Below are positions 1 through 64,000 of a stretch of DNA of 64,000 nt, piece by piece. The position numbers and the translations under genes were made by a program. Each line of letters begins with the position of its first letter. Positions within the stretch are counted from its first letter, which is position 1. Source of the DNA: a virus. The notes beneath the pieces are model-generated. The model did no database searches. It saw nothing but the letters and a program-made list of their open reading frames with translations, and had not been told where the DNA came from. The DNA lies in IMG/VR virus record IMGVR_UViG_3300023082_000001, positions 25,413-89,412 of that record; one strand, given 5' to 3'.

Positions 1-1
1 A

Positions 2-49
2 AAAGGTCTGCTCGAAGCACAAGGCGTATTGGTGGAGATTGCTTGCTGA
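2..49 (+). CDS. C-terminal end of an upstream head protein (partial)
   Basis: Open from the window edge to TGA and encodes a tail ending GLLEAQGVLVEIAC. It lies directly before the major capsid gene, where a head decoration or stabilisation protein usually sits. Only about 15 residues are visible, so identity is inferred from position. Another frame is also open to position 93, so the frame choice is not certain. Confidence 0.45.
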   Translation, partial: KGLLEAQGVLVEIAC

Positions 50-93
50 AAAGCGGCTTTCTCATCAAAATAAATAATCTGGAGCTTATATAA

Positions 94-1167
94 ATGGCAA
101 TTGCTTTTCAAACCAACAACACCACTCAGGTAACTGAGCTTACCAACCAAATCGTAACCATCCCTAACCGCTGGGGTTTGATCAACAGCATGGGCCTGTT
201 TAATGAACAGGGTGTTACTCAGGAAAACGTTACTGTTAGCCTGCTGACTGAAGTTGACGGCCTGCCAATTGACCGTAACTGGGATGAGCGTAACAGCACT
301 ATCAAGCCTACAAAGCGCGGTAGCCTGAGCTTCCCAATTCCTCACTTCCCACTTGATACCATGATCACTCCCCGTGACCTGCAAGGTATCATCTCTTGGA
401 CTAACTTTGCCCAAGGTCTGGAACTGGAAACTGTAGCAGCTGTACGTCTGCGTAAGATGCAAGAAATCCGCAACCGTTACGAGCGTCTGTCCGAAGTTGC
501 CCGTATGCAAATCATCACCACTGGTTCGGTTTATGCACCAAGCGGTACTCTGGCACGTAGCTATGGTCCTACTGTAAACTACTACAACGAGTTCGGCGTA
601 ACCCGTACTGAGATTGTCACTGATCTTGATAACGTTAACGTTGACCCACTGAGCTACACTAACACCATCATCTCCGGTATTCAAGACGGTCTGTTGAATG
701 GTCAAATTGCTGATGATTTCGTTGTAATCTGCTCGCCAGAATACTTCCAAGCGTTGATCACCAACCCTTATATCACCGAAGTTTACAAGTACTTCCGTCG
801 TGATCAAGATCCATTGGTTAATCGTCTGTCTGCCGCTGGTATGGGCTTGCCAGCTAACTACCAAGTCTTCAACTTTGGTGGTCTGACTTTCATTGAATAT
901 CGTGGCACCTACACCGATCAAAATGGTGTTGTTCAACGCTTCATTCCAGCTGGTGATGCTTATGCTTTCCCACTGGGTGTAACTGATATGTTCCAGACCT
1001 ACTATGCTCCTGCTCTGACTTTCCCAAGTGTTAACACTGCTGGTCAGTCTGTTTACTATGCAGAGTACATGGGCGACAAGATGGACAAGATTGAAATTAT
1101 GTCTGAGTCCAACCAGCTGAACGCTGTTCTGCGTCCACAAGCTATTGTACGTTTGTCGTTGACCTAA
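94..1167 (+). CDS. Major capsid protein, lambda gpE-like
   Basis: 357 residues, matching the lambda E (Phage_cap_E) family in length and pattern: an N-terminal stretch on Thr/Asn-rich strands, a central helix rich in Arg/Glu (LRKMQEIRNRYERLSEVARM, residues about 118-137) that resembles the spine helix of HK97-fold capsids, and a C-terminal segment with QSVYYAEYMGDKMDKIE near the end. It forms the icosahedral shell. Codon use is rich in preferred codons (CGT, CTG, AAC), as in very highly expressed phage genes and unlike its neighbours. A hairpin follows directly after the stop. Confidence 0.93.
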   Translation: MAIAFQTNNTTQVTELTNQIVTIPNRWGLINSMGLFNEQGVTQENVTVSLLTEVDGLPIDRNWDERNSTIKPTKRGSLSFPIPHFPLDTMITPRDLQGIISWTNFAQGLELETVAAVRLRKMQEIRNRYERLSEVARMQIITTGSVYAPSGTLARSYGPTVNYYNEFGVTRTEIVTDLDNVNVDPLSYTNTIISGIQDGLLNGQIADDFVVICSPEYFQALITNPYITEVYKYFRRDQDPLVNRLSAAGMGLPANYQVFNFGGLTFIEYRGTYTDQNGVVQRFIPAGDAYAFPLGVTDMFQTYYAPALTFPSVNTAGQSVYYAEYMGDKMDKIEIMSESNQLNAVLRPQAIVRLSLT

Positions 1168-1174
1168 GATGAAT

Positions 1175-1196
1175 GGGGGATGAAATATGCCCCCTA
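1175..1196 (+). terminator. Hairpin after major capsid gene
   Basis: GGGGG at 1175-1179 pairs with CCCCC at 1190-1194 across a 10-base loop, followed by TATTTT, then the AAAAGG ribosome site of the next gene. It probably ends or attenuates part of the abundant capsid transcript. A very similar element follows the tail tube gene. Confidence 0.55.
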
Positions 1197-1213
1197 TTTT
1201 AAAAGGAATAGTT

Positions 1214-1675
1214 ATGGCTTTGACTCCCATTCAGGCTGTACGTCTCTTTATTGGAGATAGTTCGGAGCCTTACACTTTCACGGACGAAGACATTCAATAC
1301 TTCCTTGATATGTCAGGGAACAATGTAAGACAAGCATCTATATTTGCTATCTATGCTATTATCGCTGACCTTGCTAAAAACAAGTCAGTTTACCGAGAGA
1401 CAGCAGGGCATTATGAAGTTTGGAGTAATGCGCTAGACTGGTATAAGCTGCTTCTTGGCAATATAAATAGCAATCCAACTTTAGGTCTTGGCAGTTTGAT
1501 GCCTTATGCTGCTGGTATCGACACAGAGGATGTGTGGAATAACAGAGCAGACTGTGGTGCCTACTCGGGTAAAATCGTACACACCGTTGACGAAGTTGGT
1601 TGTAAAACTGGGCATTGGTTGGATCGTTTTAGCTGTGGTATTCCTGACATGCCCTATTGGGTAGTGAGGCGCTAA
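1214..1675 (+). CDS. Head-tail connector / head completion protein
   Basis: 153 residues from ATG at 1214, chosen because AAAAGGAA lies 6-8 bases upstream; an in-frame ATG at 1187 has no ribosome site and lies in the hairpin. The N-terminus (ALTPIQAVRLFIGDSSEPYTFTDEDI) has the start typical of head-tail adaptor proteins: a helix, a short acidic turn and then another helix. Position between capsid and tail genes agrees. The C-terminal third contains several Cys residues. Exact family assignment is inferred. Confidence 0.6.
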   Translation: MALTPIQAVRLFIGDSSEPYTFTDEDIQYFLDMSGNNVRQASIFAIYAIIADLAKNKSVYRETAGHYEVWSNALDWYKLLLGNINSNPTLGLGSLMPYAAGIDTEDVWNNRADCGAYSGKIVHTVDEVGCKTGHWLDRFSCGIPDMPYWVVRR

Positions 1676-1677
1676 TA

Positions 1678-2046
1678 ATGAGTATTGCCCAGTTTAGTTT
1701 AGTCAATAAAATCCCCGTCACAATCCTTCGCCACTCTCAAGGCTCATGGGTAGACGGAGATTGGGTAGAAGGTGCTGAACAAGAGGTTATTATTCAAGCT
1801 AACGTTCACCCTTTCTCAGACTATCAAGTGATGATGCTTCCTGAATCAGATAGAACCAAAAGCTGGATGTGGTTATTTACAGCAAGCTTGGTTAGACAGA
1901 AGAAAGAGGGAATTGGCGGATATGACGCTGACCGCTTTATGTGGGAAGGTGATTTGTACGAAGTAAGAATGGTACAAACCTTTTCTATGGGCGTAAGGGA
2001 TCACCGCGAGGCGAAGTGTGTACGTGTAGAATTGAGTCCCAATTGA
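1678..2046 (+). CDS. Head-tail joining protein (putative)
   Basis: 122 residues from ATG 1678, two bases after the preceding stop; the longer reading from 1657 would overlap the upstream gene. It contains GSWVDGDWVEG and a Trp-rich beta pattern like small head-tail joining or stopper proteins that follow the adaptor gene. No motif names it firmly; role is inferred from size and order. Confidence 0.55.
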   Translation: MSIAQFSLVNKIPVTILRHSQGSWVDGDWVEGAEQEVIIQANVHPFSDYQVMMLPESDRTKSWMWLFTASLVRQKKEGIGGYDADRFMWEGDLYEVRMVQTFSMGVRDHREAKCVRVELSPN

Positions 2047-2053
2047 GGCAGCT

Positions 2054-2515
2054 ATGGCTAATAAAGTTATTAAAAACGTAGCTGCTTGGGATAAAGTTAA
2101 AGCTAATCTTCTAAAGAATATCCCAGAACTCAACACAGGCTTCTTTTCAGAATCTATTTACGGCCCTGAGAATGATAACCTACCAGTTGCTCAAGTGGCC
2201 CAGCTTAACGAAGAGGGTAGTCGAGACAATCCACCAAGACCCTTTATTCGTGCAGGATTTGGCGGTGCTTTACGCAGTGGAAAGCTAGACAAGAATATAT
2301 CTGTTGCAATGAAGAGCATCCTTGAAGGTGGTGATATTCAGCAACAATACAAGATTCTTGGCCCTGTATTCGTTAATGAGATGAGGCAACAAATCATCAA
2401 TTGGGATACCCCACCAAACAGCCCTAAAACTGTTGAAGCTAAAGGTAAGAATGATCCTCTAAGGGATACAGACACTATGCTCAACTCTGTTGACTATAAA
2501 GTTGGGAGTGTTTAA
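2054..2515 (+). CDS. Neck / tail completion protein, virion morphogenesis type
   Basis: 153 residues. It carries the signature of HK97 gp10-like and Mu/P2 morphogenesis proteins: QLNEEGSRDNPPRPFIRAGF in the middle and, near the end, a W-PPNSP-T pattern and DPLRDTDTMLNSVDYKV. Such proteins join head and tail or complete the tail end. The stop overlaps the next start (TTTAATGG), suggesting coupled translation. Confidence 0.72.
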   Translation: MANKVIKNVAAWDKVKANLLKNIPELNTGFFSESIYGPENDNLPVAQVAQLNEEGSRDNPPRPFIRAGFGGALRSGKLDKNISVAMKSILEGGDIQQQYKILGPVFVNEMRQQIINWDTPPNSPKTVEAKGKNDPLRDTDTMLNSVDYKVGSV

Positions 2516-3060
2516 TGGCAAGCAATCTGTTCAGCCAGCTTAGAGCTAATATCCGTAAAGTGGTTATCACGGCTCTATCAGAATACCCAAACGCCGCCAA
2601 CACAACGATTTTCTCAAACTCAAATGGTTCTGAGCCTGCTGAATCTTATGTTGTTATCAATATCTTGAGTATTACACAGCAAGGTCATCACGTTACAGCT
2701 AGTAAACTTGATAGTCAGAATAGACAAGCAACTCAAGCTGCTTATGAAATTTTATGTCAGATAAGTTTTATCGGAAGTGAAAGCGGAGACATGTCTCACA
2801 GTTTTAATCAAAGAATCAATAACAACTATAAAGTGTTTGAGGATTTGAAAAGAAACAAACTAGGGATAATGAGAAAGAGTAGTGTAAGGCGTGCTCCTCA
2901 AAAGAGGGATACGAAGTGGGTGGAATATCACAACATGGATGTAACATTCTCCTACATTGCTGTAACGCAAGATGTTGTTGATATAATTGAGGCAGTAGTT
3001 GTTGAAGATGTAATCACAGATACAATTTTCAGAGTGCCGGAAGGCCCAATCCCCGTATAA
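2515..3060 (+). CDS. Tail terminator-like protein
   Basis: 181 residues, directly before the sheath gene, where contractile phages encode the neck or tail terminator protein. The pattern of an N-terminal helix (SQLRANIRKVVITALSEY), a strand with a Tyr-Val core (ESYVVINILSITQQG) and a long beta hairpin agrees with LIC12616-type terminator proteins. This is a fold-level impression, not a clear motif. Confidence 0.55.
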   Translation: MASNLFSQLRANIRKVVITALSEYPNAANTTIFSNSNGSEPAESYVVINILSITQQGHHVTASKLDSQNRQATQAAYEILCQISFIGSESGDMSHSFNQRINNNYKVFEDLKRNKLGIMRKSSVRRAPQKRDTKWVEYHNMDVTFSYIAVTQDVVDIIEAVVVEDVITDTIFRVPEGPIPV

Positions 3061-3083
3061 ACATAACAAAGGAATAAAGCCTA

Positions 3084-4367
3084 ATGGCCGAAATTGACAA
3101 TATCGTACAGATCACGATTAGTCGGGAGTCTACTTCTGTTGCTACAGCAAGTTTCAACATCCCACTAATCCTAGCATCTTTCACAAACTTCTCTGAACGT
3201 GCTCGTGTCTATACTGATATCGATGCCGTTGGTGAAGATTTCAATGCAACAGACAAAGCATACATCATTGCACAAAAGCTTTTTGGTCAAAGTGCTGTAG
3301 GTGCTGTACCTCCTAGCATTGTGATTGGTCGTCGTCAAGTTGATAGTGCAGTTCTTACTCCTGTTGTTGCTGACACTACCACCTACACTGTCACTGTAAA
3401 CGGTAGTCCTTATAGCTTCACTTCAGGCACTGGTGCTACAGCAACAAGTATTGTAACTGGTTTGAAAGCAGCTATCGGCACCCCTACCGGCGTAACTGTA
3501 GGTGGTACTTCCACTCTAACTTTGGCCCCAACTACTCCGGGTGCTGCTTGGAGTGTGTCGGCAAGCACTAACGTCAATCAAGTGAATGGTGCTTCCACTG
3601 AAGCTATGGCTGATGCGTTGGATGCAGTGTCTCAGGTTAACAGTGTTTGGTATGGTGTTGTTTCTGATAGCCATATCCAAGCTGAAGTAGTAGCCTTGAG
3701 CGATGCAGTTGCAAGCCGTCGTAAAATCTTCGGTACTTCTAGCCAAGATGCAGCTGTAATCACTACTGGTACAACTGACGTTGCCGCTGTTCTGGATGCT
3801 AAGAGTGCATCGCGTACCTATGGCGTTTATCTGCCAACGGCTGACACTGAATACCCAGAGGCCGCTTGGATGGGTGCTCAACTTCCCTACACTCCGGGTA
3901 GCAACGATTGGGACTTCAAGCGTGTATCCGGTGTCACTGTAAGTGGCCTGAGTGACACTGCTCGTGCAAACCTTCGTAGCAAGAACATGAACATGTACAC
4001 CACAGTCGGTGGCGTCAACGTCATGCAAGACGGTAACATGTTTGATGGTACACCGATTGATGAGGTGGTGGGAACAGACTGGCTTTATGCTCGACTTCAA
4101 GAACAAATCTACTTCCGTCTGATTAATAGCTTGAAAATTCCAATGACCAACCAAGGTTTGGTAATCATTGAGAATGAAATTCGTTCGGTACTCTCTCAAG
4201 CAGAGGCTAATGGCCTGATTGCTCGTGGATGGACTGTGACTACCCCTGACGTTAATGATATTCCTGTCACTCTTCGTGCAGCCCGTACTGCTGGTGTATT
4301 CCAGTTCCGTGCTCGTCTCGCAGGTAGTGTACGGAAAGTTATCGTTAATGGCTTCCTTTCTGTATAA
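3084..4367 (+). CDS. Contractile tail sheath protein (DUF3383)
   Basis: 427 residues. The opening IDNIVQITISRESTSVATASFNIPLILASF is characteristic of DUF3383 sheath proteins of myoviruses, which polymerise around the tube and contract on infection. The C-terminus ends with the typical VTLRAARTAGVFQFRARLAGSVRKVIVNG-type strands. Residues about 98-160 form an extra TG-rich module (YTVTVNG...FTSGTGATA) that recurs in the baseplate J-like protein of this window. Codon use again suggests high expression. It is followed at 17 bases by the first tube gene. Confidence 0.88.
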   Translation: MAEIDNIVQITISRESTSVATASFNIPLILASFTNFSERARVYTDIDAVGEDFNATDKAYIIAQKLFGQSAVGAVPPSIVIGRRQVDSAVLTPVVADTTTYTVTVNGSPYSFTSGTGATATSIVTGLKAAIGTPTGVTVGGTSTLTLAPTTPGAAWSVSASTNVNQVNGASTEAMADALDAVSQVNSVWYGVVSDSHIQAEVVALSDAVASRRKIFGTSSQDAAVITTGTTDVAAVLDAKSASRTYGVYLPTADTEYPEAAWMGAQLPYTPGSNDWDFKRVSGVTVSGLSDTARANLRSKNMNMYTTVGGVNVMQDGNMFDGTPIDEVVGTDWLYARLQEQIYFRLINSLKIPMTNQGLVIIENEIRSVLSQAEANGLIARGWTVTTPDVNDIPVTLRAARTAGVFQFRARLAGSVRKVIVNGFLSV

Positions 4368-4384
4368 TCTAGGAGAATATTAAT

Positions 4385-4912
4385 ATGGCAGATGCTCTGC
4401 TCGGCAGTTACTCTCCAGAGAGTATGGTTATCGTCATCAGTAAAGGTGACTTCATTCACACCATCAGCGGATTTGCCGATGGTACTTTTCTAAACTTTGC
4501 ACGGCGTGTACCGGCCTCCGACTTGTATGTCGGCGCTGATTTGACCACAGGTCGAGTTAAACGTCGTAACAAAGCAACTGATATTACGATCACACTTCAT
4601 CAGTTTGCTACATCTAATGCAATTCTGCAAGCTCTTCAACGAGCTGACGAAGAAGATGATTTGGGTAATACTTGGGTGTTTAACATCACAATCAAGGATT
4701 TGTCCGGTACTGGCGTTTGGTCTTCCAACCAAGCTTTCATCGCCACTGTTCCTGATAGCCCATTCTCCACCACCACTGAGACTCGTGACTGGGTGATTAG
4801 CGCTGTTAGCTTGTCTTCCAACATTGGATCTAACACATTGTTTGATGCTGCTGAAGTTGCAGCTATGAATGCTGTTGGTAGTGAAGTTGACCAACGCTGG
4901 CAGTTGACTTAA
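4385..4912 (+). CDS. Tail tube protein (DUF3277-like), copy 1
   Basis: 175 residues after AGGAGAAT. It forms the inner tail tube inside the sheath. Features: start GSYSPESMVIVISKGDFIHTISGFADGTFLNFARR, a central VTITLHQFATSNAILQAL-like helix and WVFNITIKDLSGTGVWSSNQAFIATVPDSP. Strong codon bias compared with copies 2 and 3 suggests that this is the main structural tube subunit. The order sheath then tube is standard. Confidence 0.82.
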   Translation: MADALLGSYSPESMVIVISKGDFIHTISGFADGTFLNFARRVPASDLYVGADLTTGRVKRRNKATDITITLHQFATSNAILQALQRADEEDDLGNTWVFNITIKDLSGTGVWSSNQAFIATVPDSPFSTTTETRDWVISAVSLSSNIGSNTLFDAAEVAAMNAVGSEVDQRWQLT

Positions 4913-4925
4913 GTATACAAGCTAA

Positions 4926-4943
4926 AGGGGCAGCAATGCCCCT
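4926..4943 (+). terminator. Hairpin after tail tube gene
   Basis: AGGGGC at 4926-4931 pairs with GCCCCT at 4938-4943 across a 6-base loop, followed by CATTTAAAAGG. Sequence and placement resemble the hairpin after the capsid gene: both follow the most strongly codon-biased genes and directly precede the next ribosome site. Confidence 0.5.
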
Positions 4944-4961
4944 CATTTAAAAGGTGTGGAC

Positions 4962-5462
4962 ATGACTACATTAGCTACATACATGCCTGATGCTTGTACA
5001 TTTCTAGCTTTCGGTATCCCCCTTGATGGCTTTGTTTCTGGAACATTTATCTCAGTTACAAAAGATGTTAATCCATTCACCACAGTTAAAACTCCAGATG
5101 GAACTGTAGCACGCCTTTATAATAGTGATCAAACCTACACAATTGCTTTAACACTCTATAGCGGTAGTGACTCAAACGATGTACTAAGTAAACTTTGGTA
5201 CTTGGATGAAATTACTCAGCGAGGGAAGTTTCCAGTCTTCATTAAAGATGGAAGTGGGTCGGACTTGTTCTTCTCAACCACAAGTTGGATTGAATCAGTT
5301 CCTCCTCTTGTTAAAAGTGATAATTTTGAAGCTCGTACATGGATTATAAGATCTTCCCAAGCTGTGATCAATATTGGTGGTAATGGAGATGCAAGTTCTA
5401 TCCTTCGTGACTTAACCAACCTTGCTATCTCAGCTATACCTATTCTTGAGGACGTACTGTAA
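4962..5462 (+). CDS. Tail-tube-like protein, copy 2
   Basis: 166 residues from ATG 4962, 7 bases after AAGG; the GTG at 4956 has no site. It shares the tube layout with its neighbours: an N-terminal strand ending in VSGTFISVTKDVNPFT, a helix after ALTLYSGSDSNDVLSKL, then FPVFIKDGSGSDLFFSTTSWIESVPP and an RTWIIRSS strand. It probably packs at the tube-baseplate junction or caps the tube. The stop overlaps the next start (GTAATGG). Function inferred from homology to the neighbours. Confidence 0.65.
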   Translation: MTTLATYMPDACTFLAFGIPLDGFVSGTFISVTKDVNPFTTVKTPDGTVARLYNSDQTYTIALTLYSGSDSNDVLSKLWYLDEITQRGKFPVFIKDGSGSDLFFSTTSWIESVPPLVKSDNFEARTWIIRSSQAVINIGGNGDASSILRDLTNLAISAIPILEDVL

Positions 5463-5959
5463 TGGCAAATGGATTTACAGTAAACAGTTTTAGTCCAAAA
5501 GATGTCCAGCTGATTGTGGCAGGTTATGTTATCACTGGCTGGGAAAGGATCACCATTACACGAAGAGTTAAAGGTTTCACACCTATTCCCGGTATTCGCG
5601 GTAAGAACACTCGTGTAGCCTCTCAGGATACATCAGCCACTATCACAGTACCTGTGCTTCAAACCTCTCAAAGTAATGAAGTATTATCTTCAATTCATGA
5701 GCAAGATTTAGATAAGAAGACAGGTAGACTTGGTATTACACTTAAAGATGTATCAGGTAACAGCATTTTCTCCTCTGATGAAGGCTACATTACAGGGTTT
5801 CCTTCTGTCACTTATTCTGGTCAGTTTGAATACAGAACTTGGGAAATATTTTTACAAAGAACGTCTAGTTATAATGTTGCAGGCAATGCCCGTCCATCAA
5901 CATCTCTATTGGATGGTGTACTAGGTGAAGCTTCCAACTTTATTAACGATTTATTTTAA
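5462..5959 (+). CDS. Tail-tube-like protein, copy 3
   Basis: 165 residues with the same layout: VNSFSPKDVQLIVAGYVITGWERITITRRVKGF, a helix after VPVLQTSQSNEVLSSIHEQD, LGITLKDVSGNSIFSSDEGYITGFP and YRTWEIFLQR. It ends in an amphipathic helix (LLDGVLGEASNFINDLF). Probably a tube initiator or second tube-like protein joining tube and baseplate. Lower codon bias than copy 1 suggests fewer copies. Confidence 0.65.
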   Translation: MANGFTVNSFSPKDVQLIVAGYVITGWERITITRRVKGFTPIPGIRGKNTRVASQDTSATITVPVLQTSQSNEVLSSIHEQDLDKKTGRLGITLKDVSGNSIFSSDEGYITGFPSVTYSGQFEYRTWEIFLQRTSSYNVAGNARPSTSLLDGVLGEASNFINDLF

Positions 5960-5979
5960 ACAACATTTAGGAAATGATG

Positions 5980-6297
5980 ATGGCATTGGGCCTTGAAGTA
6001 TTGGAACAAACAGAAATCGAAGTTGATGGTGTTAGCTATTTGGTTAGTGCTATGCCTACAACTAAAGGTTTGCAGTTTCTTGAACAGTTTCAAGAAGAAC
6101 TGGACAGTGGCAAAGATAATCTTGCTATGCGTAAACAAGTTATCTGTAACTATGTCTCCAAAGACAATCAGATGATTACAGAGAAACGCTTTGATGCTGT
6201 GTTCTCCCGTAAGTACAAGCATCTGTCTGAGCTTTACAAAAAAGTTATTACTTGGAACTTCCCTGATTTTTTTCAGGAACCCGCTACAGACGAGTGA
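5980..6297 (+). CDS. Tail assembly chaperone, upstream part (gpG-like)
   Basis: About 105 residues. Three ATGs occur in tandem (5974, 5977, 5980); 5980 is best spaced from AGGA. Short acidic protein placed between the tube genes and the tape measure, the usual position of the tail chaperone that wraps the tape measure during assembly. Its last codons contain a T-TTT-TTT slippery run, from which a -1 shift continues without a stop into the next reading frame. Confidence 0.75.
   Translation: MALGLEVLEQTEIEVDGVSYLVSAMPTTKGLQFLEQFQEELDSGKDNLAMRKQVICNYVSKDNQMITEKRFDAVFSRKYKHLSELYKKVITWNFPDFFQEPATDE
6267..6273 (+). promoter_or_regulatory. Slippery heptamer for -1 ribosomal frameshift
   Basis: TTTTTTT reads T-TTT-TTT in the upstream frame, a perfect X-XXY-YYZ site. 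After slipping back one base the ribosome reads TCA GGA ACC CGC... with no stop until 6536, giving a fusion of about 185 residues. The downstream ORF's only start is GTG 6294 without a ribosome site. This matches the lambda G/GT arrangement. Confidence 0.75.
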
Positions 6298-6536
6298 AGA
6301 AAGAATCTGTACGGGCTGTATCAAGCTTAGATAAAGAGATACAAGATAAGTTTTCAGGAAGCTGGCATATTTATCGAGTTAGTGTTCACGAGAAGGGCGG
6401 GATGATGCTTGCTGCTGAGTTTATGTCAGACAGATACAGTGTTAGAACCCTTTTTAATACCCTCGAAATGTTAGATATGTACGATGCAATGAAAGAACAA
6501 GCGGCTGCAATAGCTAAAACCAATAAACAAAAATAA
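6294..6536 (+). CDS. Tail assembly chaperone, frameshift extension (gpT-like)
   Basis: 80 codons from GTG 6294, but open in the -1 frame from the slippery site at 6267. It overlaps the upstream stop (GAGTGA) and lacks a Shine-Dalgarno sequence, so it is probably made only as the C-terminal extension of the preceding chaperone. Helical protein rich in Met and Glu with a Lys/Gln end. Located directly before the tape measure as expected. Confidence 0.7.
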   Translation: MKKESVRAVSSLDKEIQDKFSGSWHIYRVSVHEKGGMMLAAEFMSDRYSVRTLFNTLEMLDMYDAMKEQAAAIAKTNKQK

Positions 6537-6547
6537 GGAATTAACAA

Positions 6548-8749
6548 TTGCAGATCGCAGACTACTTCGCTAGCTTTTCCTTGAAGATTGATAAAGCTTC
6601 CGTAAAGAAAGCTGATGCCACACTTGACCGCATTGAAAGTCGTCTTAATGGAATGGGCGGTGGTAGTGGGTTTAGACTTGGTAAGTTCTCTATCAACCAA
6701 GGTAAACTTGATGCCACACTTGCCAAAGCATTGGACGCCGCTAGCCTTAAAGCTGTACTCAACATCACTAAGTTTGATGTAAACCAAACAGCTTTGAACA
6801 TTGCACTAGGTAATGCTCTTGACTTAGCCAGTGCTCGTAATACATTTCACATTGCACGGTTCAATGTTGACCAATCTCATTTGAATGCACAGATGGTTAG
6901 TGCAATGGCAAATGCTGCAAGGATTGCATCGGCTACAACTACTCTTCGACCTCATGTTGCTAATCAGCACATGCAGCCAACAGCAGAGCGGGGAGTTAGT
7001 CGTAGGGTCGCTGCCCTGACAGGTGGTATTGCTGGTGGGTTGTCTCGCCTTTATGCTCCGGCACTTGGGTTGGCATTGGGTGGGTATGGACTTTCACAGT
7101 TAAACCAGCGTAACCAACAAGTGGTTAGTGCTCAACTTCAATCTCAAGCTGTTGTTCAACAAGCTGGTGGAACTACTGAACAAGGCCAGCAATCTTTCCA
7201 ATGGCTGAGAAGTGAAGGCAACAGGATTGGTTTTAACTACCTTGATGCATCTGGTGACTATAATAAATTGCTATCCGGCCTCACAGGTGCAGGGATGTCT
7301 GTTGCACAGGGGCAAGGGGTATTCAAAGGATTCTCTGAGCTATCTCGTGTAAACAAACTTGATCGTACACAACAGCAACGTGTGTACCGAGCTTTGAGCC
7401 AAGTGGCGGGTAAGAATAAACTTCAATCAGAAGAATTGACAGGCCAGCTTGCAGAAAGCCTGCCGGGTGCAGTTAGTATATTTGCACAGGCTTATCAGAA
7501 TCAACTTGCAGCAACTGGCAAAGGTGGTGGTAAACAAGGACAGGATGCTATCACAGAACTTCTTGCCGCAATGAAGAAGGGTCAAGTTAAAGGTGATATC
7601 CTAACTTATGCTGGCACTGTCGCATCACAACGTGCAGCTCCCGGATTAGCAGCTGCATCCACAGCATCTCAAGCTGAGCAGGCACGTTATCAGAACAGCG
7701 TGAATGACCTTGCTGTAGTAGCCTCAAACTCAGGCGTAGAAGAGGGTTTTGCTCGTATTTTTCGTACCCTTAACGCAGGTTTGAGTGAAAGCAATGACTT
7801 GGTTAAGACTCTGGCTGAAGGCTTTAATGATGCCACTAAATGGGCAGATGATTTGCTTCTGTGGCCTCAATCATTTATCAGAGCTTTGGAAGGTAAAGAC
7901 AGTCTTGTAGCTGATTGGTTAGGTGTTGGTCAGACAGCACAGCTTCAGGAAGACTGGAAACAGATTAAACAAATCTTTACAGACATCTCATCTTTGAAGT
8001 TTGATTTCCTCCCAACTCTTCAAGCAACATCCAGAGAGATTGCCTCTATCCTTGGTGCTATTGCAGAGTTTGAAAAGTGGAAGAATGGTGGTAAGGATAC
8101 AACAGCACCTAAAGATTTGCAGTATAAATCAGATACGGAAAAAGCAAGCCTGTTTGGTTTTGAATACACAAGTCCTGCTGCTATCGTTAGTGATATTTAT
8201 AACAACGCAGGTGTTGGATTAAACAAAGCTCGCATTCGTGGACGTGCTGTGTATGAAGACCCGACATCTCCCTTCTATCAAAATCCTGAAAAGTTTGATG
8301 CTGACAGAGAAACAAACACTCTCTACTATCAGAACTTGTCTGCTATTAAGACTGATCCAAATGCTGAAGGTTTAGGTAGTGCCGTTAGTCAGGCAATGGA
8401 TAATGACAATCTTCAGAGTAATTGGAATAATCTACTCTCTGGTAAAAACTCATACAACTCTTTGTCTACACCTAGTGGTGAACCTTTCCAAGATTTGTCT
8501 CAATACAGCCCTAAATCTCCAGAAGAAATTGCTGATTGGAATAAGTCTGCTGCAATGGCTGCTGCTGACCAGAATGTTACAAATAACAGTACCCAAAGCA
8601 ATCAGTTTGATATCCAAATCTCCATTGATGGTGCAACACTTATGGGTATGGATGTTGCTGGTCAAGGACAAGCTTTGGCAGATGCGTTTACAGCACAAGT
8701 GACAGCAGCCTTTGAACATGCTCAAACCAATTTTCCACTGCGAGAATAG
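6548..8749 (+). CDS. Tape measure protein
   Basis: 733 residues from TTG 6548, 8 bases after AGGA. Sets tail length and helps DNA entry. N-terminus ASFSLKIDKASVKKADATL is typical of tape measure proteins. Residues about 43-128 contain three degenerate 28-residue repeats (K/R-F-x-I/V-N/D-Q-x-x-L). A hydrophobic segment (about 155-185) is followed by the conserved tape-measure domain with SYN-like text QVVSAQLQSQAVVQQAGGT and GLTGAGMSVAQGQGVFKGFSE. It is short for a myovirus, suggesting a short tail, although length scaling is only a rule of thumb. Confidence 0.88.
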   Translation: MQIADYFASFSLKIDKASVKKADATLDRIESRLNGMGGGSGFRLGKFSINQGKLDATLAKALDAASLKAVLNITKFDVNQTALNIALGNALDLASARNTFHIARFNVDQSHLNAQMVSAMANAARIASATTTLRPHVANQHMQPTAERGVSRRVAALTGGIAGGLSRLYAPALGLALGGYGLSQLNQRNQQVVSAQLQSQAVVQQAGGTTEQGQQSFQWLRSEGNRIGFNYLDASGDYNKLLSGLTGAGMSVAQGQGVFKGFSELSRVNKLDRTQQQRVYRALSQVAGKNKLQSEELTGQLAESLPGAVSIFAQAYQNQLAATGKGGGKQGQDAITELLAAMKKGQVKGDILTYAGTVASQRAAPGLAAASTASQAEQARYQNSVNDLAVVASNSGVEEGFARIFRTLNAGLSESNDLVKTLAEGFNDATKWADDLLLWPQSFIRALEGKDSLVADWLGVGQTAQLQEDWKQIKQIFTDISSLKFDFLPTLQATSREIASILGAIAEFEKWKNGGKDTTAPKDLQYKSDTEKASLFGFEYTSPAAIVSDIYNNAGVGLNKARIRGRAVYEDPTSPFYQNPEKFDADRETNTLYYQNLSAIKTDPNAEGLGSAVSQAMDNDNLQSNWNNLLSGKNSYNSLSTPSGEPFQDLSQYSPKSPEEIADWNKSAAMAAADQNVTNNSTQSNQFDIQISIDGATLMGMDVAGQGQALADAFTAQVTAAFEHAQTNFPLRE

Positions 8750-8752
8750 TGC

Positions 8753-8781
8753 TTTACTTATCTAACCAACATCTGTATAAT
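8753..8781 (+). promoter_or_regulatory. Sigma70-like promoter of the inserted endonuclease
   Basis: TTTACT at 8753-8758, 17-base spacer, perfect TATAAT at 8776-8781, directly after the tape measure stop and 31 bases before the endonuclease start. It would let the mobile gene be expressed independently of the late operon. Confidence 0.6.
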
Positions 8782-8812
8782 GTAACTCTAAATTTACTCT
8801 GAGGGTTAACTT

Positions 8813-9826
8813 TTGAATTATGCAGATGTTGGGGAAATAATAAGAGATGATTTTAGTGGCTTCGAGTATGGTCATGAGGGTCAAATTTTAGTTTTAGGTA
8901 AAACAGAGAAAATTGCAAACGGTTCAAAATACGAAAGATTCTACGCTATCCTATGTTCCAGATGTGTAGGTGATTCTGAGTTATTTGGTGAAGGCATATT
9001 TCTAGCTACTAAAAGTAGTCTTAAACGTGGTCAAATACCTTGTGGCTGCTCTTTTGCCTATAGGAAAACAAAAGAGTATTACGAAATCGTATGCCAAAGA
9101 AAAGCAGACTCCATGGGTTATATTTTTCTTGGTTTCGCTGAAAATTTTTCAGACCGAAAAACTAAACTATGCCTTTCTTGTCCCACACATGGTGAATGGA
9201 GGTCTGGTATTATTAATAACTTCCTTGGTCGTGGCATTGGATGTCCGGGTTGTAAAAGAACTGCTGTAGGATTAAGAGCTAGCAAAGAAGATAAGGAGAT
9301 CACTGATCAATTCTTTTCAACGGGTGCTTATCATCCCGAAAGTATTTTTGAAAGAAGTGATCGTGTTAATAAAAATGGTCATAAACTTTATTGGAAGTTC
9401 ACTTGTGGTTTGTGTAAAGTATCTGCTGAAAGTGATATTTCAAGTTTTAAATTGGGATGCTACCCTTGTGCATGTTCAAATAGAATACAAACCGCAGCGT
9501 ACGTAAACTTACTCTCCGACAATGGAACGCCTTTATTCTTAAAGGTTGGTATTTCAAAAAGTCCAGAAGCAAGACTCAAGGATCAACAGAGATACTCTAG
9601 ATTTGAAGTATCTAGTTTGTTTATTTATGACTTCAAATCAAAAGAAGAATGCCGCAGGGCCGAACGAGAGTGTATTAATAGTTTGCAAATGGGGCTGGTG
9701 GGGGAATCTGAATTTCCAGATGGTTACACCGAAACAACATACATTCATAATCTAGAAAAGATCCTACAAATTTTTCATAAGAATAACGGTGTAAAAAGGG
9801 TATTGTCAAATGACATTAGCTATTAG
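8813..9826 (+). CDS. Free-standing homing endonuclease, zinc-ribbon plus GIY-YIG-like C-terminus
   Basis: 337 residues from TTG 8813 after GAGGG. Several zinc-ribbon pairs are visible: C-SRC, CGCS, CPTHGEW, CPGC, CGLC and CACS. These repeated treble-clef units resemble phage CapR-type homing endonuclease proteins. The C-terminal part (LFLKVGISKSPEARLKDQQ, then a Glu in RAERECINSL and FPDGYTET) resembles the GIY-YIG / T5 Orf172-like nuclease domain. It interrupts the conserved order tape measure to baseplate, has its own promoter, and its codons are poorer than those of its neighbours. The 3' end overlaps the next gene by 17 bases. Confidence 0.75.
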   Translation: MNYADVGEIIRDDFSGFEYGHEGQILVLGKTEKIANGSKYERFYAILCSRCVGDSELFGEGIFLATKSSLKRGQIPCGCSFAYRKTKEYYEIVCQRKADSMGYIFLGFAENFSDRKTKLCLSCPTHGEWRSGIINNFLGRGIGCPGCKRTAVGLRASKEDKEITDQFFSTGAYHPESIFERSDRVNKNGHKLYWKFTCGLCKVSAESDISSFKLGCYPCACSNRIQTAAYVNLLSDNGTPLFLKVGISKSPEARLKDQQRYSRFEVSSLFIYDFKSKEECRRAERECINSLQMGLVGESEFPDGYTETTYIHNLEKILQIFHKNNGVKRVLSNDISY

Positions 9827-10586
9827 TTGGGGTGTTGATGACAGCCAAGATTCAGGCTTCATTGTCTTTGATTGTACAAGTTCATATAGTAGAAGCAGGA
9901 AAGGTCAAGTAACAAAGCATCCTATTTCACTAGGTTCCTCTATCACAGACCATTACTTGGCAGACAACCAAAGTATTACATTGTCAGCTGTTATCTCAGG
10001 TTCTGACTTATCAAGTAGCACATTCTTGATTCAGGACTTGAAGGGTAATGCTGCTTTCAATAGCTTCTCTCCCACAACCGAAGTAAATGTAAATAGCACT
10101 GATCAGAGTGTTTTAAAGAAGTTTATCCCAGACAGCATTGGACAATTTCTTTCTGACAGTGCTCCTACTATTACAATGGATACAGCTAGAGATGATTTGC
10201 TTGAGCAAGTAAGAGAATCTTTAGAGAATCTTACTTCAGGGAAGAAGTACAACGACAAGACTGGGCAGTTTGATCCTAACATTCAACTTGTTCAGCTTTA
10301 TGAATATGATGGAACAATTCTTCGTAAAGTCATTAACAATCTTGTTGTGACAAACTTGGTATTCAGAGAAGATGCCAATACTGGTTATGCTTTGTACTTT
10401 GATATGACTCTTGAACAAGTTACATTTGCTTTCTTGAAAAAAGCAACTATCCCTAAAGATATCACTAACAGCCTTAAAAAGAAGGCTGCAAAGAAAGATA
10501 CTAAAGGTAAGGTTGATAGTACGCCTGATGCGGGGACACCACCTAAAGACACAGACCCACTAAGGCAAGCTAAGGAGAACGGATGA
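9810..10586 (+). CDS. Baseplate Dit-like protein
   Basis: 258 residues. Contains VTKHPISLGSSITDHYLADNQ (residues about 33-53), the hallmark of Dit-like N-terminal domains that link the tape measure/tube to the baseplate hub. The C-terminus is a Lys/Pro/Thr-rich flexible tail. The gene follows the tape measure once the inserted endonuclease is ignored. Its first 17 bases overlap the endonuclease's end, so the insertion has not disturbed its reading frame. Confidence 0.68.
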   Translation: MTLAISWGVDDSQDSGFIVFDCTSSYSRSRKGQVTKHPISLGSSITDHYLADNQSITLSAVISGSDLSSSTFLIQDLKGNAAFNSFSPTTEVNVNSTDQSVLKKFIPDSIGQFLSDSAPTITMDTARDDLLEQVRESLENLTSGKKYNDKTGQFDPNIQLVQLYEYDGTILRKVINNLVVTNLVFREDANTGYALYFDMTLEQVTFAFLKKATIPKDITNSLKKKAAKKDTKGKVDSTPDAGTPPKDTDPLRQAKENG

Positions 10587-10918
10587 CTGATCATTTTGTT
10601 ACACTATCCCTCTATCCTGATGCAGATTATAACTATGCTGTCAGCCTTCAAGGTCAATCTTACATCTTAGATTTTAAATATAATGAAAGGTGTCAGCTCT
10701 ACTTTCTCTCTGTTTATACAGCGGAGAACGTTCCTGTTGTCTTAGGTGTAGGCTTGGTTCCAAGTTACCCCATTACAAAAGATTATGCTTTGTTTCCTTT
10801 GACTGGATTTTTCTGGATGGAAGAGAAAGCAGACATTATCACAGAACCTTATAAAACTTATCCAGATAAAATAGATGAGTATTACAATTTCTATTACATT
10901 TGGTCTGAGGAAGATTAA
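10583..10918 (+). CDS. Baseplate plug protein, Pam3 gp18-like
   Basis: 111 residues starting ATGA-overlapped with the preceding gene. Pattern FVTLSLYPDADYNYAVSLQGQSYILDFKYNERCQLYFLSVY matches the small beta-sandwich protein encoded between the Dit-like and hub genes in simple contractile tails such as cyanophage Pam3, where it plugs the baseplate. Assignment rests on pattern and order. Confidence 0.6.
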   Translation: MTDHFVTLSLYPDADYNYAVSLQGQSYILDFKYNERCQLYFLSVYTAENVPVVLGVGLVPSYPITKDYALFPLTGFFWMEEKADIITEPYKTYPDKIDEYYNFYYIWSEED

Positions 10919-10921
10919 TAG

Positions 10922-11821
10922 ATGGAAGGATATCAAAAAAATCGTGTATATGAATTGATTGTAGGAGATTCAAGATCTGGTGAGGCTTTCAAAATCACCA
11001 ATGACCTGCAAGTTACTTTTGATATCTCTAAGTCTGTTAATAACAAAAAGCGTACTAACTCAGCAGCGATAGAAATTTACAACCTTTCTCCTGATCAGAT
11101 AAAGTTGCTTGATACAGACTACCCAGCTGCTGCATTTAGTGTTGGGTATTTGGATGTGGGTAATATCAAGCGTATTTTCGGTGGTCAAGTTAATCACGTA
11201 TCAACTCGTAAAAACGGAACAGATATTGTCACACAATTGCAAATTGGTTCTGGTTATACTGATTTAAACCATGAAGTATTAAGTGAAATTGTACCTCCCG
11301 GTAAGACTGTCAGGGAAGTTGCAGAAACTCTTCGTAAAGCACTGCCCGGAGTTAGTCGTGGTGTCTACAACGGAACTAACTTAAACAATGAAATTCTTTA
11401 TGGCTATCCTCTTATGGGAAGTCCTAAAGAGATGCTTGATCAACTAGCTGATAAATACGCATTAGATTGGCAAGTTGATGACGATGTTCTTTATGTGAAA
11501 AACAATGATAGGGCTAATAATGAAAACTTTAACCAAGCTTACGTTATCTCTGCTTATACTGGGTTGATTGAAAATGCTTATCGTGTAAGTGGTGAGCGTA
11601 AAAGATCCAAAAAAGATAAGGCTAAGAAACCCGGCATTCAGATGAAGATTCTTTTGAATCCTGATATTAACGCTGGAGATATTATACGACTCGAAGACAC
11701 TTACATCACTGGCTGGTTTAGGGTGGACTCTCTAAGGCACACAGGTGGTTGGAGAAGTCGAGAGTGGGCAACAGAAATTAAAGCTTCGTATCTTGAGAAG
11801 GTGGATAGAGATGGCAGTTGA
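10922..11821 (+). CDS. Baseplate hub protein (gp27/gp44-like)
   Basis: 299 residues. Has the hub-type beta-barrel pattern, including IEIYNLSPDQIKLL, a strand pair GYLDVGNIKRIFGGQVNHVSTR and GSPKEMLDQLADKYALDWQVDDDVLYV, typical of T4 gp27 / Mu gp44 relatives that form the trimeric ring beneath the tube. Overlaps the spike gene by 11 bases. Confidence 0.75.
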   Translation: MEGYQKNRVYELIVGDSRSGEAFKITNDLQVTFDISKSVNNKKRTNSAAIEIYNLSPDQIKLLDTDYPAAAFSVGYLDVGNIKRIFGGQVNHVSTRKNGTDIVTQLQIGSGYTDLNHEVLSEIVPPGKTVREVAETLRKALPGVSRGVYNGTNLNNEILYGYPLMGSPKEMLDQLADKYALDWQVDDDVLYVKNNDRANNENFNQAYVISAYTGLIENAYRVSGERKRSKKDKAKKPGIQMKILLNPDINAGDIIRLEDTYITGWFRVDSLRHTGGWRSREWATEIKASYLEKVDRDGS

Positions 11822-12584
11822 TACAAATTTAGTTGCTGCTATTCAAGACACTGTTAATTCTGCTTTTGATTACAAGATGGAGAGTGTCAACACCGCCATT
11901 CCATGCATTGTGTTAGGTATTAGGGACAACGGCGGTACACAGATGGTGGATATACAACCCACCATTAATCAGAAGCTTCAGGATGGTAGCATTAAAGAAA
12001 GACCACCTATCCTTGGTGTTCCTGTAAGCTTTCCCGTATCAAGTACAGCCGGTATGACTTACCCGATTAAGAAAGGTGACACAGGCTTAGCTGTATTCTC
12101 TATGCGAGATATGGATACATGGAAGAGTGGTAATGGTAGACCATCAACACCAAGCAATGCTTCCAAAATGGCAGCAGGGGATGCGGTATTTTATCCCGGT
12201 ATCCAGCCTCCAGGTAATGCTGTAAACAACCCATCTAAGCACGTGCTGACACATAGCACAGCAGACACAGTGATGTTTGCCAACCTAGGCGCGGTTGAAT
12301 GTGAAGTAAGACTTAAAGCTGATGGTAGTATTGAGATTAACACAAGCAACCAGCCTGTCACTATCAATTGCTCCAACGCTACAGTTAATGCATCTGAAAG
12401 TATTAATCTGAATAGCCCACAAATGACTGTAGACGTTGCTAGCTCGGTTTGGCTAGGGGACATAGTTCACACAGGTAACTACACAGCTGTTGGCGTGCAA
12501 ACCTTTAATGGGATCGTCTTTTCCACACATCGCCATTTGGGCGTGCAAACTGGGAATGGTACTTCAGGTATTCCTACACCATAA
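11811..12584 (+). CDS. Baseplate central spike protein (Gp138 N-terminal domain type)
   Basis: 257 residues from ATG 11811, the start preceded by AGAAGGTGG. Opens with an OB-fold (TAIPCIVLGIRDNGGTQMVDIQP..PPILGVPVSFP), followed by CEVRLKADGSIEINTSNQPVTINCSNATVNASESINLNSPQ, a repetitive trimeric beta-helix. It ends in THRHLGVQTGNGTSG, with His residues that probably bind metal in the membrane-piercing tip. An upstream in-frame start at 11745 is inside the hub gene and is rejected. Confidence 0.82.
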   Translation: MAVDTNLVAAIQDTVNSAFDYKMESVNTAIPCIVLGIRDNGGTQMVDIQPTINQKLQDGSIKERPPILGVPVSFPVSSTAGMTYPIKKGDTGLAVFSMRDMDTWKSGNGRPSTPSNASKMAAGDAVFYPGIQPPGNAVNNPSKHVLTHSTADTVMFANLGAVECEVRLKADGSIEINTSNQPVTINCSNATVNASESINLNSPQMTVDVASSVWLGDIVHTGNYTAVGVQTFNGIVFSTHRHLGVQTGNGTSGIPTP

Positions 12585-12595
12585 GGAGGTGTATC

Positions 12596-12970
12596 ATCGA
12601 TCTTAAATTAGATGAAGTAACGCATGACTGCCTTTGGGTAAATGGCCCGCTCCGTAAATCTGAAACTACTCAGCCTTACACAGAAACTGTGGCGCAACGG
12701 TTGAAGATACGTCTTCTTACGTTTATGGGAGAATATTTCTTCGATACATCTTACGGTGTCCCATGGTTCCAGCGTTTGTTGGGCCAAAAGCAAACATCCA
12801 AAGCAGCAATTGACCTAATCTTTAATCAAAAGATCCTAGAAGAACCCGGCGTTAAAGAGATTGTAACATTCAACTCTACATTTTCAAACAGAATTTACTC
12901 CCTGACTTTTAGTGTCCGTGTGGTGGATGGTTCTGTGACTGATGTTATTTCAGTCTCCCCAGTTAACTAA
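12596..12970 (+). CDS. Baseplate wedge protein, gp25-like, with probable ATC start
   Basis: 124 residues if translation starts at ATC 12596. A perfect AAGGAGGT lies 6 bases upstream, there is no ATG/GTG/TTG in the right place, and the N-terminal residues (DLKLDEVTHDCLWVNGPLRK) belong to the gp25 family. The first standard start, GTG 12689, would remove that conserved part and has no ribosome site. The core QRLKIRLLTFMGEYFFDTSYGVPWFQRLLG is the family signature. gp25-like proteins contact the sheath and trigger contraction. Confidence 0.8.
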   Translation: MDLKLDEVTHDCLWVNGPLRKSETTQPYTETVAQRLKIRLLTFMGEYFFDTSYGVPWFQRLLGQKQTSKAAIDLIFNQKILEEPGVKEIVTFNSTFSNRIYSLTFSVRVVDGSVTDVISVSPVN

Positions 12971-12987
12971 AATTAAAAGGAAATAAA

Positions 12988-14427
12988 ATGGCGGGTATTT
13001 CTGACCAAGGCTTTACAATAAAGAGGCTCAATGATGTTGTCTCAGACTTACGCGCAAAAGCAGTAGAGTTGTTTCAGGATCTTATTGAACCCGGACAACA
13101 GGTCGACACATCTGACAGTGCTGTTTTGGGTAGGTTAATCAACACAATCTCTCCATCCCTAGCTGACCTATGGGAAGCTGCCCAACAAGATTATGCAGCC
13201 TTTGATCCCAATACATCTACAGGTATTGCTCTGGATAATCTGGTAGCTTTGGGTGGCCTCACTCGACAAGAGCAAACATTCTCTACAGCACAAGTGTTGC
13301 TGACAGGTGATACAGATACTGTTATTGCTGTTGGCCTAACTGTTGGCAGCTCTGTTGATAGGTCACAGTGGACATTGGTTAGTCCTGTCCCTCTTAGCAC
13401 AAGCAATGCAAGTGGTGCAAGCTTCTCCCCTCTTGTTGTTGCTGATAGCACTCTCTACACCATCACCTATGCTGGCAATACTACAACCAACACCATCAAT
13501 TACACATCTGGAACAGGTGCTACAGCTGAATCTATTGTAGCTGGTATTGCAGGTGTCGTCACAACAAGTCATCCAAGTTTTGCTGCAAGCATTAACGGCA
13601 ACGTGCTGACCCTCACACGAGTTGATCCATTCTCGGTGGTGACTTTAAGCACATCTGCGAACCTTGGTGTAACTAAGATTCAAAAGCTCGGTGAAGTGGT
13701 GTCATCCGTTGCAGGGCCTGTAGGGTCTGAGGTTGGATCACTTACAAATATCCTCACTCCTCAACTTGGTTGGGACAGTGTAACCAACCCTCTTCCAGCT
13801 TCTGAAGGAAGAGACGTTGAAACTGATGAGGAACTTCGTCTAAGGTTTCGTGACACCAAATTTGAACGTGCCAGCTCAACAGTTGACAGTGTTTATTCAG
13901 CGCTTCGTGACTTGGATGGTGTACAGCAAGTTGTAGTGTATGAAAATGATCTAGACACAACTGACTCTAATGGAATTCCATCGCATAGCTTCATGCCTAT
14001 TGTTCTTGGTGGCTTGAATAGTAATATTGGACAAGCTATTTGGGAAAACAAACCAATGGGAATTAGAAGCTTTGGTGATACCACCGTAGTCATCTATGAT
14101 ACTCAAGGTTTTGCTCATAATATTCAGTTTAAGCGTCCTGATCCTGTACCTATCTATATTACTATGAGTCTAACAAAGGATAGTACATATCCCGGTAATG
14201 GTGATGCTGCAATTAAATCGGCTTTGGTGCAATTCTTTCAAGATAATTTTGGTATTGGTGATGATGTTATTTATAGTCGTCTCTACACGCCGATCAATAG
14301 TATACCCGGCCATTTTGTCAACTCGTTAAAAATAGGAACGACTGCAAGTCCTACGGGGACTGTCAATATTCCTATTAGCTTCCAACAAATCGCAACTCTT
14401 GACACTACACACATCGTCATCACTTGA
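12988..14427 (+). CDS. Baseplate J-like wedge protein
   Basis: 479 residues, the Mu gp47 / P2 gpJ family (Baseplate_J). N-terminus GFTIKRLNDVVSDLRAKAVELFQD and DTSDSAVLGRLINTISPSLADLWEAAQQDYAAFDPNTSTGIALDNLVALGGLTR are diagnostic. Residues about 150-222 carry a module (SGTGATAESIVAGI) similar to one in the sheath protein. The C-terminal half has PASEGRDVETDEELRLRFRD, also conserved. Builds the wedge that surrounds the hub. Confidence 0.9.
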   Translation: MAGISDQGFTIKRLNDVVSDLRAKAVELFQDLIEPGQQVDTSDSAVLGRLINTISPSLADLWEAAQQDYAAFDPNTSTGIALDNLVALGGLTRQEQTFSTAQVLLTGDTDTVIAVGLTVGSSVDRSQWTLVSPVPLSTSNASGASFSPLVVADSTLYTITYAGNTTTNTINYTSGTGATAESIVAGIAGVVTTSHPSFAASINGNVLTLTRVDPFSVVTLSTSANLGVTKIQKLGEVVSSVAGPVGSEVGSLTNILTPQLGWDSVTNPLPASEGRDVETDEELRLRFRDTKFERASSTVDSVYSALRDLDGVQQVVVYENDLDTTDSNGIPSHSFMPIVLGGLNSNIGQAIWENKPMGIRSFGDTTVVIYDTQGFAHNIQFKRPDPVPIYITMSLTKDSTYPGNGDAAIKSALVQFFQDNFGIGDDVIYSRLYTPINSIPGHFVNSLKIGTTASPTGTVNIPISFQQIATLDTTHIVIT

Positions 14428-14445
14428 TAAAGGAGGTATTTAAAA

Positions 14446-15237
14446 TTGATTACTCCCTTTATCGAAGAGGACTACCTTGGTATTGCCCGATCACGAGTAA
14501 CTGAACAATTCAAATCGAAGGTGGTATTTGACAAATTCCTACAATTACTTATCGCCGCTCAAGTAGAAATCCAGTCTGTCCTAAAAGATCTTATGCAGCT
14601 TCGCTCCCTTGATACAGCCACAGGCGAGCAGCTTAATATAATTGGACGTATTGTTGGTCAAGACAGGGTGTTGCTCAACTCTGACCTATATACTTTCTTT
14701 GGTTTTCAAGGGGCTTTGAAAGCAGGATCAATGGGCACACTATCTGACCCAACGGTTGGTAGTGTGTTCTACAGCTTAGGCGGATCACTTGGTGGTAACA
14801 TTGAGCTTGACGATGAAACTTACCGTCTGTTCATCAGAGCTAAGATTTTAAAGAACACCACAGCATCAACTTCTGAGGAATTCATCAGAGCTGTCAACTT
14901 AATATTTGGGAACAGTGCTGTGATTGCTATTGAAGATGAATCAAGTGAGCAATCAGGTAATGTGCTTGTATTGTTTAATAGACACTTGTCAGATTTTGAA
15001 AGAGGTCTACTGCTTTATGAAGATAGTTCATCTGGTTATCCATCAAGTCTAATCCCCAAAACTATTGGTGTGAATGTGAGATACGGCGAATATATCCGTA
15101 TCGACCCACCAATTAGTTGGTCTGTACGTTACGATAACTCAGGTAATTGGGCGTATGACCTTCCTTACACTTATGACTCTGTGCCATCTTATTCTGCAAC
15201 GTTTGATGAATCAGATATTGAAATTACTTTATACTAA
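14446..15237 (+). CDS. Baseplate / tail protein DUF2612
   Basis: 263 residues from TTG 14446 with a strong AAGGAGGT. The start IARSRVTEQFKSKVVFDKFLQLLIAA and LRSLDTATGEQLNIIGRIVGQDR are typical of DUF2612, which occupies the place of P2 gpI and attaches fibres to the wedge. Gene order J-like, DUF2612, fibre supports this. Confidence 0.8.
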   Translation: MITPFIEEDYLGIARSRVTEQFKSKVVFDKFLQLLIAAQVEIQSVLKDLMQLRSLDTATGEQLNIIGRIVGQDRVLLNSDLYTFFGFQGALKAGSMGTLSDPTVGSVFYSLGGSLGGNIELDDETYRLFIRAKILKNTTASTSEEFIRAVNLIFGNSAVIAIEDESSEQSGNVLVLFNRHLSDFERGLLLYEDSSSGYPSSLIPKTIGVNVRYGEYIRIDPPISWSVRYDNSGNWAYDLPYTYDSVPSYSATFDESDIEITLY

Positions 15238-15246
15238 AGGATGTTT

Positions 15247-16869
15247 ATGGCTAATTTAACTGAGAGTCCTATTTATGAACCGGGGATTTTCCAACTAGAG
15301 AAATCTACCCCACCATTGGGTGGTGCTCCAGTTATTGATAATGGTGTTCCAAGTGCAGGTCACGCTAACGCTCAAGGGCTTCAGCTGGCTAATCGGACAG
15401 CTTATCTGAAGCAAGAAATTGATTCGCTTGATACACGAACTGCCGCTGTTGAACAAAGCACAACTGATCTTGATGCGCGTGTTGATTCAGCTGAGGCGGA
15501 CATTGACAATCTTCAAACAAGAGCTGGTTATGGATCTGTAAATGTAAAGTCACTTGGTGCAATGGGCTCACCAACAGATGATTCTTCAATATTTCAAGCA
15601 GCGGTAGATTCCCTTCCTGCATTGGGTGGTACAATTGAAGTCCCTCCCGGAACTTACACAATTAATACAAAACCCACAGAGGGAAGTAAGTCTATTCTGT
15701 GGCTGATTAGTCCCGGCGCCAGCTTCTCTGGTACGGGAACTGGCGAGGGTAAGTTTCCTTATATGTTGAGCAACCCTGCTCAGATGGCAGTGGGGCCTTA
15801 CATTCGATCACACTCAGCATTAGCCTCCACTAATAGTAACGGTGGCATCGCAGCTCTTAATGCCGAAATGATCCAACCTAGCTCTTATTCTGGACAAAGC
15901 GTTGCGGCTTATTTTGGTGCTATCGGTTCAAGCCCTCAAACAACTGCAAATGTTTGGGCAATGAACACACTTGTTAGAGCAGAGTCAGGCGCTGCTGGCA
16001 CATATCAGTGTATTGAAGTTGACGTAGATAATTTTGCATCAAGCGCTCTTGTAAAAGGTATTAGTATTTCAGGAGCTGGTACTGTTAGCCCCAAGGTAGC
16101 TCTGGAAATTGTAAGAGCTAACAACACACCTTGGCTTTATGGTATAGACGCCCTTAACTGTGTAACGGGCGTCAGAGTTAGGGCTTCGACACAAACAACG
16201 TGTGGTGTGATTGTGGGAGCACCAGCAGTTAATACAGGTGTTGTTTTCACTGGTCAACAACTGGCTAATGCTGGGGAAGGTCTGATGTTGCAGAGGTTTA
16301 CTAACACCTCCCCAACTGGTAACTTTATTCGTTGTGTAAATGCTGATAATACAGCAAGTCTGTTCACTGTAGGTATAAACGGGGATTTAGTGGCGGCTTC
16401 GATTGTTTCAGGGGCTATTGTAAGGGTTGGTTCACCAACGCAAACGACTAGTGCTGCAATTTCGTCAAAACAACTTGCTAATAACCAAGACAACATTGTA
16501 CTTCAGCGTTTTACTGACACATCCCCTACAGGTAGTTTTCTAAGGGGTGTTAACGCTGCAAACAGTGCTGTTCTGTTTACCCTCGGTGTAGACGGAGGAT
16601 TTAGCACCGTGGCATCTATTTCAGCAAACACTGGTATTACAACTTCTACAGGAAACATTACAGCATCATCTGGTTATGTTCGTGGTAGTGTGCTAGAGGC
16701 AACAGGGCCAGTAACTGCTTCAGCCGCAGGGTCCATCAGATTTTCTGCTAGTACAGCAACAACTGTTGGAGCAGCAGGTGGTGCATCTGCTTTACCGGCA
16801 ACTCCTGTCAAATATCTGGTTGTCAATCAGGACGGGGTTAACTATAAAATACCTCTGTACACGGCATAA
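15247..16869 (+). CDS. Tail fibre / spike protein with pectate-lyase-like segment
   Basis: 540 residues from ATG 15247, 6 bases after AAAGG; ATG 15241 is too close. The N-terminus (residues 1-60) resembles fibre anchoring segments and is followed by a short coiled coil (LDTRTAAVEQSTTDLDARVDSAEADIDNL). Residues about 98-140 (VNVKSLGAMGSPTDDSSIFQAAVDSL..GGTIEVPPGTY) are the usual opening of a right-handed beta-helix. Two tandem copies of a roughly 65-residue unit (QLAN...LQRFT-TSPTG-F-R-VNA) follow at 16206-16615. Probably receptor binding. Confidence 0.78.
   Translation: MANLTESPIYEPGIFQLEKSTPPLGGAPVIDNGVPSAGHANAQGLQLANRTAYLKQEIDSLDTRTAAVEQSTTDLDARVDSAEADIDNLQTRAGYGSVNVKSLGAMGSPTDDSSIFQAAVDSLPALGGTIEVPPGTYTINTKPTEGSKSILWLISPGASFSGTGTGEGKFPYMLSNPAQMAVGPYIRSHSALASTNSNGGIAALNAEMIQPSSYSGQSVAAYFGAIGSSPQTTANVWAMNTLVRAESGAAGTYQCIEVDVDNFASSALVKGISISGAGTVSPKVALEIVRANNTPWLYGIDALNCVTGVRVRASTQTTCGVIVGAPAVNTGVVFTGQQLANAGEGLMLQRFTNTSPTGNFIRCVNADNTASLFTVGINGDLVAASIVSGAIVRVGSPTQTTSAAISSKQLANNQDNIVLQRFTDTSPTGSFLRGVNAANSAVLFTLGVDGGFSTVASISANTGITTSTGNITASSGYVRGSVLEATGPVTASAAGSIRFSASTATTVGAAGGASALPATPVKYLVVNQDGVNYKIPLYTA
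16206..16615 (+). repeat. Tandem protein-level repeat in tail fibre gene
   Basis: Two units of about 65 codons. Both contain V-VG-P, QLAN, LQRFT-TSPTG-F-R-VNA, LFT-G-(N/D)G. They have diverged at DNA level, so the duplication is old; fibre repeats of this sort usually stack as structural turns of the shaft. Confidence 0.6.
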
Positions 16870-16877
16870 GGAATAAT

Positions 16878-17033
16878 ATGATTTACACTATTAAATTTGA
16901 TGAACAGCAACTCTCAATTTTAAATGAAGCTATTATAAATCTTCCTTATAAAATTGCTGTATCTATTATTGAACACATCAATAGAGAGATTTCTGAAAAT
17001 CAACTTGATGCTCAGGCTAAGGTTAAAGAGTAG
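16878..17033 (+). CDS. Small protein between fibre genes
   Basis: 51 residues from ATG 16878 after AAGGAATA. Acidic, helical (FDEQQLSILNEAIINLPYKIAVSIIEHINREI). Small ORFs with such an LN-AI-LPYK-A--LI--I pattern often follow fibre genes in tailed phages; role unknown, possibly fibre assembly. Confidence 0.65.
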   Translation: MIYTIKFDEQQLSILNEAIINLPYKIAVSIIEHINREISENQLDAQAKVKE

Positions 17034-17039
17034 TCAATT

Positions 17040-17864
17040 ATGCCTAACATAACAAAACCCAATGATATAAACAACGTATGGGCAGCTACGGGTGATATTG
17101 TTGCCCCTGCTGCTGATTATGTTGCCAATGGATGGGAAGCTATCATCCCCCCTCGTGAGTATTTCAACTGGCTTGATAATCGTCAAGATAGATTCAATGC
17201 TCATGTAAATCAACATGGTATTCCTGTATGGGATTCTACAACAGAGTACCAAGGATCACTAAGCTACACTAAAGGTAGTGACGGTAATATTTATCGCGCT
17301 GTCACAACCAATAGTAACGTAAACCCTGTAGGGGATACAACTGGTGCTTGGACTCTTTTTGGACCTATCATTGCCTCACAAGCTGAAGCAGAGGCTGGTA
17401 CAGAAAATTCCAAGACAATGACAGCACTTCGTGTTGCTCAGTCTATTGCAAAGCGTGTAGTTCAAGCCACCACTGCAATCACAGGTATTGCCAAGATTGC
17501 CACTGACGCACAAGTGACAGCTGGTACTGATGAAACCACTATTGTAACACCCGGTACACTTAATAATGGTAGTGTAAAGAATGTTACAAACATTGGTTAT
17601 GTTGTGTTCCCAACGTGGCTAGGTGGCCTTACTATTCAATGGGGTAATGCTGTTCAGACAGGTACGGGGATTAACGTTACATTTCCTCGTGCATTTAATA
17701 CGGCTTGCTATGCTGTGGTTGGACAACCTGTTCCCGGCACTAACCAAGCTCAAGGGGTTAACCTTACATGTTTTATCCAAGCACGTACTAACTTCTTGGC
17801 CTACCTTACACGTAATGATCAATTCATTAATGGTGGGTTTTATTGGATTGCTATTGGTAGGTAA
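17040..17864 (+). CDS. Tail fibre protein with gp53-like C-terminal domain
   Basis: 274 residues. Residues about 62-108 resemble a chitin-binding-like carbohydrate module (SLSYTKGSDGNIYRAVTTNSNVNP..GAWTLF). The C-terminal part (GYVVFPTWLGGLTIQWGNAVQTGTGINVTFPRAFNTACYAVVGQ) matches the gp53-like fibre C-terminal domain known from many enteric phage fibres. Probably the distal receptor-binding fibre. Confidence 0.78.
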   Translation: MPNITKPNDINNVWAATGDIVAPAADYVANGWEAIIPPREYFNWLDNRQDRFNAHVNQHGIPVWDSTTEYQGSLSYTKGSDGNIYRAVTTNSNVNPVGDTTGAWTLFGPIIASQAEAEAGTENSKTMTALRVAQSIAKRVVQATTAITGIAKIATDAQVTAGTDETTIVTPGTLNNGSVKNVTNIGYVVFPTWLGGLTIQWGNAVQTGTGINVTFPRAFNTACYAVVGQPVPGTNQAQGVNLTCFIQARTNFLAYLTRNDQFINGGFYWIAIGR

Positions 17865-17870
17865 TAAATA

Positions 17871-17888
17871 TTGACACATGGAGGTGTC
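17871..17888 (+). promoter_or_regulatory. Hairpin with embedded TTGACA before lysis genes
   Basis: GACAC (17873-17877) pairs with GTGTC (17884-17888) over a 6-base loop; TTGACA at 17871-17876 could be a -35 box but no good -10 follows. Possibly a control point between tail and lysis genes. Confidence 0.3.
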
Positions 17889-17908
17889 TACTAATTTTTG
17901 GAGGGTGT

Positions 17909-18418
17909 ATGGCAGATAATAGATCTGAAATTACGAAGAAATTGTTGGCTTACGGATTTACTGCTGCCGTAGCTCTTAGTGGTGGCTACCTAATCGCACC
18001 AAACGAAGGTAAAGTTAATGCGACTTACCTTGACCCTATCAACATTAAAACGAGTTGTTATGGTCATACAGGCCCAGAGTTGAAGCTTGGTCAAAAGTTT
18101 ACAGATGCACAATGTCTGGATCAGTTGGCTAAAGATTTGTCTGAGCATGATAAACAGATGATGAATCTTATCCGTGTACCTATAACTGACTACCAGCATG
18201 CAGCCTTCCTGAGCTTTACATATAATGCAGGCGTTGGTAATTTTAAAAACTCCACAATGCTTCGTAAGCTCAACTCAAAAGATTATAGGGGTGCCTGTGA
18301 ACAGCTAACAAATTGGGTATTTGCTCAAGGTAAGAAACTCAAAGGACTGGTTAACAGGCGTGAACAAGAAATGGCAATGTGTCTTGGAGAAACTAAAATT
18401 GAAATTGTCCCTAGTTGA
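17909..18418 (+). CDS. Endolysin, GH24 lysozyme with signal-anchor N-terminus
   Basis: 169 residues after a GGAGGG site. Residues 12-30 form a weakly hydrophobic Gly/Ala/Leu segment, as in SAR endolysins (P21 R type) that are exported by Sec and later released from the membrane. The T4-lysozyme triad is visible as Glu33, Asp42 and Thr48 with the right spacing; YGHTG follows, and the Q-A-LSFTYNAGVGNF and LVNRREQEMAMC motifs confirm the family. Cleaves peptidoglycan. Confidence 0.9.
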   Translation: MADNRSEITKKLLAYGFTAAVALSGGYLIAPNEGKVNATYLDPINIKTSCYGHTGPELKLGQKFTDAQCLDQLAKDLSEHDKQMMNLIRVPITDYQHAAFLSFTYNAGVGNFKNSTMLRKLNSKDYRGACEQLTNWVFAQGKKLKGLVNRREQEMAMCLGETKIEIVPS

Positions 18419-18647
18419 AGGGTGGAAGAAGCTCTGGAAATCCTATTCAGTAATCTTCAGTCTAGCTAATATTCTGCAAGCGCTCTCTATGACAGGGTTG
18501 TCTGTTCTTGGTGTGGTGAACGTCTATTTCGCATTCAAGCTTGTTATCGGCATGGCTATCTTGTTTGGTGTGCTTGGGTTGGTTGGTAGACTTGTAAAGC
18601 AGCCTGTGTTAGTAAAAGATCCCGCTGTTGAGAATACTGATGTTTAA
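18399..18647 (+). CDS. Holin (putative)
   Basis: 82 residues from TTG 18399, 9 bases after GGAG, overlapping the end of the lysozyme gene. Two hydrophobic segments (about 18-40 and 47-62) separated by a short turn, a Trp/Lys-rich start (EGWKKLWKSYSVIFSLAN) like small phage holins, and a charged C-terminus. It would permeabilise the inner membrane or release the SAR endolysin. The start codon could also be TTG 18405. Confidence 0.7.
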   Translation: MKLSLVEGWKKLWKSYSVIFSLANILQALSMTGLSVLGVVNVYFAFKLVIGMAILFGVLGLVGRLVKQPVLVKDPAVENTDV

Positions 18648-19062
18648 TTTCTTAGCTTCCCTCTCCTCTACAATCTATCTCTACATCATAGCTGCCTTGT
18701 TGGCAATGACAGTGTTATTTGGTGGGCTTTTATACCGAGAAATCGGTAAAACTTCAGCAGCTGAGTCAGCACTCGACTCTGTTGTTCAAACCAATTCTGA
18801 CCTTCAAAACCTAATAGAAACACAGGAAAAAAGCTGCGAATTGACAGATAAACTCCTTGCTCAATATCAATCTGAAAAGAGTGGTGAGGAAGAAAGTAAA
18901 AACGATAAGCTTTCCTCTCTTGATAAGATTCCCTCATCCACTACGGTAAAGTCTAATGAAAGCAATGTTGTCAATATTGATGGTAAGTTGCCTTCTGAGC
19001 TTATACGGTTGCTCGGAGAGGATAGTGTACAAAACACAGGAAGTAAACCTGTACACCCCTGA
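18640..19062 (+). CDS. i-spanin (Rz-like), pair 1
   Basis: 140 residues from ATG 18640, overlapping the holin stop. One N-terminal transmembrane helix (about 5-30) then a Glu/Gln/Ser-rich periplasmic region. Together with the lipoprotein encoded in another frame within its 3' end it forms the usual Rz/Rz1 complex that fuses inner and outer membranes. Confidence 0.75.
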   Translation: MFNFLASLSSTIYLYIIAALLAMTVLFGGLLYREIGKTSAAESALDSVVQTNSDLQNLIETQEKSCELTDKLLAQYQSEKSGEEESKNDKLSSLDKIPSSTTVKSNESNVVNIDGKLPSELIRLLGEDSVQNTGSKPVHP

Positions 19063-19234
19063 TAGCTTCCTAGTAGATCCTTGTAAAGTAACTCCTGCTG
19101 GAGAAACAGTTAGGACTTTGGCACGAGGGTACATTAGCAACACAAGTTGCCTGAAGCAGTATCAATTACTAATTCAAAAGCAAAGGGATTGGAAAAAGTC
19201 GCAGATTGACTTACATGAAAAGAAGGATAAGTAG
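18956..19234 (+). CDS. o-spanin lipoprotein (Rz1-like), pair 1
   Basis: 92 residues, starting inside the i-spanin gene in the +1 frame (107-base overlap). Signal peptide with lipobox L-Y-G-C (cleavage before Cys19). Mature part contains VDPCKVTPAGETVRTLARGYI and a Lys-rich helical end. The nested arrangement is typical of spanin pairs. Confidence 0.8.
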   Translation: MKAMLSILMVSCLLSLYGCSERIVYKTQEVNLYTPDSFLVDPCKVTPAGETVRTLARGYISNTSCLKQYQLLIQKQRDWKKSQIDLHEKKDK

Positions 19235-19236
19235 AT

Positions 19237-19728
19237 ATGGAACGATTTAAATCTTTCTTTGAGAATGTAGAGTATTGGATGCTGGAAAGGGATCTTCATA
19301 TTTATGCTGCCATCCTTTCTGTGATAGCAATCAGCATTTTAGGTTGGATGTTGTACACTGAAGCTGATAAAAATCACAGCCTAAGAAACCACAATATTGA
19401 GCTTACAAGTCAATTGCTAGATAAGGAACGTCGCCTGCTCTTGCTGCAATCTGAAATGGACATGACTAAGGTTAGCGTAATCAATACAGACCCCAAGCCT
19501 GTTCAAGAAACTGTTGAGAAAGTAAGCAACAAACTTAATGCTAAAATTGAAAAAGTTCAAAATACACTTATCAATTCTAAGTTAGACACTAAAATAATCA
19601 CAAAGACAGAAACTCAAACCATTGAAAAGCCAGTTCCTGTAGACTCAGAACTGAAGAATATGATGAAGCAAAGTTTCTGTAACAGCAACCCTCAAGATAA
19701 ATCTTGTGCCAAGGTAATTAAGAAATGA
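19237..19728 (+). CDS. i-spanin-like membrane protein, pair 2
   Basis: 163 residues. One transmembrane helix at about residues 21-41, then a long coiled coil (SLRNHNIELTSQLLDKERRLLLLQ and KVSNKLNAKIEKVQNTL). The C-terminus has two Cys residues (CNSNPQDKSC). Followed with a 4-base overlap by a second lipoprotein, so it looks like another inner-membrane spanin. Confidence 0.6.
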   Translation: MERFKSFFENVEYWMLERDLHIYAAILSVIAISILGWMLYTEADKNHSLRNHNIELTSQLLDKERRLLLLQSEMDMTKVSVINTDPKPVQETVEKVSNKLNAKIEKVQNTLINSKLDTKIITKTETQTIEKPVPVDSELKNMMKQSFCNSNPQDKSCAKVIKK

Positions 19729-19997
19729 GATATATCTTTTTAGTGATGGCTTGCTTATGTATTACTTCTTGCTCTAATTATCAGAAACCAATTGTAATTC
19801 TTCCAACTGATGAAGCTCTGGCTGAGTGTATTATCAGTCCTCCTCCTGAACTGACAGGCAAAGACGGAAAAGATAAACTTGTTTTAGCTTCTGCGTGGTC
19901 ATTGCAAACAACCAATCTTGGTAAGTGCAATGAAAAGCTAAAACGTTTACAGGTTTGGAAAAGAGTTAATCAGGAAAGATTTGGGGAAACAAAATAA
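19725..19997 (+). CDS. o-spanin-like lipoprotein, pair 2
   Basis: 90 residues with an N-terminal signal and lipobox I-T-S-C (Cys16). The mature part, including LAECIISPPPELTGKDGKDKL and a Lys/Trp-rich end (CNEKLKRLQVWKRVNQERF), parallels the first o-spanin. Probably the partner of the preceding membrane protein. Confidence 0.65.
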   Translation: MRYIFLVMACLCITSCSNYQKPIVILPTDEALAECIISPPPELTGKDGKDKLVLASAWSLQTTNLGKCNEKLKRLQVWKRVNQERFGETK

Positions 19998-20275
19998 TGC
20001 CTAATTCAGAGTTAAACGCTCAGCGTGAGAAGAGTTACGAAACAGTTAAAAGCGCCCTGATTGGCTTGTTATTCATTCTGTGTGGGTGGTGCTACAATAG
20101 CATTCAGAAGGTTGAAGAGCGTGTTTACACCATGCAAGCTACGGCAATGACACAGCAGTCAGCTCAGCAACTTGAGGAAAGAATATCGAGGTCTATTGAA
20201 GTTAGATTTGCTGATTTAAGTAACAGACTCGATTTGATCTTGAAATTGGTCCAAAGTAACAACGATAAAAAATAA
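19997..20275 (+). CDS. Small single-pass membrane protein, lysis cassette
   Basis: 92 residues; start overlaps the previous stop (TAATG). One hydrophobic helix at about 20-35 followed by a charged coiled coil (QKVEERVYTMQATAMTQQSAQQLEERISRSIEVRF). A possible antiholin or second holin component; no family recognised. Confidence 0.55.
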   Translation: MPNSELNAQREKSYETVKSALIGLLFILCGWCYNSIQKVEERVYTMQATAMTQQSAQQLEERISRSIEVRFADLSNRLDLILKLVQSNNDKK

Positions 20276-20310
20276 TCTCCTTATAACAAAATAAGCAGTA
20301 GGGGATTCGT

Positions 20311-20853
20311 ATGTTTTTGAAAGTACTAAATGGGTTTTCCCAAGCCACTATCATAACCCTAGCGCTTGTTTTAATTGTTACGATAACAAACAAGCATTCA
20401 TCCAATGTGGTGATGGAAGACTACCAGCGACAAGTGAATGAAAGGCTTGATGCAGACAGAAGTAAGTTTGAGTCAAAGATAAAAACTGTTGAAGATAGCT
20501 TGAATAGATATCAACAAATTAGGGAAGCAAGGGCACAGCTATTTGGTAAAAGACTTGATGAGCTTTATGATAAGTACAAAAAAGATCCAGCACCAATAGA
20601 TAATGCTAATATGGCTGTATCTCAAGTACCTTCTCCCGCACAGCCAAAAGAATCTTTTACTGATAAAAACTTTACTTACTTGGAAAACAAGTGTAATAGA
20701 AGTGATGAAAAGATAGACACTCTGGATAATAAGGTAATGTCTAGGTTAACAGTGTTAGAACAAAAGATTGAACTGTTGCAACAAGACAAAAAGAATAATA
20801 GTAAGGTGATACAGAACAACATTACAACTGTTGGGAATGTCACAACCAGATAA
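20311..20853 (+). CDS. Membrane-anchored coiled-coil protein
   Basis: 180 residues. Transmembrane helix at about 8-27, then long charged helices (DYQRQVNERLDADRSKFESKIKTVEDSLNRY and a second coil near 135-160). Last gene of the late block. May modulate lysis; function unknown. Confidence 0.55.
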   Translation: MFLKVLNGFSQATIITLALVLIVTITNKHSSNVVMEDYQRQVNERLDADRSKFESKIKTVEDSLNRYQQIREARAQLFGKRLDELYDKYKKDPAPIDNANMAVSQVPSPAQPKESFTDKNFTYLENKCNRSDEKIDTLDNKVMSRLTVLEQKIELLQQDKKNNSKVIQNNITTVGNVTTR

Positions 20854-20882
20854 TAAAAATAATAATACAGATACAAGACCTT

Positions 20883-20913
20883 AGCTCCCTTCCTCGCGGT
20901 TGGGAGCTTTTTC
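20883..20913 (+). terminator. Strong intrinsic terminator at the end of the late operon
   Basis: AGCTCCC (20883-20889) pairs with GGGAGCT (20902-20908), followed by TTTTTCTTT. It lies between converging gene blocks and the stem is suitable for both directions, although the T-tract favours the plus strand. Confidence 0.85.
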
Positions 20914-20929
20914 TTTGCCTAAAGGAAAG

Positions 20930-22171
20930 TTATTGTGAATACAGCCAATCTTGAAATAGCTTCCTCATACGCTTACTGAGAATACACAGCCTTATTGGTT
21001 TACCATCTCGTATCTGTGAACGCCAAATCCATTGGGTAAGTTCTGAAAGAGCAAACTGATTATTATCTACTTCAGCACCATAATCTTGCAAGAAAGATGA
21101 AACACTTACGTGTGGAAATCTATTATATGCATGAACCATTACAGACCTGTCACGATAGGCATTGGTAGCCCTACTACTGCACTGTAAGAAACAACCATCA
21201 GCAATCATTGTCTCAAGATCAATATCACCACTACCTGCTCTATATCCACTTGGAGCAACCTTTCTTCCATTCTTACGGTCCGGTTTACTTAATGCAGCTG
21301 GCACACACCAGACTAGATCCTTATTCAAAGCTTTGGTAGAATCTCCAATACCTCTGATAGATTTAGCTAGTTGAGTTAGTTCTTTCTGTGTAGCTTTAGC
21401 GTACCAACTAGAAGACAAACTTTCACCAGCCCACTCTCTAATCTGTTTATCACCTACAAACTCAATCAAAGGTATCAAATCCTCTTTACTTCTTTCTTTT
21501 ACACTGACTTCAGTAAAATCAACAACAGATACACCTTTAAGTTTTAAGAAGGAAGAAAGAATACTACCTTTAAAAAGATAAGTGAGAAGAATTACTCTCT
21601 CAGCACAAAGAATTAAATCCATAGGTAGTTGAGTAACAAACATATCTTCACTGCGTTTAGCTTGATAAATCATACCTAACTTGCACATATTAGCAAGCTT
21701 TGAATACTTAGTGCCTTCTTCAATGTTTTCATTTAACCATACTACTTTACCATCAGTATCAACACTGATTTGACTAAGGCTTTTTAGATACCTGAAGTCT
21801 TCTTTAGTGTAGCCGTCTCCTAGTGGCTCTATAAATGACACTTCTTCATCCAGAATCACAATGTACTTATTCTGCCTGATCCAGCTTAGATGAGGGTCTT
21901 TAAGCATAGAATAGAGAGAATGAGTAATGGAGATGTTAACACCAGACTGTAACAAATCTAAAAGATGGTCACTCTTGTTATTATGTTCTTCTGTATTAGG
22001 TGCAATGAATTTAGCCTCTACACAAGCATCAACTACTCGTTGTTCACTCTCACTTAGAAGTGGTGTTACATAAAGATAGGATGTATTTGGATTAGCTTCA
22101 CACCAGTTAAGGATAGAAGTGCTCTTTCCTGATCCCATTATCTTATCTAAAAGCTCTATTTTAAGTGTCAT
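20930..22171 (-). CDS. Helicase-like P-loop ATPase
   Basis: 413 residues. Walker A MGSGKST near residues 12-18 and Walker B VILDEE at about residue 106; the middle has the layout of superfamily 2 helicase domain 1 (YLYVTPLLSE as motif Ia, ITHSLYSML). The C-terminal half has QCSSRATNAYRDRSVMVHAYNRFPHVSVSSFLQDYGAE-type motifs IV-VI and an Arg-rich end. Phage DEAD/DEAH-type helicases of this sort occur near replication genes. Substrate unknown. Last gene of the minus block. Confidence 0.72.
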   Translation of the reverse strand: MTLKIELLDKIMGSGKSTSILNWCEANPNTSYLYVTPLLSESEQRVVDACVEAKFIAPNTEEHNNKSDHLLDLLQSGVNISITHSLYSMLKDPHLSWIRQNKYIVILDEEVSFIEPLGDGYTKEDFRYLKSLSQISVDTDGKVVWLNENIEEGTKYSKLANMCKLGMIYQAKRSEDMFVTQLPMDLILCAERVILLTYLFKGSILSSFLKLKGVSVVDFTEVSVKERSKEDLIPLIEFVGDKQIREWAGESLSSSWYAKATQKELTQLAKSIRGIGDSTKALNKDLVWCVPAALSKPDRKNGRKVAPSGYRAGSGDIDLETMIADGCFLQCSSRATNAYRDRSVMVHAYNRFPHVSVSSFLQDYGAEVDNNQFALSELTQWIWRSQIRDGKPIRLCILSKRMRKLFQDWLYSQ

Positions 22172-22183
22172 CTTTTCTCCTAA

Positions 22184-22337
22184 AACTTTGTATTATTAGT
22201 AGGTCTTTGTACTAAGGAATACATTAAAAACTATATATAAAACAATAACTTATGTGACTACTCTCGGAGTGTTATTCCGAGTTAAACACAAACGTCCCAA
22301 CAAGAATACTCCTATTGGGTGTAGTGTGCAAGCTTTA
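22184..22337 (-). other. Intergenic stretch with small hairpins
   Basis: About 150 bases without a gene. Contains an inverted repeat CTCGGA (22263-22268) / TCCGAG (22276-22281) and CCCAA...TTGGG at about 22295-22318. Both lie upstream of the helicase gene on the minus strand and downstream of the small ORF at 22338; they may be terminators or leader structures. Confidence 0.35.
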
Positions 22338-22583
22338 TTAAAAGTATTTCTTAATATCTTTAATGTCAGGCAGTTCAAGTTCCCACTCCATTTTAGGAAA
22401 ATAATGGTACGCAGGAAACTTACCACCTCTATGTTCAATTTTATTCATAATTGCTGTTAGTAGGTTGTGAAATACAAACTGAAACCCTTCTGTGGTTGGA
22501 AGCATATAAATTGTATTACCCTCAATTCTTACTGAAACATGTTTGGCTAAAACACTAAATAGATATTTAACATCTCCTTTCAA
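22338..22583 (-). CDS. Hypothetical protein
   Basis: 81 residues, start TTG 22583 overlapping the end of the endonuclease-like gene upstream, whose last codons supply the AAGGAG site. Mixed alpha/beta sequence with an acidic end (WELELPDIKDIKKYF). Not recognised. Confidence 0.55.
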   Translation of the reverse strand: MKGDVKYLFSVLAKHVSVRIEGNTIYMLPTTEGFQFVFHNLLTAIMNKIEHRGGKFPAYHYFPKMEWELELPDIKDIKKYF

Positions 22584-22947
22584 ATCTAATCTTTTCTCCT
22601 TCCCACTTATTCAATTGTGCTGATTTCTTTTTAATCTTACCACCAGAAAGGTCTTCTAATCCTTTAACAAGATTATTAACATCATTCATTACTGAACTAC
22701 AAAACCATTCAGTGTACCCGTCACATTGCTCTTCTAAGGGTTGTCTTTTATCTTCAAACAATCTGTGCAAAAGAAATTCCAAGTCGTAGGCCGCTTGTTC
22801 TGAATCAACCTTTTTTATAAGACTTCTTGAGACATCAATAATATCACCTCTGCCAACTTCAGCACCACGAGTTTCCCAGCACAAAGCTTTGCCAATTTTC
22901 ACAAGAGGCTTAGTCTTATGTTGAAAGAAATACACATAAGACATCAT
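22567..22947 (-). CDS. GIY-YIG-like nuclease
   Basis: 126 residues. The start SYVYFFQHKTKPLVKIGKA and a following ETRGAEV give the GIY-YIG core pattern (Y-V-Y, then K-I-G, then Arg), with a Glu in DLEFLLHRLFEDKR as candidate metal ligand. A DGYTEWF string near residue 85 recalls FPDGYTET in the 8813 endonuclease. Probably a free-standing homing endonuclease or a related T5 Orf172-like protein. ATG 22947 or 22944 both follow GGAG. Confidence 0.62.
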   Translation of the reverse strand: MMSYVYFFQHKTKPLVKIGKALCWETRGAEVGRGDIIDVSRSLIKKVDSEQAAYDLEFLLHRLFEDKRQPLEEQCDGYTEWFCSSVMNDVNNLVKGLEDLSGGKIKKKSAQLNKWEGEKIRFERRC

Positions 22948-23150
22948 TCCATCTCCGTTCTCTTAACTACAACCTCGAAGCTCTTAGGCGCGTACTTTTC
23001 CATAACACTCTTCTCATGCTTCTGTTCTGGGTGAGCTTTTTGCTGAATTATTTTATCAGCCTCAGATGTTAGCCACCAGTACCCTAGAATGCCTACTGTA
23101 AGCATAACCATTAAGGTGGCTAAGATGTCGATAATAGGGTTAGGTTTCAT
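22944..23150 (-). CDS. Small membrane protein
   Basis: 68 residues with one transmembrane helix (IIDILATLMVMLTVGILGYWW, about 6-26) and a charged C-terminus. Overlaps the next gene by 4 bases. Unknown role. Confidence 0.6.
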   Translation of the reverse strand: MKPNPIIDILATLMVMLTVGILGYWWLTSEADKIIQQKAHPEQKHEKSVMEKYAPKSFEVVVKRTEME

Positions 23151-23153
23151 TTA

Positions 23154-23330
23154 TCAATCCTTCCTGTATTCAACACAGAGTAGCCAACCACGCCACCGAC
23201 CTTCAACCCATTCAAGTTCATAAGTACCATCTTTATGACGACCAAGGAACTGACGGTATTGAATAACCCCTTCAAATTTCTTACGTTCAACTTCCACATC
23301 AAATGGGACGTAATACAGAACTTTTTCCAT
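23154..23330 (-). CDS. Hypothetical protein
   Basis: 58 residues from ATG 23330, which has AAGGAG 8 bases upstream; longer readings lack a site. Aromatic and basic (VLYYVPFDVEVERKKFEGV..YELEWVEGRWRGWLLCVEYRKD). Unknown. Confidence 0.65.
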   Translation of the reverse strand: MEKVLYYVPFDVEVERKKFEGVIQYRQFLGRHKDGTYELEWVEGRWRGWLLCVEYRKD

Positions 23331-23331
23331 A

Positions 23332-23490
23332 TCAATTCTCCTTAATTCCAACAATATTAACACTATCAAAATCAGAAAGAAAGCCTAATTTTGAAATAAA
23401 ATATCCTGTAGGACGGCTCCATAGTAATAGGATAGAGTCGCCTGTTAGGGGCTGGGATGAGTATGGTGTGAATGTGGATATTGGGTGCAT
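23332..23490 (-). CDS. Small hypothetical protein
   Basis: 52 residues, ATG 23490 preceded by TTGGAG at good spacing. Its TGA lies one base before the next ATG, so the two are probably translated together. A longer ORF on the opposite strand covers the same bases but lacks context. Unknown function. Confidence 0.5.
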   Translation of the reverse strand: MHPISTFTPYSSQPLTGDSILLLWSRPTGYFISKLGFLSDFDSVNIVGIKEN

Positions 23491-23571
23491 TGTGTTCTCC
23501 AAAAAGAAAGCCCAAGGGACATCTCTGTCCGATGAGCTAATGGTAGTTTATTTTGGTTTGATGGTCAAGAA

Positions 23572-24504
23572 TTAATCCAAAGCTTTTACAAATTGCTCAC
23601 GAACGGTCTTCCCAACTTCAGCTTGCAACAGTTTCAAGAATTGCTTCCAATTTGCCTCAGCCTCTGTCTTAGGATCACGTTCAGTTTCCTTTGTAAATTC
23701 CTCAAGAATATCTTGTGTGGTCAATCCAAGAATACGACCAAAGTCTTTATTAGTGATAGCACCAATCTTGCTGATTACGTTTGACACACGTTGTTCAGTG
23801 TTGTAGGAAAGAAGATCATTGAGTAGAGTATTCTCTTCCTCAGACAAGTCAAACACTTCATTCCTAGGTTTAGCTTTCTTCTCACTAAAACTTTCAGTCT
23901 TATTCTTGAAGTAGATACGGCTTCCGTTGTTGAACCACTTTGGCTCCACAGGTTCAATCACCAAACCTTCAGATGTATTCCCGTCTTGGTAATCTTCAGG
24001 TGTTAGTGTAGATTTGAATGTATTGGACAGAGCTAGACATTCAGCGAACGTGCCAACAGTAAGCGTAGGAACAAAGGGTATTCCTGCCTCGTTACAACCT
24101 TGTTGTGCAAGTCCTTTATTAATTGGCGTACCATTCACTACAACATCAAAAGCATGAAAATCCTTTTCACCATACTCAACTTCTTTTTGGATATTACCAA
24201 CAAACAACTCACCATAAACTACTAACTGAATTGAGTCATTACCCATAGACTCATTCTGCCAAAGTTGCATAACTTTATCTTGGTATTTATTAATGACAGC
24301 TTGGCAGTTGAAAAATGTTCCGTCAACAAACTGTGTACGAGAGGCAACCTTAACTTCAGTACCATCACACCAGAAGCTGAAGTTAGCTCCGTGCAGTTTT
24401 TCTGTAGCCATCCACATACCAGCGTCTTTACCTTCATACTGAACTTTGTCAACTAGGTTCTGACGGTATGTATTTTCTAGTGAGCTAAATTTTACAAATT
24501 CCAT
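23572..24504 (-). CDS. rnlB: RNA ligase, T4 Rnl2 type
   Basis: 310 residues. Nucleotidyltransferase motif I is EKLHGAN with Lys36 as the adenylated residue (T4 Rnl2 has Lys35). Later motifs visible: a motif III-like VVYGELFVGN, motif IV SEGLVIEP (about residue 180) and motif V IYFKNKTESFSEK. The helical C-terminal domain is present. Rnl2 ligases seal nicks in RNA, often repairing host tRNA cut in defence. No polynucleotide kinase partner is seen in the window. Confidence 0.85.
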   Translation of the reverse strand: MEFVKFSSLENTYRQNLVDKVQYEGKDAGMWMATEKLHGANFSFWCDGTEVKVASRTQFVDGTFFNCQAVINKYQDKVMQLWQNESMGNDSIQLVVYGELFVGNIQKEVEYGEKDFHAFDVVVNGTPINKGLAQQGCNEAGIPFVPTLTVGTFAECLALSNTFKSTLTPEDYQDGNTSEGLVIEPVEPKWFNNGSRIYFKNKTESFSEKKAKPRNEVFDLSEEENTLLNDLLSYNTEQRVSNVISKIGAITNKDFGRILGLTTQDILEEFTKETERDPKTEAEANWKQFLKLLQAEVGKTVREQFVKALD

Positions 24505-24529
24505 GTGAGTCTCCTATTTTTTGATTAAA

Positions 24530-24560
24530 GAAAAAGCTCCTAAGCTTTCACCTAGGAGCT
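24530..24560 (-). terminator. Terminator after nrdA
   Basis: AGCTCCTA (24535-24542) pairs with TAGGAGCT (24553-24560). On the minus strand the hairpin is followed by TTTTTCTTTAA. It should stop transcription arriving from nrdA. Confidence 0.75.
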
Positions 24561-24589
24561 AGTATTGCAGATTGTTGGTGGTTAGTCAA
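24561..24589 (-). promoter_or_regulatory. Possible promoter for RNA ligase, abutting the terminator
   Basis: On the minus strand TTGACT (24584-24589), 17-base spacer, AATACT (24561-24566). The -35 lies in an inverted repeat (ATTGTTG / CAACAAT). Transcription would begin inside the terminator hairpin of nrdA, so upstream transcripts stop while new ones start. Confidence 0.45.
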
Positions 24590-24598
24590 CAATTTGTT

Positions 24599-26287
24599 TT
24601 ATTGACAAGCAATACACTCGTCCTTGCTGGCCTGAACGCCTGCCATACTATACACATAATACAATCCAAGAATATCAGGATTTAAGAACGCCTCCTTATG
24701 TACTTCATTAATATAACTCTCATCTTCACCAGCAGCAAAGAACAAGTTCAGTGACTGCCATTGATCCATGAATTTCCCACGACCTGCTGCAAGTCGAATG
24801 ATCGTGTGTTGGTTGATTTCAAAGGCTGTACGGAATACAAGCTTCTCATCATCAGTCAACCAACTAACATGCTGCACACTGCCCATCTTATCTCGGATAT
24901 CCTCAACGTTTTGCTTGTTAAAAACGCCTTTCTCCTTCATAAGCTTAAGTAGGTAGGGGTTCACTCGATCAACCTCACCACCAGCACTTTTCTGGGTATA
25001 AACCATTGCAGTATCAGGACTAATACCTTCACTAACACCACCCATGATAAGTGCCGTAGATTTAGTTGGTGCGATTGCGATTAAATGTGTATTAGCTCGA
25101 CCATAACCCTTCATCCACTTTGGCTCCCCCCAAACAGTTGCAAGCCACTCAGACGCTTTAACAGCCTCATCTTGAATATACTTGGCAATCTTATTGTTCA
25201 GCATGTGAGCATCAAAACTTTCAAACGCAACCATCTTCTTTTGAAAGTATGATCCCAAGCCGCATTGACCTAATCCCAAGGCACGACTATTCTTAGTGAA
25301 AGCTACAGCCTTTTCAAGCCCCGGAATATTCTTAGCCCGTTCAATGAATTCCTGACAGACAGCATCCAAGAACACAATAGCTGTTTGAACAGCATCTGTG
25401 CCATGCCAATCATCAAACAATTCAATGTTCATAGAAGCTAGAACACATGTGTACGTGTAGTCTTTGCTTGAATGAAGCATGATTTCATTACACAACTGTG
25501 GTGCTTTGACATCAAGGTTCTGCTCTACATACCACTTAGGGCGTTTACGTTCTGCCTTCTGAGGAAAAAAGTAATATCCTTTGCCTGTAACCATTTTAGT
25601 TTTTAGAGACTTACCATACCGCTCTACAGCATCTTTATCACCAGCTTTCAAGCGTTCAATAAACTCATCACTAATATTCCAGCCGATATTATTGCCGTCA
25701 GGATGTTGTTCTAGATAAGTGCAAACTTCATTGAAATCACCATGATCGATAGGCAAATAACCAGCCCAAGAACCACGCCGTGCTGTTCCCTGAGCTACGT
25801 ACTCCATATCAGACTGAAAGCCCTCAATGACCTGCATAACCCCAGTAGATTTACCACCTACGCTGATTGATTCACCACGAGCACGAACGTCACCAAGATA
25901 ACCTGCTGTACCAAAGCCCATCTTAGTGAGCATTGCCGTTTCATGCTTTGCTTTGTAAATACCGTCAATACTATCTGGAATGTAACTACCAGCACAACTT
26001 ACAGGAAGCCCACGGTTAGTACCAGTATTAGCCAGAATAGGTGTGCTAGGACTCAGCCACCCTTTCCACATAATATCAAAGAACTTTTCCTTCCACTCAG
26101 AAGGGTCAGGAGTATGTGCAGCCAATGTTGCAGCAATACGCTGGTATTGCTCTTTTGGGTTAGCTGCCTGATACAAGTACTTATTCTTAAACAACTGCCA
26201 TGAGCCAGTGGACCAATGGAGCGGCATCAAGCCATCTTCTTGCATTTTCTTACGTTCGTCACTCAATACACGATAGCTGTTTGTCAC
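24599..26287 (-). CDS. nrdA: Ribonucleoside-diphosphate reductase, large (alpha) subunit
   Basis: 562 residues from GTG 26287, with AAGGAG inside the end of the upstream gene. Class I NrdA: the first active-site Cys in LPVSCAGSY, the radical-site segment PQLCNEI, the second Cys in YTYTCVLASMN, the Tyr-Tyr pair in DILGLYYVYSMAG, and a C-terminal ECIACQ redox tail. There is no N-terminal ATP cone (family members with it are over 700 residues), so overall dATP inhibition is unlikely. At the place of the usual N-x-C-x-E motif the first residue is Gln. Supplies deoxynucleotides together with NrdB. Confidence 0.9.
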   Translation of the reverse strand: MTNSYRVLSDERKKMQEDGLMPLHWSTGSWQLFKNKYLYQAANPKEQYQRIAATLAAHTPDPSEWKEKFFDIMWKGWLSPSTPILANTGTNRGLPVSCAGSYIPDSIDGIYKAKHETAMLTKMGFGTAGYLGDVRARGESISVGGKSTGVMQVIEGFQSDMEYVAQGTARRGSWAGYLPIDHGDFNEVCTYLEQHPDGNNIGWNISDEFIERLKAGDKDAVERYGKSLKTKMVTGKGYYFFPQKAERKRPKWYVEQNLDVKAPQLCNEIMLHSSKDYTYTCVLASMNIELFDDWHGTDAVQTAIVFLDAVCQEFIERAKNIPGLEKAVAFTKNSRALGLGQCGLGSYFQKKMVAFESFDAHMLNNKIAKYIQDEAVKASEWLATVWGEPKWMKGYGRANTHLIAIAPTKSTALIMGGVSEGISPDTAMVYTQKSAGGEVDRVNPYLLKLMKEKGVFNKQNVEDIRDKMGSVQHVSWLTDDEKLVFRTAFEINQHTIIRLAAGRGKFMDQWQSLNLFFAAGEDESYINEVHKEAFLNPDILGLYYVYSMAGVQASKDECIACQ

Positions 26288-26809
26288 TTAAATCTCCTTA
26301 GAATTAGTATATTCACAAGTCCAACCAAGATGTTGGGCATAGATACCTCTTGCACAACCTGAAAGACTTCCTGCACTCAAACCCATATCTCGGGTAAACT
26401 TTGATATATTATAGCCTGTAAAAACCTCCCCCGTAGGGGAAGTAGCTTTAAACTCTTTACTTAATTTCTTGGTCCTTCGTTCCGTACCGCCGTTTTCATT
26501 CCTTTCTTGAATATTCTGAGCGTTAGTGATAAAGCGACAATTACCAATCACGTACGGCCCAACATCGCCCAACCGACCCATTCCGTATTTATCTAAACCT
26601 CTACCTATTGAATTTGGAGAACTCAGCCCAGACTCAGCAGCAATTGTAACATAGTCCTCAAAAGAAAGAAGAAACTCAGTCTTACGGATTGCTGATGTGC
26701 ATTTCAGGCCTCTCCATTTATTTTGCCAAATTACTAAATCCTCTGGGTTTAAGTTGATTGATAAGAGAAAGCTCTTTCTCTGTTCAGTTTGAATCTTAGG
26801 TACGCCCAT
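26288..26809 (-). CDS. Homing endonuclease-like protein between nrdB and nrdA
   Basis: 173 residues. Contains LSFEDYVTIAAESGLSSPNSIGRGLDKYGMGRLGDVGPYVIGNCRFITNAQNIQER, the Y-V-x-GN-RF-I-x3-N pattern typical of phage HNH-like homing endonucleases. A C-terminal part (FKATSPTGEVFTGYNISKFTRDMGLSAGSL) looks like a NUMOD DNA-binding helix. It starts in the nrdB stop codon (TAATG) and ends in the nrdA ribosome site, a clean insertion between two genes that normally adjoin. Confidence 0.72.
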   Translation of the reverse strand: MGVPKIQTEQRKSFLLSINLNPEDLVIWQNKWRGLKCTSAIRKTEFLLSFEDYVTIAAESGLSSPNSIGRGLDKYGMGRLGDVGPYVIGNCRFITNAQNIQERNENGGTERRTKKLSKEFKATSPTGEVFTGYNISKFTRDMGLSAGSLSGCARGIYAQHLGWTCEYTNSKEI

Positions 26810-27795
26810 TAGAACTTAAACCCCTGTGAATCCCAATCCCTGACGTACTGGTTCCCTTGGCTGTTAAAGAAGTCAATAGAACTAAAGCCATTGATACCTT
26901 TATAAAACCAATCTGACACAGGATTGTAATCAACCTTATACAAGTTCTCGTAGCCCATGTTACGAAGGCAAAGGTTGATACGGCTCTGTGCAAAGTATTC
27001 TAGCTGCACATCTGTGATACCGTCAATCTTTCCTTTCTCAAAAATCTTTTTAATAATAGCTTTTTCATGCAGCAATACAGTTTCGGCAGCTTCAATAATG
27101 TCAGCTTTCAAGTCAGCTTCAAATGCTTGATCAACCAAACCATCATCTTTCATTTCTTTAAGTAGTGTGCGGAACAACCAAGCTGCTGCTTCTGAGTGAA
27201 GAGCCTCATCACGGGCAGAAAAATTGATACCACTCACAACATTCAAAAGTTTGTTCTTTCCTTGACTCTGAAAATGCTTGAGGAATGCAAAGCTTGAATA
27301 GAGAATAGCACCCTCACCAAATGTAAAACACCCTAAAGCACGAAGATCATCTTTAGTTGCAAGCGTGTTTTCTAGAAACTCTACACGAGCAGTTAGATCA
27401 GGGTCATTCAAATATTCGTTATAGAAATCATCTGTTGCAAGACCAAGCTCTTCATTCAATGTACTATAGAATTTTTGATGGACTGCCAACTCCATTGCAC
27501 CAAACATAGCAGCCATTGGTTGAATGTCAGCAGGACGTGGAAACTTCTGCATAACAAAGTTAATCCAAAATTCATTACCAATGATAGCTTCGTACTTAGA
27601 GAATAGCTTCAGTGTTGTCACTGTGCCATGACTCTCTGCTTCTGTCATGTTTACCAGAATATCTTGTTTATCCTTACCAACCTTAACTTCAAAATGGGGC
27701 CAGAAGACTGCTGCCTGTTGATCTGTGTAGGCACAAGCTTCTGGATAGTCCACAGTGAATTCAGACTTTGGTGTTTGAATTCGTGTCTTTTTCAC
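26809..27795 (-). CDS. nrdB: Ribonucleoside-diphosphate reductase, small (beta) subunit
   Basis: 328 residues. Ferritin-like fold of class I R2. Visible ligands: FGEGAILYSSFAFL (Glu), RDEALHSEAAAWL (Glu-x-x-His) in the second helix pair; in the first pair MELAVHQKFYS has His followed four residues later by the presumed radical Tyr, but the Glu is four, not three, residues before His. Generates the Tyr radical for NrdA. Upstream of the inserted endonuclease and nrdA in the same operon. Confidence 0.88.
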   Translation of the reverse strand: MKKTRIQTPKSEFTVDYPEACAYTDQQAAVFWPHFEVKVGKDKQDILVNMTEAESHGTVTTLKLFSKYEAIIGNEFWINFVMQKFPRPADIQPMAAMFGAMELAVHQKFYSTLNEELGLATDDFYNEYLNDPDLTARVEFLENTLATKDDLRALGCFTFGEGAILYSSFAFLKHFQSQGKNKLLNVVSGINFSARDEALHSEAAAWLFRTLLKEMKDDGLVDQAFEADLKADIIEAAETVLLHEKAIIKKIFEKGKIDGITDVQLEYFAQSRINLCLRNMGYENLYKVDYNPVSDWFYKGINGFSSIDFFNSQGNQYVRDWDSQGFKF

Positions 27796-27813
27796 GTCAT
27801 ATCCTTATTTAAA

Positions 27814-28194
27814 TTATTTACATTGATTCTGCAAGTCATTATTCCACATACCATCAGCACTACTGCCACCATGAAGCATCCCAAGCAATTCACCCTTCAT
27901 GTGTGCTCCGTGGCTTGATGCCTCGATTCGAGCATAAATACTAGCCATGCCCGATGCAAGATATTCTTTATCAGTACGCTCAGCACCATTATAACGTGTA
28001 CAGTTCACAACAGTGTTCTGAAGATTACGATGTTGACACTGTACTTCTTCAAACTCTTTATTCTTTGTATCCATTCCGTATTTCCACAAAATCTCCTTTA
28101 TCTTTGGAATATCATTTTCACCATAGGCTTTTACAAAGTTTTTATCTAGAACAAGATCACTAATACTGAGAGAATAGGCTGCGAGGTACGACAT
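27814..28194 (-). CDS. Hypothetical protein in nucleotide-metabolism operon
   Basis: 126 residues, mainly helical, with scattered Cys residues (QCQHRNL..VVNCTRYNG). Located between nrdB and thyX. Unknown role. Confidence 0.65.
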   Translation of the reverse strand: MSYLAAYSLSISDLVLDKNFVKAYGENDIPKIKEILWKYGMDTKNKEFEEVQCQHRNLQNTVVNCTRYNGAERTDKEYLASGMASIYARIEASSHGAHMKGELLGMLHGGSSADGMWNNDLQNQCK

Positions 28195-28197
28195 AAA

Positions 28198-28392
28198 TTA
28201 TTCCTTCCAAAACAAACTGTAAGCCTTCTTTACAGGCAAGCCAAGCTCATAATACCCAATGAACTCACTAAGATTTTCCAACACACGAAGATTACTTTCT
28301 CTTTTCTTCAAGCCTTCTCTCACAGACATCAACTCAGAAAGCTCTGCCATCCAATATTCTACAGCATAGTCACTATTATTCTCGAAAGCCAT
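28198..28392 (-). CDS. Hypothetical protein
   Basis: 64 residues, helical, with LMSVREGLKKRESNLRVLENLSEF as a possible coiled coil. Two bases after the thyX gene, so co-translated. Unknown. Confidence 0.6.
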   Translation of the reverse strand: MAFENNSDYAVEYWMAELSELMSVREGLKKRESNLRVLENLSEFIGYYELGLPVKKAYSLFWKE

Positions 28393-28393
28393 C

Positions 28394-29077
28394 TTAACTC
28401 TCCTTACTAATCAACTCTTCCAAAAATGGAAAGTGTTCTGTAATTACTGGTTTAATCTTCCGTGCCAAATCAACGTGTTCTTTTTGGGTTACTCCAAAAT
28501 CATCACGAACTTTCAGATAAGTAATCCACTGACGCACAGTGCCGTTAGCATACATGTAGCTCATTGTGTTACCTTCAGGTAGAATAACACGAGCACACTC
28601 TTTAGCCAACCCATTATCTAGTGCCCAATTGTAATTCTTTTTAACTAGCTGAATCACTTCTTGCTGCTTGTTCTCCCATGCAAGCATCAGATTAAAATCA
28701 TCTTCGTTAAACTTATCAAGCTCAATACTGTTCTGACGATTCTTTGTATCTTGCAGCCGAGCTTCACGAATGATGAAATTTTGAGCTACTGCATAACGCT
28801 GACTAAACTCTTGGAACTTAATGCTTGAGTGTCGCAGCACTTGCCTTGCAATATCCCGTGGAGCTTCGATTTCTACAACGATGTTGGACATATCAAATAC
28901 TGACCAATGCCCTACACGCATACAGTATTTCAAAAGACCAGCTGCTGTATCAAAGTTCTTTTGGTTATCTGGATTGCTCACCCTTGCACAAAATGCTGGC
29001 AAATCCTCTGCTGTCGGGATGAAGTCAACAGTTGGTGTTGTTACGCCAATCACTTGTGCTTTAATGAAATCAAACAT
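28394..29077 (-). CDS. thyX: Flavin-dependent thymidylate synthase
   Basis: 227 residues, usual length for ThyX. The signature reads RHSSIKFQEFSQRYA: the canonical RHR-x7-S motif has Ser in place of the third residue, as also seen in some phage ThyX sequences. GHWSVFDMSNIVVEIEAPRDIARQVLRH precedes it. The C-terminal ANGTVRQWITYLKVR supports substrate binding. Converts dUMP to dTMP with methylene-THF and FAD, feeding phage replication with NrdAB. Confidence 0.9.
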   Translation of the reverse strand: MFDFIKAQVIGVTTPTVDFIPTAEDLPAFCARVSNPDNQKNFDTAAGLLKYCMRVGHWSVFDMSNIVVEIEAPRDIARQVLRHSSIKFQEFSQRYAVAQNFIIREARLQDTKNRQNSIELDKFNEDDFNLMLAWENKQQEVIQLVKKNYNWALDNGLAKECARVILPEGNTMSYMYANGTVRQWITYLKVRDDFGVTQKEHVDLARKIKPVITEHFPFLEELISKES

Positions 29078-29078
29078 C

Positions 29079-29714
29079 TTACTCTTTATCCTTATATTCC
29101 ATTTCCAAAATCAGTTCTAGGTAGTGAATAGCCTTCTCAATATCTTTCCTACCATTCTTCTTGCTATGGCGGGTGGTGTACTTAATAACATTTCCTTCAA
29201 GGTAGCTCAAGCCGTTGGCATGAATATACTCAATAGGTTGAATCTTACAATCTTTATAGTGATCACCGCTCACTTGTTTGTCTAGTGCTGATGTTGGTTT
29301 AGTCTCTTCAATAGATGATTGATGCTGTGAAGCAGTCAACAGCTCCAACTCATCTTCTTTAAATGTAAAACTTTCAAGGCGCTCGTAACTCTTAACAATA
29401 TAAGGAATATCCCCGTATTCATAGGAAGAACTTGTAATGTAGCCAATCCACCCCTCTTGAACGAATGGTGTATTCTTAACACAAATTACTTTATCACCAA
29501 CAGCAAAACGATTCTTCACTTTCTCTTCCTCAACAAGCTCAAAATAAGCTGCGTCCCACTGATAACTTCCAGACTCTTTGAAGCATACCAAAGGAAACTT
29601 ACAGTCGCTGAAGTATGCACTAACTTCAAACTTATCAAAAGGTTTTAGTGTGAAAGCCTCAATACCTTTCCACATACTCTCTTTGCGCTTTACGACATCA
29701 CCCTGTTTAAACAT
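29079..29714 (-). CDS. DUF3310 protein with N-terminal SH3-like region
   Basis: 211 residues from ATG 29714 with AAGGAGAG upstream. Residues about 150-210 (VSGDHYKDCKIQPIEYIHANGLSYLEGNVIKYTTRHSKKNGRKDIEKAIHYLELILE) are the DUF3310 domain, widespread in phages and often labelled nucleotide kinase without proof. The N-terminal two thirds contain KOW/SH3-like strands (FKQGDVVKRKESMWKGIEAF, VGDKVICVKNTPFVQEGWIGYI). Role in nucleotide metabolism is inferred from context. Confidence 0.72.
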   Translation of the reverse strand: MFKQGDVVKRKESMWKGIEAFTLKPFDKFEVSAYFSDCKFPLVCFKESGSYQWDAAYFELVEEEKVKNRFAVGDKVICVKNTPFVQEGWIGYITSSSYEYGDIPYIVKSYERLESFTFKEDELELLTASQHQSSIEETKPTSALDKQVSGDHYKDCKIQPIEYIHANGLSYLEGNVIKYTTRHSKKNGRKDIEKAIHYLELILEMEYKDKE

Positions 29715-29724
29715 TCTTCTCTCC

Positions 29725-30102
29725 TTACGCCACAGCTTCAAGTGTTTGTTTACTGCTTGCTGGTGGACTGTCCAGACATTCAATAAACTTAATTCGTTTA
29801 CCAATACTTTTACAATAAGCTATCTCTGCTTGAACGCCTCGTGATTGTTCCCAACCGTCCATCTTCAGCACCCAGAGAGCATCACAATTGTCCAAGTAAT
29901 TGTAATCCAATTTCTCCCAGAAAGCAAACTCACAAGGCATGTCATAAACAACAGACATTGGATGTGAATGGATGATAGGGCTGAACACTGGAATGCCTTT
30001 AAGTGTGTATTCTGTAGCACGTTTCAAAGCATATTCATAGCGTTGCTGACGTAAATCGGCGTCAGCGTTTAGGCTGTATACAGAGGCAAGATAGTACATC
30101 AT
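29725..30102 (-). CDS. DUF1937 protein, deoxyribosyltransferase-like
   Basis: 125 residues. Start YYLASVYSLNADADLRQQRYEYALK and PVFSPIIHSHP, then DALWVLKMDGWEQSRGVQAEIAYCKSIGK, match DUF1937 and the wider nucleoside 2-deoxyribosyltransferase-like fold. Possibly acts on nucleosides. Start at ATG 30102 after GGAG. Confidence 0.7.
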   Translation of the reverse strand: MMYYLASVYSLNADADLRQQRYEYALKRATEYTLKGIPVFSPIIHSHPMSVVYDMPCEFAFWEKLDYNYLDNCDALWVLKMDGWEQSRGVQAEIAYCKSIGKRIKFIECLDSPPASSKQTLEAVA

Positions 30103-30128
30103 AACATTCTCCTATTTTATTTCAGGCT

Positions 30129-30157
30129 ATATTGCGCCTTTTGCAAGGCGCTGTCAA
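30129..30157 (-). promoter_or_regulatory. Possible promoter with hairpin in the spacer
   Basis: On the minus strand TTGACA (30152-30157) and, 17 bases on, CAATAT (30129-30134). The spacer holds GCGCCTT / AAGGCGC (stem 7, loop 4). It could restart transcription of the DUF1937-DUF3310-thyX-nrd operon after the endonuclease gene. The -10 is weak. Confidence 0.4.
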
Positions 30158-30161
30158 GGGT

Positions 30162-30638
30162 TTACTTACTATGACGGCTCAAAGCACCCAGTTGTGAATT
30201 AAGGCTTTGTGTAATCCAACGAATATTCCCCATCACATAGCCCTTATCTGTTTCAATACGATCAATAGAAGGGCCAACCTTCACATCATAGTCTGAATCA
30301 ACCCAATTAGCAAACAAAGTTTTATAGTCTTCATTCTCTAATGACCAAGCATAGAAAGTTTCTTTGTCAAGTATTTCTAGCCCTTCATAAAGATGTGCCT
30401 TCTGTTTCTGAACACCACTTACACGAGACAGCATGTTCCTATATGTACGCATTAAATACCCTTTAAAACTCTTCTCGTATTTCTTTGTATCAGAGTCGCC
30501 TGTTAAACTTCGACGCTCTTGCTGCCTAATATTCCTACAACTTTGACAGACTCTTCCATGTTGTTTTGGGAACTTTGAACGCTCTTGTTCAATTCCACAT
30601 TGGCTGCAAACTTTACTTAGAACCAACCCATCGTCCAT
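30162..30638 (-). CDS. HNH homing endonuclease
   Basis: 158 residues. N-terminal zinc finger CSQCGIEQERSKFPKQHGRVCQSCRN, then SIDRIETDKGYVMGNIRWITQSLNSQ at residues about 122-147, a classical phage HNH core. It starts inside the last codons of the metallophosphoesterase gene (26-base overlap) and is followed by a promoter candidate. Probably a mobile insertion. Confidence 0.78.
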   Translation of the reverse strand: MDDGLVLSKVCSQCGIEQERSKFPKQHGRVCQSCRNIRQQERRSLTGDSDTKKYEKSFKGYLMRTYRNMLSRVSGVQKQKAHLYEGLEILDKETFYAWSLENEDYKTLFANWVDSDYDVKVGPSIDRIETDKGYVMGNIRWITQSLNSQLGALSRHSK

Positions 30639-31515
30639 CAGAATTCAACCTCATAGGCTCCAATACAGGCATAGAATCAATAATCAACCCTGTGCCAATG
30701 ATTGGACGCTTAATATTTACATTGTTGTAGTTAAATGCAAGTTTGTCATCATCAATCAGACAACCACACTGCATACCCCAGTAAAGACCTGTGCTGTTAC
30801 CCCAGTAGTCAATCTTGAATGTCTCGTGGTAATGGCCTTGCACCGCATTCATGCCCATCTGTTGACTAAGCTGAATGATGTTGCTTGTTTTACCGTGGTG
30901 CATGTAGCACTTCTGACCATTAGGTAGATCAACTGTCAGATCAAAGCTCCACTTCCAGCCGCTGTCTACACCCAAGACCTCATTGTAACTTTTGATGTAG
31001 TGCTTAGGGATACCAAATACTTTAGCCTTACGCCACACCAAACTACCATGATTACTTTCCAAGATATCCATGTTAGGAAAGATTTTAAAAAGTTCGGCAA
31101 TGACTGGCAATGACTGACGAATTTCATCACCAGCGCTCGGCAAGTCAGGATCACTGTCATGAAAGCTCAGGGCATGACCATCGACCTCGTCACCCAAGCA
31201 GATTACTCGTGTAGGGTTGTACTTTTCTTTTAAGTGTTTCAGGAAAGCAATTGAATCTTGATGGTGATAAGGAATATGCAAATCACTAATCAACAAGATT
31301 CGGCTATTATCATACTCTGATTTATCATTTTTACGTACAGAGTATGTATCAGAAGATTTACGGTTATCCACTACGGCTTGGCTGAACTCTTTGCGAAGAT
31401 AGTCGCTTACAGTGCTGCGAGCTACACCAAGCATCTCGGAAATCTTTCTCCAGCTCTTACCAGTCTTAGCTAGCTCAATAGCCTCATCTTTCCAGTTCAA
31501 TTCACTCAACTTCAT
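30613..31515 (-). CDS. Metallophosphoesterase with N-terminal helix-turn-helix
   Basis: 300 residues from ATG 31515 with AAGGAG. Residues 1-45 form an HTH (WRKISEMLGVARSTVSDYLRKE). The rest is a calcineurin-like phosphoesterase with ISDLHIP, GDEVDGH, ESNHG, HHGKTSN and GHYHE, all metal ligands in order. Similar phage proteins lie with replication genes; a DNA-related nuclease or phosphatase role is inferred. Confidence 0.8.
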   Translation of the reverse strand: MKLSELNWKDEAIELAKTGKSWRKISEMLGVARSTVSDYLRKEFSQAVVDNRKSSDTYSVRKNDKSEYDNSRILLISDLHIPYHHQDSIAFLKHLKEKYNPTRVICLGDEVDGHALSFHDSDPDLPSAGDEIRQSLPVIAELFKIFPNMDILESNHGSLVWRKAKVFGIPKHYIKSYNEVLGVDSGWKWSFDLTVDLPNGQKCYMHHGKTSNIIQLSQQMGMNAVQGHYHETFKIDYWGNSTGLYWGMQCGCLIDDDKLAFNYNNVNIKRPIIGTGLIIDSMPVLEPMRLNSDGRWVGSK

Positions 31516-31681
31516 TCTCCTTATCCAGAATTGTCTTAATCTGTTTAGCACCAAAATACATGGCTGACAACAAACTCAATGTACCCAATGCAGCAGCTAC
31601 ATAAAACACCCAACCTGTTGTTATGGCCGCTAAGATAAACCAAAGCACGGCAATGACTTCTTCTGTGTTTGACTTACTCAA
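31502..31681 (-). CDS. Small membrane protein
   Basis: 59 residues from TTG 31681, 7 bases after GGAGG. Two adjacent hydrophobic helices (EVIAVLWFILAAITTGWVFYVAAAL). Its end overlaps the metallophosphoesterase start. Unknown. Confidence 0.6.
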   Translation of the reverse strand: MSKSNTEEVIAVLWFILAAITTGWVFYVAAALGTLSLLSAMYFGAKQIKTILDKENEVE

Positions 31682-31809
31682 TTCAAACCTCCAAGATAAC
31701 CAACCTGATTCAACCAAACAATTGCAAACGTATAGTACATAGCAAAGTGTTCAAAGTCTATAAAGTAATCATTTACCGTTAAATATGTATAAGCCCTACT
31801 TACTATCAT
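31678..31809 (-). CDS. Small hypothetical protein
   Basis: 43 residues. ATG 31809 lies within the last codons of the upstream gene and its TGA overlaps the next TTG start. Aromatic, possibly membrane-associated (FEHFAMYYTFAIVWLNQVGYLGG). No clear ribosome site, so translation would depend on coupling. Confidence 0.4.
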   Translation of the reverse strand: MIVSRAYTYLTVNDYFIDFEHFAMYYTFAIVWLNQVGYLGGLN

Positions 31810-32125
31810 CTTCATAAATCATCGCCTCATTATATTGACCAATACGCTTTAGGTAATCTGTGTAAGGTTCGTTAGGCCATTGGGCTGGTTTGTTAAAAGA
31901 AAGGTTGTGTTCCCAATCTGAATCTGGGTAACGATTACCCCCACCAGCACCCATACCCGGTGATGTTCGACCAGAATACGCAACAGCTCCATTTGTTCCG
32001 TGTTGTTGAGTCTGCGAAGCAGCGTACCATTTAAGCTGATTGACTTCTGTGCGCAGCTCTTTCAATTCCCTATCCAGCTCAATCCACTTCTGATACAGAT
32101 TTGTAATGTCAAAATCAGTTGCCAT
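31796..32125 (-). CDS. Hypothetical coiled-coil protein
   Basis: 109 residues. N-terminal coiled coil (NLYQKWIELDRELKELRTEVNQL), then a Gly/Ser-rich linker and an acidic aromatic C-terminus (NEPYTDYLKRIGQYNEAMIYED). Overlaps the HNH nuclease gene by 11 bases. Unknown. Confidence 0.65.
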   Translation of the reverse strand: MATDFDITNLYQKWIELDRELKELRTEVNQLKWYAASQTQQHGTNGAVAYSGRTSPGMGAGGGNRYPDSDWEHNLSFNKPAQWPNEPYTDYLKRIGQYNEAMIYEDDSK

Positions 32126-32690
32126 TCTTCAATACCTCTCTAATAGCATTACGCCTAGCTGCTGGATTCTTTGCACAAACTACATTCCGATCTTTCAGCC
32201 ACTTATCAATCTGTGCAGCTTTCATTTTACACAACTTAATCACTTCACGCTCTAGCACTGCTTCTTGAAAAGTAATACCAAGCTTCTCACTCAGGGTCTT
32301 GCTGAGGTGATCGTCCTCACAGAGTATTTGAAGATCATCAAATCCAACCATCAGGATGTTGTTAAAATAGTTCTCAAAGTCTGAAACCTTAGTAAAACTA
32401 TGATTACCCAGCCTATGATCAATCTGAACATCTGTAAGTTTAAACAATTTATCACAAATCTCACACTTAACCAACCATTTTGTACGTGTGCTATCATCCA
32501 TGTCTGGAATTGTTTTACTGTACAAGTAAGCTAACTTGACATCACTTTTCATCCATGCTGATCGGATAGCAGAGCGTACAACAGACACAACGTGCTTTTC
32601 TTGTGGTGAGCCATCTTCGTTGAGCTTCTTCATGAACTCTTTAAGCTTATCTTCACGCTTCTTTATATCTGCTTGTGATGGAACTGTCAT
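32115..32690 (-). CDS. HNH nuclease of the replication module
   Basis: 191 residues. CEICDKLFKLTDVQIDHRLGNHSF (first Cys pair and Asp-His) and, about 40 residues later, LQILCEDDHLSKTLSEK give a zinc-bound HNH. The long helical flanks and the position between exonuclease and primase-type genes suggest a resident replication or recombination nuclease rather than a mobile one. Confidence 0.7.
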   Translation of the reverse strand: MTVPSQADIKKREDKLKEFMKKLNEDGSPQEKHVVSVVRSAIRSAWMKSDVKLAYLYSKTIPDMDDSTRTKWLVKCEICDKLFKLTDVQIDHRLGNHSFTKVSDFENYFNNILMVGFDDLQILCEDDHLSKTLSEKLGITFQEAVLEREVIKLCKMKAAQIDKWLKDRNVVCAKNPAARRNAIREVLKNGN

Positions 32691-33643
32691 ACGATACCCA
32701 TCTTCAACATAACTTCACGCACATCTATAAAATCACCTTCCCAGCGAAGCATGTGAATCCCATCCCAATACACTTGCGCAAGCTTCAAATAATCAGCAAC
32801 TTGAGGGCGTCCACACTGATCAATATATTCAACTTCAGATGGATACCAAGACTTGTAAGTGTCATGAACAGCTTGCCAGCATTCTTGTTCTGTTGTCAGG
32901 TCTTTAAGAATCTTGTAGCCAGCCTTCTCACCAAACTTAATCCCAGCAAGATAGCAAGGGTTCAGTCCGTCAATAGAATCTCCAACCAACCATTGAAGAT
33001 ACTTCCACTTACTACCATACCCCCTTACCTTATTCTTCTCATCAATGTACAGATCACCCAAACCTTTTACAAGCATTGGTTCTGACATCTTATCCCAGTT
33101 GTAAACCCAACCATCAGTTCCCATGCTATCTTTATCGGTCGAGCAACCGATAATTTTAGTTTTTGTTTTAATCCCTTCATACTGACGAATGGAGATTTTA
33201 TCGTCTGCCTCGCCTATCACCACTTCAGCCTTGTGAACACCCTTCAGATACTCCATTACTTCTTTAAGTTGCAGGGGTTTTACAAGGTTTAAACGGTTTC
33301 CTTTGTACTTCTGAGGCAAGGGTAGCTCATCCCTGAAGTTGTCCTTTCCACTGATATAAATCTCATACTTATCAGTCTTACATGTCTCACAAATACTTTC
33401 AATCATTCGTTTAACTGTGAACAAAGCATGTGAGATATCTTCTGTCACTTGTGTATCTGAGATATCAAAATCTTCTAGTGGAAACTTCTCACCAATAAAC
33501 TCTTTAAACTCTGTGCGATGTTTGAATGCACGACTACGATTGCTTGGTTTGTGCAGTGCAATAACACCACGAGTTTCATTTGCAGCAGATGCTTTGAATG
33601 CTAAAAGATCGCCATCGATGATGCAGATTGGTTTCTTTGCCAT
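32687..33643 (-). CDS. 5'-3' exonuclease (FEN-like)
   Basis: 318 residues. IIDGDLLAFKAS at the start and STDKDSMG, then GDSIDGLNPCYLAGIKFGEKAGYKIL (a helix-three-turn-helix) fit the Pol I 5'-nuclease/T7 gp6-type family. As the DNA polymerase here lacks such a domain, this protein probably removes RNA primers and degrades host DNA. Overlaps the HNH gene by 4 bases. Confidence 0.78.
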   Translation of the reverse strand: MAKKPICIIDGDLLAFKASAANETRGVIALHKPSNRSRAFKHRTEFKEFIGEKFPLEDFDISDTQVTEDISHALFTVKRMIESICETCKTDKYEIYISGKDNFRDELPLPQKYKGNRLNLVKPLQLKEVMEYLKGVHKAEVVIGEADDKISIRQYEGIKTKTKIIGCSTDKDSMGTDGWVYNWDKMSEPMLVKGLGDLYIDEKNKVRGYGSKWKYLQWLVGDSIDGLNPCYLAGIKFGEKAGYKILKDLTTEQECWQAVHDTYKSWYPSEVEYIDQCGRPQVADYLKLAQVYWDGIHMLRWEGDFIDVREVMLKMGIV

Positions 33644-33666
33644 ACGTATCTAACTCCTATAGAAAA

Positions 33667-33688
33667 GGGCCGTGAGGCCCCATCTTTT
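33667..33688 (-). terminator. Bidirectional-looking terminator
   Basis: GGGCC (33667-33671) and GGCCC (33676-33680) with a GTGA loop. T-rich on both sides (TTTTCT on the minus strand, ATCTTTTT on the plus). It lies just after the small gene at 33696-33947 and before the exonuclease gene. Confidence 0.7.
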
Positions 33689-33695
33689 TACTACA

Positions 33696-33947
33696 TCACT
33701 TAGAATACATATCCTGCAACTCTTGCAGTTTAGTCAATTCTTCAGCTTTACCTTTAAGGTCATCCTGTTTGACTTTAGCCTTGGCTGCTTTCATCAAATC
33801 ACTAACTTCATCTTTTGGATAGCCATCAACATTGTATTCTTTTTCATAAGTGTATTCAGACTTCAACTCTTTCAAGTCTTCTTGCAGAACCAAGATTTCT
33901 TGCTCAAGTTGATAAGCGCGGTCAAATAGTGCTTGTTTCTCTTTCAT
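33696..33947 (-). CDS. Hypothetical coiled-coil protein
   Basis: 83 residues, strongly charged and helical (LEQEILVLQEDLKELKSEY, KAEELTKLQELQDMY). Unknown function. Confidence 0.65.
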   Translation of the reverse strand: MKEKQALFDRAYQLEQEILVLQEDLKELKSEYTYEKEYNVDGYPKDEVSDLMKAAKAKVKQDDLKGKAEELTKLQELQDMYSK

Positions 33948-33967
33948 TTGTTTCTCCTAAATCCTAA

Positions 33968-34204
33968 TTAATATTTAATTCGTTGAATTGCTTTAGACGC
34001 TACATCAATAACGTCTGTGTGACCGTTGGCGGCAGCATTGGCTAGCAGCTTATAAAGCATTGGAAGTGGATCTACACTCTTACTTGCGTCAATAGCTTGT
34101 TGCTCAAGTTCTTTCTTCTTGAAATCAAGAAAGTCCTCATAACTCTTAAAAGAGAGTGTTACTGAAGCATCACCTACTTGTTCGGTTTGCGTTACGTATG
34201 GCAT
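33968..34204 (-). CDS. Hypothetical protein
   Basis: 78 residues, including LSFKSYEDFLDFKKKELEQQAIDASKS, with a helical C-terminus ending ASKAIQRIKY. Adjacent to the SSB gene. Unknown. Confidence 0.65.
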   Translation of the reverse strand: MPYVTQTEQVGDASVTLSFKSYEDFLDFKKKELEQQAIDASKSVDPLPMLYKLLANAAANGHTDVIDVASKAIQRIKY

Positions 34205-34256
34205 AAATCTCTCCTAAAAAGTAGCCATCCTTGGCCAAAATTCCTAATTGTTTAGA

Positions 34257-34943
34257 TCAAAATGGCAAACTTTCGTCCAGACCATCATCCTCTGGTTCAG
34301 TCTGTGGTGCTGGCGTATGAACCTCTTTCTCATCAGCAACAACTTTAACATCAGCCTTTTTCACTTTGTAGCTGCCCAACACATCATCCACTACTTCATC
34401 AGACGAACTCTTACCTTCATAAGCGATGTGCTCAACTACTTGAACAGTATCCAGTGTCACAGTCAGTTGGCCTTCAGGGTTACGGTAGCCAAACAGTTTC
34501 AGAGTGCAGACTGAGCCGTTGCCAATGTCCTGTGTAAACGCTTGACCTTCTTTGTCAATGACATTCACAGTCATTGGATTACCTTTCTTACTGAACTCAG
34601 GCTTAGCCAGACCAAAACCATACATACCTTCTACAACATCATAGTTGGTCTTACCTTCCTCAACTTGCGAAGACAAGGGATATTTAACCCGACGTGGTGG
34701 CTTAGTTGTCTTGTCCTTACCGACCAGAGCAAAGCCTTTATTGAGCATGACCTCATCAAGCAATTTGTCCTTTGTTGCCTCATCCACAAACGCTGTCAGA
34801 CTGAACTCTTTGTCTGTGCTTTGGTACTTGGTCTTTGGAGTATGTACAGCAGCATAGAATACAGGAGCATTCAGTACATATACGTTAAAGGTTTCCAGAG
34901 TGCCGGACTTAGGAAGCTGCTTTACAATTACAGAAGTAGTCAT
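34257..34943 (-). CDS. Single-stranded DNA-binding protein
   Basis: 228 residues. An OB-like N-terminal domain (VYVLNAPVFYAAVHTPKTKYQS..EFSLTAFVDEATKDKLLDEV, YGFGLAKPEFSK) and an acidic tail ending DDGLDESLPF, the hallmark of phage SSBs that recruit replication proteins. Upstream of the exonuclease and downstream of the polymerase. Likely coats ssDNA at the fork. Confidence 0.78.
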   Translation of the reverse strand: MTTSVIVKQLPKSGTLETFNVYVLNAPVFYAAVHTPKTKYQSTDKEFSLTAFVDEATKDKLLDEVMLNKGFALVGKDKTTKPPRRVKYPLSSQVEEGKTNYDVVEGMYGFGLAKPEFSKKGNPMTVNVIDKEGQAFTQDIGNGSVCTLKLFGYRNPEGQLTVTLDTVQVVEHIAYEGKSSSDEVVDDVLGSYKVKKADVKVVADEKEVHTPAPQTEPEDDGLDESLPF

Positions 34944-35027
34944 TTAATTTTCTCTATTAAGTTGTGTATTAAGTTTTAGTTCACATTACGTTGAGGCTAT
35001 TTATAACATCCTATCTCTAGGAATTCT

Positions 35028-35204
35028 TTATCGAACCTGTTTCTCCACTTCCAATTTAAACTTACGCTGCACAATCTTCGCACTAAACCCCGATGCCTTC
35101 CACTTGCCCATCTCTTTGCGCGCATCTTCGCGATTATTGCGAATAAAGCCAAATTGATTATCGCCTACTACCACTTCATATTCATAACGGATGGTGTTGC
35201 TCAT
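35028..35204 (-). CDS. Small basic hypothetical protein
   Basis: 58 residues, ATG 35204 preceded by GGAGAG. Basic C-terminus (MGKWKASGFSAKIVQRKFKLEVEK). Could bind nucleic acid; not recognised. Codons richer in GCG/CGC than in neighbours. Confidence 0.6.
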   Translation of the reverse strand: MSNTIRYEYEVVVGDNQFGFIRNNREDARKEMGKWKASGFSAKIVQRKFKLEVEKQVR

Positions 35205-35207
35205 TAT

Positions 35208-35594
35208 TTACTCTCCAGTTGATTCAAGATTTACTTGTTCCAAGTATTGTTTAAACTGCTCTGCTGCCACTTCACCGTAACTTGGCTCATTCCCACCAAG
35301 CTTCTCACTCACATGACGCATTGCTGTATCATAGCTTGTTTCAAATGATTGTGGGTCGTTAATATACGTGTCCATCCACATGTTGAAGGCTGCTGCATAA
35401 TCAGGAACCTGTTGATGTACCTCTGTGCCATTAAGTTCATCAATGATTCGTGTACTAATTTCCGTTACCTCCTCTTCAGTGCGTCCGTAAACAATAATCT
35501 TTGAGGACCAATCATTACCACAATCAATTGTATGCTCAAAAATACCACAATCGTTAGGTGGGAACAATGTACCTTTGCTATAATTATCCATCAT
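35208..35594 (-). CDS. Hypothetical protein
   Basis: 128 residues, acidic, with EEEVTEISTRIIDELNG and YGEVAAEQFKQYLEQVNLE. Located directly downstream of the DNA polymerase in the operon. Unknown. Confidence 0.65.
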   Translation of the reverse strand: MMDNYSKGTLFPPNDCGIFEHTIDCGNDWSSKIIVYGRTEEEVTEISTRIIDELNGTEVHQQVPDYAAAFNMWMDTYINDPQSFETSYDTAMRHVSEKLGGNEPSYGEVAAEQFKQYLEQVNLESTGE

Positions 35595-35671
35595 CTTCTC
35601 CTTTCATTTCTATTTAAAAACGTTTGTCTACTTTAGTAGTTTAGCGCATTATTTTGGGTGGGGCAAGGGTT

Positions 35672-37816
35672 TTAGTGAATTTCTGAATATCGTTCGCCAA
35701 ACTGTGTTTCACACCCAAGCTTCCTACGTAGTTTATACTTTTCATTTACAATGTCAATTGCTTTACCAATTATCTCCTTAAACTCTTCACGATACTTCGG
35801 TAAGTCTTTGATTACAAAGACATTTTCGTCATGAAACTCACCGGTCAACGTTTTTCTGTTATACCGACGCTGTTGCTCTTCTAGAATCTCATCCACCCAC
35901 ATATCAAAAAAGTATGAGCCAGTCCCTTGGGCCAAGGTTGAGAACCTATCTGCCTCTGAGCGAAGGGCATAGCAAAACCCGTTAATGGGGTTTACAAGCC
36001 ATTTACGACCTCGGCTGTCACGAATAACAACTTGTTCATCTGCAATAGCCTTCACAGACCAATTCAGCTTCCAGTAAGCCTCGTGCAAAGTTTTGCCTTC
36101 TTTAAGGCTTACGCCTGCTGCTTGGGCGATCTTGGCAGCCCCAGCATTATACACAGAAGCATAGTTGGTTGTCTTACCCTTCTTACGGGCTGCCTTTGCA
36201 TTGCTAGACTTCTCTCCACGTTTAAAATCGTCATACTCTTTTTGAGTAACCATCTTAGCAGTAAGTGCCATAAGAATGTGAGGATCGAAGTCGTCCTCTT
36301 GCATAGTTGCTACATACTCAGGGTCATAAGGCAACATAAAATGGTGTTTGGTTCGATCCTCAAGGCTGCTAAGGTCGGAACCAACGCTTATTTTTCCTTT
36401 GCCTGAAATCAAAACTCCTCGAATCAAATCCCCGTGAGGCTTATCTACTCCCGGCAAGTTTACAATTTCACGGTGCATGACACGCAAAGTGTTAGTGAAA
36501 CCGCCGATACGAGCCTGAAGCCACTTACCATCTTTAAGGTCACGAATAAAGCCTTTAATAACGCCCAGACGATGTTTGGCTACGTTGTATTCTGCATACT
36601 TACGAATAGCTGGAACATCTTCGGCCAGCTCTAATACAGACTCACACAGCTCTTTACCATCATCGCCACCAACACTGATTTGAGGAATTGCACGCTCTTC
36701 TGGCTTACTGTTTTTCCATTCAGTCCATTTGCTATTATGAGAGCCTTCCTTTGGTTTCTTTTCAATCCAAGCATTAAAAGCTTCTTCGTCTTTTTCATAA
36801 CGGAACGATGTAGGAACCCAACCGTGTGAATAAAGCAATGCTTTCACTTGCGCCGGTGAAGATGCCTTTGGTTCCTCGTAACCGTTTAGTACCTTAAAAA
36901 CCCCCTTAACTTCTGTATCTTCAACCTTAAGTGTGCCGTACTCATCAACCTCTTTAGCTTCATACACCTGCATAAGCTCATTCCACTTAACGCCAAGTGA
37001 AGAAAGAGATGTGTCTTTCTTAAACATCTTCTTAGGCTTTTCTTTCTTTACGTACTGAGGAACCTTTGGCATTACGGCCTCAAGGGCCACAGTTGTCTCA
37101 TTCACAATGGCTTCAAGTTTCTTTTCCGATTCCAGAAGCAACTCAGTATCAACTTCCCACCGTGTCTTTTCTTGAAGACGGGCACAATCCATTTTGAACA
37201 TAAGGAATGTCAGAAGACGATTGATATGCTCTTCTACAGACAAACCCCTAAGCTTATCAATAGCCAACACTTCATCGTCATCAATGCGTTTTCCCCCAAC
37301 TGCTCCAGCATCAATTTCTGTCTTTGCTGTTGTGTACAACTCAATTAGACGTTTCTTAAGATCTTTCCATAAGGCTTGGTTGATCTTAACGTCTTCTACT
37401 ACTCGGTTTTGGTACACCTCATAAGGCTGTTCATTCCAATCCTCAACTGCTGGTTTTTCAATTCCATAGTCCTCGTGAAATGTGCCCAAACCGTGCATCT
37501 TGCGTTCTGGGTTGAGATACCAGCTTAAGGCCAAGGTGTCAATCAGCATTAACTTAGACAGATCAATACCAAACAACTTCTCCATGAGCGGTACGTCAAA
37601 TGAAATACCGTTATGCATAACAATTGGAGTTTCGTTATCAATATGCCACTGAAAGAATTTTACAATTCGTTCTGATTCACTTGAACCTTTAAATGTCAAG
37701 ATATCTTTCATATTCATCTGGAAACCAAGAACATGAAGCTTTGTGGCTACATCGAGGAAGCCATCACTTTCCAAGTCTGCGACTGTTGCTTGTTTCCAGT
37801 TATAAATATTCTTCAA
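35672..37816 (-). CDS. DNA polymerase, family A with 3'-5' exonuclease (T7-like)
   Basis: 714 residues from TTG 37816, 7 bases after AAGGAG; the ATG at 37849 would overlap the upstream gene. Proofreading domain: DLESDG (Asp14/Glu16), HNGISFDVP, and EDVKINQ with Asp. Polymerase motif A GSDLSSLEDR, motif B KTTNYASVYNAG, motif C EFHDEN. No 5' nuclease domain. An insertion of about 150 residues (PKEGSHNSKWTEWKNSKP etc.) sits between the domains. Replicates the phage genome with the primase-helicase and SSB encoded nearby. Confidence 0.92.
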   Translation of the reverse strand: MKNIYNWKQATVADLESDGFLDVATKLHVLGFQMNMKDILTFKGSSESERIVKFFQWHIDNETPIVMHNGISFDVPLMEKLFGIDLSKLMLIDTLALSWYLNPERKMHGLGTFHEDYGIEKPAVEDWNEQPYEVYQNRVVEDVKINQALWKDLKKRLIELYTTAKTEIDAGAVGGKRIDDDEVLAIDKLRGLSVEEHINRLLTFLMFKMDCARLQEKTRWEVDTELLLESEKKLEAIVNETTVALEAVMPKVPQYVKKEKPKKMFKKDTSLSSLGVKWNELMQVYEAKEVDEYGTLKVEDTEVKGVFKVLNGYEEPKASSPAQVKALLYSHGWVPTSFRYEKDEEAFNAWIEKKPKEGSHNSKWTEWKNSKPEERAIPQISVGGDDGKELCESVLELAEDVPAIRKYAEYNVAKHRLGVIKGFIRDLKDGKWLQARIGGFTNTLRVMHREIVNLPGVDKPHGDLIRGVLISGKGKISVGSDLSSLEDRTKHHFMLPYDPEYVATMQEDDFDPHILMALTAKMVTQKEYDDFKRGEKSSNAKAARKKGKTTNYASVYNAGAAKIAQAAGVSLKEGKTLHEAYWKLNWSVKAIADEQVVIRDSRGRKWLVNPINGFCYALRSEADRFSTLAQGTGSYFFDMWVDEILEEQQRRYNRKTLTGEFHDENVFVIKDLPKYREEFKEIIGKAIDIVNEKYKLRRKLGCETQFGERYSEIH

Positions 37817-37827
37817 AACAATACTCC

Positions 37828-39537
37828 TTAAAGTGAATCTCCTTCCCATTCATATTGGAGGAGCAAACCTGTGTTGGGTTGATACTGAGTCTTAAACTTA
37901 TCCTCACCGCCAAACATACGATTCTTAATACAACCAATAAAGCTGTTGGACTTCAGATCGCCAAGTGCATGTTTATTTCGCTCAAAACTCATAAGTAAGG
38001 GGAAAGCACGCATAATACCACGGCTACCTGTGAATTGGGAAGCAAATACTTCGCCGCCGTTCTCGTGGTCCCGAACGTCCTTACCTTTTGGTGGGTTCAA
38101 GTGGCTGTACACACCAATATGAATGTCAAGCTCTGCTGCTAGGTTAGCAATCTCAGACGACCACTTGTTGATAAATTCGTTAGCTTCAGCACTTGACAAA
38201 TGATCGACCAAACGGGTCATGTTATCAATCTCAACAAACCTAACACCATATTCCATTGCATTGTAACGGATAGCTTTTACAATCTCTTCAATATCAAATC
38301 TGTTAGCTGCTGCTTGACCATCACTCTCCCACAAAAACAATTTACCTTCAAGGCTATAAGCTGTCTCCAAATATTGTTCACGGTGTTGTTCGTGAGCACT
38401 TGGAAGATGATAAGGGATGCCATCAATCTTGCCTGCAATATTGTACAAAGTAGAACGGTTAGGCTCTTCCAACAAAACAGAAAAGACTTTTTCTTTATGC
38501 TCAATAATGTTGTGGGCCGACTTCATATGAGACAAGAGAGTCTTCCCAAGGCCGACGCCAGCCCCTGTACATGTTGCCTCACCCATACGTTGAGAGCAGT
38601 TCATATCTGTAAGCGCTTGCCACGGGTAAGAGAATCCCGGAACAGGGGCTGCATCGTCACGAGCCAACACAGTTGAGACACCAACCACACCTTCAGATGT
38701 AGGTTTTGCACTCTTCCAGATGCAGAAGTCTGCAAATAAATCACCATCTCCTTTCAACAAAACTTCGTTAGCATCTTTGGCATTAGTTGGATAAACAGCA
38801 ACTTTGATATCTGGGAGAATCTTCTGGACATCTTTTACAGCTTTCTTCCCAGCTTCGTCATTATCTAAAACTAACACTGTTTCGGTAAAGAACTTATCAA
38901 TCTCTTTACGCATACGACCAAGGGTTGTAACAGCACTGCCAACACCGTGAGGCAAGCTTACAACTGCAAACTTGTTCCACTGGCTTTTACGTTTAGCAGC
39001 ATGAGCTTCTAGCATCATCTCTAGCGCTCGACAGTCCCACTCCCCTTCTGTTACATATAGACGTTTAACACCAGCTTTCTTAGCAATTTCCCAGTTGAAA
39101 AGGTCGGCACCTTTAATATCCCCGATAGACCACATAGCCTTCTTGTCGAGCATAATGGCTTTATAACCAACCAACTTACCGTCAATCGTGTAAGGAAAAT
39201 TAAATGTAAATGGTGTTTTACCATCATACTCACTGTAAGCCAATTTGATGCCTGCTCGTGCAAAGTATTCTGGTGCAATACCTCGATGCTCTTGCCGAGG
39301 GGATTTCAAATTACGAATCTCTTGAATCTCTTCCTCAATCTCATCTTCACTTTTACGCTTTGGTGGCTTTGGCTGCTTGCCGTTGTAGGGGTCTTCTACA
39401 TAAGCGTCCAAACCCTTTGAAGCGCAACTAAAGCAATACCCAGTGAATTTGTTTTTACCGTCATCGTAAAATACTTGCATACCTTTTTCAGAAGTGCAGT
39501 GTGCTACATCATGTTTAATACGTTCTACACAGGCCAA
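37828..39537 (-). CDS. Primase-helicase, T7 gp4-like
   Basis: 569 residues. N-terminal zinc site (HDVAHCTSEKG..GYCFSC), TOPRIM motifs VTEGEWDCRAL and VLDNDEAGKKA, and a RecA-type helicase domain with Walker A GAGVGLGKT and Walker B VRFVEIDNM. GVYSHLNPPKG and GSRGIMRAFPLLMSFERNK correspond to the later helicase motifs. Makes primers and unwinds DNA. The start at 39537 follows AGGAGAG; the upstream neighbour is a homing endonuclease. Confidence 0.9.
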   Translation of the reverse strand: MACVERIKHDVAHCTSEKGMQVFYDDGKNKFTGYCFSCASKGLDAYVEDPYNGKQPKPPKRKSEDEIEEEIQEIRNLKSPRQEHRGIAPEYFARAGIKLAYSEYDGKTPFTFNFPYTIDGKLVGYKAIMLDKKAMWSIGDIKGADLFNWEIAKKAGVKRLYVTEGEWDCRALEMMLEAHAAKRKSQWNKFAVVSLPHGVGSAVTTLGRMRKEIDKFFTETVLVLDNDEAGKKAVKDVQKILPDIKVAVYPTNAKDANEVLLKGDGDLFADFCIWKSAKPTSEGVVGVSTVLARDDAAPVPGFSYPWQALTDMNCSQRMGEATCTGAGVGLGKTLLSHMKSAHNIIEHKEKVFSVLLEEPNRSTLYNIAGKIDGIPYHLPSAHEQHREQYLETAYSLEGKLFLWESDGQAAANRFDIEEIVKAIRYNAMEYGVRFVEIDNMTRLVDHLSSAEANEFINKWSSEIANLAAELDIHIGVYSHLNPPKGKDVRDHENGGEVFASQFTGSRGIMRAFPLLMSFERNKHALGDLKSNSFIGCIKNRMFGGEDKFKTQYQPNTGLLLQYEWEGDSL

Positions 39538-39550
39538 TTTGTCTCTCCTA

Positions 39551-40309
39551 TTAATCCAAAAATTCTTTCAGCTTATTTACCAATCTACTGTCCAATTTAC
39601 TGCCATACAAGCCTATAAGCTCTGCTACCCGGATTTTCTTATATGAAATATAAGCTTCATATGCCAGTTCAGGGGTTGAAAACCTACCTAGAGCTTTCCT
39701 GTAACCACCAGCACCGCAGCCAGCCTGATAATTTCCCCTATCTTTACAGTAATTTACACCTGTAGGCAAGTCGTCTGTTTTTGTTGTTGGTACAATAAAT
39801 AAGGTATTGACCTCTTGGGGCACAAATACACAAACATCAGGGCTGTATACCTTACCAGCTGTAATCCCTCCTAGCAAGTCTTTATCAAGCTGCCAGCCTT
39901 TCTCACTAAAACCGACTTGTAACTGGCACCACTCAGCAAAATTCTGAAAGTTGTGCCAGCGTTCATCAACGAAGCAACCCACATAAGTGGGGCTGCGCAA
40001 GTGGCTGGCGGGGCTATAGCAACGCTCCATAATGCCTTTCCAGAACATATACTCCCTAGTCCCAGACTTGTATCCAGAAGTGCTATTTTGATCTACACCA
40101 TAGTAGCCAACGCCGAACACCGAACGGAAAAATGGATTTGCAACTTCTCCTTTACGCAAGTCACCTGTTCTTGTAGTTTTAATATATCCATGTTCATCTT
40201 GAAATTGGACAACTACATTAAAAGCACCATTATACTCAATAATAACACATTCACAGCCTTGATTGGTTATGAATTTATCTCCCACCTTTACCCTATCTTT
40301 GTTACTCAC
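39551..40309 (-). CDS. HNH/AP2-like homing endonuclease
   Basis: 252 residues from GTG 40309 with AGGAGGGG. Contains GVGYYGVDQNS..GTREYMFWKGIMERCYSP..PTYVGCFVDERWHNFQNFAEW and LDKDLLGG, YSPDVCVFVPQEVN, the layout of phage HNH endonucleases of the AP2-associated type. The C-terminal LPTGVNYCKDRGNYQAGCG..RKALGRFSTPELAYEAYISYKK is an AP2-like DNA-binding domain. Lies just upstream of the primase-helicase gene. Confidence 0.8.
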   Translation of the reverse strand: MSNKDRVKVGDKFITNQGCECVIIEYNGAFNVVVQFQDEHGYIKTTRTGDLRKGEVANPFFRSVFGVGYYGVDQNSTSGYKSGTREYMFWKGIMERCYSPASHLRSPTYVGCFVDERWHNFQNFAEWCQLQVGFSEKGWQLDKDLLGGITAGKVYSPDVCVFVPQEVNTLFIVPTTKTDDLPTGVNYCKDRGNYQAGCGAGGYRKALGRFSTPELAYEAYISYKKIRVAELIGLYGSKLDSRLVNKLKEFLD

Positions 40310-40357
40310 AACCCCTCCTAAATACCTTCAACAATTATCTCGCAAACATCTCTCGCC

Positions 40358-40561
40358 CTATTGCCCATCATCCCAAATATTCTGCCACTCTTCCCTAGCC
40401 TGCTGAATTCGCTCATCAATAATCTCATTAATGCCTGTCATAAGATAACTGATGAAGTCGTCGAGTTCATAATCCCCGCAGACTAACACACCCCTAGAAC
40501 TATATTCAAGCAATTCTTTCTCGCTGTATTGCCTAAATCCTTTCTTAATATCTACGAACAT
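40358..40561 (-). CDS. Hypothetical protein
   Basis: 67 residues, acidic with helical C-terminus (NEIIDERIQQAREEWQNIWDDGQ). First of a run of overlapping small genes that leads into the primase block. Unknown. Confidence 0.6.
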   Translation of the reverse strand: MFVDIKKGFRQYSEKELLEYSSRGVLVCGDYELDDFISYLMTGINEIIDERIQQAREEWQNIWDDGQ

Positions 40562-40818
40562 TTAAAATTCTCCCTTGCCCAGTTCATCACAGAATTGTAA
40601 TCACCTTTCACATCTTTTGGAATTTCCATCTCTAAATATTCCGGCAGAGGCCATCGGCTCACAATATAATTCTCAGACTTAGCTAGTGCTTCACCTTTGC
40701 GAACTTCAAAATTCCAGCAGCCATTGACAACAAAACCTGATTTAAGATTGCCCTTAGAATCGCGTTTAACATCTCTAAGCAATAAAGAAGGCTCGCCATT
40801 TAGAAACAGACAAATCAT
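40552..40818 (-). CDS. Hypothetical protein
   Basis: 88 residues, beta-rich start (MICLFLNGEPSLLLRDVKR) and a C-terminal SVMNWARENFKC. Starts in the TGA of the upstream membrane peptide. Unknown. Confidence 0.6.
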   Translation of the reverse strand: MICLFLNGEPSLLLRDVKRDSKGNLKSGFVVNGCWNFEVRKGEALAKSENYIVSRWPLPEYLEMEIPKDVKGDYNSVMNWARENFKCS

Positions 40819-40964
40819 TTCTTATCCCTCCACTCAACACTAGGAATCAGCAACAAGGCCAACATAAGACGCAGCGAATGCTGCACCCCACTCCCCAAAC
40901 TATACACACACGCTGCAATCATTGCAAAGAATCCTACATAAAAGATGCAGATGTTGTTAGGCAT
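40815..40964 (-). CDS. Small membrane protein
   Basis: 49 residues, ATG 40964 preceded by GGAGG at 7 bases. Two hydrophobic stretches (ICIFYVGFFAMIAACVYSL and LRLMLALLLIPSV). Stop overlaps the next ATG. Unknown. Confidence 0.6.
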   Translation of the reverse strand: MPNNICIFYVGFFAMIAACVYSLGSGVQHSLRLMLALLLIPSVEWRDKK

Positions 40965-41187
40965 TATTGGACCTCCAACACAACACTCATCAGTGTAAAT
41001 TCACTATTGTCTACATACCATTTGTCAACTTCAAGATCATAAATAGCGCCGTCACACAAAGCAACTACTGAATTCTCATCTGTCGCCAACAAAAAGTTGC
41101 CAGAACTATCTTTATAAACCTCCCCTTGAAGTAATTCGGACTTAAGATAGACTTTTGGACTTTTACGTTTACCAATTTAATATTCAT
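40964..41187 (-). pseudogene. Small gene with apparent one-base frameshift
   Basis: A 70-codon open frame (IGKRKSPKVYLKSELLQGEV.. to LMSVVLEVQ, stop at 40964) begins at 41176 right after a stop and lacks a standard start. An ATG at 41187, coupled as ATGA to the previous gene, opens in the neighbouring frame (M-N-I-K then out of phase). Adding one A to the AAA run at about 41177-41179 would join M-N-I-K to I-G-K-R. Either a disrupted gene, a sequencing error in a homopolymer, or slippage. Confidence 0.5.
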
Positions 41188-41339
41188 TCCGCCTTCCCCT
41201 CAACCTTAAACAGCCTACTATAAACATATTGCACTTTCCCTGCCTCATCCATTTCACTTGTGACAGCGAATTGACTAGGCTGCTCCTCTTTAATAGCCTT
41301 GAATAGTGCTGTAAGGGATTTCAGTGTTGTGCTGTTCAT
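41184..41339 (-). CDS. Small hypothetical protein
   Basis: 51 residues, ATG 41339 overlapping the preceding stop. Contains LKSLTALFKAIKEEQPSQFAV. Its TGA overlaps the ATG of the frameshifted gene. Unknown. Confidence 0.55.
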   Translation of the reverse strand: MNSTTLKSLTALFKAIKEEQPSQFAVTSEMDEAGKVQYVYSRLFKVEGKAE

Positions 41340-41545
41340 TGGTTATCTTCTACCATGCGAGTTAGTTGACGCCACATATTAAAACTAAGATCAATGTCAA
41401 CCGGACCGTTATATCCCATATTTTCCCATTGTTTTTTCAAATCTTCATTTGAACTATTAAGTGCTGCTGTGATCAGTTTCAATTCATTTAAGCTTTCGAT
41501 AGTCAATTTAATTGGCTGGAAAACTTTGTCTTGTGTCACTTTCAT
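41336..41545 (-). CDS. Hypothetical protein
   Basis: 69 residues with LTIESLNELKLITAALNSSNEDLKK, a helical pattern common in small phage proteins of DUF-like type. Unknown. Confidence 0.6.
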   Translation of the reverse strand: MKVTQDKVFQPIKLTIESLNELKLITAALNSSNEDLKKQWENMGYNGPVDIDLSFNMWRQLTRMVEDNQ

Positions 41546-41802
41546 TTCAGTCCACCTTTCAATACTGTTAATTTCACACCGGAATGCATCTTTTCTTGCA
41601 GGTTTTGCCTACTAGAAACTGTTTGCTTCCCTTCAACGTCTCCAACACTGCCCACGTCTTTCTCCGCGTTCTGTACGCCAAATTGCAATAGTCTTTGGTT
41701 TATTTCAATAGTGAGAACAGATTGCAATTGATGTAACATTGACAATGGCATTGTAGCATAGCTGGCTGCTACGCCTGACAGAAGGCTCATCTCGTCACGC
41801 AT
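41542..41802 (-). CDS. Hypothetical protein
   Basis: 86 residues from ATG 41802 (AAAGG upstream). Helical, with SMLHQLQSVLTIEINQRLLQFGVQNAEKD. A longer reading to 41892 would overlap the upstream gene. Unknown. Confidence 0.6.
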   Translation of the reverse strand: MRDEMSLLSGVAASYATMPLSMLHQLQSVLTIEINQRLLQFGVQNAEKDVGSVGDVEGKQTVSSRQNLQEKMHSGVKLTVLKGGLK

Positions 41803-41803
41803 A

Positions 41804-42091
41804 TTAATTACCTTTATACAATGGATCAGCAAAGTAAATCTCTTCTGGTGCATCAGGCCACTCTTCACGTAATGCTTGAAAATTTCCTTCATTCCAGCAG
41901 CGTAAGAAACTTAGGGGTTCTTCACAATAACCTTTACCAAGCATGTACCTGATGACAGCATTGTAAGCGGCTTCAGTCTTGTTAATCTGCTCTTGTGCTT
42001 CTTCATATAGGCTGAAGAACATGTGATCATCTAGTCCACCACGTTCAACCAGATCGTGGATTTCTTCTTCACTCATTTCAAGATAGCTCAT
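41804..42091 (-). CDS. Hypothetical acidic protein
   Basis: 95 residues from ATG 42091 (GAGGAG upstream), overlapping the upstream gene by 14 bases. Glu-rich helices (EMSEEEIHDLVERGG, EEAQEQINKTEAAYNAVI). Unknown. Confidence 0.6.
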   Translation of the reverse strand: MSYLEMSEEEIHDLVERGGLDDHMFFSLYEEAQEQINKTEAAYNAVIRYMLGKGYCEEPLSFLRCWNEGNFQALREEWPDAPEEIYFADPLYKGN

Positions 42092-42323
42092 CTCTAATCT
42101 CCTCAATCAATCGTTTCTGAATTTCATTCCCAAACCTATCCTGCACATCTTGACACTCATCACGGCTCATGTCAAGCATTTCATAGTCATAATGCTCATC
42201 CATTTCAATCATGCCTCCCACCACTTCTAAGTCAATCCAACCTGATGAATAATGGTCATCACCACTCTCGTAAGAATACTCTACATCCAGCAACCACTGA
42301 TCAAGCCTAATTTGTGCTGTCAT
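42078..42323 (-). CDS. Hypothetical acidic protein
   Basis: 81 residues, Asp/Tyr-rich (VEYSYESGDDHYSSGWIDLEV) with helical end. 4-base overlap with its upstream neighbour. Unknown. Confidence 0.6.
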   Translation of the reverse strand: MTAQIRLDQWLLDVEYSYESGDDHYSSGWIDLEVVGGMIEMDEHYDYEMLDMSRDECQDVQDRFGNEIQKRLIEEIRDELS

Positions 42324-42532
42324 TCAATCTCCAGAGTTGCTTTGACCGGATAGAACACATCGCCGAAATGTTCATCTTCATCAAACATTTCACCACTATC
42401 AAGATCAATTGTTTTGTACTCTTGTGTATACATCATGTACTTCTGAAGACGGTTTGAAATATAAACTTCACCAAACTTTAGGTCAGCCCAACTGATTTCT
42501 CTACTTTTATTTCTTTTGTCATTGATAATCAT
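42320..42532 (-). CDS. Hypothetical protein
   Basis: 70 residues from ATG 42532, which overlaps the upstream TGA. Contains SWADLKFGEVYISNRLQKYMMY, a short beta-barrel-like pattern. Unknown. Confidence 0.6.
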   Translation of the reverse strand: MIINDKRNKSREISWADLKFGEVYISNRLQKYMMYTQEYKTIDLDSGEMFDEDEHFGDVFYPVKATLEIE

Positions 42533-42711
42533 CACACACCCTCCCCAACCAATTCTTGCTGCATAGCTTGTTTATGTTGCTTATTCACCACCTGATCCAC
42601 AAGCATATTGAAATCATCCTGTGACATGATAAAGCTTTCATCACACTTGCCTGTACTGTTGAAGACATGTTGCTGCTTGGTGTTCATTTTTGAATAGTTG
42701 ATATAGCTCAT
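42532..42711 (-). CDS. Hypothetical protein
   Basis: 59 residues, ATG 42711 after GGAGAGG, overlapping the upstream stop. Gln- and Met-rich helix (DDFNMLVDQVVNKQHKQAMQ). Unknown. Confidence 0.6.
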   Translation of the reverse strand: MSYINYSKMNTKQQHVFNSTGKCDESFIMSQDDFNMLVDQVVNKQHKQAMQQELVGEGV

Positions 42712-42941
42712 TTCGCCTCTCCAATAATACGTGTCAGCTCACCTAGTGTACGGCCTGCAATATTTACACGAGTGAATTCAGTAGGGTAGATTTCAAATAG
42801 TGTAATCCACAAGTCTGTGCCGATGAAGTAGTCCACAATAGCAATTTCGCTATCACATTCTGACTGGTAGAAACGTGTCACTCGTGCTCGGTTAAAATCA
42901 GCAGCAATCTCTTGAATTTCTTTTTCCACTTCTAGGTTCAT
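42708..42941 (-). CDS. Hypothetical protein
   Basis: 77 residues, ATG 42941 after GGAGAG. Acidic start EVEKEIQEIAADFNRARVTRFY. Probably the first gene transcribed from the promoter at 43031-43059. Unknown function. Confidence 0.62.
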   Translation of the reverse strand: MNLEVEKEIQEIAADFNRARVTRFYQSECDSEIAIVDYFIGTDLWITLFEIYPTEFTRVNIAGRTLGELTRIIGEAK

Positions 42942-43030
42942 CTTATCTCTCCATTAGCAAAGGCGACATCTCGCCATAAATTGCACAATAATTAATGTTT
43001 TATATGTCTTACGTCTACTACACAGTCAGG

Positions 43031-43059
43031 AAGATAGCAGACGTGTGGGATAGTGTCAA
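43031..43059 (-). promoter_or_regulatory. Sigma70-like promoter for the minus-strand small genes
   Basis: TTGACA (43054-43059), 17-base spacer, TATCTT (43031-43036), reading to lower coordinates. It overlaps the stop of the 57-codon gene upstream. The -10 equals that of the promoter at 44915. Confidence 0.65.
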
Positions 43060-43229
43060 CTGTCAGATACGATTCTTTCTAGATCATTGGCAGCACCAAT
43101 GAAATGGTCACCAGTCCAGTGTGGAGGTAAGCCTTGGTACTCTGCAAGCTTGTTGTCCACCTTCATAGACTCTATCTGTGCCTGTACCATGTAGATCATG
43201 GCTAGCTTCCTCAATTGATCATCGTTCAT
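43056..43229 (-). CDS. Small hypothetical protein
   Basis: 57 residues, ATG 43229. Helical N-terminus then a Pro/His-containing segment (GLPPHWTGDHFIGAANDLERIV). Ribosome site weak (GGATTGAG). Unknown. Confidence 0.55.
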   Translation of the reverse strand: MNDDQLRKLAMIYMVQAQIESMKVDNKLAEYQGLPPHWTGDHFIGAANDLERIVSDS

Positions 43230-43295
43230 CTCAATCCTTCCTCTATTAGTCCACGTTTGTCGTTGGGGCCAATTTACTCTCCGTTTTAGCCTGCG

Positions 43296-43481
43296 TCAAG
43301 AGGCTAGGGAGATACCAATGCCATACAGACCAACTAGACGTTTAGCTTCTTTCAAAGCGTGTGTACGGCTCATATTAGGAAACTGAGACTGCAACTCATT
43401 TGCCAGCCTAGCCTCATCATTGGTGATAGCTGCATCCATTTGAGCAAAATGGTTACGCAGTGATTGACGATTCATATCCAT
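43296..43481 (-). CDS. Small hypothetical protein, first of the minus block
   Basis: 61 residues. Contains HFAQMDAAITNDEARLANELQSQFPNMSRTHALKEAKRLVG, a helical, possibly DNA-associated pattern. Directly downstream of a minus promoter and divergent from the early plus genes. Confidence 0.6.
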   Translation of the reverse strand: MDMNRQSLRNHFAQMDAAITNDEARLANELQSQFPNMSRTHALKEAKRLVGLYGIGISLAS

Positions 43482-43515
43482 TTCAATTTACTCCGTGGTT
43501 TGTTTGTGTAGGCTC

Positions 43516-43543
43516 AGTATACATCCTGTGTCACCTACGTCAA
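43516..43543 (-). promoter_or_regulatory. Sigma70-like promoter, divergent region
   Basis: On the minus strand TTGACG (43538-43543), 16-base spacer, TATACT (43516-43521). It would drive the minus-strand block from 43481 downwards. It faces away from the plus promoter at 43643. Confidence 0.65.
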
Positions 43544-43642
43544 GTCCTATTCAGAAAATATTTCCCCACACCTTCTGAACACTCCTACACACGCTTACTG
43601 GATGTGGTGGAGGATAGCACAGAAAATTCTTGTAGTGAGGGG

Positions 43643-43671
43643 TTGACAGGGGTTTATAATGGCGTTATCCT
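43643..43671 (+). promoter_or_regulatory. Early promoter
   Basis: TTGACA (43643-43648), 17 bases, TATCCT (43666-43671), followed at the +1 region by GGCACATCAACCAAACA, which aligns with the leader of the other early promoters. A TATAAT inside the spacer (43655) is out of register with any -35. Confidence 0.68.
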
Positions 43672-43701
43672 AGGCACATCAACCAAACAGGAGATACACA
43701 A

Positions 43702-43890
43702 ATGATCATCACAAAAGAAATGCTAGACGCAATCCTCTACCACCAGTACGAAGAGGAGGACTATGACCGTGAAACTGGTCCTTGTAAAACCCTGTACACC
43801 GTCAGTAACCTGTTCGAGCGAGAGGAGTTCGCCAAGTATGCAATTGAAAAGATTCTTACAGCTTACGCTGAAGTGATGGCAATCAAATGA
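43702..43890 (+). CDS. Small early protein
   Basis: 62 residues after CAGGAGATAC. Acidic (YHQYEEEDYDRETGPCK). First gene of the plus-strand early region; ends with ATGA overlap. Unknown; small acidic early phage proteins often bind host enzymes, but nothing specific is seen. Confidence 0.65.
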   Translation: MIITKEMLDAILYHQYEEEDYDRETGPCKTLYTVSNLFEREEFAKYAIEKILTAYAEVMAIK

Positions 43891-43952
43891 AACAAATCAC
43901 TGCTGAAGATGTTCGCAAGCTTCGTGAAGAGTGTGAGGAAAATTTGAAATGA
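43887..43952 (+). CDS. Micro-ORF in early operon
   Basis: 21 residues (ITAEDVRKLREECEENLK), joined by ATGA overlaps at both ends to its neighbours. May encode a peptide or only pass ribosomes to the next gene. Confidence 0.4.
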   Translation: MKQITAEDVRKLREECEENLK

Positions 43953-44107
43953 AGATTTATGCAGTTGAGAATGTCACTTGGGATGGGATCGAGTACCAAA
44001 AACTATTTCGATCTGAGGCTAGTGCTAAAGTACATGCGCGGGAAAAGAATAGGGAGATTGGTATAAAGAACTACTATAAAGTTTATGAAAAGGTGGTGGA
44101 AGAATGA
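43949..44107 (+). CDS. Small early protein
   Basis: 52 residues, ATGA-coupled on both sides. Pattern KIYAVENVTWDGIEYQKLFRSEASAKVHAREKN resembles small phage proteins with a single beta-hairpin and helix. Unknown. Confidence 0.55.
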   Translation: MKIYAVENVTWDGIEYQKLFRSEASAKVHAREKNREIGIKNYYKVYEKVVEE

Positions 44108-44247
44108 AACGACTAATCCATTACTATTACAACACATACGATCTTGGCTGTGGATGCTGTAGCGACAGCTTCTCAGAATACACAATGTGGGAGGATGAAA
44201 TTATGGTTGTAGATGACTGTCTTATGCAGATCTGTGAGAATGAGTAA
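44104..44247 (+). CDS. Small Cys-rich early protein
   Basis: 47 residues, ATGA-coupled. GCGCCSDS and a later Cys pair (DDCLMQIC) suggest a small metal-binding knuckle. Unknown. Confidence 0.5.
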   Translation: MKRLIHYYYNTYDLGCGCCSDSFSEYTMWEDEIMVVDDCLMQICENE

Positions 44248-44310
44248 GACTTGAAACTTGGCTTATCTTGAGCCATTTGATGTTGATCCTGATAGTAGGT
44301 GGTTTTGATT

Positions 44311-44691
44311 ATGGAAATTTCACAAGACGAATTGAGCGAGCTTCTATCCTGTATAGAAAGCCTTGCCGGAATGATGGAGCCCTACTACTCTCAATGTGGT
44401 GGTGCAGATGAGGCTTATGAGATTCTTGAGAAATATCGTCGTAAGCAGCCTTACGTCACAGAAGAATTGATTGGCGCTAGCTGCAAGATTTGTGGTAAGA
44501 CATTTAAGTGGTCTAGAAAGAAAAGGTTGCTGGATGAGCATCAACAGAATACAGCCTTGTCTAATCACATTACACAGGAACATGGTATTATTGATTACAA
44601 GGAGAAAAAGCAATACAAGATTAAAGCTAGAGTCGTGGTTACACATTGGGATACGTATCAAGATTATTTGGATAGGGGATTTGTAAAATGA
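44311..44691 (+). CDS. Early zinc-finger-like protein
   Basis: 126 residues from ATG 44311 after AGGTGG; the GTG at 44299 is less likely. CKICGKTFKW followed by HQQNTALSNHITQEH forms a C2H2-type zinc finger (about residues 59-88). N-terminus helical and acidic. Could bind nucleic acid or a host protein. Confidence 0.65.
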   Translation: MEISQDELSELLSCIESLAGMMEPYYSQCGGADEAYEILEKYRRKQPYVTEELIGASCKICGKTFKWSRKKRLLDEHQQNTALSNHITQEHGIIDYKEKKQYKIKARVVVTHWDTYQDYLDRGFVK

Positions 44692-44870
44692 ACAAACCAT
44701 TTCAACCAACAGCAGAACAAAAGATTATTTTTGAAAAATGGGCTAAGTCAGAACATTGCAATTTGACATCCTCACCTTATCCTGATAGCTTCCGTACATA
44801 CAAATTTGACAGAACTCAACACATGCTTGAAGGTTGGCTAGCTGCGCTGGCTGTCAAAGTAGGAGAATGA
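44688..44870 (+). CDS. Small early protein
   Basis: 60 residues, ATGA-coupled. FQPTAEQKIIFEKWAKSEHCNL..RTQHMLEGWLAAL follows a pattern shared with other genes here (52311): a Glu-Lys-Trp helix, then an aromatic helix with GWLAA. Unknown. Confidence 0.6.
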   Translation: MNKPFQPTAEQKIIFEKWAKSEHCNLTSSPYPDSFRTYKFDRTQHMLEGWLAALAVKVGE

Positions 44871-44914
44871 AACGGCTCTAGCCCTTATACAACGGGGCTT
44901 ACAGCTTAAAATGC

Positions 44915-44943
44915 TTGACTATCTTGTGACTTAACACTATCTT
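44915..44943 (+). promoter_or_regulatory. Early promoter of the polymerase-like gene
   Basis: TTGACT (44915-44920), 17 bases, TATCTT (44938-44943). About 35 bases before the 44978 start. The common leader motif of other early promoters is not obvious here. Confidence 0.62.
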
Positions 44944-44977
44944 ACTATTAATACATCTTTAAAGGAGATATAAAGGA

Positions 44978-46351
44978 TTGATACTAAAGTTATGGACTAT
45001 GGATAAAGAAGAGAGAAAGAATATATTTACTCTTTGTACTCACTTTAACATTCATTACAATAGAACAAATAAATACAAACACATACATGAAGGAATAGAG
45101 AATGAAGTAGGACTAGGGTACACAAAAGAGGTATGGACTTTAATCACTAACACAGCAAGAGCTATCAAATATGGTGCTCAAGGTCTGTGTATTCCTCGTG
45201 ACTTCTTACCATACAAAGCCAATACTCAATCTATCCGACACAGAAAGATGATTTCTCTTGTTGACTCTCTATCTGAATTAGGTTATCTTGTATCTTATAT
45301 TGGTGGTATCACAGATTGGAATGAGATGGAGAAGGTAGGTAGCCGCGTTATCTTCACACAAAAGTATTTGTCTTTGTGGCAAGGTACAGACGTATCTGAT
45401 GAAGTTGATGTTATCAGTGTTGTTGAAGTCAAGGACAGGTCTACCAAAGAAATTAAAAATAATCGCGGTTTTACAGGAATTAAAGACATCAGGCAGCAGA
45501 TGACAACATTTAATAACTTACTGTCTGAAGTGGAGATTGAGCACGAAGGTAATATCCTCCCTGTTCAGATGTACAAAAGATCGTTCATTGATAGTTTAAC
45601 TTTAGGTGGTCGCATGTATAACACAACTGGTGGTGTACAAACCTTGAGTCAAGAGGAGAGAGCTGAATTGAAACTTAATGGTAAGGCCGTTGTGGAGCTA
45701 GATTTTAAGGCTATGCACGCCTCTTTGCTTTATGAGAAAGAGTGGCAAGAAGATAAAGAGAGTCTTGAGAGTTGGATAGCTACAGAGTGGAATGGAGTTT
45801 ATAATCCTTATGGGGCAGACCTGTCTTTCTTGAATGTCGATCAAGAGAAGATTGATTGGTTTAAAGCTAAATACAATAAACCATCGTATGATCCTGTGCG
45901 CAATCTTCAGAAGCGGACTGTTATGATTGCTTTGAATGCTAAGTCATACCCAAAGACTTGTGCAAATATCACCACTCATTACAAGAATGACTATGATAAG
46001 CGTGGCACGGATGCCGAGATTGATTGCCTATATTATGGTATCGAACCTGACTTCGACAGCAAGGGTGAGCTTGAATTTCGCAGTGGTCACTCTGTTCAGG
46101 CGGTTGCCTATCACAACAGTCCTATTGCAAAGTATTTCTTCAAGGATCAAGGCGTTCATCTTCAGTATATTGATAGTGAAATTCTATCAGACGTAATGAG
46201 TAAATTGATTATGCAAGGGGAGGTACTTTTACCTGAGCATGACAGCGTGATTGTGCTTGAAGATTTGGAAGGTGTTGCGTTACAATACATGAAAGACGCC
46301 TATCTTAAAGTTATGGGTTCCGATAAATTCTGTTATGTGGAGAAAAAATAA
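44978..46351 (+). CDS. Stand-alone polymerase-like palm protein
   Basis: 457 residues from TTG 44978 (AAAGGAG upstream). Three segments resemble the catalytic motifs of family A polymerases and T7-type RNA polymerases: motif A VVELDFKAMHASLLYE (Asp242, His247), motif B RNLQKRTVMIALNAKS (Arg308, Lys312) and motif C LLPEHDSVIVLED (His421, Asp422). A GGRMYN string (about 210) precedes motif A. There is no exonuclease, primase or zinc domain, and the N-terminal 200 residues are unrelated to those I know. A second polymerase besides the T7-like one at 35672. Template and product cannot be predicted. Confidence 0.6.
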   Translation: MILKLWTMDKEERKNIFTLCTHFNIHYNRTNKYKHIHEGIENEVGLGYTKEVWTLITNTARAIKYGAQGLCIPRDFLPYKANTQSIRHRKMISLVDSLSELGYLVSYIGGITDWNEMEKVGSRVIFTQKYLSLWQGTDVSDEVDVISVVEVKDRSTKEIKNNRGFTGIKDIRQQMTTFNNLLSEVEIEHEGNILPVQMYKRSFIDSLTLGGRMYNTTGGVQTLSQEERAELKLNGKAVVELDFKAMHASLLYEKEWQEDKESLESWIATEWNGVYNPYGADLSFLNVDQEKIDWFKAKYNKPSYDPVRNLQKRTVMIALNAKSYPKTCANITTHYKNDYDKRGTDAEIDCLYYGIEPDFDSKGELEFRSGHSVQAVAYHNSPIAKYFFKDQGVHLQYIDSEILSDVMSKLIMQGEVLLPEHDSVIVLEDLEGVALQYMKDAYLKVMGSDKFCYVEKK

Positions 46352-46467
46352 TGACCTACCAACAACAATACAAATCATTCCTATCCACCTTGCACCAAGA
46401 CACACGCCCGTCGATTGCCGACCAAGATATCCCTAAAGATGGCTCACAGATATATCTATATAATTAA
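46351..46467 (+). CDS. Small protein after polymerase-like gene
   Basis: 38 residues; ATG 46351 overlaps the preceding stop (TAATG). Gln/Ser/Asp-rich, no motif. Probably co-translated. Confidence 0.45.
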   Translation: MTYQQQYKSFLSTLHQDTRPSIADQDIPKDGSQIYLYN

Positions 46468-46473
46468 TCTATC

Positions 46474-46520
46474 AGCCCACAGTATTAAATAGAAATTATT
46501 GTCTATGCTGTGGGCTTTTT
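46474..46520 (+). terminator. Terminator after polymerase-like gene
   Basis: AGCCCACAG (46474-46482) pairs with CTGTGGGCT (46508-46516) across a 25-base AT-rich loop, then TTTTTCTTT. Long loop but nine paired bases. Confidence 0.75.
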
Positions 46521-46532
46521 CTTTGGCATAAT
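46504..46532 (+). promoter_or_regulatory. Possible early promoter on the terminator's right arm
   Basis: CATAAT (46527-46532), 17 bases downstream of TATGCT (46504-46509, poor -35). The spacer is the terminator's second arm and T-tract, as in the elements at 53540 and 54726. Leader CGAAACGAAACATAC (with AAACGAAACA at 46543-46552) matches the early leader. Confidence 0.5.
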
Positions 46533-46576
46533 CATTCCATCGAAACGAAACATACAAATGTAATTGGAGAGATGAG

Positions 46577-46762
46577 ATGACAACAGCACACGTACACAAA
46601 TTATTGATCGACTTGGGCTATTTGTTCGAGAAAATCACACCACAAAACAGTGATGTACCTAAATGGGTGTGCCTGGATAATGACAAGATTCCATTGTGTT
46701 CTGACAGGGTTTTATCCAAAGTTATTTGGGATATGGATAAGCAATTGGGAGGTGTAGCATGA
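46577..46762 (+). CDS. Small early protein
   Basis: 61 residues after GGAGAGATGAG. VHKLLIDLGYLFEKITPQ and KWVCLDNDKIPLCSDRVLSKV. Overlaps the next start (ATGA). Unknown. Confidence 0.6.
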   Translation: MTTAHVHKLLIDLGYLFEKITPQNSDVPKWVCLDNDKIPLCSDRVLSKVIWDMDKQLGGVA

Positions 46763-47052
46763 GTAGTTATCTGCTTGACTTACAACGTGCAATCGCTCAG
46801 ACGCATCACTTATCAGATGACAAAGTGTTTGCTCCTCTTGGGGACAATTATTTTGTAGGATGGTATGAAGCCGCCGAAGACTTGACCTACGGAATTTCCT
46901 GTGGCTCAGAGCACGCTGTCAAATCACAGATGGCCCCTTGGCTCATGGGCGAAGATAATCCTTACTATGAAAGCCTTGACAGCGAGAGTGACAAGGGGTA
47001 TTGTGAACGTATGAAAGCAATTCAATTATTGATGGAGAAATGTGATGACTGA
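46759..47052 (+). CDS. Hypothetical early protein
   Basis: 97 residues, acidic. Includes YFVGWYEAAEDLTYGISCGSEHAVKSQMAPWL. Overlaps the next gene by 8 bases. Unknown. Confidence 0.6.
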   Translation: MSSYLLDLQRAIAQTHHLSDDKVFAPLGDNYFVGWYEAAEDLTYGISCGSEHAVKSQMAPWLMGEDNPYYESLDSESDKGYCERMKAIQLLMEKCDD

Positions 47053-47494
47053 AGTTTATGTAACAACCAACACAGTATGCGACCACTCAGAATACTCTGA
47101 TGAGATGTATGGCCCTTGGGAAGCCAGCTACACTTTTGAAGTAACTGGTATTACGTTACAGAAGCCTAACGTTGACTATGAGAAATTCAATACAGCCTTT
47201 GAAGTGAATGCTGGCGATACATTGTTTGTTTTGAGCATCATCTACAGTACAGGTGATAGCTTCGGTTATTCAACAGGTAACGGTGAAGCATTGTGGGTGT
47301 TTAAAGATTTTGAGGTTGCTAAAAAGGCTGCTGAAGATTTTCGTAGTCAAGAAGATGAGTACTCTGTAAAATTCAAAGATGAATCTGGTAAGAAGCTTAC
47401 GATGTCAAATCCAGCTTCAGGTTATTTTGAGAGCTTGACAGATGTTTTACTGCAACCTTTTGTAGTTGGTACAATTTCTCAAGTGCGATTCTAA
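47045..47494 (+). CDS. Hypothetical early protein
   Basis: 149 residues from ATG 47045. Start TEVYVTTNTVCDHSEYSDEMYGPWEASYTFEVTGI and DTLFVLSIIYSTGDSFGYSTGNGEALWVF; this pattern recurs in T4-like and other phage hypothetical proteins. Beta-rich. Unknown. Confidence 0.65.
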   Translation: MTEVYVTTNTVCDHSEYSDEMYGPWEASYTFEVTGITLQKPNVDYEKFNTAFEVNAGDTLFVLSIIYSTGDSFGYSTGNGEALWVFKDFEVAKKAAEDFRSQEDEYSVKFKDESGKKLTMSNPASGYFESLTDVLLQPFVVGTISQVRF

Positions 47495-47503
47495 GGACTA
47501 ACA

Positions 47504-47665
47504 ATGCAACCCCAACAATACGAATATGATGCAAGTGATTGGCTTGATAGTGATGAGACAAGCTTTTGTGACAATTCTAAGCAATCACGTAAGCAATCTA
47601 AGAAAGATTGGAAGGAAAACAGACGTGAGCAAAGAGACAGGAAACGAGGAGATTGGAATGAATAA
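47504..47665 (+). CDS. Small very basic protein
   Basis: 53 residues after AAGGA at 6 bases. Acidic first half (DASDWLDSDETSFCD), then a strongly basic run of Lys/Arg/Gln/Trp. Overlaps the next ORF. May bind nucleic acid. Confidence 0.5.
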   Translation: MQPQQYEYDASDWLDSDETSFCDNSKQSRKQSKKDWKENRREQRDRKRGDWNE

Positions 47666-47726
47666 ATTCAACGACACCGCGATTGCCGACCGGGTGATGC
47701 GGGTTATCAAGGGGGAGCGGGGATGA
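47658..47726 (+). CDS. Micro-ORF at the start of a GC-rich segment
   Basis: 22 residues (FNDTAIADRVMRVIKGERG). GAGGAG upstream, overlapping the preceding stop and, by 4 bases, the next start. Base composition rises sharply here. May only serve coupling. Confidence 0.4.
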   Translation: MNKFNDTAIADRVMRVIKGERG

Positions 47727-48448
47727 GCAAATATTCCGAATTGGTTGGCCTGCTTGAAGACTCTGGAGTTTTACAGCTTGAGGATGATTGGGCTGTCGAA
47801 ATTCAAAGTTTAATTAAAAGCCGATCACGGTTCGCCGCCTCACCTGTGCCGCCTGCTGGCGATGTGGAAGTGCTACCAGAACGCAGAAACGATCATATCC
47901 ATCTTGATGCTTCAATGAATGCTAGAGCGGTTGGATTTAATGAGTGTTTGGATAAGTGCGTGCCAATTTTCAACCGCCTGACCGCCGAGCGTGACACGGC
48001 TATCAAGGCTGCGACATTGGGCGCTGAGAACCTGAACAAAGCACTGCAAACAGCGGATAGCTTGCGAGCAGAGAACGAACGGCTCAAGAAGATCACTAGA
48101 TTTGAGGACGCCGTGGCTTGCGTTTTCGACAACTTAAAGTTTGTAGCCGCAAATACAGGTAGTAAAGAATGGGATGACCGGCTCGAAGATTTGGCAGAGG
48201 AGGTCATCGAGTACGCGCCAGAATACAAAAAACAATGGAAAGACATTTGCGCCCTGCAATCCGAACTGACCAAGGCGCGGGAGTTGGCGAAAAAAGCCTA
48301 CCACGCCGGATGTCGCGAGGAGTCTAGGGTTTATTTAGACCAAATCCTCGGCCATCAATCAGCACCAACCGATAAGGGTGACAAATGCTCGGACGGTGGA
48401 ACGTGTGGTCTAGGCGGCTTCTGCACCAACTGTCACAACCTACCTTAG
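47723..48448 (+). CDS. Ea22-like coiled-coil protein, GC-rich
   Basis: 241 residues. Long coiled coil (ERDTAIKAATLGAENLNKALQTADSLRAENERLKK) and GFNECLDKCVPIFNRLTAERD resemble Ea22-like and similar regulator-free proteins of Pseudomonas phages and prophages. It ends with CSDGGTCGLGGFCTNCHNLP (metal knuckle). GC content and codons (CGC, GCC, GAG, CTG) differ from all neighbours, suggesting recent transfer. Function unknown. Confidence 0.6.
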   Translation: MSKYSELVGLLEDSGVLQLEDDWAVEIQSLIKSRSRFAASPVPPAGDVEVLPERRNDHIHLDASMNARAVGFNECLDKCVPIFNRLTAERDTAIKAATLGAENLNKALQTADSLRAENERLKKITRFEDAVACVFDNLKFVAANTGSKEWDDRLEDLAEEVIEYAPEYKKQWKDICALQSELTKARELAKKAYHAGCREESRVYLDQILGHQSAPTDKGDKCSDGGTCGLGGFCTNCHNLP

Positions 48449-48470
48449 CCCCGTTAGGGGCTTTATTTTG
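48447..48470 (+). terminator. Terminator after GC-rich gene
   Basis: AGCCCC (48447-48452) and GGGGCT (48457-48462) with a GTTA loop, followed by TTATTTTG. Confidence 0.7.
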
Positions 48471-48504
48471 CCTAAATTTTCTTCAATTTTCTTTTAAATT
48501 CCCG

Positions 48505-48533
48505 TTGACACCATCCTCCAGATGCACGATACT
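48505..48533 (+). promoter_or_regulatory. Early promoter
   Basis: TTGACA (48505-48510), 17 bases, GATACT (48528-48533). Leader contains GCAAACAGAAAACC, a degenerate form of the common leader. Confidence 0.6.
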
Positions 48534-48576
48534 AGCCCTACGCAAACAGAAAACCTTCACGAATCGGAGAGACATC

Positions 48577-48711
48577 ATGAAATTTCAGATTATTGACACA
48601 GTGACTAAAGAAGTAGCAGCAAGCCGTGGCACAAAAGCTTCTGCAACTAACTGGGCTAACAAGCTCAACGATGGCCTGAAAGGTCGGTATGTAGTTGTGA
48701 AGGTGGCTTGA
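48577..48711 (+). CDS. Small early protein
   Basis: 44 residues after CGGAGAG. FQIIDTVTKEVAASRGTKASATNWANKLN..KGRYVVVKV, a short ribbon-helix-ribbon pattern. First gene after the promoter. Unknown. Confidence 0.6.
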   Translation: MKFQIIDTVTKEVAASRGTKASATNWANKLNDGLKGRYVVVKVA

Positions 48712-48712
48712 A

Positions 48713-48919
48713 ATGAAAAAGTCAGGTCAGCGTTTAATGATGGAAGCTAAACTTGATTGCCAACGTATTGCAGAAGGCGCGTTCACACCTGTAGTCTTTG
48801 AACGTTATGAATTGATTGGTGGTGAGAAAGGTATTACTCTAGGCTATCCAACAGAGACAATTAATGGTTCGTCTTGCATCGTGTGGATTAACTATAACTT
48901 GAGAGGGAATAAACAATGA
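48713..48919 (+). CDS. Hypothetical early protein
   Basis: 68 residues. Start KKSGQRLMMEAKLDCQRIAEG; the rest beta-rich. One base after the preceding stop and ATGA-coupled to the next. Unknown. Confidence 0.6.
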   Translation: MKKSGQRLMMEAKLDCQRIAEGAFTPVVFERYELIGGEKGITLGYPTETINGSSCIVWINYNLRGNKQ

Positions 48920-49116
48920 TCCATCTTCTCTGCATCACAGACGTAAAAATGCGTCGTTCTGACACAATAGCCTTCAAGAAAGGGCAAGTGTATGAGTGGA
49001 CATTGCTCGTGGATGGAAGTATTCAAAGGTATACTAGTGAAGGTGGTTATCATTCGTTTAGGAGTGATGTGTGGAATCAATTTTTCAGCTACCAGATGAT
49101 TGAGGAGGAAGTGTGA
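48916..49116 (+). CDS. Hypothetical early protein
   Basis: 66 residues, a small beta protein (IHLLCITDVKMRRSDTIAFKKGQVYEWTLLVDGS). Unknown. Confidence 0.6.
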   Translation: MIHLLCITDVKMRRSDTIAFKKGQVYEWTLLVDGSIQRYTSEGGYHSFRSDVWNQFFSYQMIEEEV

Positions 49117-49304
49117 TGAGTAATGCATACTGGATTCATAGTAATGATGGCGAACTTAACAAAGGTATTGGGCAGATCAATGCTGACTATGTTGTTAACA
49201 ATAATGGTGTTATGACATTTTATAACAATGATGGGCAGGAAGTGTTCTGGTATGTGTTGCTGCCCGGTGAAGCTATGTCAGTGGTGTATGGAGGTGCGGC
49301 GTGA
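49116..49304 (+). CDS. Hypothetical early protein
   Basis: 62 residues from ATG 49116 (TGATG overlap). NNNGVMTFYNNDGQEVFWYVLLPGEAMSVVYGG. Unknown. Confidence 0.6.
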   Translation: MSNAYWIHSNDGELNKGIGQINADYVVNNNGVMTFYNNDGQEVFWYVLLPGEAMSVVYGGAA

Positions 49305-49477
49305 CGGCAGCAGCCCACATAGTCTGGTTTATTTTGAGTGTACTGTTCCCACCACTGATTATTCTGTGGATCATCTCTGCACTGTGTTGCGGAAGTAGTA
49401 AACGCAATAAGATGATTGACTTGCAAAAAGAGAACAACGAATTGCTTCGTAAACTTAATGAGAGGAATTGGAAATGA
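49301..49477 (+). CDS. Small membrane protein
   Basis: 58 residues from GTG 49301 with GGAGG 7 bases upstream. One transmembrane helix (IVWFILSVLFPPLIILWIISALCC) and a charged, coiled-coil C-terminus. Unknown, possibly host envelope-directed. Confidence 0.6.
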   Translation: MTAAAHIVWFILSVLFPPLIILWIISALCCGSSKRNKMIDLQKENNELLRKLNERNWK

Positions 49478-49620
49478 CTTTCGAAGAAAGAGAAATTGAA
49501 CTAAGCGAGATGCTTTCCGAAGGAGACATCTCAACTAGAGAGTGGGCCAAACTTTATATGGAAGCATGTGAGGATGAAGAAGAGTATCCTGACGAAAATA
49601 ATCAGGTTACTTTTACATGA
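49474..49620 (+). CDS. Small acidic early protein
   Basis: 48 residues, ATGA-coupled on both sides. Very acidic (EEREIELSEMLSEGD, EACEDEEEYPDEN). DNA mimicry is a possible but unproven role. Confidence 0.55.
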   Translation: MTFEEREIELSEMLSEGDISTREWAKLYMEACEDEEEYPDENNQVTFT

Positions 49621-49778
49621 ACTTTATCTACGAACTACATTACGAAGCAGAAAATGGTGATCAAATCTATTGCAAAGAATTCTCTGATGAGCTAGAATGC
49701 CTGCAAGAGATGCGAAGTCTTCAGATTGAATTTCCAGAGCATCAGTATTGGTATGACATTAGTGAGGATGGGCGATGA
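49617..49778 (+). CDS. Small acidic early protein
   Basis: 53 residues, ATGA-coupled. IYELHYEAENGDQIYCKEFSDELECLQEMRSLQIEFP, a hairpin-helix-hairpin pattern. Unknown. Confidence 0.55.
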   Translation: MNFIYELHYEAENGDQIYCKEFSDELECLQEMRSLQIEFPEHQYWYDISEDGR

Positions 49779-50026
49779 AATACTTAGTAAAGGGGCGAGT
49801 TACAGTCAGCTGTTGGACTGAGGTTGAGGCAACGAATCCAACACAAGCACTAATGCTTGCGAGTCGTAGAGAGTTGGCAGAAATTATAATTGATCCATCT
49901 TATGAAGTAGAGGATTGCTTTCATATGGCTAATGACGGAGCACCGTTTGAAGTCACCATTGAACTAAGTACACCCCGCATTAAATCAAAGAAACAAGTTC
50001 CAAGTAAAACTTCAATAGGTGGCTAG
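49775..50026 (+). CDS. Hypothetical early protein
   Basis: 83 residues. KYLVKGRVTVSCWTEVEATNPTQALMLASRRELAEI is a DpdK-/hybrid-barrel-like strand-helix pattern common in small phage proteins; acidic middle, basic C-terminus. Unknown. Confidence 0.58.
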   Translation: MKYLVKGRVTVSCWTEVEATNPTQALMLASRRELAEIIIDPSYEVEDCFHMANDGAPFEVTIELSTPRIKSKKQVPSKTSIGG

Positions 50027-50030
50027 CAAG

Positions 50031-50285
50031 ATGTCTAATAGATATTCACTACTAGACCGTGGTTTCATTACACACTACGGCTACAATTGTTGGGTGATCC
50101 TAGAGGATGGTGTGCCCAAGTTTGGCTTGATGACAGATAAAGCAAGTGCTCAGAAAAGGGTTGATTTCTACAACGACAATAACCTCACTCACGAAGAATA
50201 TGTTACACTTATGCTTGGGGATTATGACTTCTCAACAGAAGACCATCAAGTTATATTGAAGCGTCACATTAATGAGAAAATGTAA
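50031..50285 (+). CDS. Hypothetical early protein
   Basis: 84 residues from ATG 50031. YSLLDRGFITHYGYNCWVILEDGVPKFGLMTDKASAQKRVDFYN. Stop overlaps the next ATG (TAATG). Unknown. Confidence 0.58.
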   Translation: MSNRYSLLDRGFITHYGYNCWVILEDGVPKFGLMTDKASAQKRVDFYNDNNLTHEEYVTLMLGDYDFSTEDHQVILKRHINEKM

Positions 50286-50425
50286 TGATTATTAAAAGCA
50301 CTCTGGCATTTCTTATTGTCTTACTCACAGTGATGTGGATTTTTACTCCCATCTTCGCTGCTTATAGCGCTTGGCAGGTATGTCTTGGTATGGGGCTATT
50401 AATTTTAGCCTTTGACTGTTTATAG
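50285..50425 (+). CDS. Small membrane protein, copy 1
   Basis: 46 residues, almost wholly hydrophobic, two likely transmembrane helices (LAFLIVLLTVMWIFTPIFAAY and VCLGMGLLILAF). Its start MIIKSTLAF parallels the next gene. Unknown. Confidence 0.55.
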   Translation: MIIKSTLAFLIVLLTVMWIFTPIFAAYSAWQVCLGMGLLILAFDCL

Positions 50426-50444
50426 AAATCTGGAGTTATAAAAA

Positions 50445-50606
50445 ATGATCATTAAAAGAACTATCGCTTTCATTCTTGCACTCATTATAATAGTATTAGT
50501 CGATGCACCGTTGTTCACAGCTTATGGTGCATGGGCACTAATTCTATGCCCTATAGTGGGCTGGTGTATTGGTTGGGTGTTTATGGACATTGCGGAGAAA
50601 ATATAA
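50445..50606 (+). CDS. Small membrane protein, copy 2
   Basis: 53 residues starting MIIKRTIAF, related to the previous gene, with two hydrophobic helices (IAFILALIIIVLV and ALILCPIVGWCIGWVF). Ribosome site TGGAG. Tandem duplicate. Confidence 0.55.
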   Translation: MIIKRTIAFILALIIIVLVDAPLFTAYGAWALILCPIVGWCIGWVFMDIAEKI

Positions 50607-50842
50607 TGAAAGCCGAAATTATTTATCAAGTGACATTTCCTGATGGCGAAGTTGAATACTTGAGTAACCCATCTGTTGGGTTTGAGGATTGTAAGGTTAT
50701 TAAATTTTATGCTAATAATAATGAGTTTATTTTTCCAGAACGTAACCCAAATTTAAATTTCTTTATGTCGGCAGCAATAAATGGATTTAATGAAGGTTGG
50801 AATGCATGTCTGGACGAATTTAAACGATTGAATAAGGAATAA
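50606..50842 (+). CDS. Hypothetical early protein
   Basis: 78 residues, TAATG-coupled. EIIYQVTFPDGEVEYLSNPSVGF, and a C-terminal FMSAAINGFNEGWNACLDEFKRL, a NGFN-GWNACLDE helix shared with Ea22-like and similar phage proteins. Unknown. Confidence 0.6.
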   Translation: MKAEIIYQVTFPDGEVEYLSNPSVGFEDCKVIKFYANNNEFIFPERNPNLNFFMSAAINGFNEGWNACLDEFKRLNKE

Positions 50843-50847
50843 CTAAA

Positions 50848-51171
50848 ATGAAAGAAGTAAAGAAAATTATCTCGGAAGCACGTGTGGAATTTTGGAAATC
50901 TGCATGTGAGCAACGGGATAAATGGTTGACAGAGATTGAATATGATATGGAATCTCTTGCCGTAAAGAATATACAATTGCAAAGTAAGCTTGACAGTCAA
51001 GATGCTATGTATAAAGAACTTCTATCTCAGTTTGTAGAAGCATGTCACCCTGTTATGAATGCTGCGTGTAACCTGCGTCAAAGAGATGAAGAACGTGATG
51101 AAGTTGAAAAAGCTGTAAAGTATTTGAGTAAGCTTCAGAGTGCAGCTATCAAAGTTATTAAAGGAGAGTAG
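50848..51171 (+). CDS. Hypothetical coiled-coil protein
   Basis: 107 residues, almost all helix (VKKIISEARVEFWKSACEQRDKWLTEI; DEERDEVEKAVKYLSKLQSA). Unknown. Confidence 0.6.
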   Translation: MKEVKKIISEARVEFWKSACEQRDKWLTEIEYDMESLAVKNIQLQSKLDSQDAMYKELLSQFVEACHPVMNAACNLRQRDEERDEVEKAVKYLSKLQSAAIKVIKGE

Positions 51172-51223
51172 CATTAACGGTTTATTCCAAAAGAAGCTAG
51201 GTTTGTTATTAGAGGAAATTAAT

Positions 51224-51415
51224 ATGAATGATTCCAAAGAAGTGCTAAAACAATTATTAGAAGCACTTGAGCTTCTTCTTATCGATGCTGAAGCACAAGA
51301 TGAGGCATTACAAATGGAGTTTGGTAGTAGTCGACGTGTTTGGAAAAAGCCCTATACTTTTGAAATTGCTCGACAAGCCATTGTCAAAGCCAAAAAGGAA
51401 ATCTACAATGAATGA
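51224..51415 (+). CDS. Small helical protein
   Basis: 63 residues from ATG 51224 with AGAGGA upstream; a longer frame from 51140 overlaps the previous gene. SKEVLKQLLEALELLLIDAEAQDEALQME. Unknown. Confidence 0.55.
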   Translation: MNDSKEVLKQLLEALELLLIDAEAQDEALQMEFGSSRRVWKKPYTFEIARQAIVKAKKEIYNE

Positions 51416-51569
51416 TACAAAATGGTTAAATGAGATATCACTTAGGAAAATAGTACAGGAGCTTGAAAAAGAAGTGACTGAGCTTATAGAAAAGAATAAA
51501 AAACTTCAGGAACAATTAGAAGCCGCACAAGAATATATTGAATTTCAACTCGATGATTGGGATAATTAA
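51408..51569 (+). CDS. Small coiled-coil protein
   Basis: 53 residues overlapping the previous gene by 8 bases. ISLRKIVQELEKEVTELIEKNKKLQEQLEAAQEYI is a clear coiled coil. Unknown. Confidence 0.58.
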   Translation: MNDTKWLNEISLRKIVQELEKEVTELIEKNKKLQEQLEAAQEYIEFQLDDWDN

Positions 51570-51571
51570 AA

Positions 51572-51778
51572 ATGGAAATTAAAGTAGATGATTTGCTACA
51601 AGCAACAATAGTGGAACTGGAAAGTGATATTGAAACAATTGCTGACCATAATATTCAACTTAAACTTGCCTTAAATGATGCTGTGTTGCTACTTCACAGG
51701 ACACTCATTTGTCAAATGCCGTTTCAGCTTAAGAAAGAAATCCTTGAATTTATTGATGATTTTGAGGTGGAAGAATGA
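51572..51778 (+). CDS. Small helical acidic protein
   Basis: 68 residues. DDLLQATIVELESDIETIADHNIQLKLALNDAVLLLHR, similar in pattern to the neighbouring coiled-coil proteins, so perhaps diverged from a shared ancestor. Unknown. Confidence 0.55.
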   Translation: MEIKVDDLLQATIVELESDIETIADHNIQLKLALNDAVLLLHRTLICQMPFQLKKEILEFIDDFEVEE

Positions 51779-51975
51779 CTTGCAAAAGAGTTGGTTGTGA
51801 TGAACGATATGGGTTGTTCCAAAGTGAAACATACGGTAGCCTTTGCCGCAGCTGCCTTGATGAGCTTGTTGCTACAGCAGGGGTGATGTCTATCCCTGAA
51901 TTTATGCATTCTGAAAAGAAAACGGTTGCATACGACAGAAATTGGGATTACTATGTGACTTCGGTGTTCACTTAA
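51775..51975 (+). CDS. Small zinc-binding protein
   Basis: 66 residues. CKRVGCDERYGLF and SLCRSCLDEL supply four Cys in a zinc-ribbon-like arrangement. ATGA-coupled to the previous gene. Unknown. Confidence 0.6.
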   Translation: MTCKRVGCDERYGLFQSETYGSLCRSCLDELVATAGVMSIPEFMHSEKKTVAYDRNWDYYVTSVFT

Positions 51976-51988
51976 AGGGGTAAGGGAA

Positions 51989-52330
51989 ATGAAATTTGAT
52001 GATCAACAAACCTCAACAATTAAGCTTATTGATTTTATTGAACCAAATCTAGAATTATTTAAAAATCTAGACCTTACTGGAGAAGAATTGCTTGGTATAT
52101 GCGCTTCCATGCGCAATGATGCGAAACTTCGTCACTATATGAAAGTGGTGAAGGAATTACAAAGTCAAATGATAGAGGAAAAAAGTAGACAACTAGATCA
52201 AGTACTTTCCCTACTCACTGAAGTTTCTCACTGTAAGCTTCCAAGTAAACTAATGAAGAATGTGAAAAGTTGTCTTGTTGAGCATAAAATTCTAGCTTTC
52301 ACGGGGCAAAATGTTTATGAAAGGTTCTGA
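51989..52330 (+). CDS. Hypothetical helical protein
   Basis: 113 residues after AAGGG. IEPNLELFKNLDLTGEELLGICASMRNDAKLRHYMKVVKELQSQMIEEK. Overlaps the next gene by 20 bases. Unknown. Confidence 0.58.
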   Translation: MKFDDQQTSTIKLIDFIEPNLELFKNLDLTGEELLGICASMRNDAKLRHYMKVVKELQSQMIEEKSRQLDQVLSLLTEVSHCKLPSKLMKNVKSCLVEHKILAFTGQNVYERF

Positions 52331-52607
52331 GAAAATTGAAGAACAGTTTGAACTGTGGGCTGAGGCTAAAGGGCTTCCAGTATCTAAAGATTGGTCTGGA
52401 AACTATACACACATGACTCTGTTGGCTTGGGAAGCTTATCAAGAAGGCTGGCTTAAGAGTCTGAACAGTCAAGGTATGTATTATATCTGTACCGATCACA
52501 CAGATAAGTGGTTTGTCTCTAAAGGAAGCTTCAAAGGCGAGACATTCAATACAGAAACCGAAGCTGTTGAATGGGCTTTGATTAATGGTTATGAGGTGAA
52601 AGCGTGA
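52311..52607 (+). CDS. Hypothetical early protein
   Basis: 98 residues. EEQFELWAEAKGLPVSKDWSGNYTHMTLLAWEAYQEGW is a common early phage motif (Phe-x2-Trp, then Tyr, then AW-A-Q-GW). A second half is beta-rich. Unknown. Confidence 0.62.
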   Translation: MFMKGSEKIEEQFELWAEAKGLPVSKDWSGNYTHMTLLAWEAYQEGWLKSLNSQGMYYICTDHTDKWFVSKGSFKGETFNTETEAVEWALINGYEVKA

Positions 52608-52867
52608 ACATTAGAAAGGATTTTCAAAAGTATATGAAGGAAAAGCCATATCCTTGGCTAGATGTCACTCGGCGTAAACTGTTAGGTCCAAAGGCCGTTA
52701 AACTGCATTGGGATACGTGGCAAGCGGCTGTGAAAAGCGTTGTTGTCACACCACCCGCAACATGCTACTTTGAAGGGGCTGATGTGGAGGATTTCTTCAG
52801 ACATATGCAAACTCTCGGACTGAGTGTCGTGCATGACCCAAGGTATGCGGATGGACACGATGAGTAA
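52604..52867 (+). CDS. Hypothetical early protein
   Basis: 87 residues from GTG 52604 (GTGA overlap). Resembles the previous gene in part (YMKEKPYPWLDVTRRK...LHWDTWQAAVKS), so the two may share a module. Unknown. Confidence 0.55.
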   Translation: MNIRKDFQKYMKEKPYPWLDVTRRKLLGPKAVKLHWDTWQAAVKSVVVTPPATCYFEGADVEDFFRHMQTLGLSVVHDPRYADGHDE

Positions 52868-53093
52868 AACTAAAGAAATTTACGAGATAAAACTAGGTAG
52901 AAACTGGACTGAGGTTGAGATTATTGGATACTTTAGAGGTCAAGTTGTCGTAGGATGGGTGAATGAGCGTGATGGTCTTGTCAATGTTGACATCAGAGAC
53001 AGAACAGAGCTTCGACATTGCGTGAGGCACTTCAATCCTGAAAATACTCAGGAATATGCTGATTTCTATGTTCCATTCATGTATGATAAGTAA
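52860..53093 (+). CDS. Hypothetical early protein
   Basis: 77 residues from ATG 52860, in the preceding gene's last codons (ATGA). VEIIGYFRGQVVVGWVNERDGLVNVDIRDRTELRH, a small beta barrel. Unknown. Confidence 0.58.
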   Translation: MSKTKEIYEIKLGRNWTEVEIIGYFRGQVVVGWVNERDGLVNVDIRDRTELRHCVRHFNPENTQEYADFYVPFMYDK

Positions 53094-53114
53094 AAAATTT
53101 AAAGGAGAAATAAA

Positions 53115-53522
53115 ATGAGTCTGGCATTAATTGTATACTTAATCGCTGTTATTCCAAAAATTGGAGTTGCTGCTTGGGTTATTCTTGTATTAGTAGGAAT
53201 TCTGTACTTTGTTATGACAATTTCAAGCAGCGTAGATCTTGATGTCTATGGGGGTTATGGGGAAGAACATTCCTCAGTTAAAAAGGCACGCAGCACAAGA
53301 AAGTTCATGCGTAATAAGATTTGGATTCCTTTTACACTTTTAATTGTTGCTGTGGTTGTGCCATCTAAAGAAACACTTTACACAATGGTGGCTGCATATG
53401 GTGTTGAAAAACTTGTAGATAACCCCGTAGCTCAAGACTTGGCTAGTGATGGTGTGGATGTCCTCAAGCAGCTGATGGCTAAAGCTAAACGTGAGCTAAC
53501 TGAAGACACGCCTAAGAAATAA
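53115..53522 (+). CDS. Early membrane protein
   Basis: 135 residues after AAAGGAG. Two or three transmembrane helices (about 4-36 and 72-90) around a basic loop (SSVKKARSTRKFMRNKIWIP). C-terminus charged (LKQLMAKAKRELTEDTPKK). Could act at the host membrane, for example in exclusion; unproven. Confidence 0.62.
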   Translation: MSLALIVYLIAVIPKIGVAAWVILVLVGILYFVMTISSSVDLDVYGGYGEEHSSVKKARSTRKFMRNKIWIPFTLLIVAVVVPSKETLYTMVAAYGVEKLVDNPVAQDLASDGVDVLKQLMAKAKRELTEDTPKK

Positions 53523-53539
53523 TTGAAAAAATATACCAA

Positions 53540-53575
53540 AGCCCTGTTGACTCAGGGCTTTTTCATGCCTATAAT
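53540..53575 (+). promoter_or_regulatory. Composite terminator-promoter
   Basis: AGCCCTG (53540-53546) pairs with CAGGGCT (53553-53559), T-tract 53559-53563. The 6-base loop TTGACT (53547-53552) is a -35 box; the right arm and T-tract form a 17-base spacer to TATAAT (53570-53575). One DNA element thus ends the upstream operon and starts the next. Leader contains AACGAAACAG. Confidence 0.75.
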
Positions 53576-53614
53576 TCCCCTAACGAAACAGATTAAAGCT
53601 TTAGGAGACAGGTC

Positions 53615-54175
53615 ATGAGCCGCATGTATATAGTCAATCATTGGAATGACGCTGCTGCCTACTCAGGTGAGCAGATTGGTGACCGCCTGAAAGATTCACA
53701 GGCTTTGCATTTCAATCGTGACGGCAGTGCTAACGTTAACCTCTACTCTGAAGAGACAGCACAGGCTAAGAAGAAAACTTCTATTCCTCTCAAGAATCGC
53801 ATTTTGCCACAGGTTGTACGTGTTGAAAAACTCACTGCCCAAATGGTTGAACTGTGCGATGAGTACAAACAAGGTCTCCACACAAAGGAAGACTACAGCT
53901 TGCTTCTGTCAGTGATTTCTGCCAAACGCGCTCGTGCTGAAGAATTGCTCGCTAAAGCTGTGTCGGTTAAGGCTCCGTTTGAGCAAGAAGAATCTTCGGA
54001 AGACGAAACCAGTGCACAACACTCCCCACAGGTTAACTCGCCTATTACTCCTGAAAAACCCGTACCAATAGCCGTAAATTGTGTGAATAAAGCTTGCAAC
54101 TCAGCATTGAAGGATGCTATGATTCTAATCACAGGGGCAGCAAGCTTGCTAGCTCTGGTTAAATTCTTTTTCTGA
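53615..54175 (+). CDS. Early tail-anchored membrane protein
   Basis: 186 residues. Cytoplasmic N-terminal part with basic region (EETAQAKKKTSIPLKNRI) and helix (VRVEKLTAQMVELCDEYKQGLHTKEDYSLLLSVISAKRARAEELLAKAV), an acidic/Pro linker, and a C-terminal hydrophobic segment (MILITGAASLLALVKFFF) ending at the terminus. First gene after a composite promoter. Unknown. Confidence 0.62.
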   Translation: MSRMYIVNHWNDAAAYSGEQIGDRLKDSQALHFNRDGSANVNLYSEETAQAKKKTSIPLKNRILPQVVRVEKLTAQMVELCDEYKQGLHTKEDYSLLLSVISAKRARAEELLAKAVSVKAPFEQEESSEDETSAQHSPQVNSPITPEKPVPIAVNCVNKACNSALKDAMILITGAASLLALVKFFF

Positions 54176-54185
54176 GGATACAGGA

Positions 54186-54359
54186 ATGTTTCAATTAGAC
54201 GTTATGCGATTTCTTGTAATGCAGTTTGACAACCAAACCGACTCTATGATTCAAATTAGTCCATCACTAAGCCTAGATAATGCAAGAAAGTTCATCGCAA
54301 ATAGTCGGGATTGTGAGCCAACTTTAGAGTTCTATTTAATTGCAGTATTGGAGGAATAA
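54186..54359 (+). CDS. Small early protein
   Basis: 57 residues, CAGGA upstream. FQLDVMRFLVMQFDNQTDSMIQISPSLSLDNARKFI. Unknown. Confidence 0.55.
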   Translation: MFQLDVMRFLVMQFDNQTDSMIQISPSLSLDNARKFIANSRDCEPTLEFYLIAVLEE

Positions 54360-54361
54360 CC

Positions 54362-54487
54362 ATGAACACAGCATACAACACATTTGCACAAGCAATGAAC
54401 AGTATTGAACACTTCCACTCTGAAGGTTATAAGAGTTTCAAATTGTTTAAAGAAAATCGTATGTGGTATATTGAGGTGAAAGCATGA
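54362..54487 (+). CDS. Small early protein
   Basis: 41 residues: YNTFAQAMNSIEHFHSEGYKSFKLFKENRMWYIEV. Two bases after the previous stop and ATGA-coupled to the next gene. Unknown. Confidence 0.55.
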   Translation: MNTAYNTFAQAMNSIEHFHSEGYKSFKLFKENRMWYIEVKA

Positions 54488-54642
54488 TCACTCTAGAAGA
54501 GTACATTAGGCTTCGTAAAGCTGAGCTTGAAAGCTTTTACGGCCATTGGCTAGCACAACATGACGATGACCCAGACAATTGGCCTATGCAGATGAATTAT
54601 CCTGATTGGGCTGAACAGGAAATGATGATCAACGACGTTTAA
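54484..54642 (+). CDS. Small acidic early protein
   Basis: 52 residues with many Asp/Glu and Trp (QHDDDPDNWPMQMNYPDWAEQE). Unknown. Confidence 0.55.
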   Translation: MITLEEYIRLRKAELESFYGHWLAQHDDDPDNWPMQMNYPDWAEQEMMINDV

Positions 54643-54725
54643 CTACCTCTGCCAACAACATGACACAACAACGCGTTCTCCAAACACACAATCAGCGACA
54701 TGAAAATAATTTGAAAATTCTTTCT

Positions 54726-54762
54726 AAACCCTCTTGATTGAGGGTTTCTTTTCGCCTATAAT
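54726..54762 (+). promoter_or_regulatory. Composite terminator-promoter
   Basis: AAACCCTC (54726-54733) pairs with GAGGGTTT (54740-54747). The loop TTGATT (54734-54739) is the -35, with 17 bases to TATAAT (54757-54762). Same layout as at 53540 with a different stem sequence, so the design is kept while bases change. Confidence 0.75.
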
Positions 54763-54802
54763 TTACCTCAAGCACACAAACAAAGCTTTCTGGAGAATAC
54801 AC

Positions 54803-54982
54803 ATGACTGGTCAACTTTTTTGCGTTTTTTACAGCACACGCCACAATGCCAAGATGATGGTAAGTGTCGGTAAGCTGTGTGTGTTTATTCACGCACATGA
54901 TGGCGTAGAAGCTTGTGTCAAGGCCATTAGCCTGTTGTCTGAGGATGATGTGTTGATTGAGGGCGTTGAAAAGATTTGCTGA
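54803..54982 (+). CDS. Small early protein
   Basis: 59 residues from ATG 54803 (CTGGAG upstream). TGQLFCVFYSTRHNAKMMVSVGKLCVFIHAHDGVEACVKAISLL. Single-gene operon between two promoters. Unknown. Confidence 0.6.
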   Translation: MTGQLFCVFYSTRHNAKMMVSVGKLCVFIHAHDGVEACVKAISLLSEDDVLIEGVEKIC

Positions 54983-54989
54983 TTAGGTG

Positions 54990-55017
54990 TTGACAGGATT
55001 TCTAGATAGCGTAAACT
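54990..55017 (+). promoter_or_regulatory. Early promoter
   Basis: TTGACA (54990-54995), 16 bases, TAAACT (55012-55017), then GAACACAAGAAAGCAAACACAC, a clear version of the common early leader. Confidence 0.65.
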
Positions 55018-55052
55018 GAACACAAGAAAGCAAACACACAGGACACACAGCG

Positions 55053-55214
55053 ATGAACTTCACTAAAATCATCCTCACTAACGTATCCACTCAAACCATT
55101 TTACACACATTCCCTTTCAATCAAACTAATGAAAGAATTGCTGACAAAATGGCTAGGGAGTGGAATATGGGGAAAGGAAGTAGGATGGGGCTTGTGGGTG
55201 TGGTTTATAAATAG
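55053..55214 (+). CDS. Small early protein
   Basis: 53 residues, AGGA 10 bases upstream. FTKIILTNVSTQTILHTFPFNQTNERIADKMAREWN. Unknown. Confidence 0.55.
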   Translation: MNFTKIILTNVSTQTILHTFPFNQTNERIADKMAREWNMGKGSRMGLVGVVYK

Positions 55215-55243
55215 TAAATTAATTAAATAATTGGAGAGATGAG

Positions 55244-55474
55244 ATGAAGACTTTCAAAGCTGTGTTTATTAAGAATGGTTTGAAATACGAAACCTACTGG
55301 CAAGCGCTCTCTAAAGATAACTGCATTGATGATATTGAAAAGTTATTCACTTGTGAACCAGATTACGGCTCAATCAAACCTCAAAATGCTGTCATGTCTG
55401 TTGAAGAAATGCCTGATGTCGAGGATGAGAGCTCGGAGTGGGAAGATACTTTTGGTGCGGACTATGAGTCTTAA
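55244..55474 (+). CDS. Small acidic early protein
   Basis: 76 residues after TGGAGAGATGAG. TFKAVFIKNGLKYETYWQALSKDNCIDDIEKLF, then a very acidic end (EEMPDVEDESSEWEDTFGADYES). Unknown. Confidence 0.6.
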   Translation: MKTFKAVFIKNGLKYETYWQALSKDNCIDDIEKLFTCEPDYGSIKPQNAVMSVEEMPDVEDESSEWEDTFGADYES

Positions 55475-55494
55475 ATGATGCTGATTAAATTAAT

Positions 55495-55521
55495 AACCCT
55501 CTTCGGGGGGGGGGTTTCTGT
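55495..55521 (+). terminator. Terminator with G10 run
   Basis: AACCC (55495-55499) can pair with GGGTT near 55512-55516; loop CTCTTC plus G bases, followed by TTTCTG. The run of ten G is unusual and prone to slippage. Confidence 0.6.
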
Positions 55522-55540
55522 TGTTTATTAGGAGAAATAG

Positions 55541-55720
55541 ATGAAGAAGCAAGTGTGGCCTGTATTAGGTACTGATGATTGTAATTACAACCCTAGAGCA
55601 GTTCTAGGTGTTTACACCAAAGAGCAAGATGCTAATAAAGCATTGGAATGGTACCAAGAGTCTGGGGAATACTATTGGATTGAAACATCCACTCTCTACG
55701 ACAGTTTTACTGATAAATAA
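55541..55720 (+). CDS. Small early protein
   Basis: 59 residues after AGGAGA. VWPVLGTDDCNYNPRAVLGVYTKEQDANKALEWYQESGEYYWIET, a pattern found in small phage proteins with a single alpha/beta unit. Unknown. Confidence 0.6.
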   Translation: MKKQVWPVLGTDDCNYNPRAVLGVYTKEQDANKALEWYQESGEYYWIETSTLYDSFTDK

Positions 55721-55721
55721 A

Positions 55722-55928
55722 ATGACTGAGAAACTATCACAAGAAGAGGTGGATGCCATGATGTTGAGAGTCGAAGCTAATGCAGACTACTTGATTAAGT
55801 TAGGCAAGAAAGGCTGGGTAAAACAGCGCAAGGCAGCACGTAAGCTTAAAGAGTACATGCATGATCTAGAGCAACAAGAGCGTCTAATTGAAATTGAGGA
55901 GGAAAAACTAATTGAGCCGCAAAGATAA
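55722..55928 (+). CDS. Small charged helical protein
   Basis: 68 residues from ATG 55722, one base after the previous stop. Strongly charged coiled coil (KLGKKGWVKQRKAARKLKEYMHDLEQQERLIEIEEEK). Overlaps the next gene by 17 bases. Unknown. Confidence 0.58.
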   Translation: MTEKLSQEEVDAMMLRVEANADYLIKLGKKGWVKQRKAARKLKEYMHDLEQQERLIEIEEEKLIEPQR

Positions 55929-56433
55929 GGAACTTGCCTACAAGCTTCGGGAGCAAGGCTACAGCTACGCTGAGATAAGTCAAGAGTCTGGTTATTCTGT
56001 AGACTGGTGCAAAAAGAATCTAAAGGATACCTATAAAGGTTTGGTTAATGACATTAGATTTCTCTTCTCTGAAGATTGGTATATGAAAGAAGGTAATCAG
56101 TGGCCTCTTTACATTGATGACATCGTATCAGGTATTGCACGCCTAGACTGGTATGGTGAACGTGAACAACAGATACCATTGTCAACAGTTAAGATCATTA
56201 GTTGCTTTCTTTGGCTAGATGTTATTAATGCACAAAACATTAGCTTGTTAACAGGACTGGGGAAGAAACATTCTGAGAAATATGAAAGAGCTTGTCGGCT
56301 AGCTTATCCCTTCTTGAAAAGATCAATTGACGGGCCTAACAGGTTTAGGCGGTATCCGTCTCAATCTATTGTTTGTTATGCAAATGGTATTGCTGAAGGG
56401 TATGACAAAGGTCAAACTAGGAAGCTTAAGTAA
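55912..56433 (+). CDS. HTH protein, possible regulator
   Basis: 173 residues from TTG 55912 with GAGGAGG. N-terminal KDKELAYKLREQGYSYAEISQESGYSVDWCKKNLKD is a helix-turn-helix like those of phage terminase small subunits and transposase-type regulators. The rest is helical with many aromatic residues. Perhaps an early transcription regulator. Confidence 0.62.
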   Translation: MSRKDKELAYKLREQGYSYAEISQESGYSVDWCKKNLKDTYKGLVNDIRFLFSEDWYMKEGNQWPLYIDDIVSGIARLDWYGEREQQIPLSTVKIISCFLWLDVINAQNISLLTGLGKKHSEKYERACRLAYPFLKRSIDGPNRFRRYPSQSIVCYANGIAEGYDKGQTRKLK

Positions 56434-56626
56434 AATGCACTTTTGGATTGCATTACTTATAGTCAGTTTATAGTGGAAAGAAGATAACCTTATAGAGAAT
56501 CTCTATCAACACAACAGAAGTAATAGAAAAGAAAACAGAAATAATCTTTAATTTCTTGTTGACGTGTATCGTGGGTTGTCTTAGAATAGACACATCAAAA
56601 CGAAACACTAAGCAAGGATAGAGAAT
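56434..56626 (+). other. Leader region between HTH gene and next early operon
   Basis: About 190 bases. Contains a 12-codon hydrophobic ORF (MHFWIALLIVSL, 56434-56472) without a ribosome site, an AT-rich tract, then the early promoter at 56559. No other gene seen. Confidence 0.5.
56559..56587 (+). promoter_or_regulatory. Early promoter
   Basis: TTGACG (56559-56564), 17 bases, TAGAAT (56582-56587), then AGACACATCAAAACGAAACA, the fullest version of the common leader. Confidence 0.75.
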
Positions 56627-56833
56627 ATGAACCTCACCAAAGAACAAGTAATTGAGCAACTTAGCAAGTTCACCCTCATTGGTGATGGTAAGATCATGTT
56701 TAAAGTGATTGACTACAGTGAGAATCGTTTTGCACCTGAAATGGTTGCATACCGTGTTCATTACACAGATTATACTGGTAAGCGTTGCAAAGTAACTTAC
56801 TATCCTAACACAGTTGGTTTTCAGTGGAGCTGA
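56627..56833 (+). CDS. Small early protein
   Basis: 68 residues, AGGATAGAGA upstream. EQVIEQLSKFTLIGDGKIMFKVIDYSENRFAPEMVAYRVHYTDYTGKRCKVTYYPN, mixed alpha/beta. Unknown. Confidence 0.6.
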   Translation: MNLTKEQVIEQLSKFTLIGDGKIMFKVIDYSENRFAPEMVAYRVHYTDYTGKRCKVTYYPNTVGFQWS

Positions 56834-56838
56834 TCAGA

Positions 56839-57021
56839 ATGTTTAACTATCCAGACCAAGCAAAGAATGAAGCCACACATACTGATGATATGGGGAATCT
56901 TTACCGGGTGTTAGGAGATAAACCTGTTGAGTTTTGTGTTGACTATTGGGATAGGCGAATGGATCGTTGGTGTCAAGATATAGGTAAGACATTTCCCTAC
57001 TTAGTCAAGTTAGTAAAATAA
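56839..57021 (+). CDS. Small early protein
   Basis: 60 residues from ATG 56839 (GGAG upstream). MGNLYRVLGDKPVEFCVDYWDRRMDRWCQDIGKTFP. Ends before a terminator. Unknown. Confidence 0.58.
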   Translation: MFNYPDQAKNEATHTDDMGNLYRVLGDKPVEFCVDYWDRRMDRWCQDIGKTFPYLVKLVK

Positions 57022-57034
57022 CTTATAGCCCTAT

Positions 57035-57069
57035 AGCCCACGTTGAGTGGGCTTAGCTTTGCCTGTAAT
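57035..57069 (+). promoter_or_regulatory. Terminator with degenerate promoter layout
   Basis: AGCCCAC (57035-57041) pairs with GTGGGCT (57047-57053), loop GTTGA. TGTAAT at 57064-57069 sits where the -10 of a composite element would be, but the spacing from TTGAGT is only 15. Probably acts as a terminator; the following promoter at 57133 is stronger. Confidence 0.55.
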
Positions 57070-57132
57070 CCTTCAATAAACAATCTCTATCAATCCACAG
57101 CTAACAATAGAAAATAAGAAAGAAAATAGCTC

Positions 57133-57160
57133 TTGACCTTAGCTTTGAAAGGAGTAGAAT
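57133..57160 (+). promoter_or_regulatory. Early promoter
   Basis: TTGACC (57133-57138), 16 bases, TAGAAT (57155-57160). Leader includes AAACGAAACA at 57171-57180. Confidence 0.72.
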
Positions 57161-57201
57161 TAGCTTATCGAAACGAAACACACTGAACAGGAAGAATTAA
57201 A

Positions 57202-57444
57202 GTGAAACGTGAACAGTTCCTTATCACCAGCACTGAATGTCACAATGTAGTTAAGTACAAGTGGAACTCAGCTAATCGTGAAGTGGAAAACTTGATTGGT
57301 GAGGTTGCTAATGAAGACGGTGAGCGTTGGAGCCTTGTGCAATCTGAATCTGAAAAAGATGGTAAGTTTCATATATCAGGTGTTAGGGTATGGGAAAGAA
57401 CAGATGGTAAACAAATCACCTTCTTTATCACTAAAGTTGCATAA
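57202..57444 (+). CDS. Small early protein
   Basis: 80 residues from GTG 57202 after AGGAAG. Beta-rich (FLITSTECHNVVKYKWNSANREV, ERWSLVQSESEKDGKFHISGVRVWERTDGKQITFFI). Unknown. Confidence 0.6.
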   Translation: MKREQFLITSTECHNVVKYKWNSANREVENLIGEVANEDGERWSLVQSESEKDGKFHISGVRVWERTDGKQITFFITKVA

Positions 57445-57455
57445 GGAAATATATA

Positions 57456-57629
57456 ATGTTTAGTGCCTACGCTCTGATGGTAGCAGTAATGATCAATGGT
57501 GAAGTGTACGAATCAGTTCCATTTGTATTCGACACTAAACAAGAATGTCTTGCATATGAGAAGGCTGTGACAAAAGATTATTATGAGACCAAATGCTTTA
57601 AAGGGACATTTAAGACAGAGAATAAGTAA
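57456..57629 (+). CDS. Small early protein, possibly exported
   Basis: 57 residues after AAGGAAA. Hydrophobic start (FSAYALMVAVMINGEVYES), then two Cys (QECLAYEKAV, ETKCFKG) that could form a disulfide. Unknown. Confidence 0.55.
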   Translation: MFSAYALMVAVMINGEVYESVPFVFDTKQECLAYEKAVTKDYYETKCFKGTFKTENK

Positions 57630-57640
57630 AGGAAATAGAT

Positions 57641-57862
57641 ATGAAAATTACATATGATGTATTTGACAAGACAGGGATTGCAGAGACGTATCTGATCAAG
57701 GTGTCGAGCTTACAAGATAGCTCAAAAGACTATCTAGGGGATCTTGTCTATGATGTTCTAGAGGGAGATACGTCGCTATTGGACGAATTCCAACGTGTTG
57801 ATATGGAGATTTATTGCAGCAATGAGTATGTCAGATGGTGGAGTGATTACATGAAAGGCTAG
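57641..57862 (+). CDS. Small acidic early protein
   Basis: 73 residues after AAGGAAA. KITYDVFDKTGIAETYLIKVSSLQDSSKDYLGDLVYDVLEG. Unknown. Confidence 0.58.
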   Translation: MKITYDVFDKTGIAETYLIKVSSLQDSSKDYLGDLVYDVLEGDTSLLDEFQRVDMEIYCSNEYVRWWSDYMKG

Positions 57863-57891
57863 ATCTTAAGTTTTTAAATAGGAGAAATAAC

Positions 57892-58161
57892 ATGTTCGAA
57901 TACATGCCACATTTTGAAGATAACCTGGGCAACACCTGGGAAGTGAATACAATTAATTTTGTACTCATGGGGTTTGGTCGTGGCTTGTTCATAACAGCCT
58001 ATTGTCAAGAACTAAAGCAAGAAAAGACCTTCACTTACGCCTATCTCAAAGATGAGCTTGTACAATGGAATTCTTGCGAGACAGTGGACTGTCTACCCCT
58101 TGATGGTAATTTCCAATCAATCTGTCAGAAAATGTTCAAAGCTTTTGACAATCAGGAATAA
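57892..58161 (+). CDS. Hypothetical early protein
   Basis: 89 residues after AGGAGA. Start EYMPHFEDNLGNTWEVNTINFVLMGFGRGLFITAYC; beta-rich, acidic. Unknown. Confidence 0.58.
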   Translation: MFEYMPHFEDNLGNTWEVNTINFVLMGFGRGLFITAYCQELKQEKTFTYAYLKDELVQWNSCETVDCLPLDGNFQSICQKMFKAFDNQE

Positions 58162-58167
58162 TCAAAT

Positions 58168-58530
58168 ATGTTTATTGAAGAAATGATTTTTAGTGGTAAG
58201 CACTATTATCGTCAGAACGAGCTACAAGCTTGCCTAGAGGCTTGTAAAGCTTTGCCTGTCGAGTCGTTCCAGACACACTACAACGTCACATCAGGGACTA
58301 GCTCAGCCTGGTGGACGCACCAGAAAGTAAGCATCTGTTTTAAGGTGGAGTTTAACACTTGCCAGGAAATGCTAGCTCACTGCAATAACCTGGTAGAAGT
58401 ACCAGACATCCCTACACACGATAAATGGAACAGACCGGTCATTGACCTGGTAAGCCAGGATGCATACAAAAAGATTATTAAAATTCTTGAAAATACGTTT
58501 TCTCCTGAAAATACCCCTTGCACTCTCTAG
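58168..58530 (+). CDS. Hypothetical early protein
   Basis: 120 residues. HYYRQNELQACLEACKALPVESFQTHYNVTSGTSSAWWTHQKVSICFKVEFN. Contains five Cys residues. Ends inside the next promoter region. Unknown. Confidence 0.6.
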   Translation: MFIEEMIFSGKHYYRQNELQACLEACKALPVESFQTHYNVTSGTSSAWWTHQKVSICFKVEFNTCQEMLAHCNNLVEVPDIPTHDKWNRPVIDLVSQDAYKKIIKILENTFSPENTPCTL

Positions 58531-58545
58531 GCAATCTGATAGAAT
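58518..58545 (+). promoter_or_regulatory. Early promoter overlapping gene end
   Basis: TTGCAC (58518-58523), 16 bases, TAGAAT (58540-58545). The -35 lies within the last codons of the preceding gene. Confidence 0.55.
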
Positions 58546-58597
58546 CAATCCCATGAAGAGGAAACATTCTGTTCCTCAAGTCTCTAGGAGAGACGCT

Positions 58598-58795
58598 ATG
58601 AACGCCATCACTATCCTCCGTTCTGACATGATTGTTTTCTGTCTTGATGAAGCTATCGCCAAGGCTTTCAACGAGCCTACAGACATCGTTAAAGAGGGTT
58701 TGACCGGTACAGGTTACGGAACTGTTGAAATCAATGGTAAAGCATATGACTGGACACAGAGTCATGATCGATTCAGGTTCTTTCCTGCTGAATAA
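58598..58795 (+). CDS. Small early protein
   Basis: 65 residues from ATG 58598 (AGGAG 7 bases upstream). ATG 58553 is close to the expected transcript start and lacks a site. ILRSDMIVFCLDEAIAKAFNEPTDIVKEGLTGTGYGTVEINGKAYDW. Unknown. Confidence 0.6.
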   Translation: MNAITILRSDMIVFCLDEAIAKAFNEPTDIVKEGLTGTGYGTVEINGKAYDWTQSHDRFRFFPAE

Positions 58796-58800
58796 TACTA

Positions 58801-58820
58801 GGGGCCGAAAGACCCTTTTC
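58801..58820 (+). terminator. Weak terminator
   Basis: GGG(GCC)GAAA(GA)CCC followed by TTTTCTTTTC. The GGG/CCC stem has a mismatch but carries a GAAA tetraloop. Confidence 0.55.
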
Positions 58821-58848
58821 TTTTCTCTAAAATAAATCAAAATAGTTG

Positions 58849-58877
58849 TTGACCAGATTATCCGCTGTCGCTAGAAT
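58849..58877 (+). promoter_or_regulatory. Early promoter
   Basis: TTGACC (58849-58854), 17 bases, TAGAAT (58872-58877), then AAACACATACAGAGACAG, matching the common leader start. Confidence 0.72.
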
Positions 58878-58942
58878 AAACACATACAGAGACAGAACGT
58901 CTCGCCAGATTCAGACTGGGTTCTTCTGAAGGGAGTTTTACC

Positions 58943-59494
58943 ATGAACAACGAAATTGCAGTTTCCTTCGCTTCCCTGGTAAAATCCAATAACGGTTTCT
59001 TTAAATCTGAAAAGCAATCAGCTTTTCTGCTCTCCAAGTGCCAGGATACGAACACATTTGTTTGTGGCGGTTCTGTCTATAACAATTCTTTCACAATGTT
59101 TTACATCTGCGATTCCCTGGGTGTGGTCAAGGTTGAAAAGTACACACCTAAATCTGGTAAGACTGTCACCACATGGGGGCGTCAGACAGAGGAACAATAT
59201 CAAGCAAACCTGGCTACCAAGGAAGCTTCCAAAGCCCGTGACATTGCTTTACAGGAAGCTCAAATGGCTAAGTTCCAAGCTCGCCAGGATGCTTTCAACA
59301 AAGCCCTCCTAGTTGCTCAAGAGATTGTTAAGGGTGAGATGATTAAAGCCGGTAGTGATGAAGGTATGGCTACTCGTGCAGTGTCCCGTATCCTCAAGGA
59401 TCAAGATGGAATCACATCTTGCATGGATGCCCTGGTTAAGTTCCCTGAGTTCGTAGTTGCCTGGGAGGCATACAACAATGAACCTGGAGTGTAA
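58943..59494 (+). CDS. Early protein with helical C-terminal half
   Basis: 183 residues after AAGGGAG. Beta-rich N-terminal half (FVCGGSVYNNSFTMFYICDSLGVVKVEKYTPKSG) and a helix of about 50 residues rich in Ala/Lys/Gln (ASKARDIALQEAQMAKFQARQDAFNKALLVAQEIV). Codons (GGT, CTG, TTC) are better than in most small genes, suggesting high expression. Unknown. Confidence 0.65.
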   Translation: MNNEIAVSFASLVKSNNGFFKSEKQSAFLLSKCQDTNTFVCGGSVYNNSFTMFYICDSLGVVKVEKYTPKSGKTVTTWGRQTEEQYQANLATKEASKARDIALQEAQMAKFQARQDAFNKALLVAQEIVKGEMIKAGSDEGMATRAVSRILKDQDGITSCMDALVKFPEFVVAWEAYNNEPGV

Positions 59495-59514
59495 AAGCTC
59501 CCTGGTGAGCTAAT

Positions 59515-59540
59515 AGGCGCCTTCGGGCGCCTTTGTCTTG
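59515..59540 (+). terminator. Terminator with TTCG tetraloop
   Basis: AGGCGCC (59515-59521), loop TTCG, GGCGCCT (59526-59532), then TTGTCTTGTCT. Very stable hairpin. Confidence 0.8.
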
Positions 59541-59574
59541 TCTAAAATAATCTGTAAATACATGAAAATAATTG

Positions 59575-59602
59575 TTGACGGACATTCTGATTCTGTTAGA
59601 AT
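59575..59602 (+). promoter_or_regulatory. Early promoter
   Basis: TTGACG (59575-59580), 16 bases, TAGAAT (59597-59602), followed by GAACACATAGAAACAAACA. Confidence 0.75.
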
Positions 59603-59643
59603 GAACACATAGAAACAAACAACTAAACACAGGAAGAAAGAAT

Positions 59644-59823
59644 ATGACTACTCAAAAAGAACTGACACTGTGGTCTGCACGTACTTCGGTAGCTCAAGGT
59701 AATCACTTTGTGGCTGAGCGTAAAGTAACTGAAGAAACCGCCCAAGAGTGGCTTAAAATTTTCCGTGAAGATGAACCTAATGTTTTGTTCCTAGTGTGCA
59801 AGAATAAGCCTAAAAATAAATAA
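59644..59823 (+). CDS. Small early protein, last of the plus block
   Basis: 59 residues, CAGGAAG upstream. TLWSARTSVAQGNHFVAERKVTEETAQEWLKIFREDEPNVLFLVCKNK. Good codon bias. Unknown. Confidence 0.6.
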   Translation: MTTQKELTLWSARTSVAQGNHFVAERKVTEETAQEWLKIFREDEPNVLFLVCKNKPKNK

Positions 59824-59840
59824 GCTAGCAGGAAGCTATA

Positions 59841-59861
59841 ACGTCCCACATTGTGGGACGT
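59841..59861 (+). terminator. Palindromic hairpin after last early gene
   Basis: ACGTCCCAC (59841-59849), loop ATT, GTGGGACGT (59853-59861). Nine base pairs; the following AGTTGTTTGTTGT is only moderately T-rich. May terminate in both directions. Confidence 0.6.
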
Positions 59862-59870
59862 AGTTGTTTG

Positions 59871-60542
59871 TTGTCATATTGACAACTGTTTAATTCTACT
59901 CTCCAACTATCCCCTCTCAAATCCCCTTCTAAACCTTGTCTCTCAAGCTCTGTAGTCACTCTATTAGGTACTATAACTTGCCTGTAATGTGACCACTATC
60001 AGTAGGCGAGACTACCTTTAATAGTTAAGCACGATCAACATTCCCTCCTGTAACGTTATCATTCCACTCCACACTAACACAATCCTGTCAACAAATCCCT
60101 CCAACTATTACTATTTATCATCACATTGCCTGCATTAATAGCTTATGTCTATTATTGTGCAGAGTGGTTGCAAGTGTGCTTTGTCAAGGACTATCTGTCC
60201 ATTAGTGTGTCATCTATCTTATTAGCTTAGTGTATTAGTCTAATCACATTAATCAATTCTGTTAGTCGGTAGTAGTGTTGGCACAGGATAAGCATGTATA
60301 TAATGTGTGCCAAGATAGGTATGGTGTGGTGAATAGTGTCTATTAGATTGGGCTAGGAGATAGTAATAGTGTATTAAGAGGGAGACTATTAGGGAGAGAG
60401 TTGTGATAGAAATAATTCATCAGCATATTTGGCGATTCTGCTTGTCATATTGTGGTGGGTAGTGTAGGGTGTTAAGCCCTTCAGAAATAGCGACAGGTGT
60501 TTACAGACTACAGACCTTCAGCCATATTCTAGACAAAAAGAA
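59871..60542. other. Non-coding region between convergent gene blocks
   Basis: About 670 bases with no convincing gene on either strand. The left part (59880-60120) is C-rich and G-poor on the plus strand; the right part (60170-60440) is the reverse. Many short motifs such as TATTAG, ATAGT and CTATTA recur. Contains an inverted repeat at 60278-60313. Could be a replication origin, a packaging or terminal region, or a region of untranslated RNA; not decidable from the sequence. Confidence 0.5.
60278..60313. repeat. Perfect inverted repeat with AT-rich loop
   Basis: TTGGCACA (60278-60285) and TGTGCCAA (60306-60313) enclose 20 bases that include TATAAT (60299-60304). Suitable for a protein-binding operator or an origin cruciform. 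Confidence 0.6.
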
Positions 60543-60570
60543 AGAGGTCTTCTGTGTAAGCAAGACCTCT
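60539..60570 (-). terminator. Terminator of the last minus block
   Basis: AGAGGTCT (60543-60550) pairs with AGACCTCT (60563-60570). On the minus strand a TTCTTTTTGTC tract follows. It closes the minus operon ending at 60609. Confidence 0.75.
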
Positions 60571-60608
60571 ATTTTACAGGGGGTTGTTAATATTACTTGT
60601 GCTATGAC

Positions 60609-60842
60609 TCAGATTTCTACTTCTCGCCAACCTCTCCATTTAAACTTAGCCTCAATTTCAAAGTTGTCTTGGTCATCCAGCCATACATCTAACATGAACC
60701 TACCAGTGTCCCCAAGATGAACATCCTTAAGAAGTGTTCCGTCGTAGAAGATATCATGGAGATACGCTGAACAAGGTGTTATGCTGGTAATGGACAAGCC
60801 ATTTCGATCATCTTCATACTCAATAGAATATAGTGTCTTCAT
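60609..60842 (-). CDS. Hypothetical protein
   Basis: 77 residues. TLYSIEYEDDRNGLSITSITPCSAYLHDIFYDGTLL, beta-rich with an acidic middle. Last gene of the block; overlaps its upstream neighbour by 4 bases. Unknown. Confidence 0.6.
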   Translation of the reverse strand: MKTLYSIEYEDDRNGLSITSITPCSAYLHDIFYDGTLLKDVHLGDTGRFMLDVWLDDQDNFEIEAKFKWRGWREVEI

Positions 60843-61060
60843 TTGTTATTCTCCAATATTTCCAAGGCACCTCTAAGATATCCCATGGCAAACTGTGTCA
60901 CTAGATAATCAGGTGGGCATTGTCCATATTCATCTTTAAATCTTCCCTCTCTAACTCCTGTTGAACAGTACTCTGAATACAAGTCTAGATTATCTAGTGC
61001 TGTCTTCAGCAAACCTTCCACTGTTGGTGTGTCTTCCATATTAGCTACAAATAACCCCAT
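60839..61060 (-). CDS. Hypothetical protein
   Basis: 73 residues, helical: VEGLLKTALDNLDLYSEYC and PPDYLVTQFAMGYLRGALEIL. Unknown. Confidence 0.6.
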   Translation of the reverse strand: MGLFVANMEDTPTVEGLLKTALDNLDLYSEYCSTGVREGRFKDEYGQCPPDYLVTQFAMGYLRGALEILENNK

Positions 61061-61061
61061 A

Positions 61062-61364
61062 CTATTCTAGCTCCTCAAGCAGTTCTGGATGCTCTCGTGT
61101 AAACTGTTCTTCCATATCCTCATCTACCTTAACTTCTTTTTTATTACACCGTATGCAGTAGTAATTATCAATCCAAGGCACTATACCAGCATCTAAGTTC
61201 AATCTATAGCTGTGCTCACACTGATCTTTCAAAGCATTCTTAAGATGTCTATATTTCTCTCTGATAGGAGCAGCAACAACTTGAATCTCATCACGCTCTA
61301 GTCTATCCAGTTCACGTATGGCTCTAGATATTTCTCTTTGTGTTAGCTCCGGTGCTTCACTCAT
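61062..61364 (-). CDS. Hypothetical zinc-binding protein
   Basis: 100 residues. Charged N-terminal coil (LTQREISRAIRELDRLERDEIQVV), then QCEHSY (residues about 48-53) and YYCIRCNKKEV that form a likely Cys2-His-Cys zinc site. Acidic end. Unknown. Confidence 0.62.
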   Translation of the reverse strand: MSEAPELTQREISRAIRELDRLERDEIQVVAAPIREKYRHLKNALKDQCEHSYRLNLDAGIVPWIDNYYCIRCNKKEVKVDEDMEEQFTREHPELLEELE

Positions 61365-61391
61365 ATTTTCATCTCTACTATAAAATAATTT

Positions 61392-61409
61392 AGCCTCTTA
61401 ATTGAGGCT
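61392..61409 (-). terminator. Hairpin between acetyltransferase and next gene
   Basis: AGCCTC (61392-61397) and GAGGCT (61404-61409), followed on the minus strand by AAATTATTTTA. Weak T-tract; partial terminator at best. Confidence 0.45.
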
Positions 61410-61426
61410 TGTTCAAACAGCTTGTG

Positions 61427-61762
61427 TTAATACCTATCCACTTGTACACCCAACTTCTTATAGAAGTTCTCACTACCAATAACACCGTACCCTGCACACT
61501 TAACTTTGTCTCCAAACCTGTTTACAAGCTTTGTACCCAACCCTTTACGCCTCCACTCCTTACGAACAAATACAGACACAAGACCATCAGACTTGGTTAG
61601 GAGTGCAACAGCTACAGGCTTCTTATTTTTGTATTCAAGCTTAATGTCATACAGCTTAGGATAGTCTACAGCATATAGCAGCTCCTCTCTGAGCATCCAA
61701 CCATTAACGAATAGGCGATGAGTGAGTGCAAGTTTAGCTTTCTGTGCTGTTGATAGTCTCAT
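61427..61762 (-). CDS. GNAT-family N-acetyltransferase
   Basis: 111 residues from ATG 61762 (TGATG overlap). SVFVRKEWRRKGLGTKLVNRF is GNAT motif A with the acetyl-CoA loop (R-R-K-G-L-G), and ENFYKKLGVQ is motif B. The N-terminal part is short. Phage GNATs can modify host proteins, for example RNA polymerase in other phages; here the target is unknown. Confidence 0.78.
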   Translation of the reverse strand: MRLSTAQKAKLALTHRLFVNGWMLREELLYAVDYPKLYDIKLEYKNKKPVAVALLTKSDGLVSVFVRKEWRRKGLGTKLVNRFGDKVKCAGYGVIGSENFYKKLGVQVDRY

Positions 61763-61893
61763 CACATCTTTTCCTTCTTAGGCATCTCTTCCAATTGCTC
61801 TAAATCATTTTCATAGAACAGTCTATTATCCATCCACTCCTGTTCCTCCCAATTGTAATACATCATGTCTTCCTCATATTCTTCGTCTGTCAT
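61762..61893 (-). CDS. Small very acidic protein
   Basis: 43 residues, ATG 61893 after GGAGG. Nearly half Asp/Glu, with Trp, Tyr and Met (DEEYEEDMMYYNWEEQEWMDN). Coupled to the acetyltransferase. Unknown; polyanionic peptides can mimic DNA. Confidence 0.55.
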   Translation of the reverse strand: MTDEEYEEDMMYYNWEEQEWMDNRLFYENDLEQLEEMPKKEKM

Positions 61894-62291
61894 ACATCCT
61901 CCAAATAAACCCTCATAGCCCACGTCACTTGCCTACGCAAGCCTTCTTTGTAGTCATATATCACCCCATCCACAACAGATAAGGCGTGACCCCTTACACA
62001 GACATAGAATCGTCCTTCACTGTGTTTTTCAATGAAATTCTTCAATGTAATTCTGTTAGCTCTGCTATAAGGGCCCACTTTATATTTAGTATTCTTCAAG
62101 CTTGGTACTACCACTTCACGACTAACAATTCCCTTTCTGTTTTGCCTTCGACAATGCTTCTTCAAATGAGCATGAGCTTTCTCGTAGCTTGTGTTAAATG
62201 TTATAGCAAAAGCTTTGACAGTGCAATCATTTGATTCTCTCATGTTCTTTGTGTTTGTACTGAACATGTCAGCTACGTTTTTGAATTCCAT
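61890..62291 (-). CDS. Papain-fold-like protein (possible cysteine protease)
   Basis: 133 residues. NDCTVKAFAITFNTSYEKAHAHLKK (Cys23) and, near the C-terminus, FYVCVRGHALSVVDGVIYDY (His with following Asp) give the order Cys-His-Asp seen in papain-like folds of small phage proteins. Activity is unproven. Overlaps the downstream acidic gene by 4 bases. Confidence 0.6.
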   Translation of the reverse strand: MEFKNVADMFSTNTKNMRESNDCTVKAFAITFNTSYEKAHAHLKKHCRRQNRKGIVSREVVVPSLKNTKYKVGPYSRANRITLKNFIEKHSEGRFYVCVRGHALSVVDGVIYDYKEGLRRQVTWAMRVYLEDV

Positions 62292-62293
62292 AC

Positions 62294-62629
62294 CTATAAC
62301 ACCTCTCTAATAGCTTCTTCCAAGCTAATTCTCTGCACATTTATCCCTTGTGCAGCTGCTTTCTCAACAATCCCTCTCAACACCGCCTCCCCATAACTTG
62401 AGAGCTTTGTGCTGTGTTTGTTCACAACATATTGACTACCTGAATACCCTGAGACAATATAACTCTGATAAGAGCTTTGTTCAATCTTAGTCACACCAGA
62501 GTTAAGCTTCCAAGCATCACCAGTAAGGTAACCCCCATGCCACACAGCGAATAGCTTGATAATCTTATTGTCATCTTTGTCAGATGAAATAGAAATGAAT
62601 TGATAAGAGTCAGGATAGTAATCAGCCAT
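62294..62629 (-). CDS. Hypothetical protein
   Basis: 111 residues from ATG 62629 (DYYPDSYQFISISSDKDDNKIIKLFAVWHGGYLTGDAWKLNSGVTKI). Beta-rich first half, helical second half (YGEAVLRGIVEKAAAQG). Unknown. Confidence 0.62.
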   Translation of the reverse strand: MADYYPDSYQFISISSDKDDNKIIKLFAVWHGGYLTGDAWKLNSGVTKIEQSSYQSYIVSGYSGSQYVVNKHSTKLSSYGEAVLRGIVEKAAAQGINVQRISLEEAIREVL

Positions 62630-62630
62630 C

Positions 62631-62813
62631 TTAATTATCCCCACCTTGAATCCGTGATTGGACTTGTTCCAACACCCCATCAATCAACATGGTAAGGTTC
62701 TCCCGAACAGTCTTTTGTTTATACCCTAGCTGCTCAAGCCTGTCAATTGTTCTTTGTGCAGAGACAAGTTCACACAGAAGGTTGGCTATTTCTAGCTTTA
62801 TTTCAGTGTTCAT
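62631..62813 (-). CDS. Small helical protein
   Basis: 60 residues. LEIANLLCELVSAQRTIDRLEQLGYKQKTVRENLTMLIDGVLEQVQSRI, probable coiled coil. Overlaps the lipoprotein gene by 11 bases. Unknown. Confidence 0.58.
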   Translation of the reverse strand: MNTEIKLEIANLLCELVSAQRTIDRLEQLGYKQKTVRENLTMLIDGVLEQVQSRIQGGDN

Positions 62814-62988
62814 ATTTAGGCTCCATACATCCAGCAGCGAGCCTTGGTCCGAATGTATCTGGAATCATTAATGTAAAATACTGTCCTTTACGCTCTATAC
62901 ACTTTTTCATCACATCAAGGTAGTCAGAAGACGTTGGACTGCATCCAGCCAACAGAAGGGCAGTAGTTACCAAAGTGAAAAACTTCAT
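62803..62988 (-). CDS. Small lipoprotein
   Basis: 61 residues with signal peptide and lipobox L-L-A-G-C (Cys16). Mature part has two more Cys (KKCIERKG, AAGCMEP). May be exported to the periplasmic face of a host membrane, for example for superinfection control; not proven. Confidence 0.65.
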   Translation of the reverse strand: MKFFTLVTTALLLAGCSPTSSDYLDVMKKCIERKGQYFTLMIPDTFGPRLAAGCMEPKYEH

Positions 62989-63164
62989 TCTTTACCCCTC
63001 AAATACTCTTCTACAGCCTTCATCTGATCAATGAATGTAAAGCTGCTCATCTTGGCAATATTTGGAGTGATGTCCACCAAAACTGCTCCCTTCTCCCTGC
63101 CACACCAGATAAGGAAGTCTTTAATCACTTGTTCTTCAAATGTCGGTGGTGTGTACTCTTTCAT
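62985..63164 (-). CDS. Small hypothetical protein
   Basis: 59 residues; ATG 63164 overlaps the upstream stop. TPPTFEEQVIKDFLIWCGREKGAVLVDITPNIAKM. ATGA-coupled to the lipoprotein. Unknown. Confidence 0.58.
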   Translation of the reverse strand: MKEYTPPTFEEQVIKDFLIWCGREKGAVLVDITPNIAKMSSFTFIDQMKAVEEYLRGKE

Positions 63165-63379
63165 TTGTCTAATCCTGTGAATTGTAGAACTTGCTGTATT
63201 TCCTCAGCACTCATTCCATCACAAAGAGTGAGGTATCTTAGTTTCTGTATTTCTTTTAGCTTAGGCTTCCAGTGACTAAGCACTTTCTCAACACCTTGCC
63301 AACTATCTTGTATTGAAATAAGCCCAATCATACTTTCTGTAATATGATGGTGCTCTAGCAAATAATCTTCTCTGTTCAA
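63161..63379 (-). CDS. Small hypothetical protein
   Basis: 72 residues. EDYLLEHHHITESMIGLISIQDSWQGVEKVLSHWKPKLKEI, helical. Unknown. Confidence 0.58.
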   Translation of the reverse strand: MNREDYLLEHHHITESMIGLISIQDSWQGVEKVLSHWKPKLKEIQKLRYLTLCDGMSAEEIQQVLQFTGLDK

Positions 63380-63411
63380 ACTTTATTCTCCTAAGTATAA
63401 ACTGGTATAAT

Positions 63412-63648
63412 TCAATTTACAAGATAAACAATATTGCCCAGCTCAATGATAGCTGAAAGCTCATTGTATGTCTTGTTCCCATCAGCTATTGGAAGGAACG
63501 TATAGAACTTCCCATCCTTCTTTGTGACAGTGTATAGCCCCTCAAATTGTGCATATTCTATAAAGCTAATATCTGTAATCACTTTCCCATTGGATGCAAG
63601 GAAATATGTTGTCCCTTTACTTGTCTTACGTGTTTTAATAATGTCCAT
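63412..63648 (-). CDS. Small hypothetical protein
   Basis: 78 residues, beta-rich (TSKGTTYFLASNGKVITDISF..GLYTVTKKDGKFYTFLPIADG). Unknown. Confidence 0.58.
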   Translation of the reverse strand: MDIIKTRKTSKGTTYFLASNGKVITDISFIEYAQFEGLYTVTKKDGKFYTFLPIADGNKTYNELSAIIELGNIVYLVN

Positions 63649-63824
63649 TAGTATTTCCTAGTTTCCTTTACAATCGATACCACCACAATAGGCACGGTGA
63701 TAGGCCAGAATATAGCAGATAGAACAGAAGCCTTCCAGTTATATTTGTGTTTAGCAGACAAACAGACTAGTGCGTCAATATACACTACAATAAGTGTCAC
63801 TATAAGCATGGTTAAGATAAACAT
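63648..63824 (-). CDS. Small membrane protein
   Basis: 58 residues, two transmembrane helices (ILTMLIVTLIVVYIDALVCL and VLSAIFWPITVPIVVVSIV). Overlaps the next gene's start region (TAATG). Unknown. Confidence 0.58.
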   Translation of the reverse strand: MFILTMLIVTLIVVYIDALVCLSAKHKYNWKASVLSAIFWPITVPIVVVSIVKETRKY

Positions 63825-63914
63825 TTAGTCATCTCCATAAAATTCTTCAAGGAAGACAGTGATCAATAACATCAATGTCCAGAATACAATCAGTATAAAC
63901 CCTATGATGATCAT
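63825..63914 (-). CDS. Micro membrane peptide
   Basis: 29 residues, one hydrophobic helix (IIIGFILIVFWTLMLLITVFLEEF), ATGA-coupled to the upstream gene. No clear ribosome site. Confidence 0.45.
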   Translation of the reverse strand: MIIIGFILIVFWTLMLLITVFLEEFYGDD

Positions 63915-64000
63915 GATGCAAGTATCTCAGCAAGTAACATTTCTTTCTGCTCTGTTGTCAGATACTTTGCACGAACAATTATTGAATTGTGCTTACGTGT
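63911..64000 (-). CDS. C-terminal end of a hypothetical protein (partial)
   Basis: Open to the window edge; the last 29 residues (IIVRAKYLTTEQKEMLLAEILAS) are helical. 5' end lies outside the window. Confidence 0.5.
   Translation of the reverse strand, partial: TRKHNSIIVRAKYLTTEQKEMLLAEILAS

Follow-up and report, generated by a model that had tools for sequence, protein, structure and literature searches.

The DNA analysed here (hereafter the window) is a stretch of 64,000 nucleotides, bases 25413-89412 of a viral record of 89,412 bases. It carries genes for tail sheath, baseplate, ribonucleotide reductase, primase/helicase and a family A DNA polymerase, the last being about 58% identical to the polymerase of the Pseudomonas phages PPSC2 and phiPsa374. 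Based on this gene set and the polymerase identity, we take the phage to be contractile-tailed and akin to Otagovirus/Pakpunavirus. A megablast of the region 44-64 kb of the window against named phages gave no match.

Two composite elements and the genes around them

Within this region, a gene at 53115-53522, the last of an operon that would be terminated by the predicted hairpin 1, is followed on the plus strand by a gene of 186 aa at 53615-54175, the first of the next operon. Between the stop of the former and the latter lies element 1. The operon continues with three further small ORFs (54186-54359, 54362-54487 and 54484-54642, plus strand), read from the sequence and presumably genes. Element 2 lies after these four genes and before an ORF of 59 aa at 54803-54982 (plus strand), likewise read from the sequence, for which a Pfam search returned no match. 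The positions of the two elements thus delimit a four-gene unit from about 53582 to about 54750, which fits the proposal of the sequence-only reading that such elements bound small operons.

Element 1 (53538-53575) reads AAAGCCCTG-TTGACT-CAGGGCTTT-ttcatgcc-TATAAT on the plus strand. Its terminator-type hairpin (53538-53561) has a 9-bp stem, AAAGCCCTG/CAGGGCTTT, followed by a T-rich tract (53559-53563 in the sequence) that falls within the promoter spacer. The loop of this hairpin (53547-53552) is the -35 box TTGACT, and the -10 box TATAAT (53570-53575) comes 17 bases past it. The promoter, with an 11/12 match, has the top score in the 44-64 kb region, with a predicted start at about 53582 and a AACGAAACAG leader; the RNA hairpin has a minimum free energy of -14.4 kcal/mol (z -4.57). 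Element 2 (54726-54762, plus strand) reads AAACCCTC-TTGATT-GAGGGTTT-cttttcgcc-TATAAT, with a hairpin at 54726-54747 (8-bp stem AAACCCTC/GAGGGTTT, -11.8 kcal/mol, z -3.65), the -35 box TTGATT as its loop (54734-54739), the -10 box at 54757-54762 after a spacer of 17, and a predicted start at about 54769. Its promoter matches at 10/12, TTGATT being only 4/6 as a -35 box. In both elements the 17-base spacer is made of the right stem arm and the T-tract; the two main sites are exactly as first read. Both combine a GC-rich RNA hairpin and a U-tract directly after it, as in intrinsic (Rho-independent) terminators, with TTGACA-like and TATAAT-like boxes within 16-18 bp, as in sigma-70-type promoters. 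The start codons at 53615 and 54803 lie more than 50 bases beyond the ends of the respective hairpins.

Such composites are hardly expected by chance. Against the two observed in the window, 150 dinucleotide shuffles gave a mean of 0.013, with no composite in 148 shuffles and one in the other two. As a class, the terminator-like hairpins in the 44-64 kb region are in excess (32 against 13.7 expected), while the promoter-like matches (61 against 52.5 in shuffles) show no clear class excess.

Two more sites, 46504-46532 and 57035-57069, had been proposed as weaker copies, and neither qualifies as a composite. The stretch 46474-46541 (plus strand) consists of a terminator hairpin, then CATAAT and the leader CGAAACGAAAC. 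The hairpin at 46504-46532 has a long loop of about 20-25 nt with no -35 box inside, and at a spacing of 17 from CATAAT stands the hexamer TATGCT, only 2/6 to TTGACA; the -10-like box and the leader are nevertheless present 3' of it. The site at 57035-57069 (plus strand) is a degenerate look-alike with a GTTGA-loop hairpin: it has TTGA in the loop, but a spacer of 15 and a -10 box TGTAAT without the key A, and it is probably not an active composite. An ordinary promoter, TTGACC-16-TAGAAT, is found about 70 bases 3' of it.

Some recurring sequences around these signals are also noted here. A (CGA)AACGAAACA leader motif occurs shortly 3' of predicted early promoters in the window (46541, 53582, 56599 and 57169) and is common to related phages, being present also in L061, L526, L528 and L531. 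Terminators with ordinary loops, followed by a TTTTGCCTAAAAT-like sequence, are seen at 48447 and 59515 of the window, in RB49 (L082, minus strand, 8739) and in PAK_P1 (L080, 3710); at these sites a -10-like box follows at a similar spacing, and the loop has no -35 box.

Distribution in related phages and beyond

The check proposed in the sequence-only reading, a search for the pattern in related phages, finds the layout but hardly the exact string. Across 29 related records TTGAYT-N17-TATAAT gave just two hits, neither of them a hairpin; the search was therefore made by structure. In 17 related records (1.15 Mb), ten promoters with a match of 10/12 or better have a terminator loop as their centre, each with a spacer of 17, against at most four promoters in each other 6-nt bin around the terminator loops and about zero at the loop in shuffles. 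A composite stands upstream of orthologs of 53615-54175 in seven relatives (L057, L061, L526, L527, L528, L529 and L531) besides the window. The stems at these orthologous sites include AGGCCC/GGGCCT, AAGGGCC/GGCCCTT, AAGCGCC/GGCGCTT, AGGCCG/CGGCCT, AAAAGGCC/GGCCTTTT and AAAGGCCC/GGGCCTTT. In several relatives the loop is only a weak -35 box (TTGCGG, TTGTGG), and several orthologs of this gene are without an upstream composite. The database scan with an ortholog protein alignment used three orthologs, an alignment of eight being too divergent.

Among the named phages, the hairpin/promoter pair was not found in Felix O1, PAK_P1 has hairpin/promoter overlaps in shifted registers only, and PPSC2 has overlaps that are mostly shifted. 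Shifted-register overlaps are located in PPSC2 (L077) at 31829, 36447 and 40407 and in PAK_P1 (L076) at 34553; in some of these the loop or the right arm contains the -10 box, and two are located at the beginning of the DNA polymerase gene or immediately ahead of it.

A nested arrangement is found for the orthologous promoter in four further records (L523, L524, L525, which equals L060, and L532, the last with its hairpin read by eye). The -35/-10 pair is kept there and the hairpin is longer: its left arm or loop takes in the -10 box and the predicted start, and its right arm and the T-tract are placed immediately ahead of the start codon. Judged from this geometry, only read-through RNA could form the hairpin. 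A scan for the nested class gave 10 cases against 1.7 in shuffles. One of the ten belongs to another part of the present phage's record (L055, about 2145 on the minus strand), with a fold z of -4.6, and another to RB49 (L074, about 3201 on the minus strand).

The layout was then considered in IMG/VR, with hairpins of the form AGCCC-TTGAC-GGGCT plus a T-tract and a -10 box sought at 16-18 bases; all figures for TTGAC loops are proportions among the matches listed, not censuses. A -10 box is present in 25 of 104 such hairpins among the matches listed (17 of 88 after clustering), against 3 of 80 for the composition-matched control loop CAGTT and 0 of 34 for GACTT. The clustered proportion among the matches listed thus exceeds that of the scrambled loops taken together (17/88 against 3/114, p=8e-5), and at other offsets the TTGAC-loop hairpins listed show no comparable enrichment. 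This enrichment over scrambled loops indicates that the layout has arisen repeatedly. A second stem family in IMG/VR has a -10 box in 7 of 28, and bacterial genomes show a weaker peak (8 of 117, seven of the eight at exactly 17). The named phages Astolliot and Milchi have one composite each in the 45 kb examined, located between genes about 70 bp apart. That of the Pseudomonas phage Astolliot is at 15426 of OM982621, minus strand, and the predicted -10 boxes in these phages read TAGAAT/TAGACT. IMG/VR also contains a recurring composite family with a spacer of 18 (L137, L144, L161, L173, L196, L221, L223, L225 and L241) and a conserved downstream block like ATGCGATATATCTTATA.

Covariation of the stems

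For the assignment of registers, the hairpins were anchored on TTG and a spacing of 17. The stems are mostly in registers 2, 4 or 5 and the distance between the -35 and -10 boxes is 17 throughout, showing that it is the promoter that sets the frame. The covariation sets comprise 10 sequences for register 2 and 12 for register 5 (one divergent member left out), and the pooled stems come in part from orthologous sites and in part from other sites. The cells are paired in 92.9% (register 2) and 94.0% (register 5), and the pairs changed on both sides are 6/7 (registers 2 and 5). The covariation scores are 0.75 against 0.22 shuffled for register 2, and 0.85 against 0.28 shuffled for register 5. None of 500 shuffles attains the score of either register, a count not to be taken as a probability because the pooled stems are partly from related phages. 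In both registers the signal drops sharply once the pairing partner is slid.

Since the layout is kept at the same gene in relatives whose stems have changed by paired substitutions, we conclude that it is under selection. The early suggestion of such selection, made from the differing stems of the two elements, now has support from three sides: the different stems found at orthologous sites, the compensatory changes, and the database-wide enrichment against scrambled-loop controls.

A probable shared terminator and promoter between tandem operons

The anatomy, the enrichment, the covariation and the conservation at orthologous sites belong to the sequences themselves. What best explains them, and what we hold to be quite probable, is a terminator and a promoter sharing their bases, which would insulate small operons in minimal DNA. 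Each element would act as a dual-purpose signal between two tandem operons. At the RNA level, the end of the upstream transcript is predicted to fold as a GC-rich hairpin with a U-tract, leading to termination. At the DNA level, the loop TTGACT or TTGATT, the 17 bases of right arm and T-tract, and TATAAT would serve as a sigma-70-type promoter for the next operon, presumably read by the host sigma-70 holoenzyme, and the genes served are presumably early. The new transcript would lack the hairpin, because its start lies past it. Selection would hold the promoter letters and spacing together with the pairing of the flanks, leaving the stem letters to drift in compensated pairs. If termination and initiation do occur at the elements, as their form suggests, the outcome would be insulation and an independent start in less than 40 bp.

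By this geometry, termination would leave the active site about 20 bp or less from the next start, so that occlusion of the promoter and a direct reuse of the polymerase may each be possible. The terminating polymerase may thus stay on the DNA and restart at the promoter it covers, coupling successive operons rather than merely insulating them. Bacterial RNA polymerase often remains on DNA after intrinsic termination and may reinitiate nearby (PMC6978322, PMC6978380, PMC11347151). However, the reported reach of a recycling polymerase extends to promoters as far as about 1000 bp off, so the exact overlap is not needed for such a hand-off, and we regard this explanation as possible but rather doubtful. 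We are equally hesitant about its broader form, in which a -35 box in a terminator loop is a recurrent minimal gene punctuation of several independent origins that places the terminating polymerase on the next promoter and couples operons by direct enzyme reuse.

The remaining explanations are less likely still. Only one function may be real, the element being an ordinary terminator with a chance promoter match or a promoter with an accidental inverted repeat. That the promoter-like matches of the 44-64 kb region as a class barely exceed the shuffles agrees with this, but the loop-centred enrichment, the constant spacing, the scrambled-loop controls and the covariation make it improbable. It is even less probable that the elements are merely a few copies of one ancestral cassette whose layout persists without selection: GCCTATAAT-type flanks and the AACGAAACA leader are indeed common to the window elements and some relatives, yet the stems change in a compensatory manner at orthologous sites, and the same layout is present in other phages and in bacteria. 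The symmetry centred on the -35 box might also mark not an RNA terminator but an operator to which a phage regulator binds on the DNA. To this we give the least credit, since the stems vary in sequence from copy to copy and from ortholog to ortholog with the pairing kept, and a T-tract follows on the transcribed strand.

The proposed shared terminator-promoter may be compared with known systems. In the T4-type phages RB49 and phi1, small early operons have between them PeSL cassettes (early promoter plus stem-loop), in which a stem-loop terminator is joined to a strong promoter of sigma-70-like type. The window elements are alike in physically joining a stem-loop terminator to a promoter, judged by sequence, and are presumably early too. 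They differ from the PeSL of RB49 in not having the tandem order of hairpin and T-tract followed by a complete promoter. In the RB49 tandem units as measured, the hairpin and T-tract come first: counted from the loop start, the -35 box begins 28-45 nt further downstream, and the spacer to the -10 box is 16-18. None of the RB49 stretches examined has a -35 box in the loop. PeSL are repeated similar copies whose modules recombine and shuffle; the window has only two composite copies, with different stems. Given the tandem RB49 units, the window elements would work like PeSL cassettes but are not members by geometry.

The leaders of the T4 genes e, soc, 49 and I-TevI form inhibitory hairpins whose 5' arm contains a late promoter (PMC3014915). 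There too a promoter overlaps a hairpin, and read-through and locally started RNA behave differently; the system is very like the nested class at the orthologous sites, which recalls in particular gene e, where the promoter within the 5' arm spares local transcripts (PMC3014915). Unlike in the window elements, the hairpin in T4 conceals the ribosome site, with no description of it as a terminator; the promoter is a late one, and the loop has no -35 box (PMC3014915). Post-termination recycling, established for bacterial RNA polymerase, resembles the elements in the restart close to a terminator, and differs from them in being a general property of the enzyme that extends to about 1000 bp, with no fixed sequence element (PMC6978322, PMC6978380, PMC11347151). 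In the literature searched, whose coverage is partial, we came upon no account of a terminator whose loop holds a -35 box, and only to that extent does the layout appear novel.

On the whole, one stretch of about 37 bp meets an RNA-pairing code and a DNA-recognition code at once, in a manner traceable by covariation at orthologous sites. This calls for caution with annotation tools in which promoters and terminators are kept apart as separate intervals. The element would be a ready-made compact insulator-plus-promoter, and may offer a natural template for asking whether a terminated RNA polymerase restarts at a promoter that it already covers.
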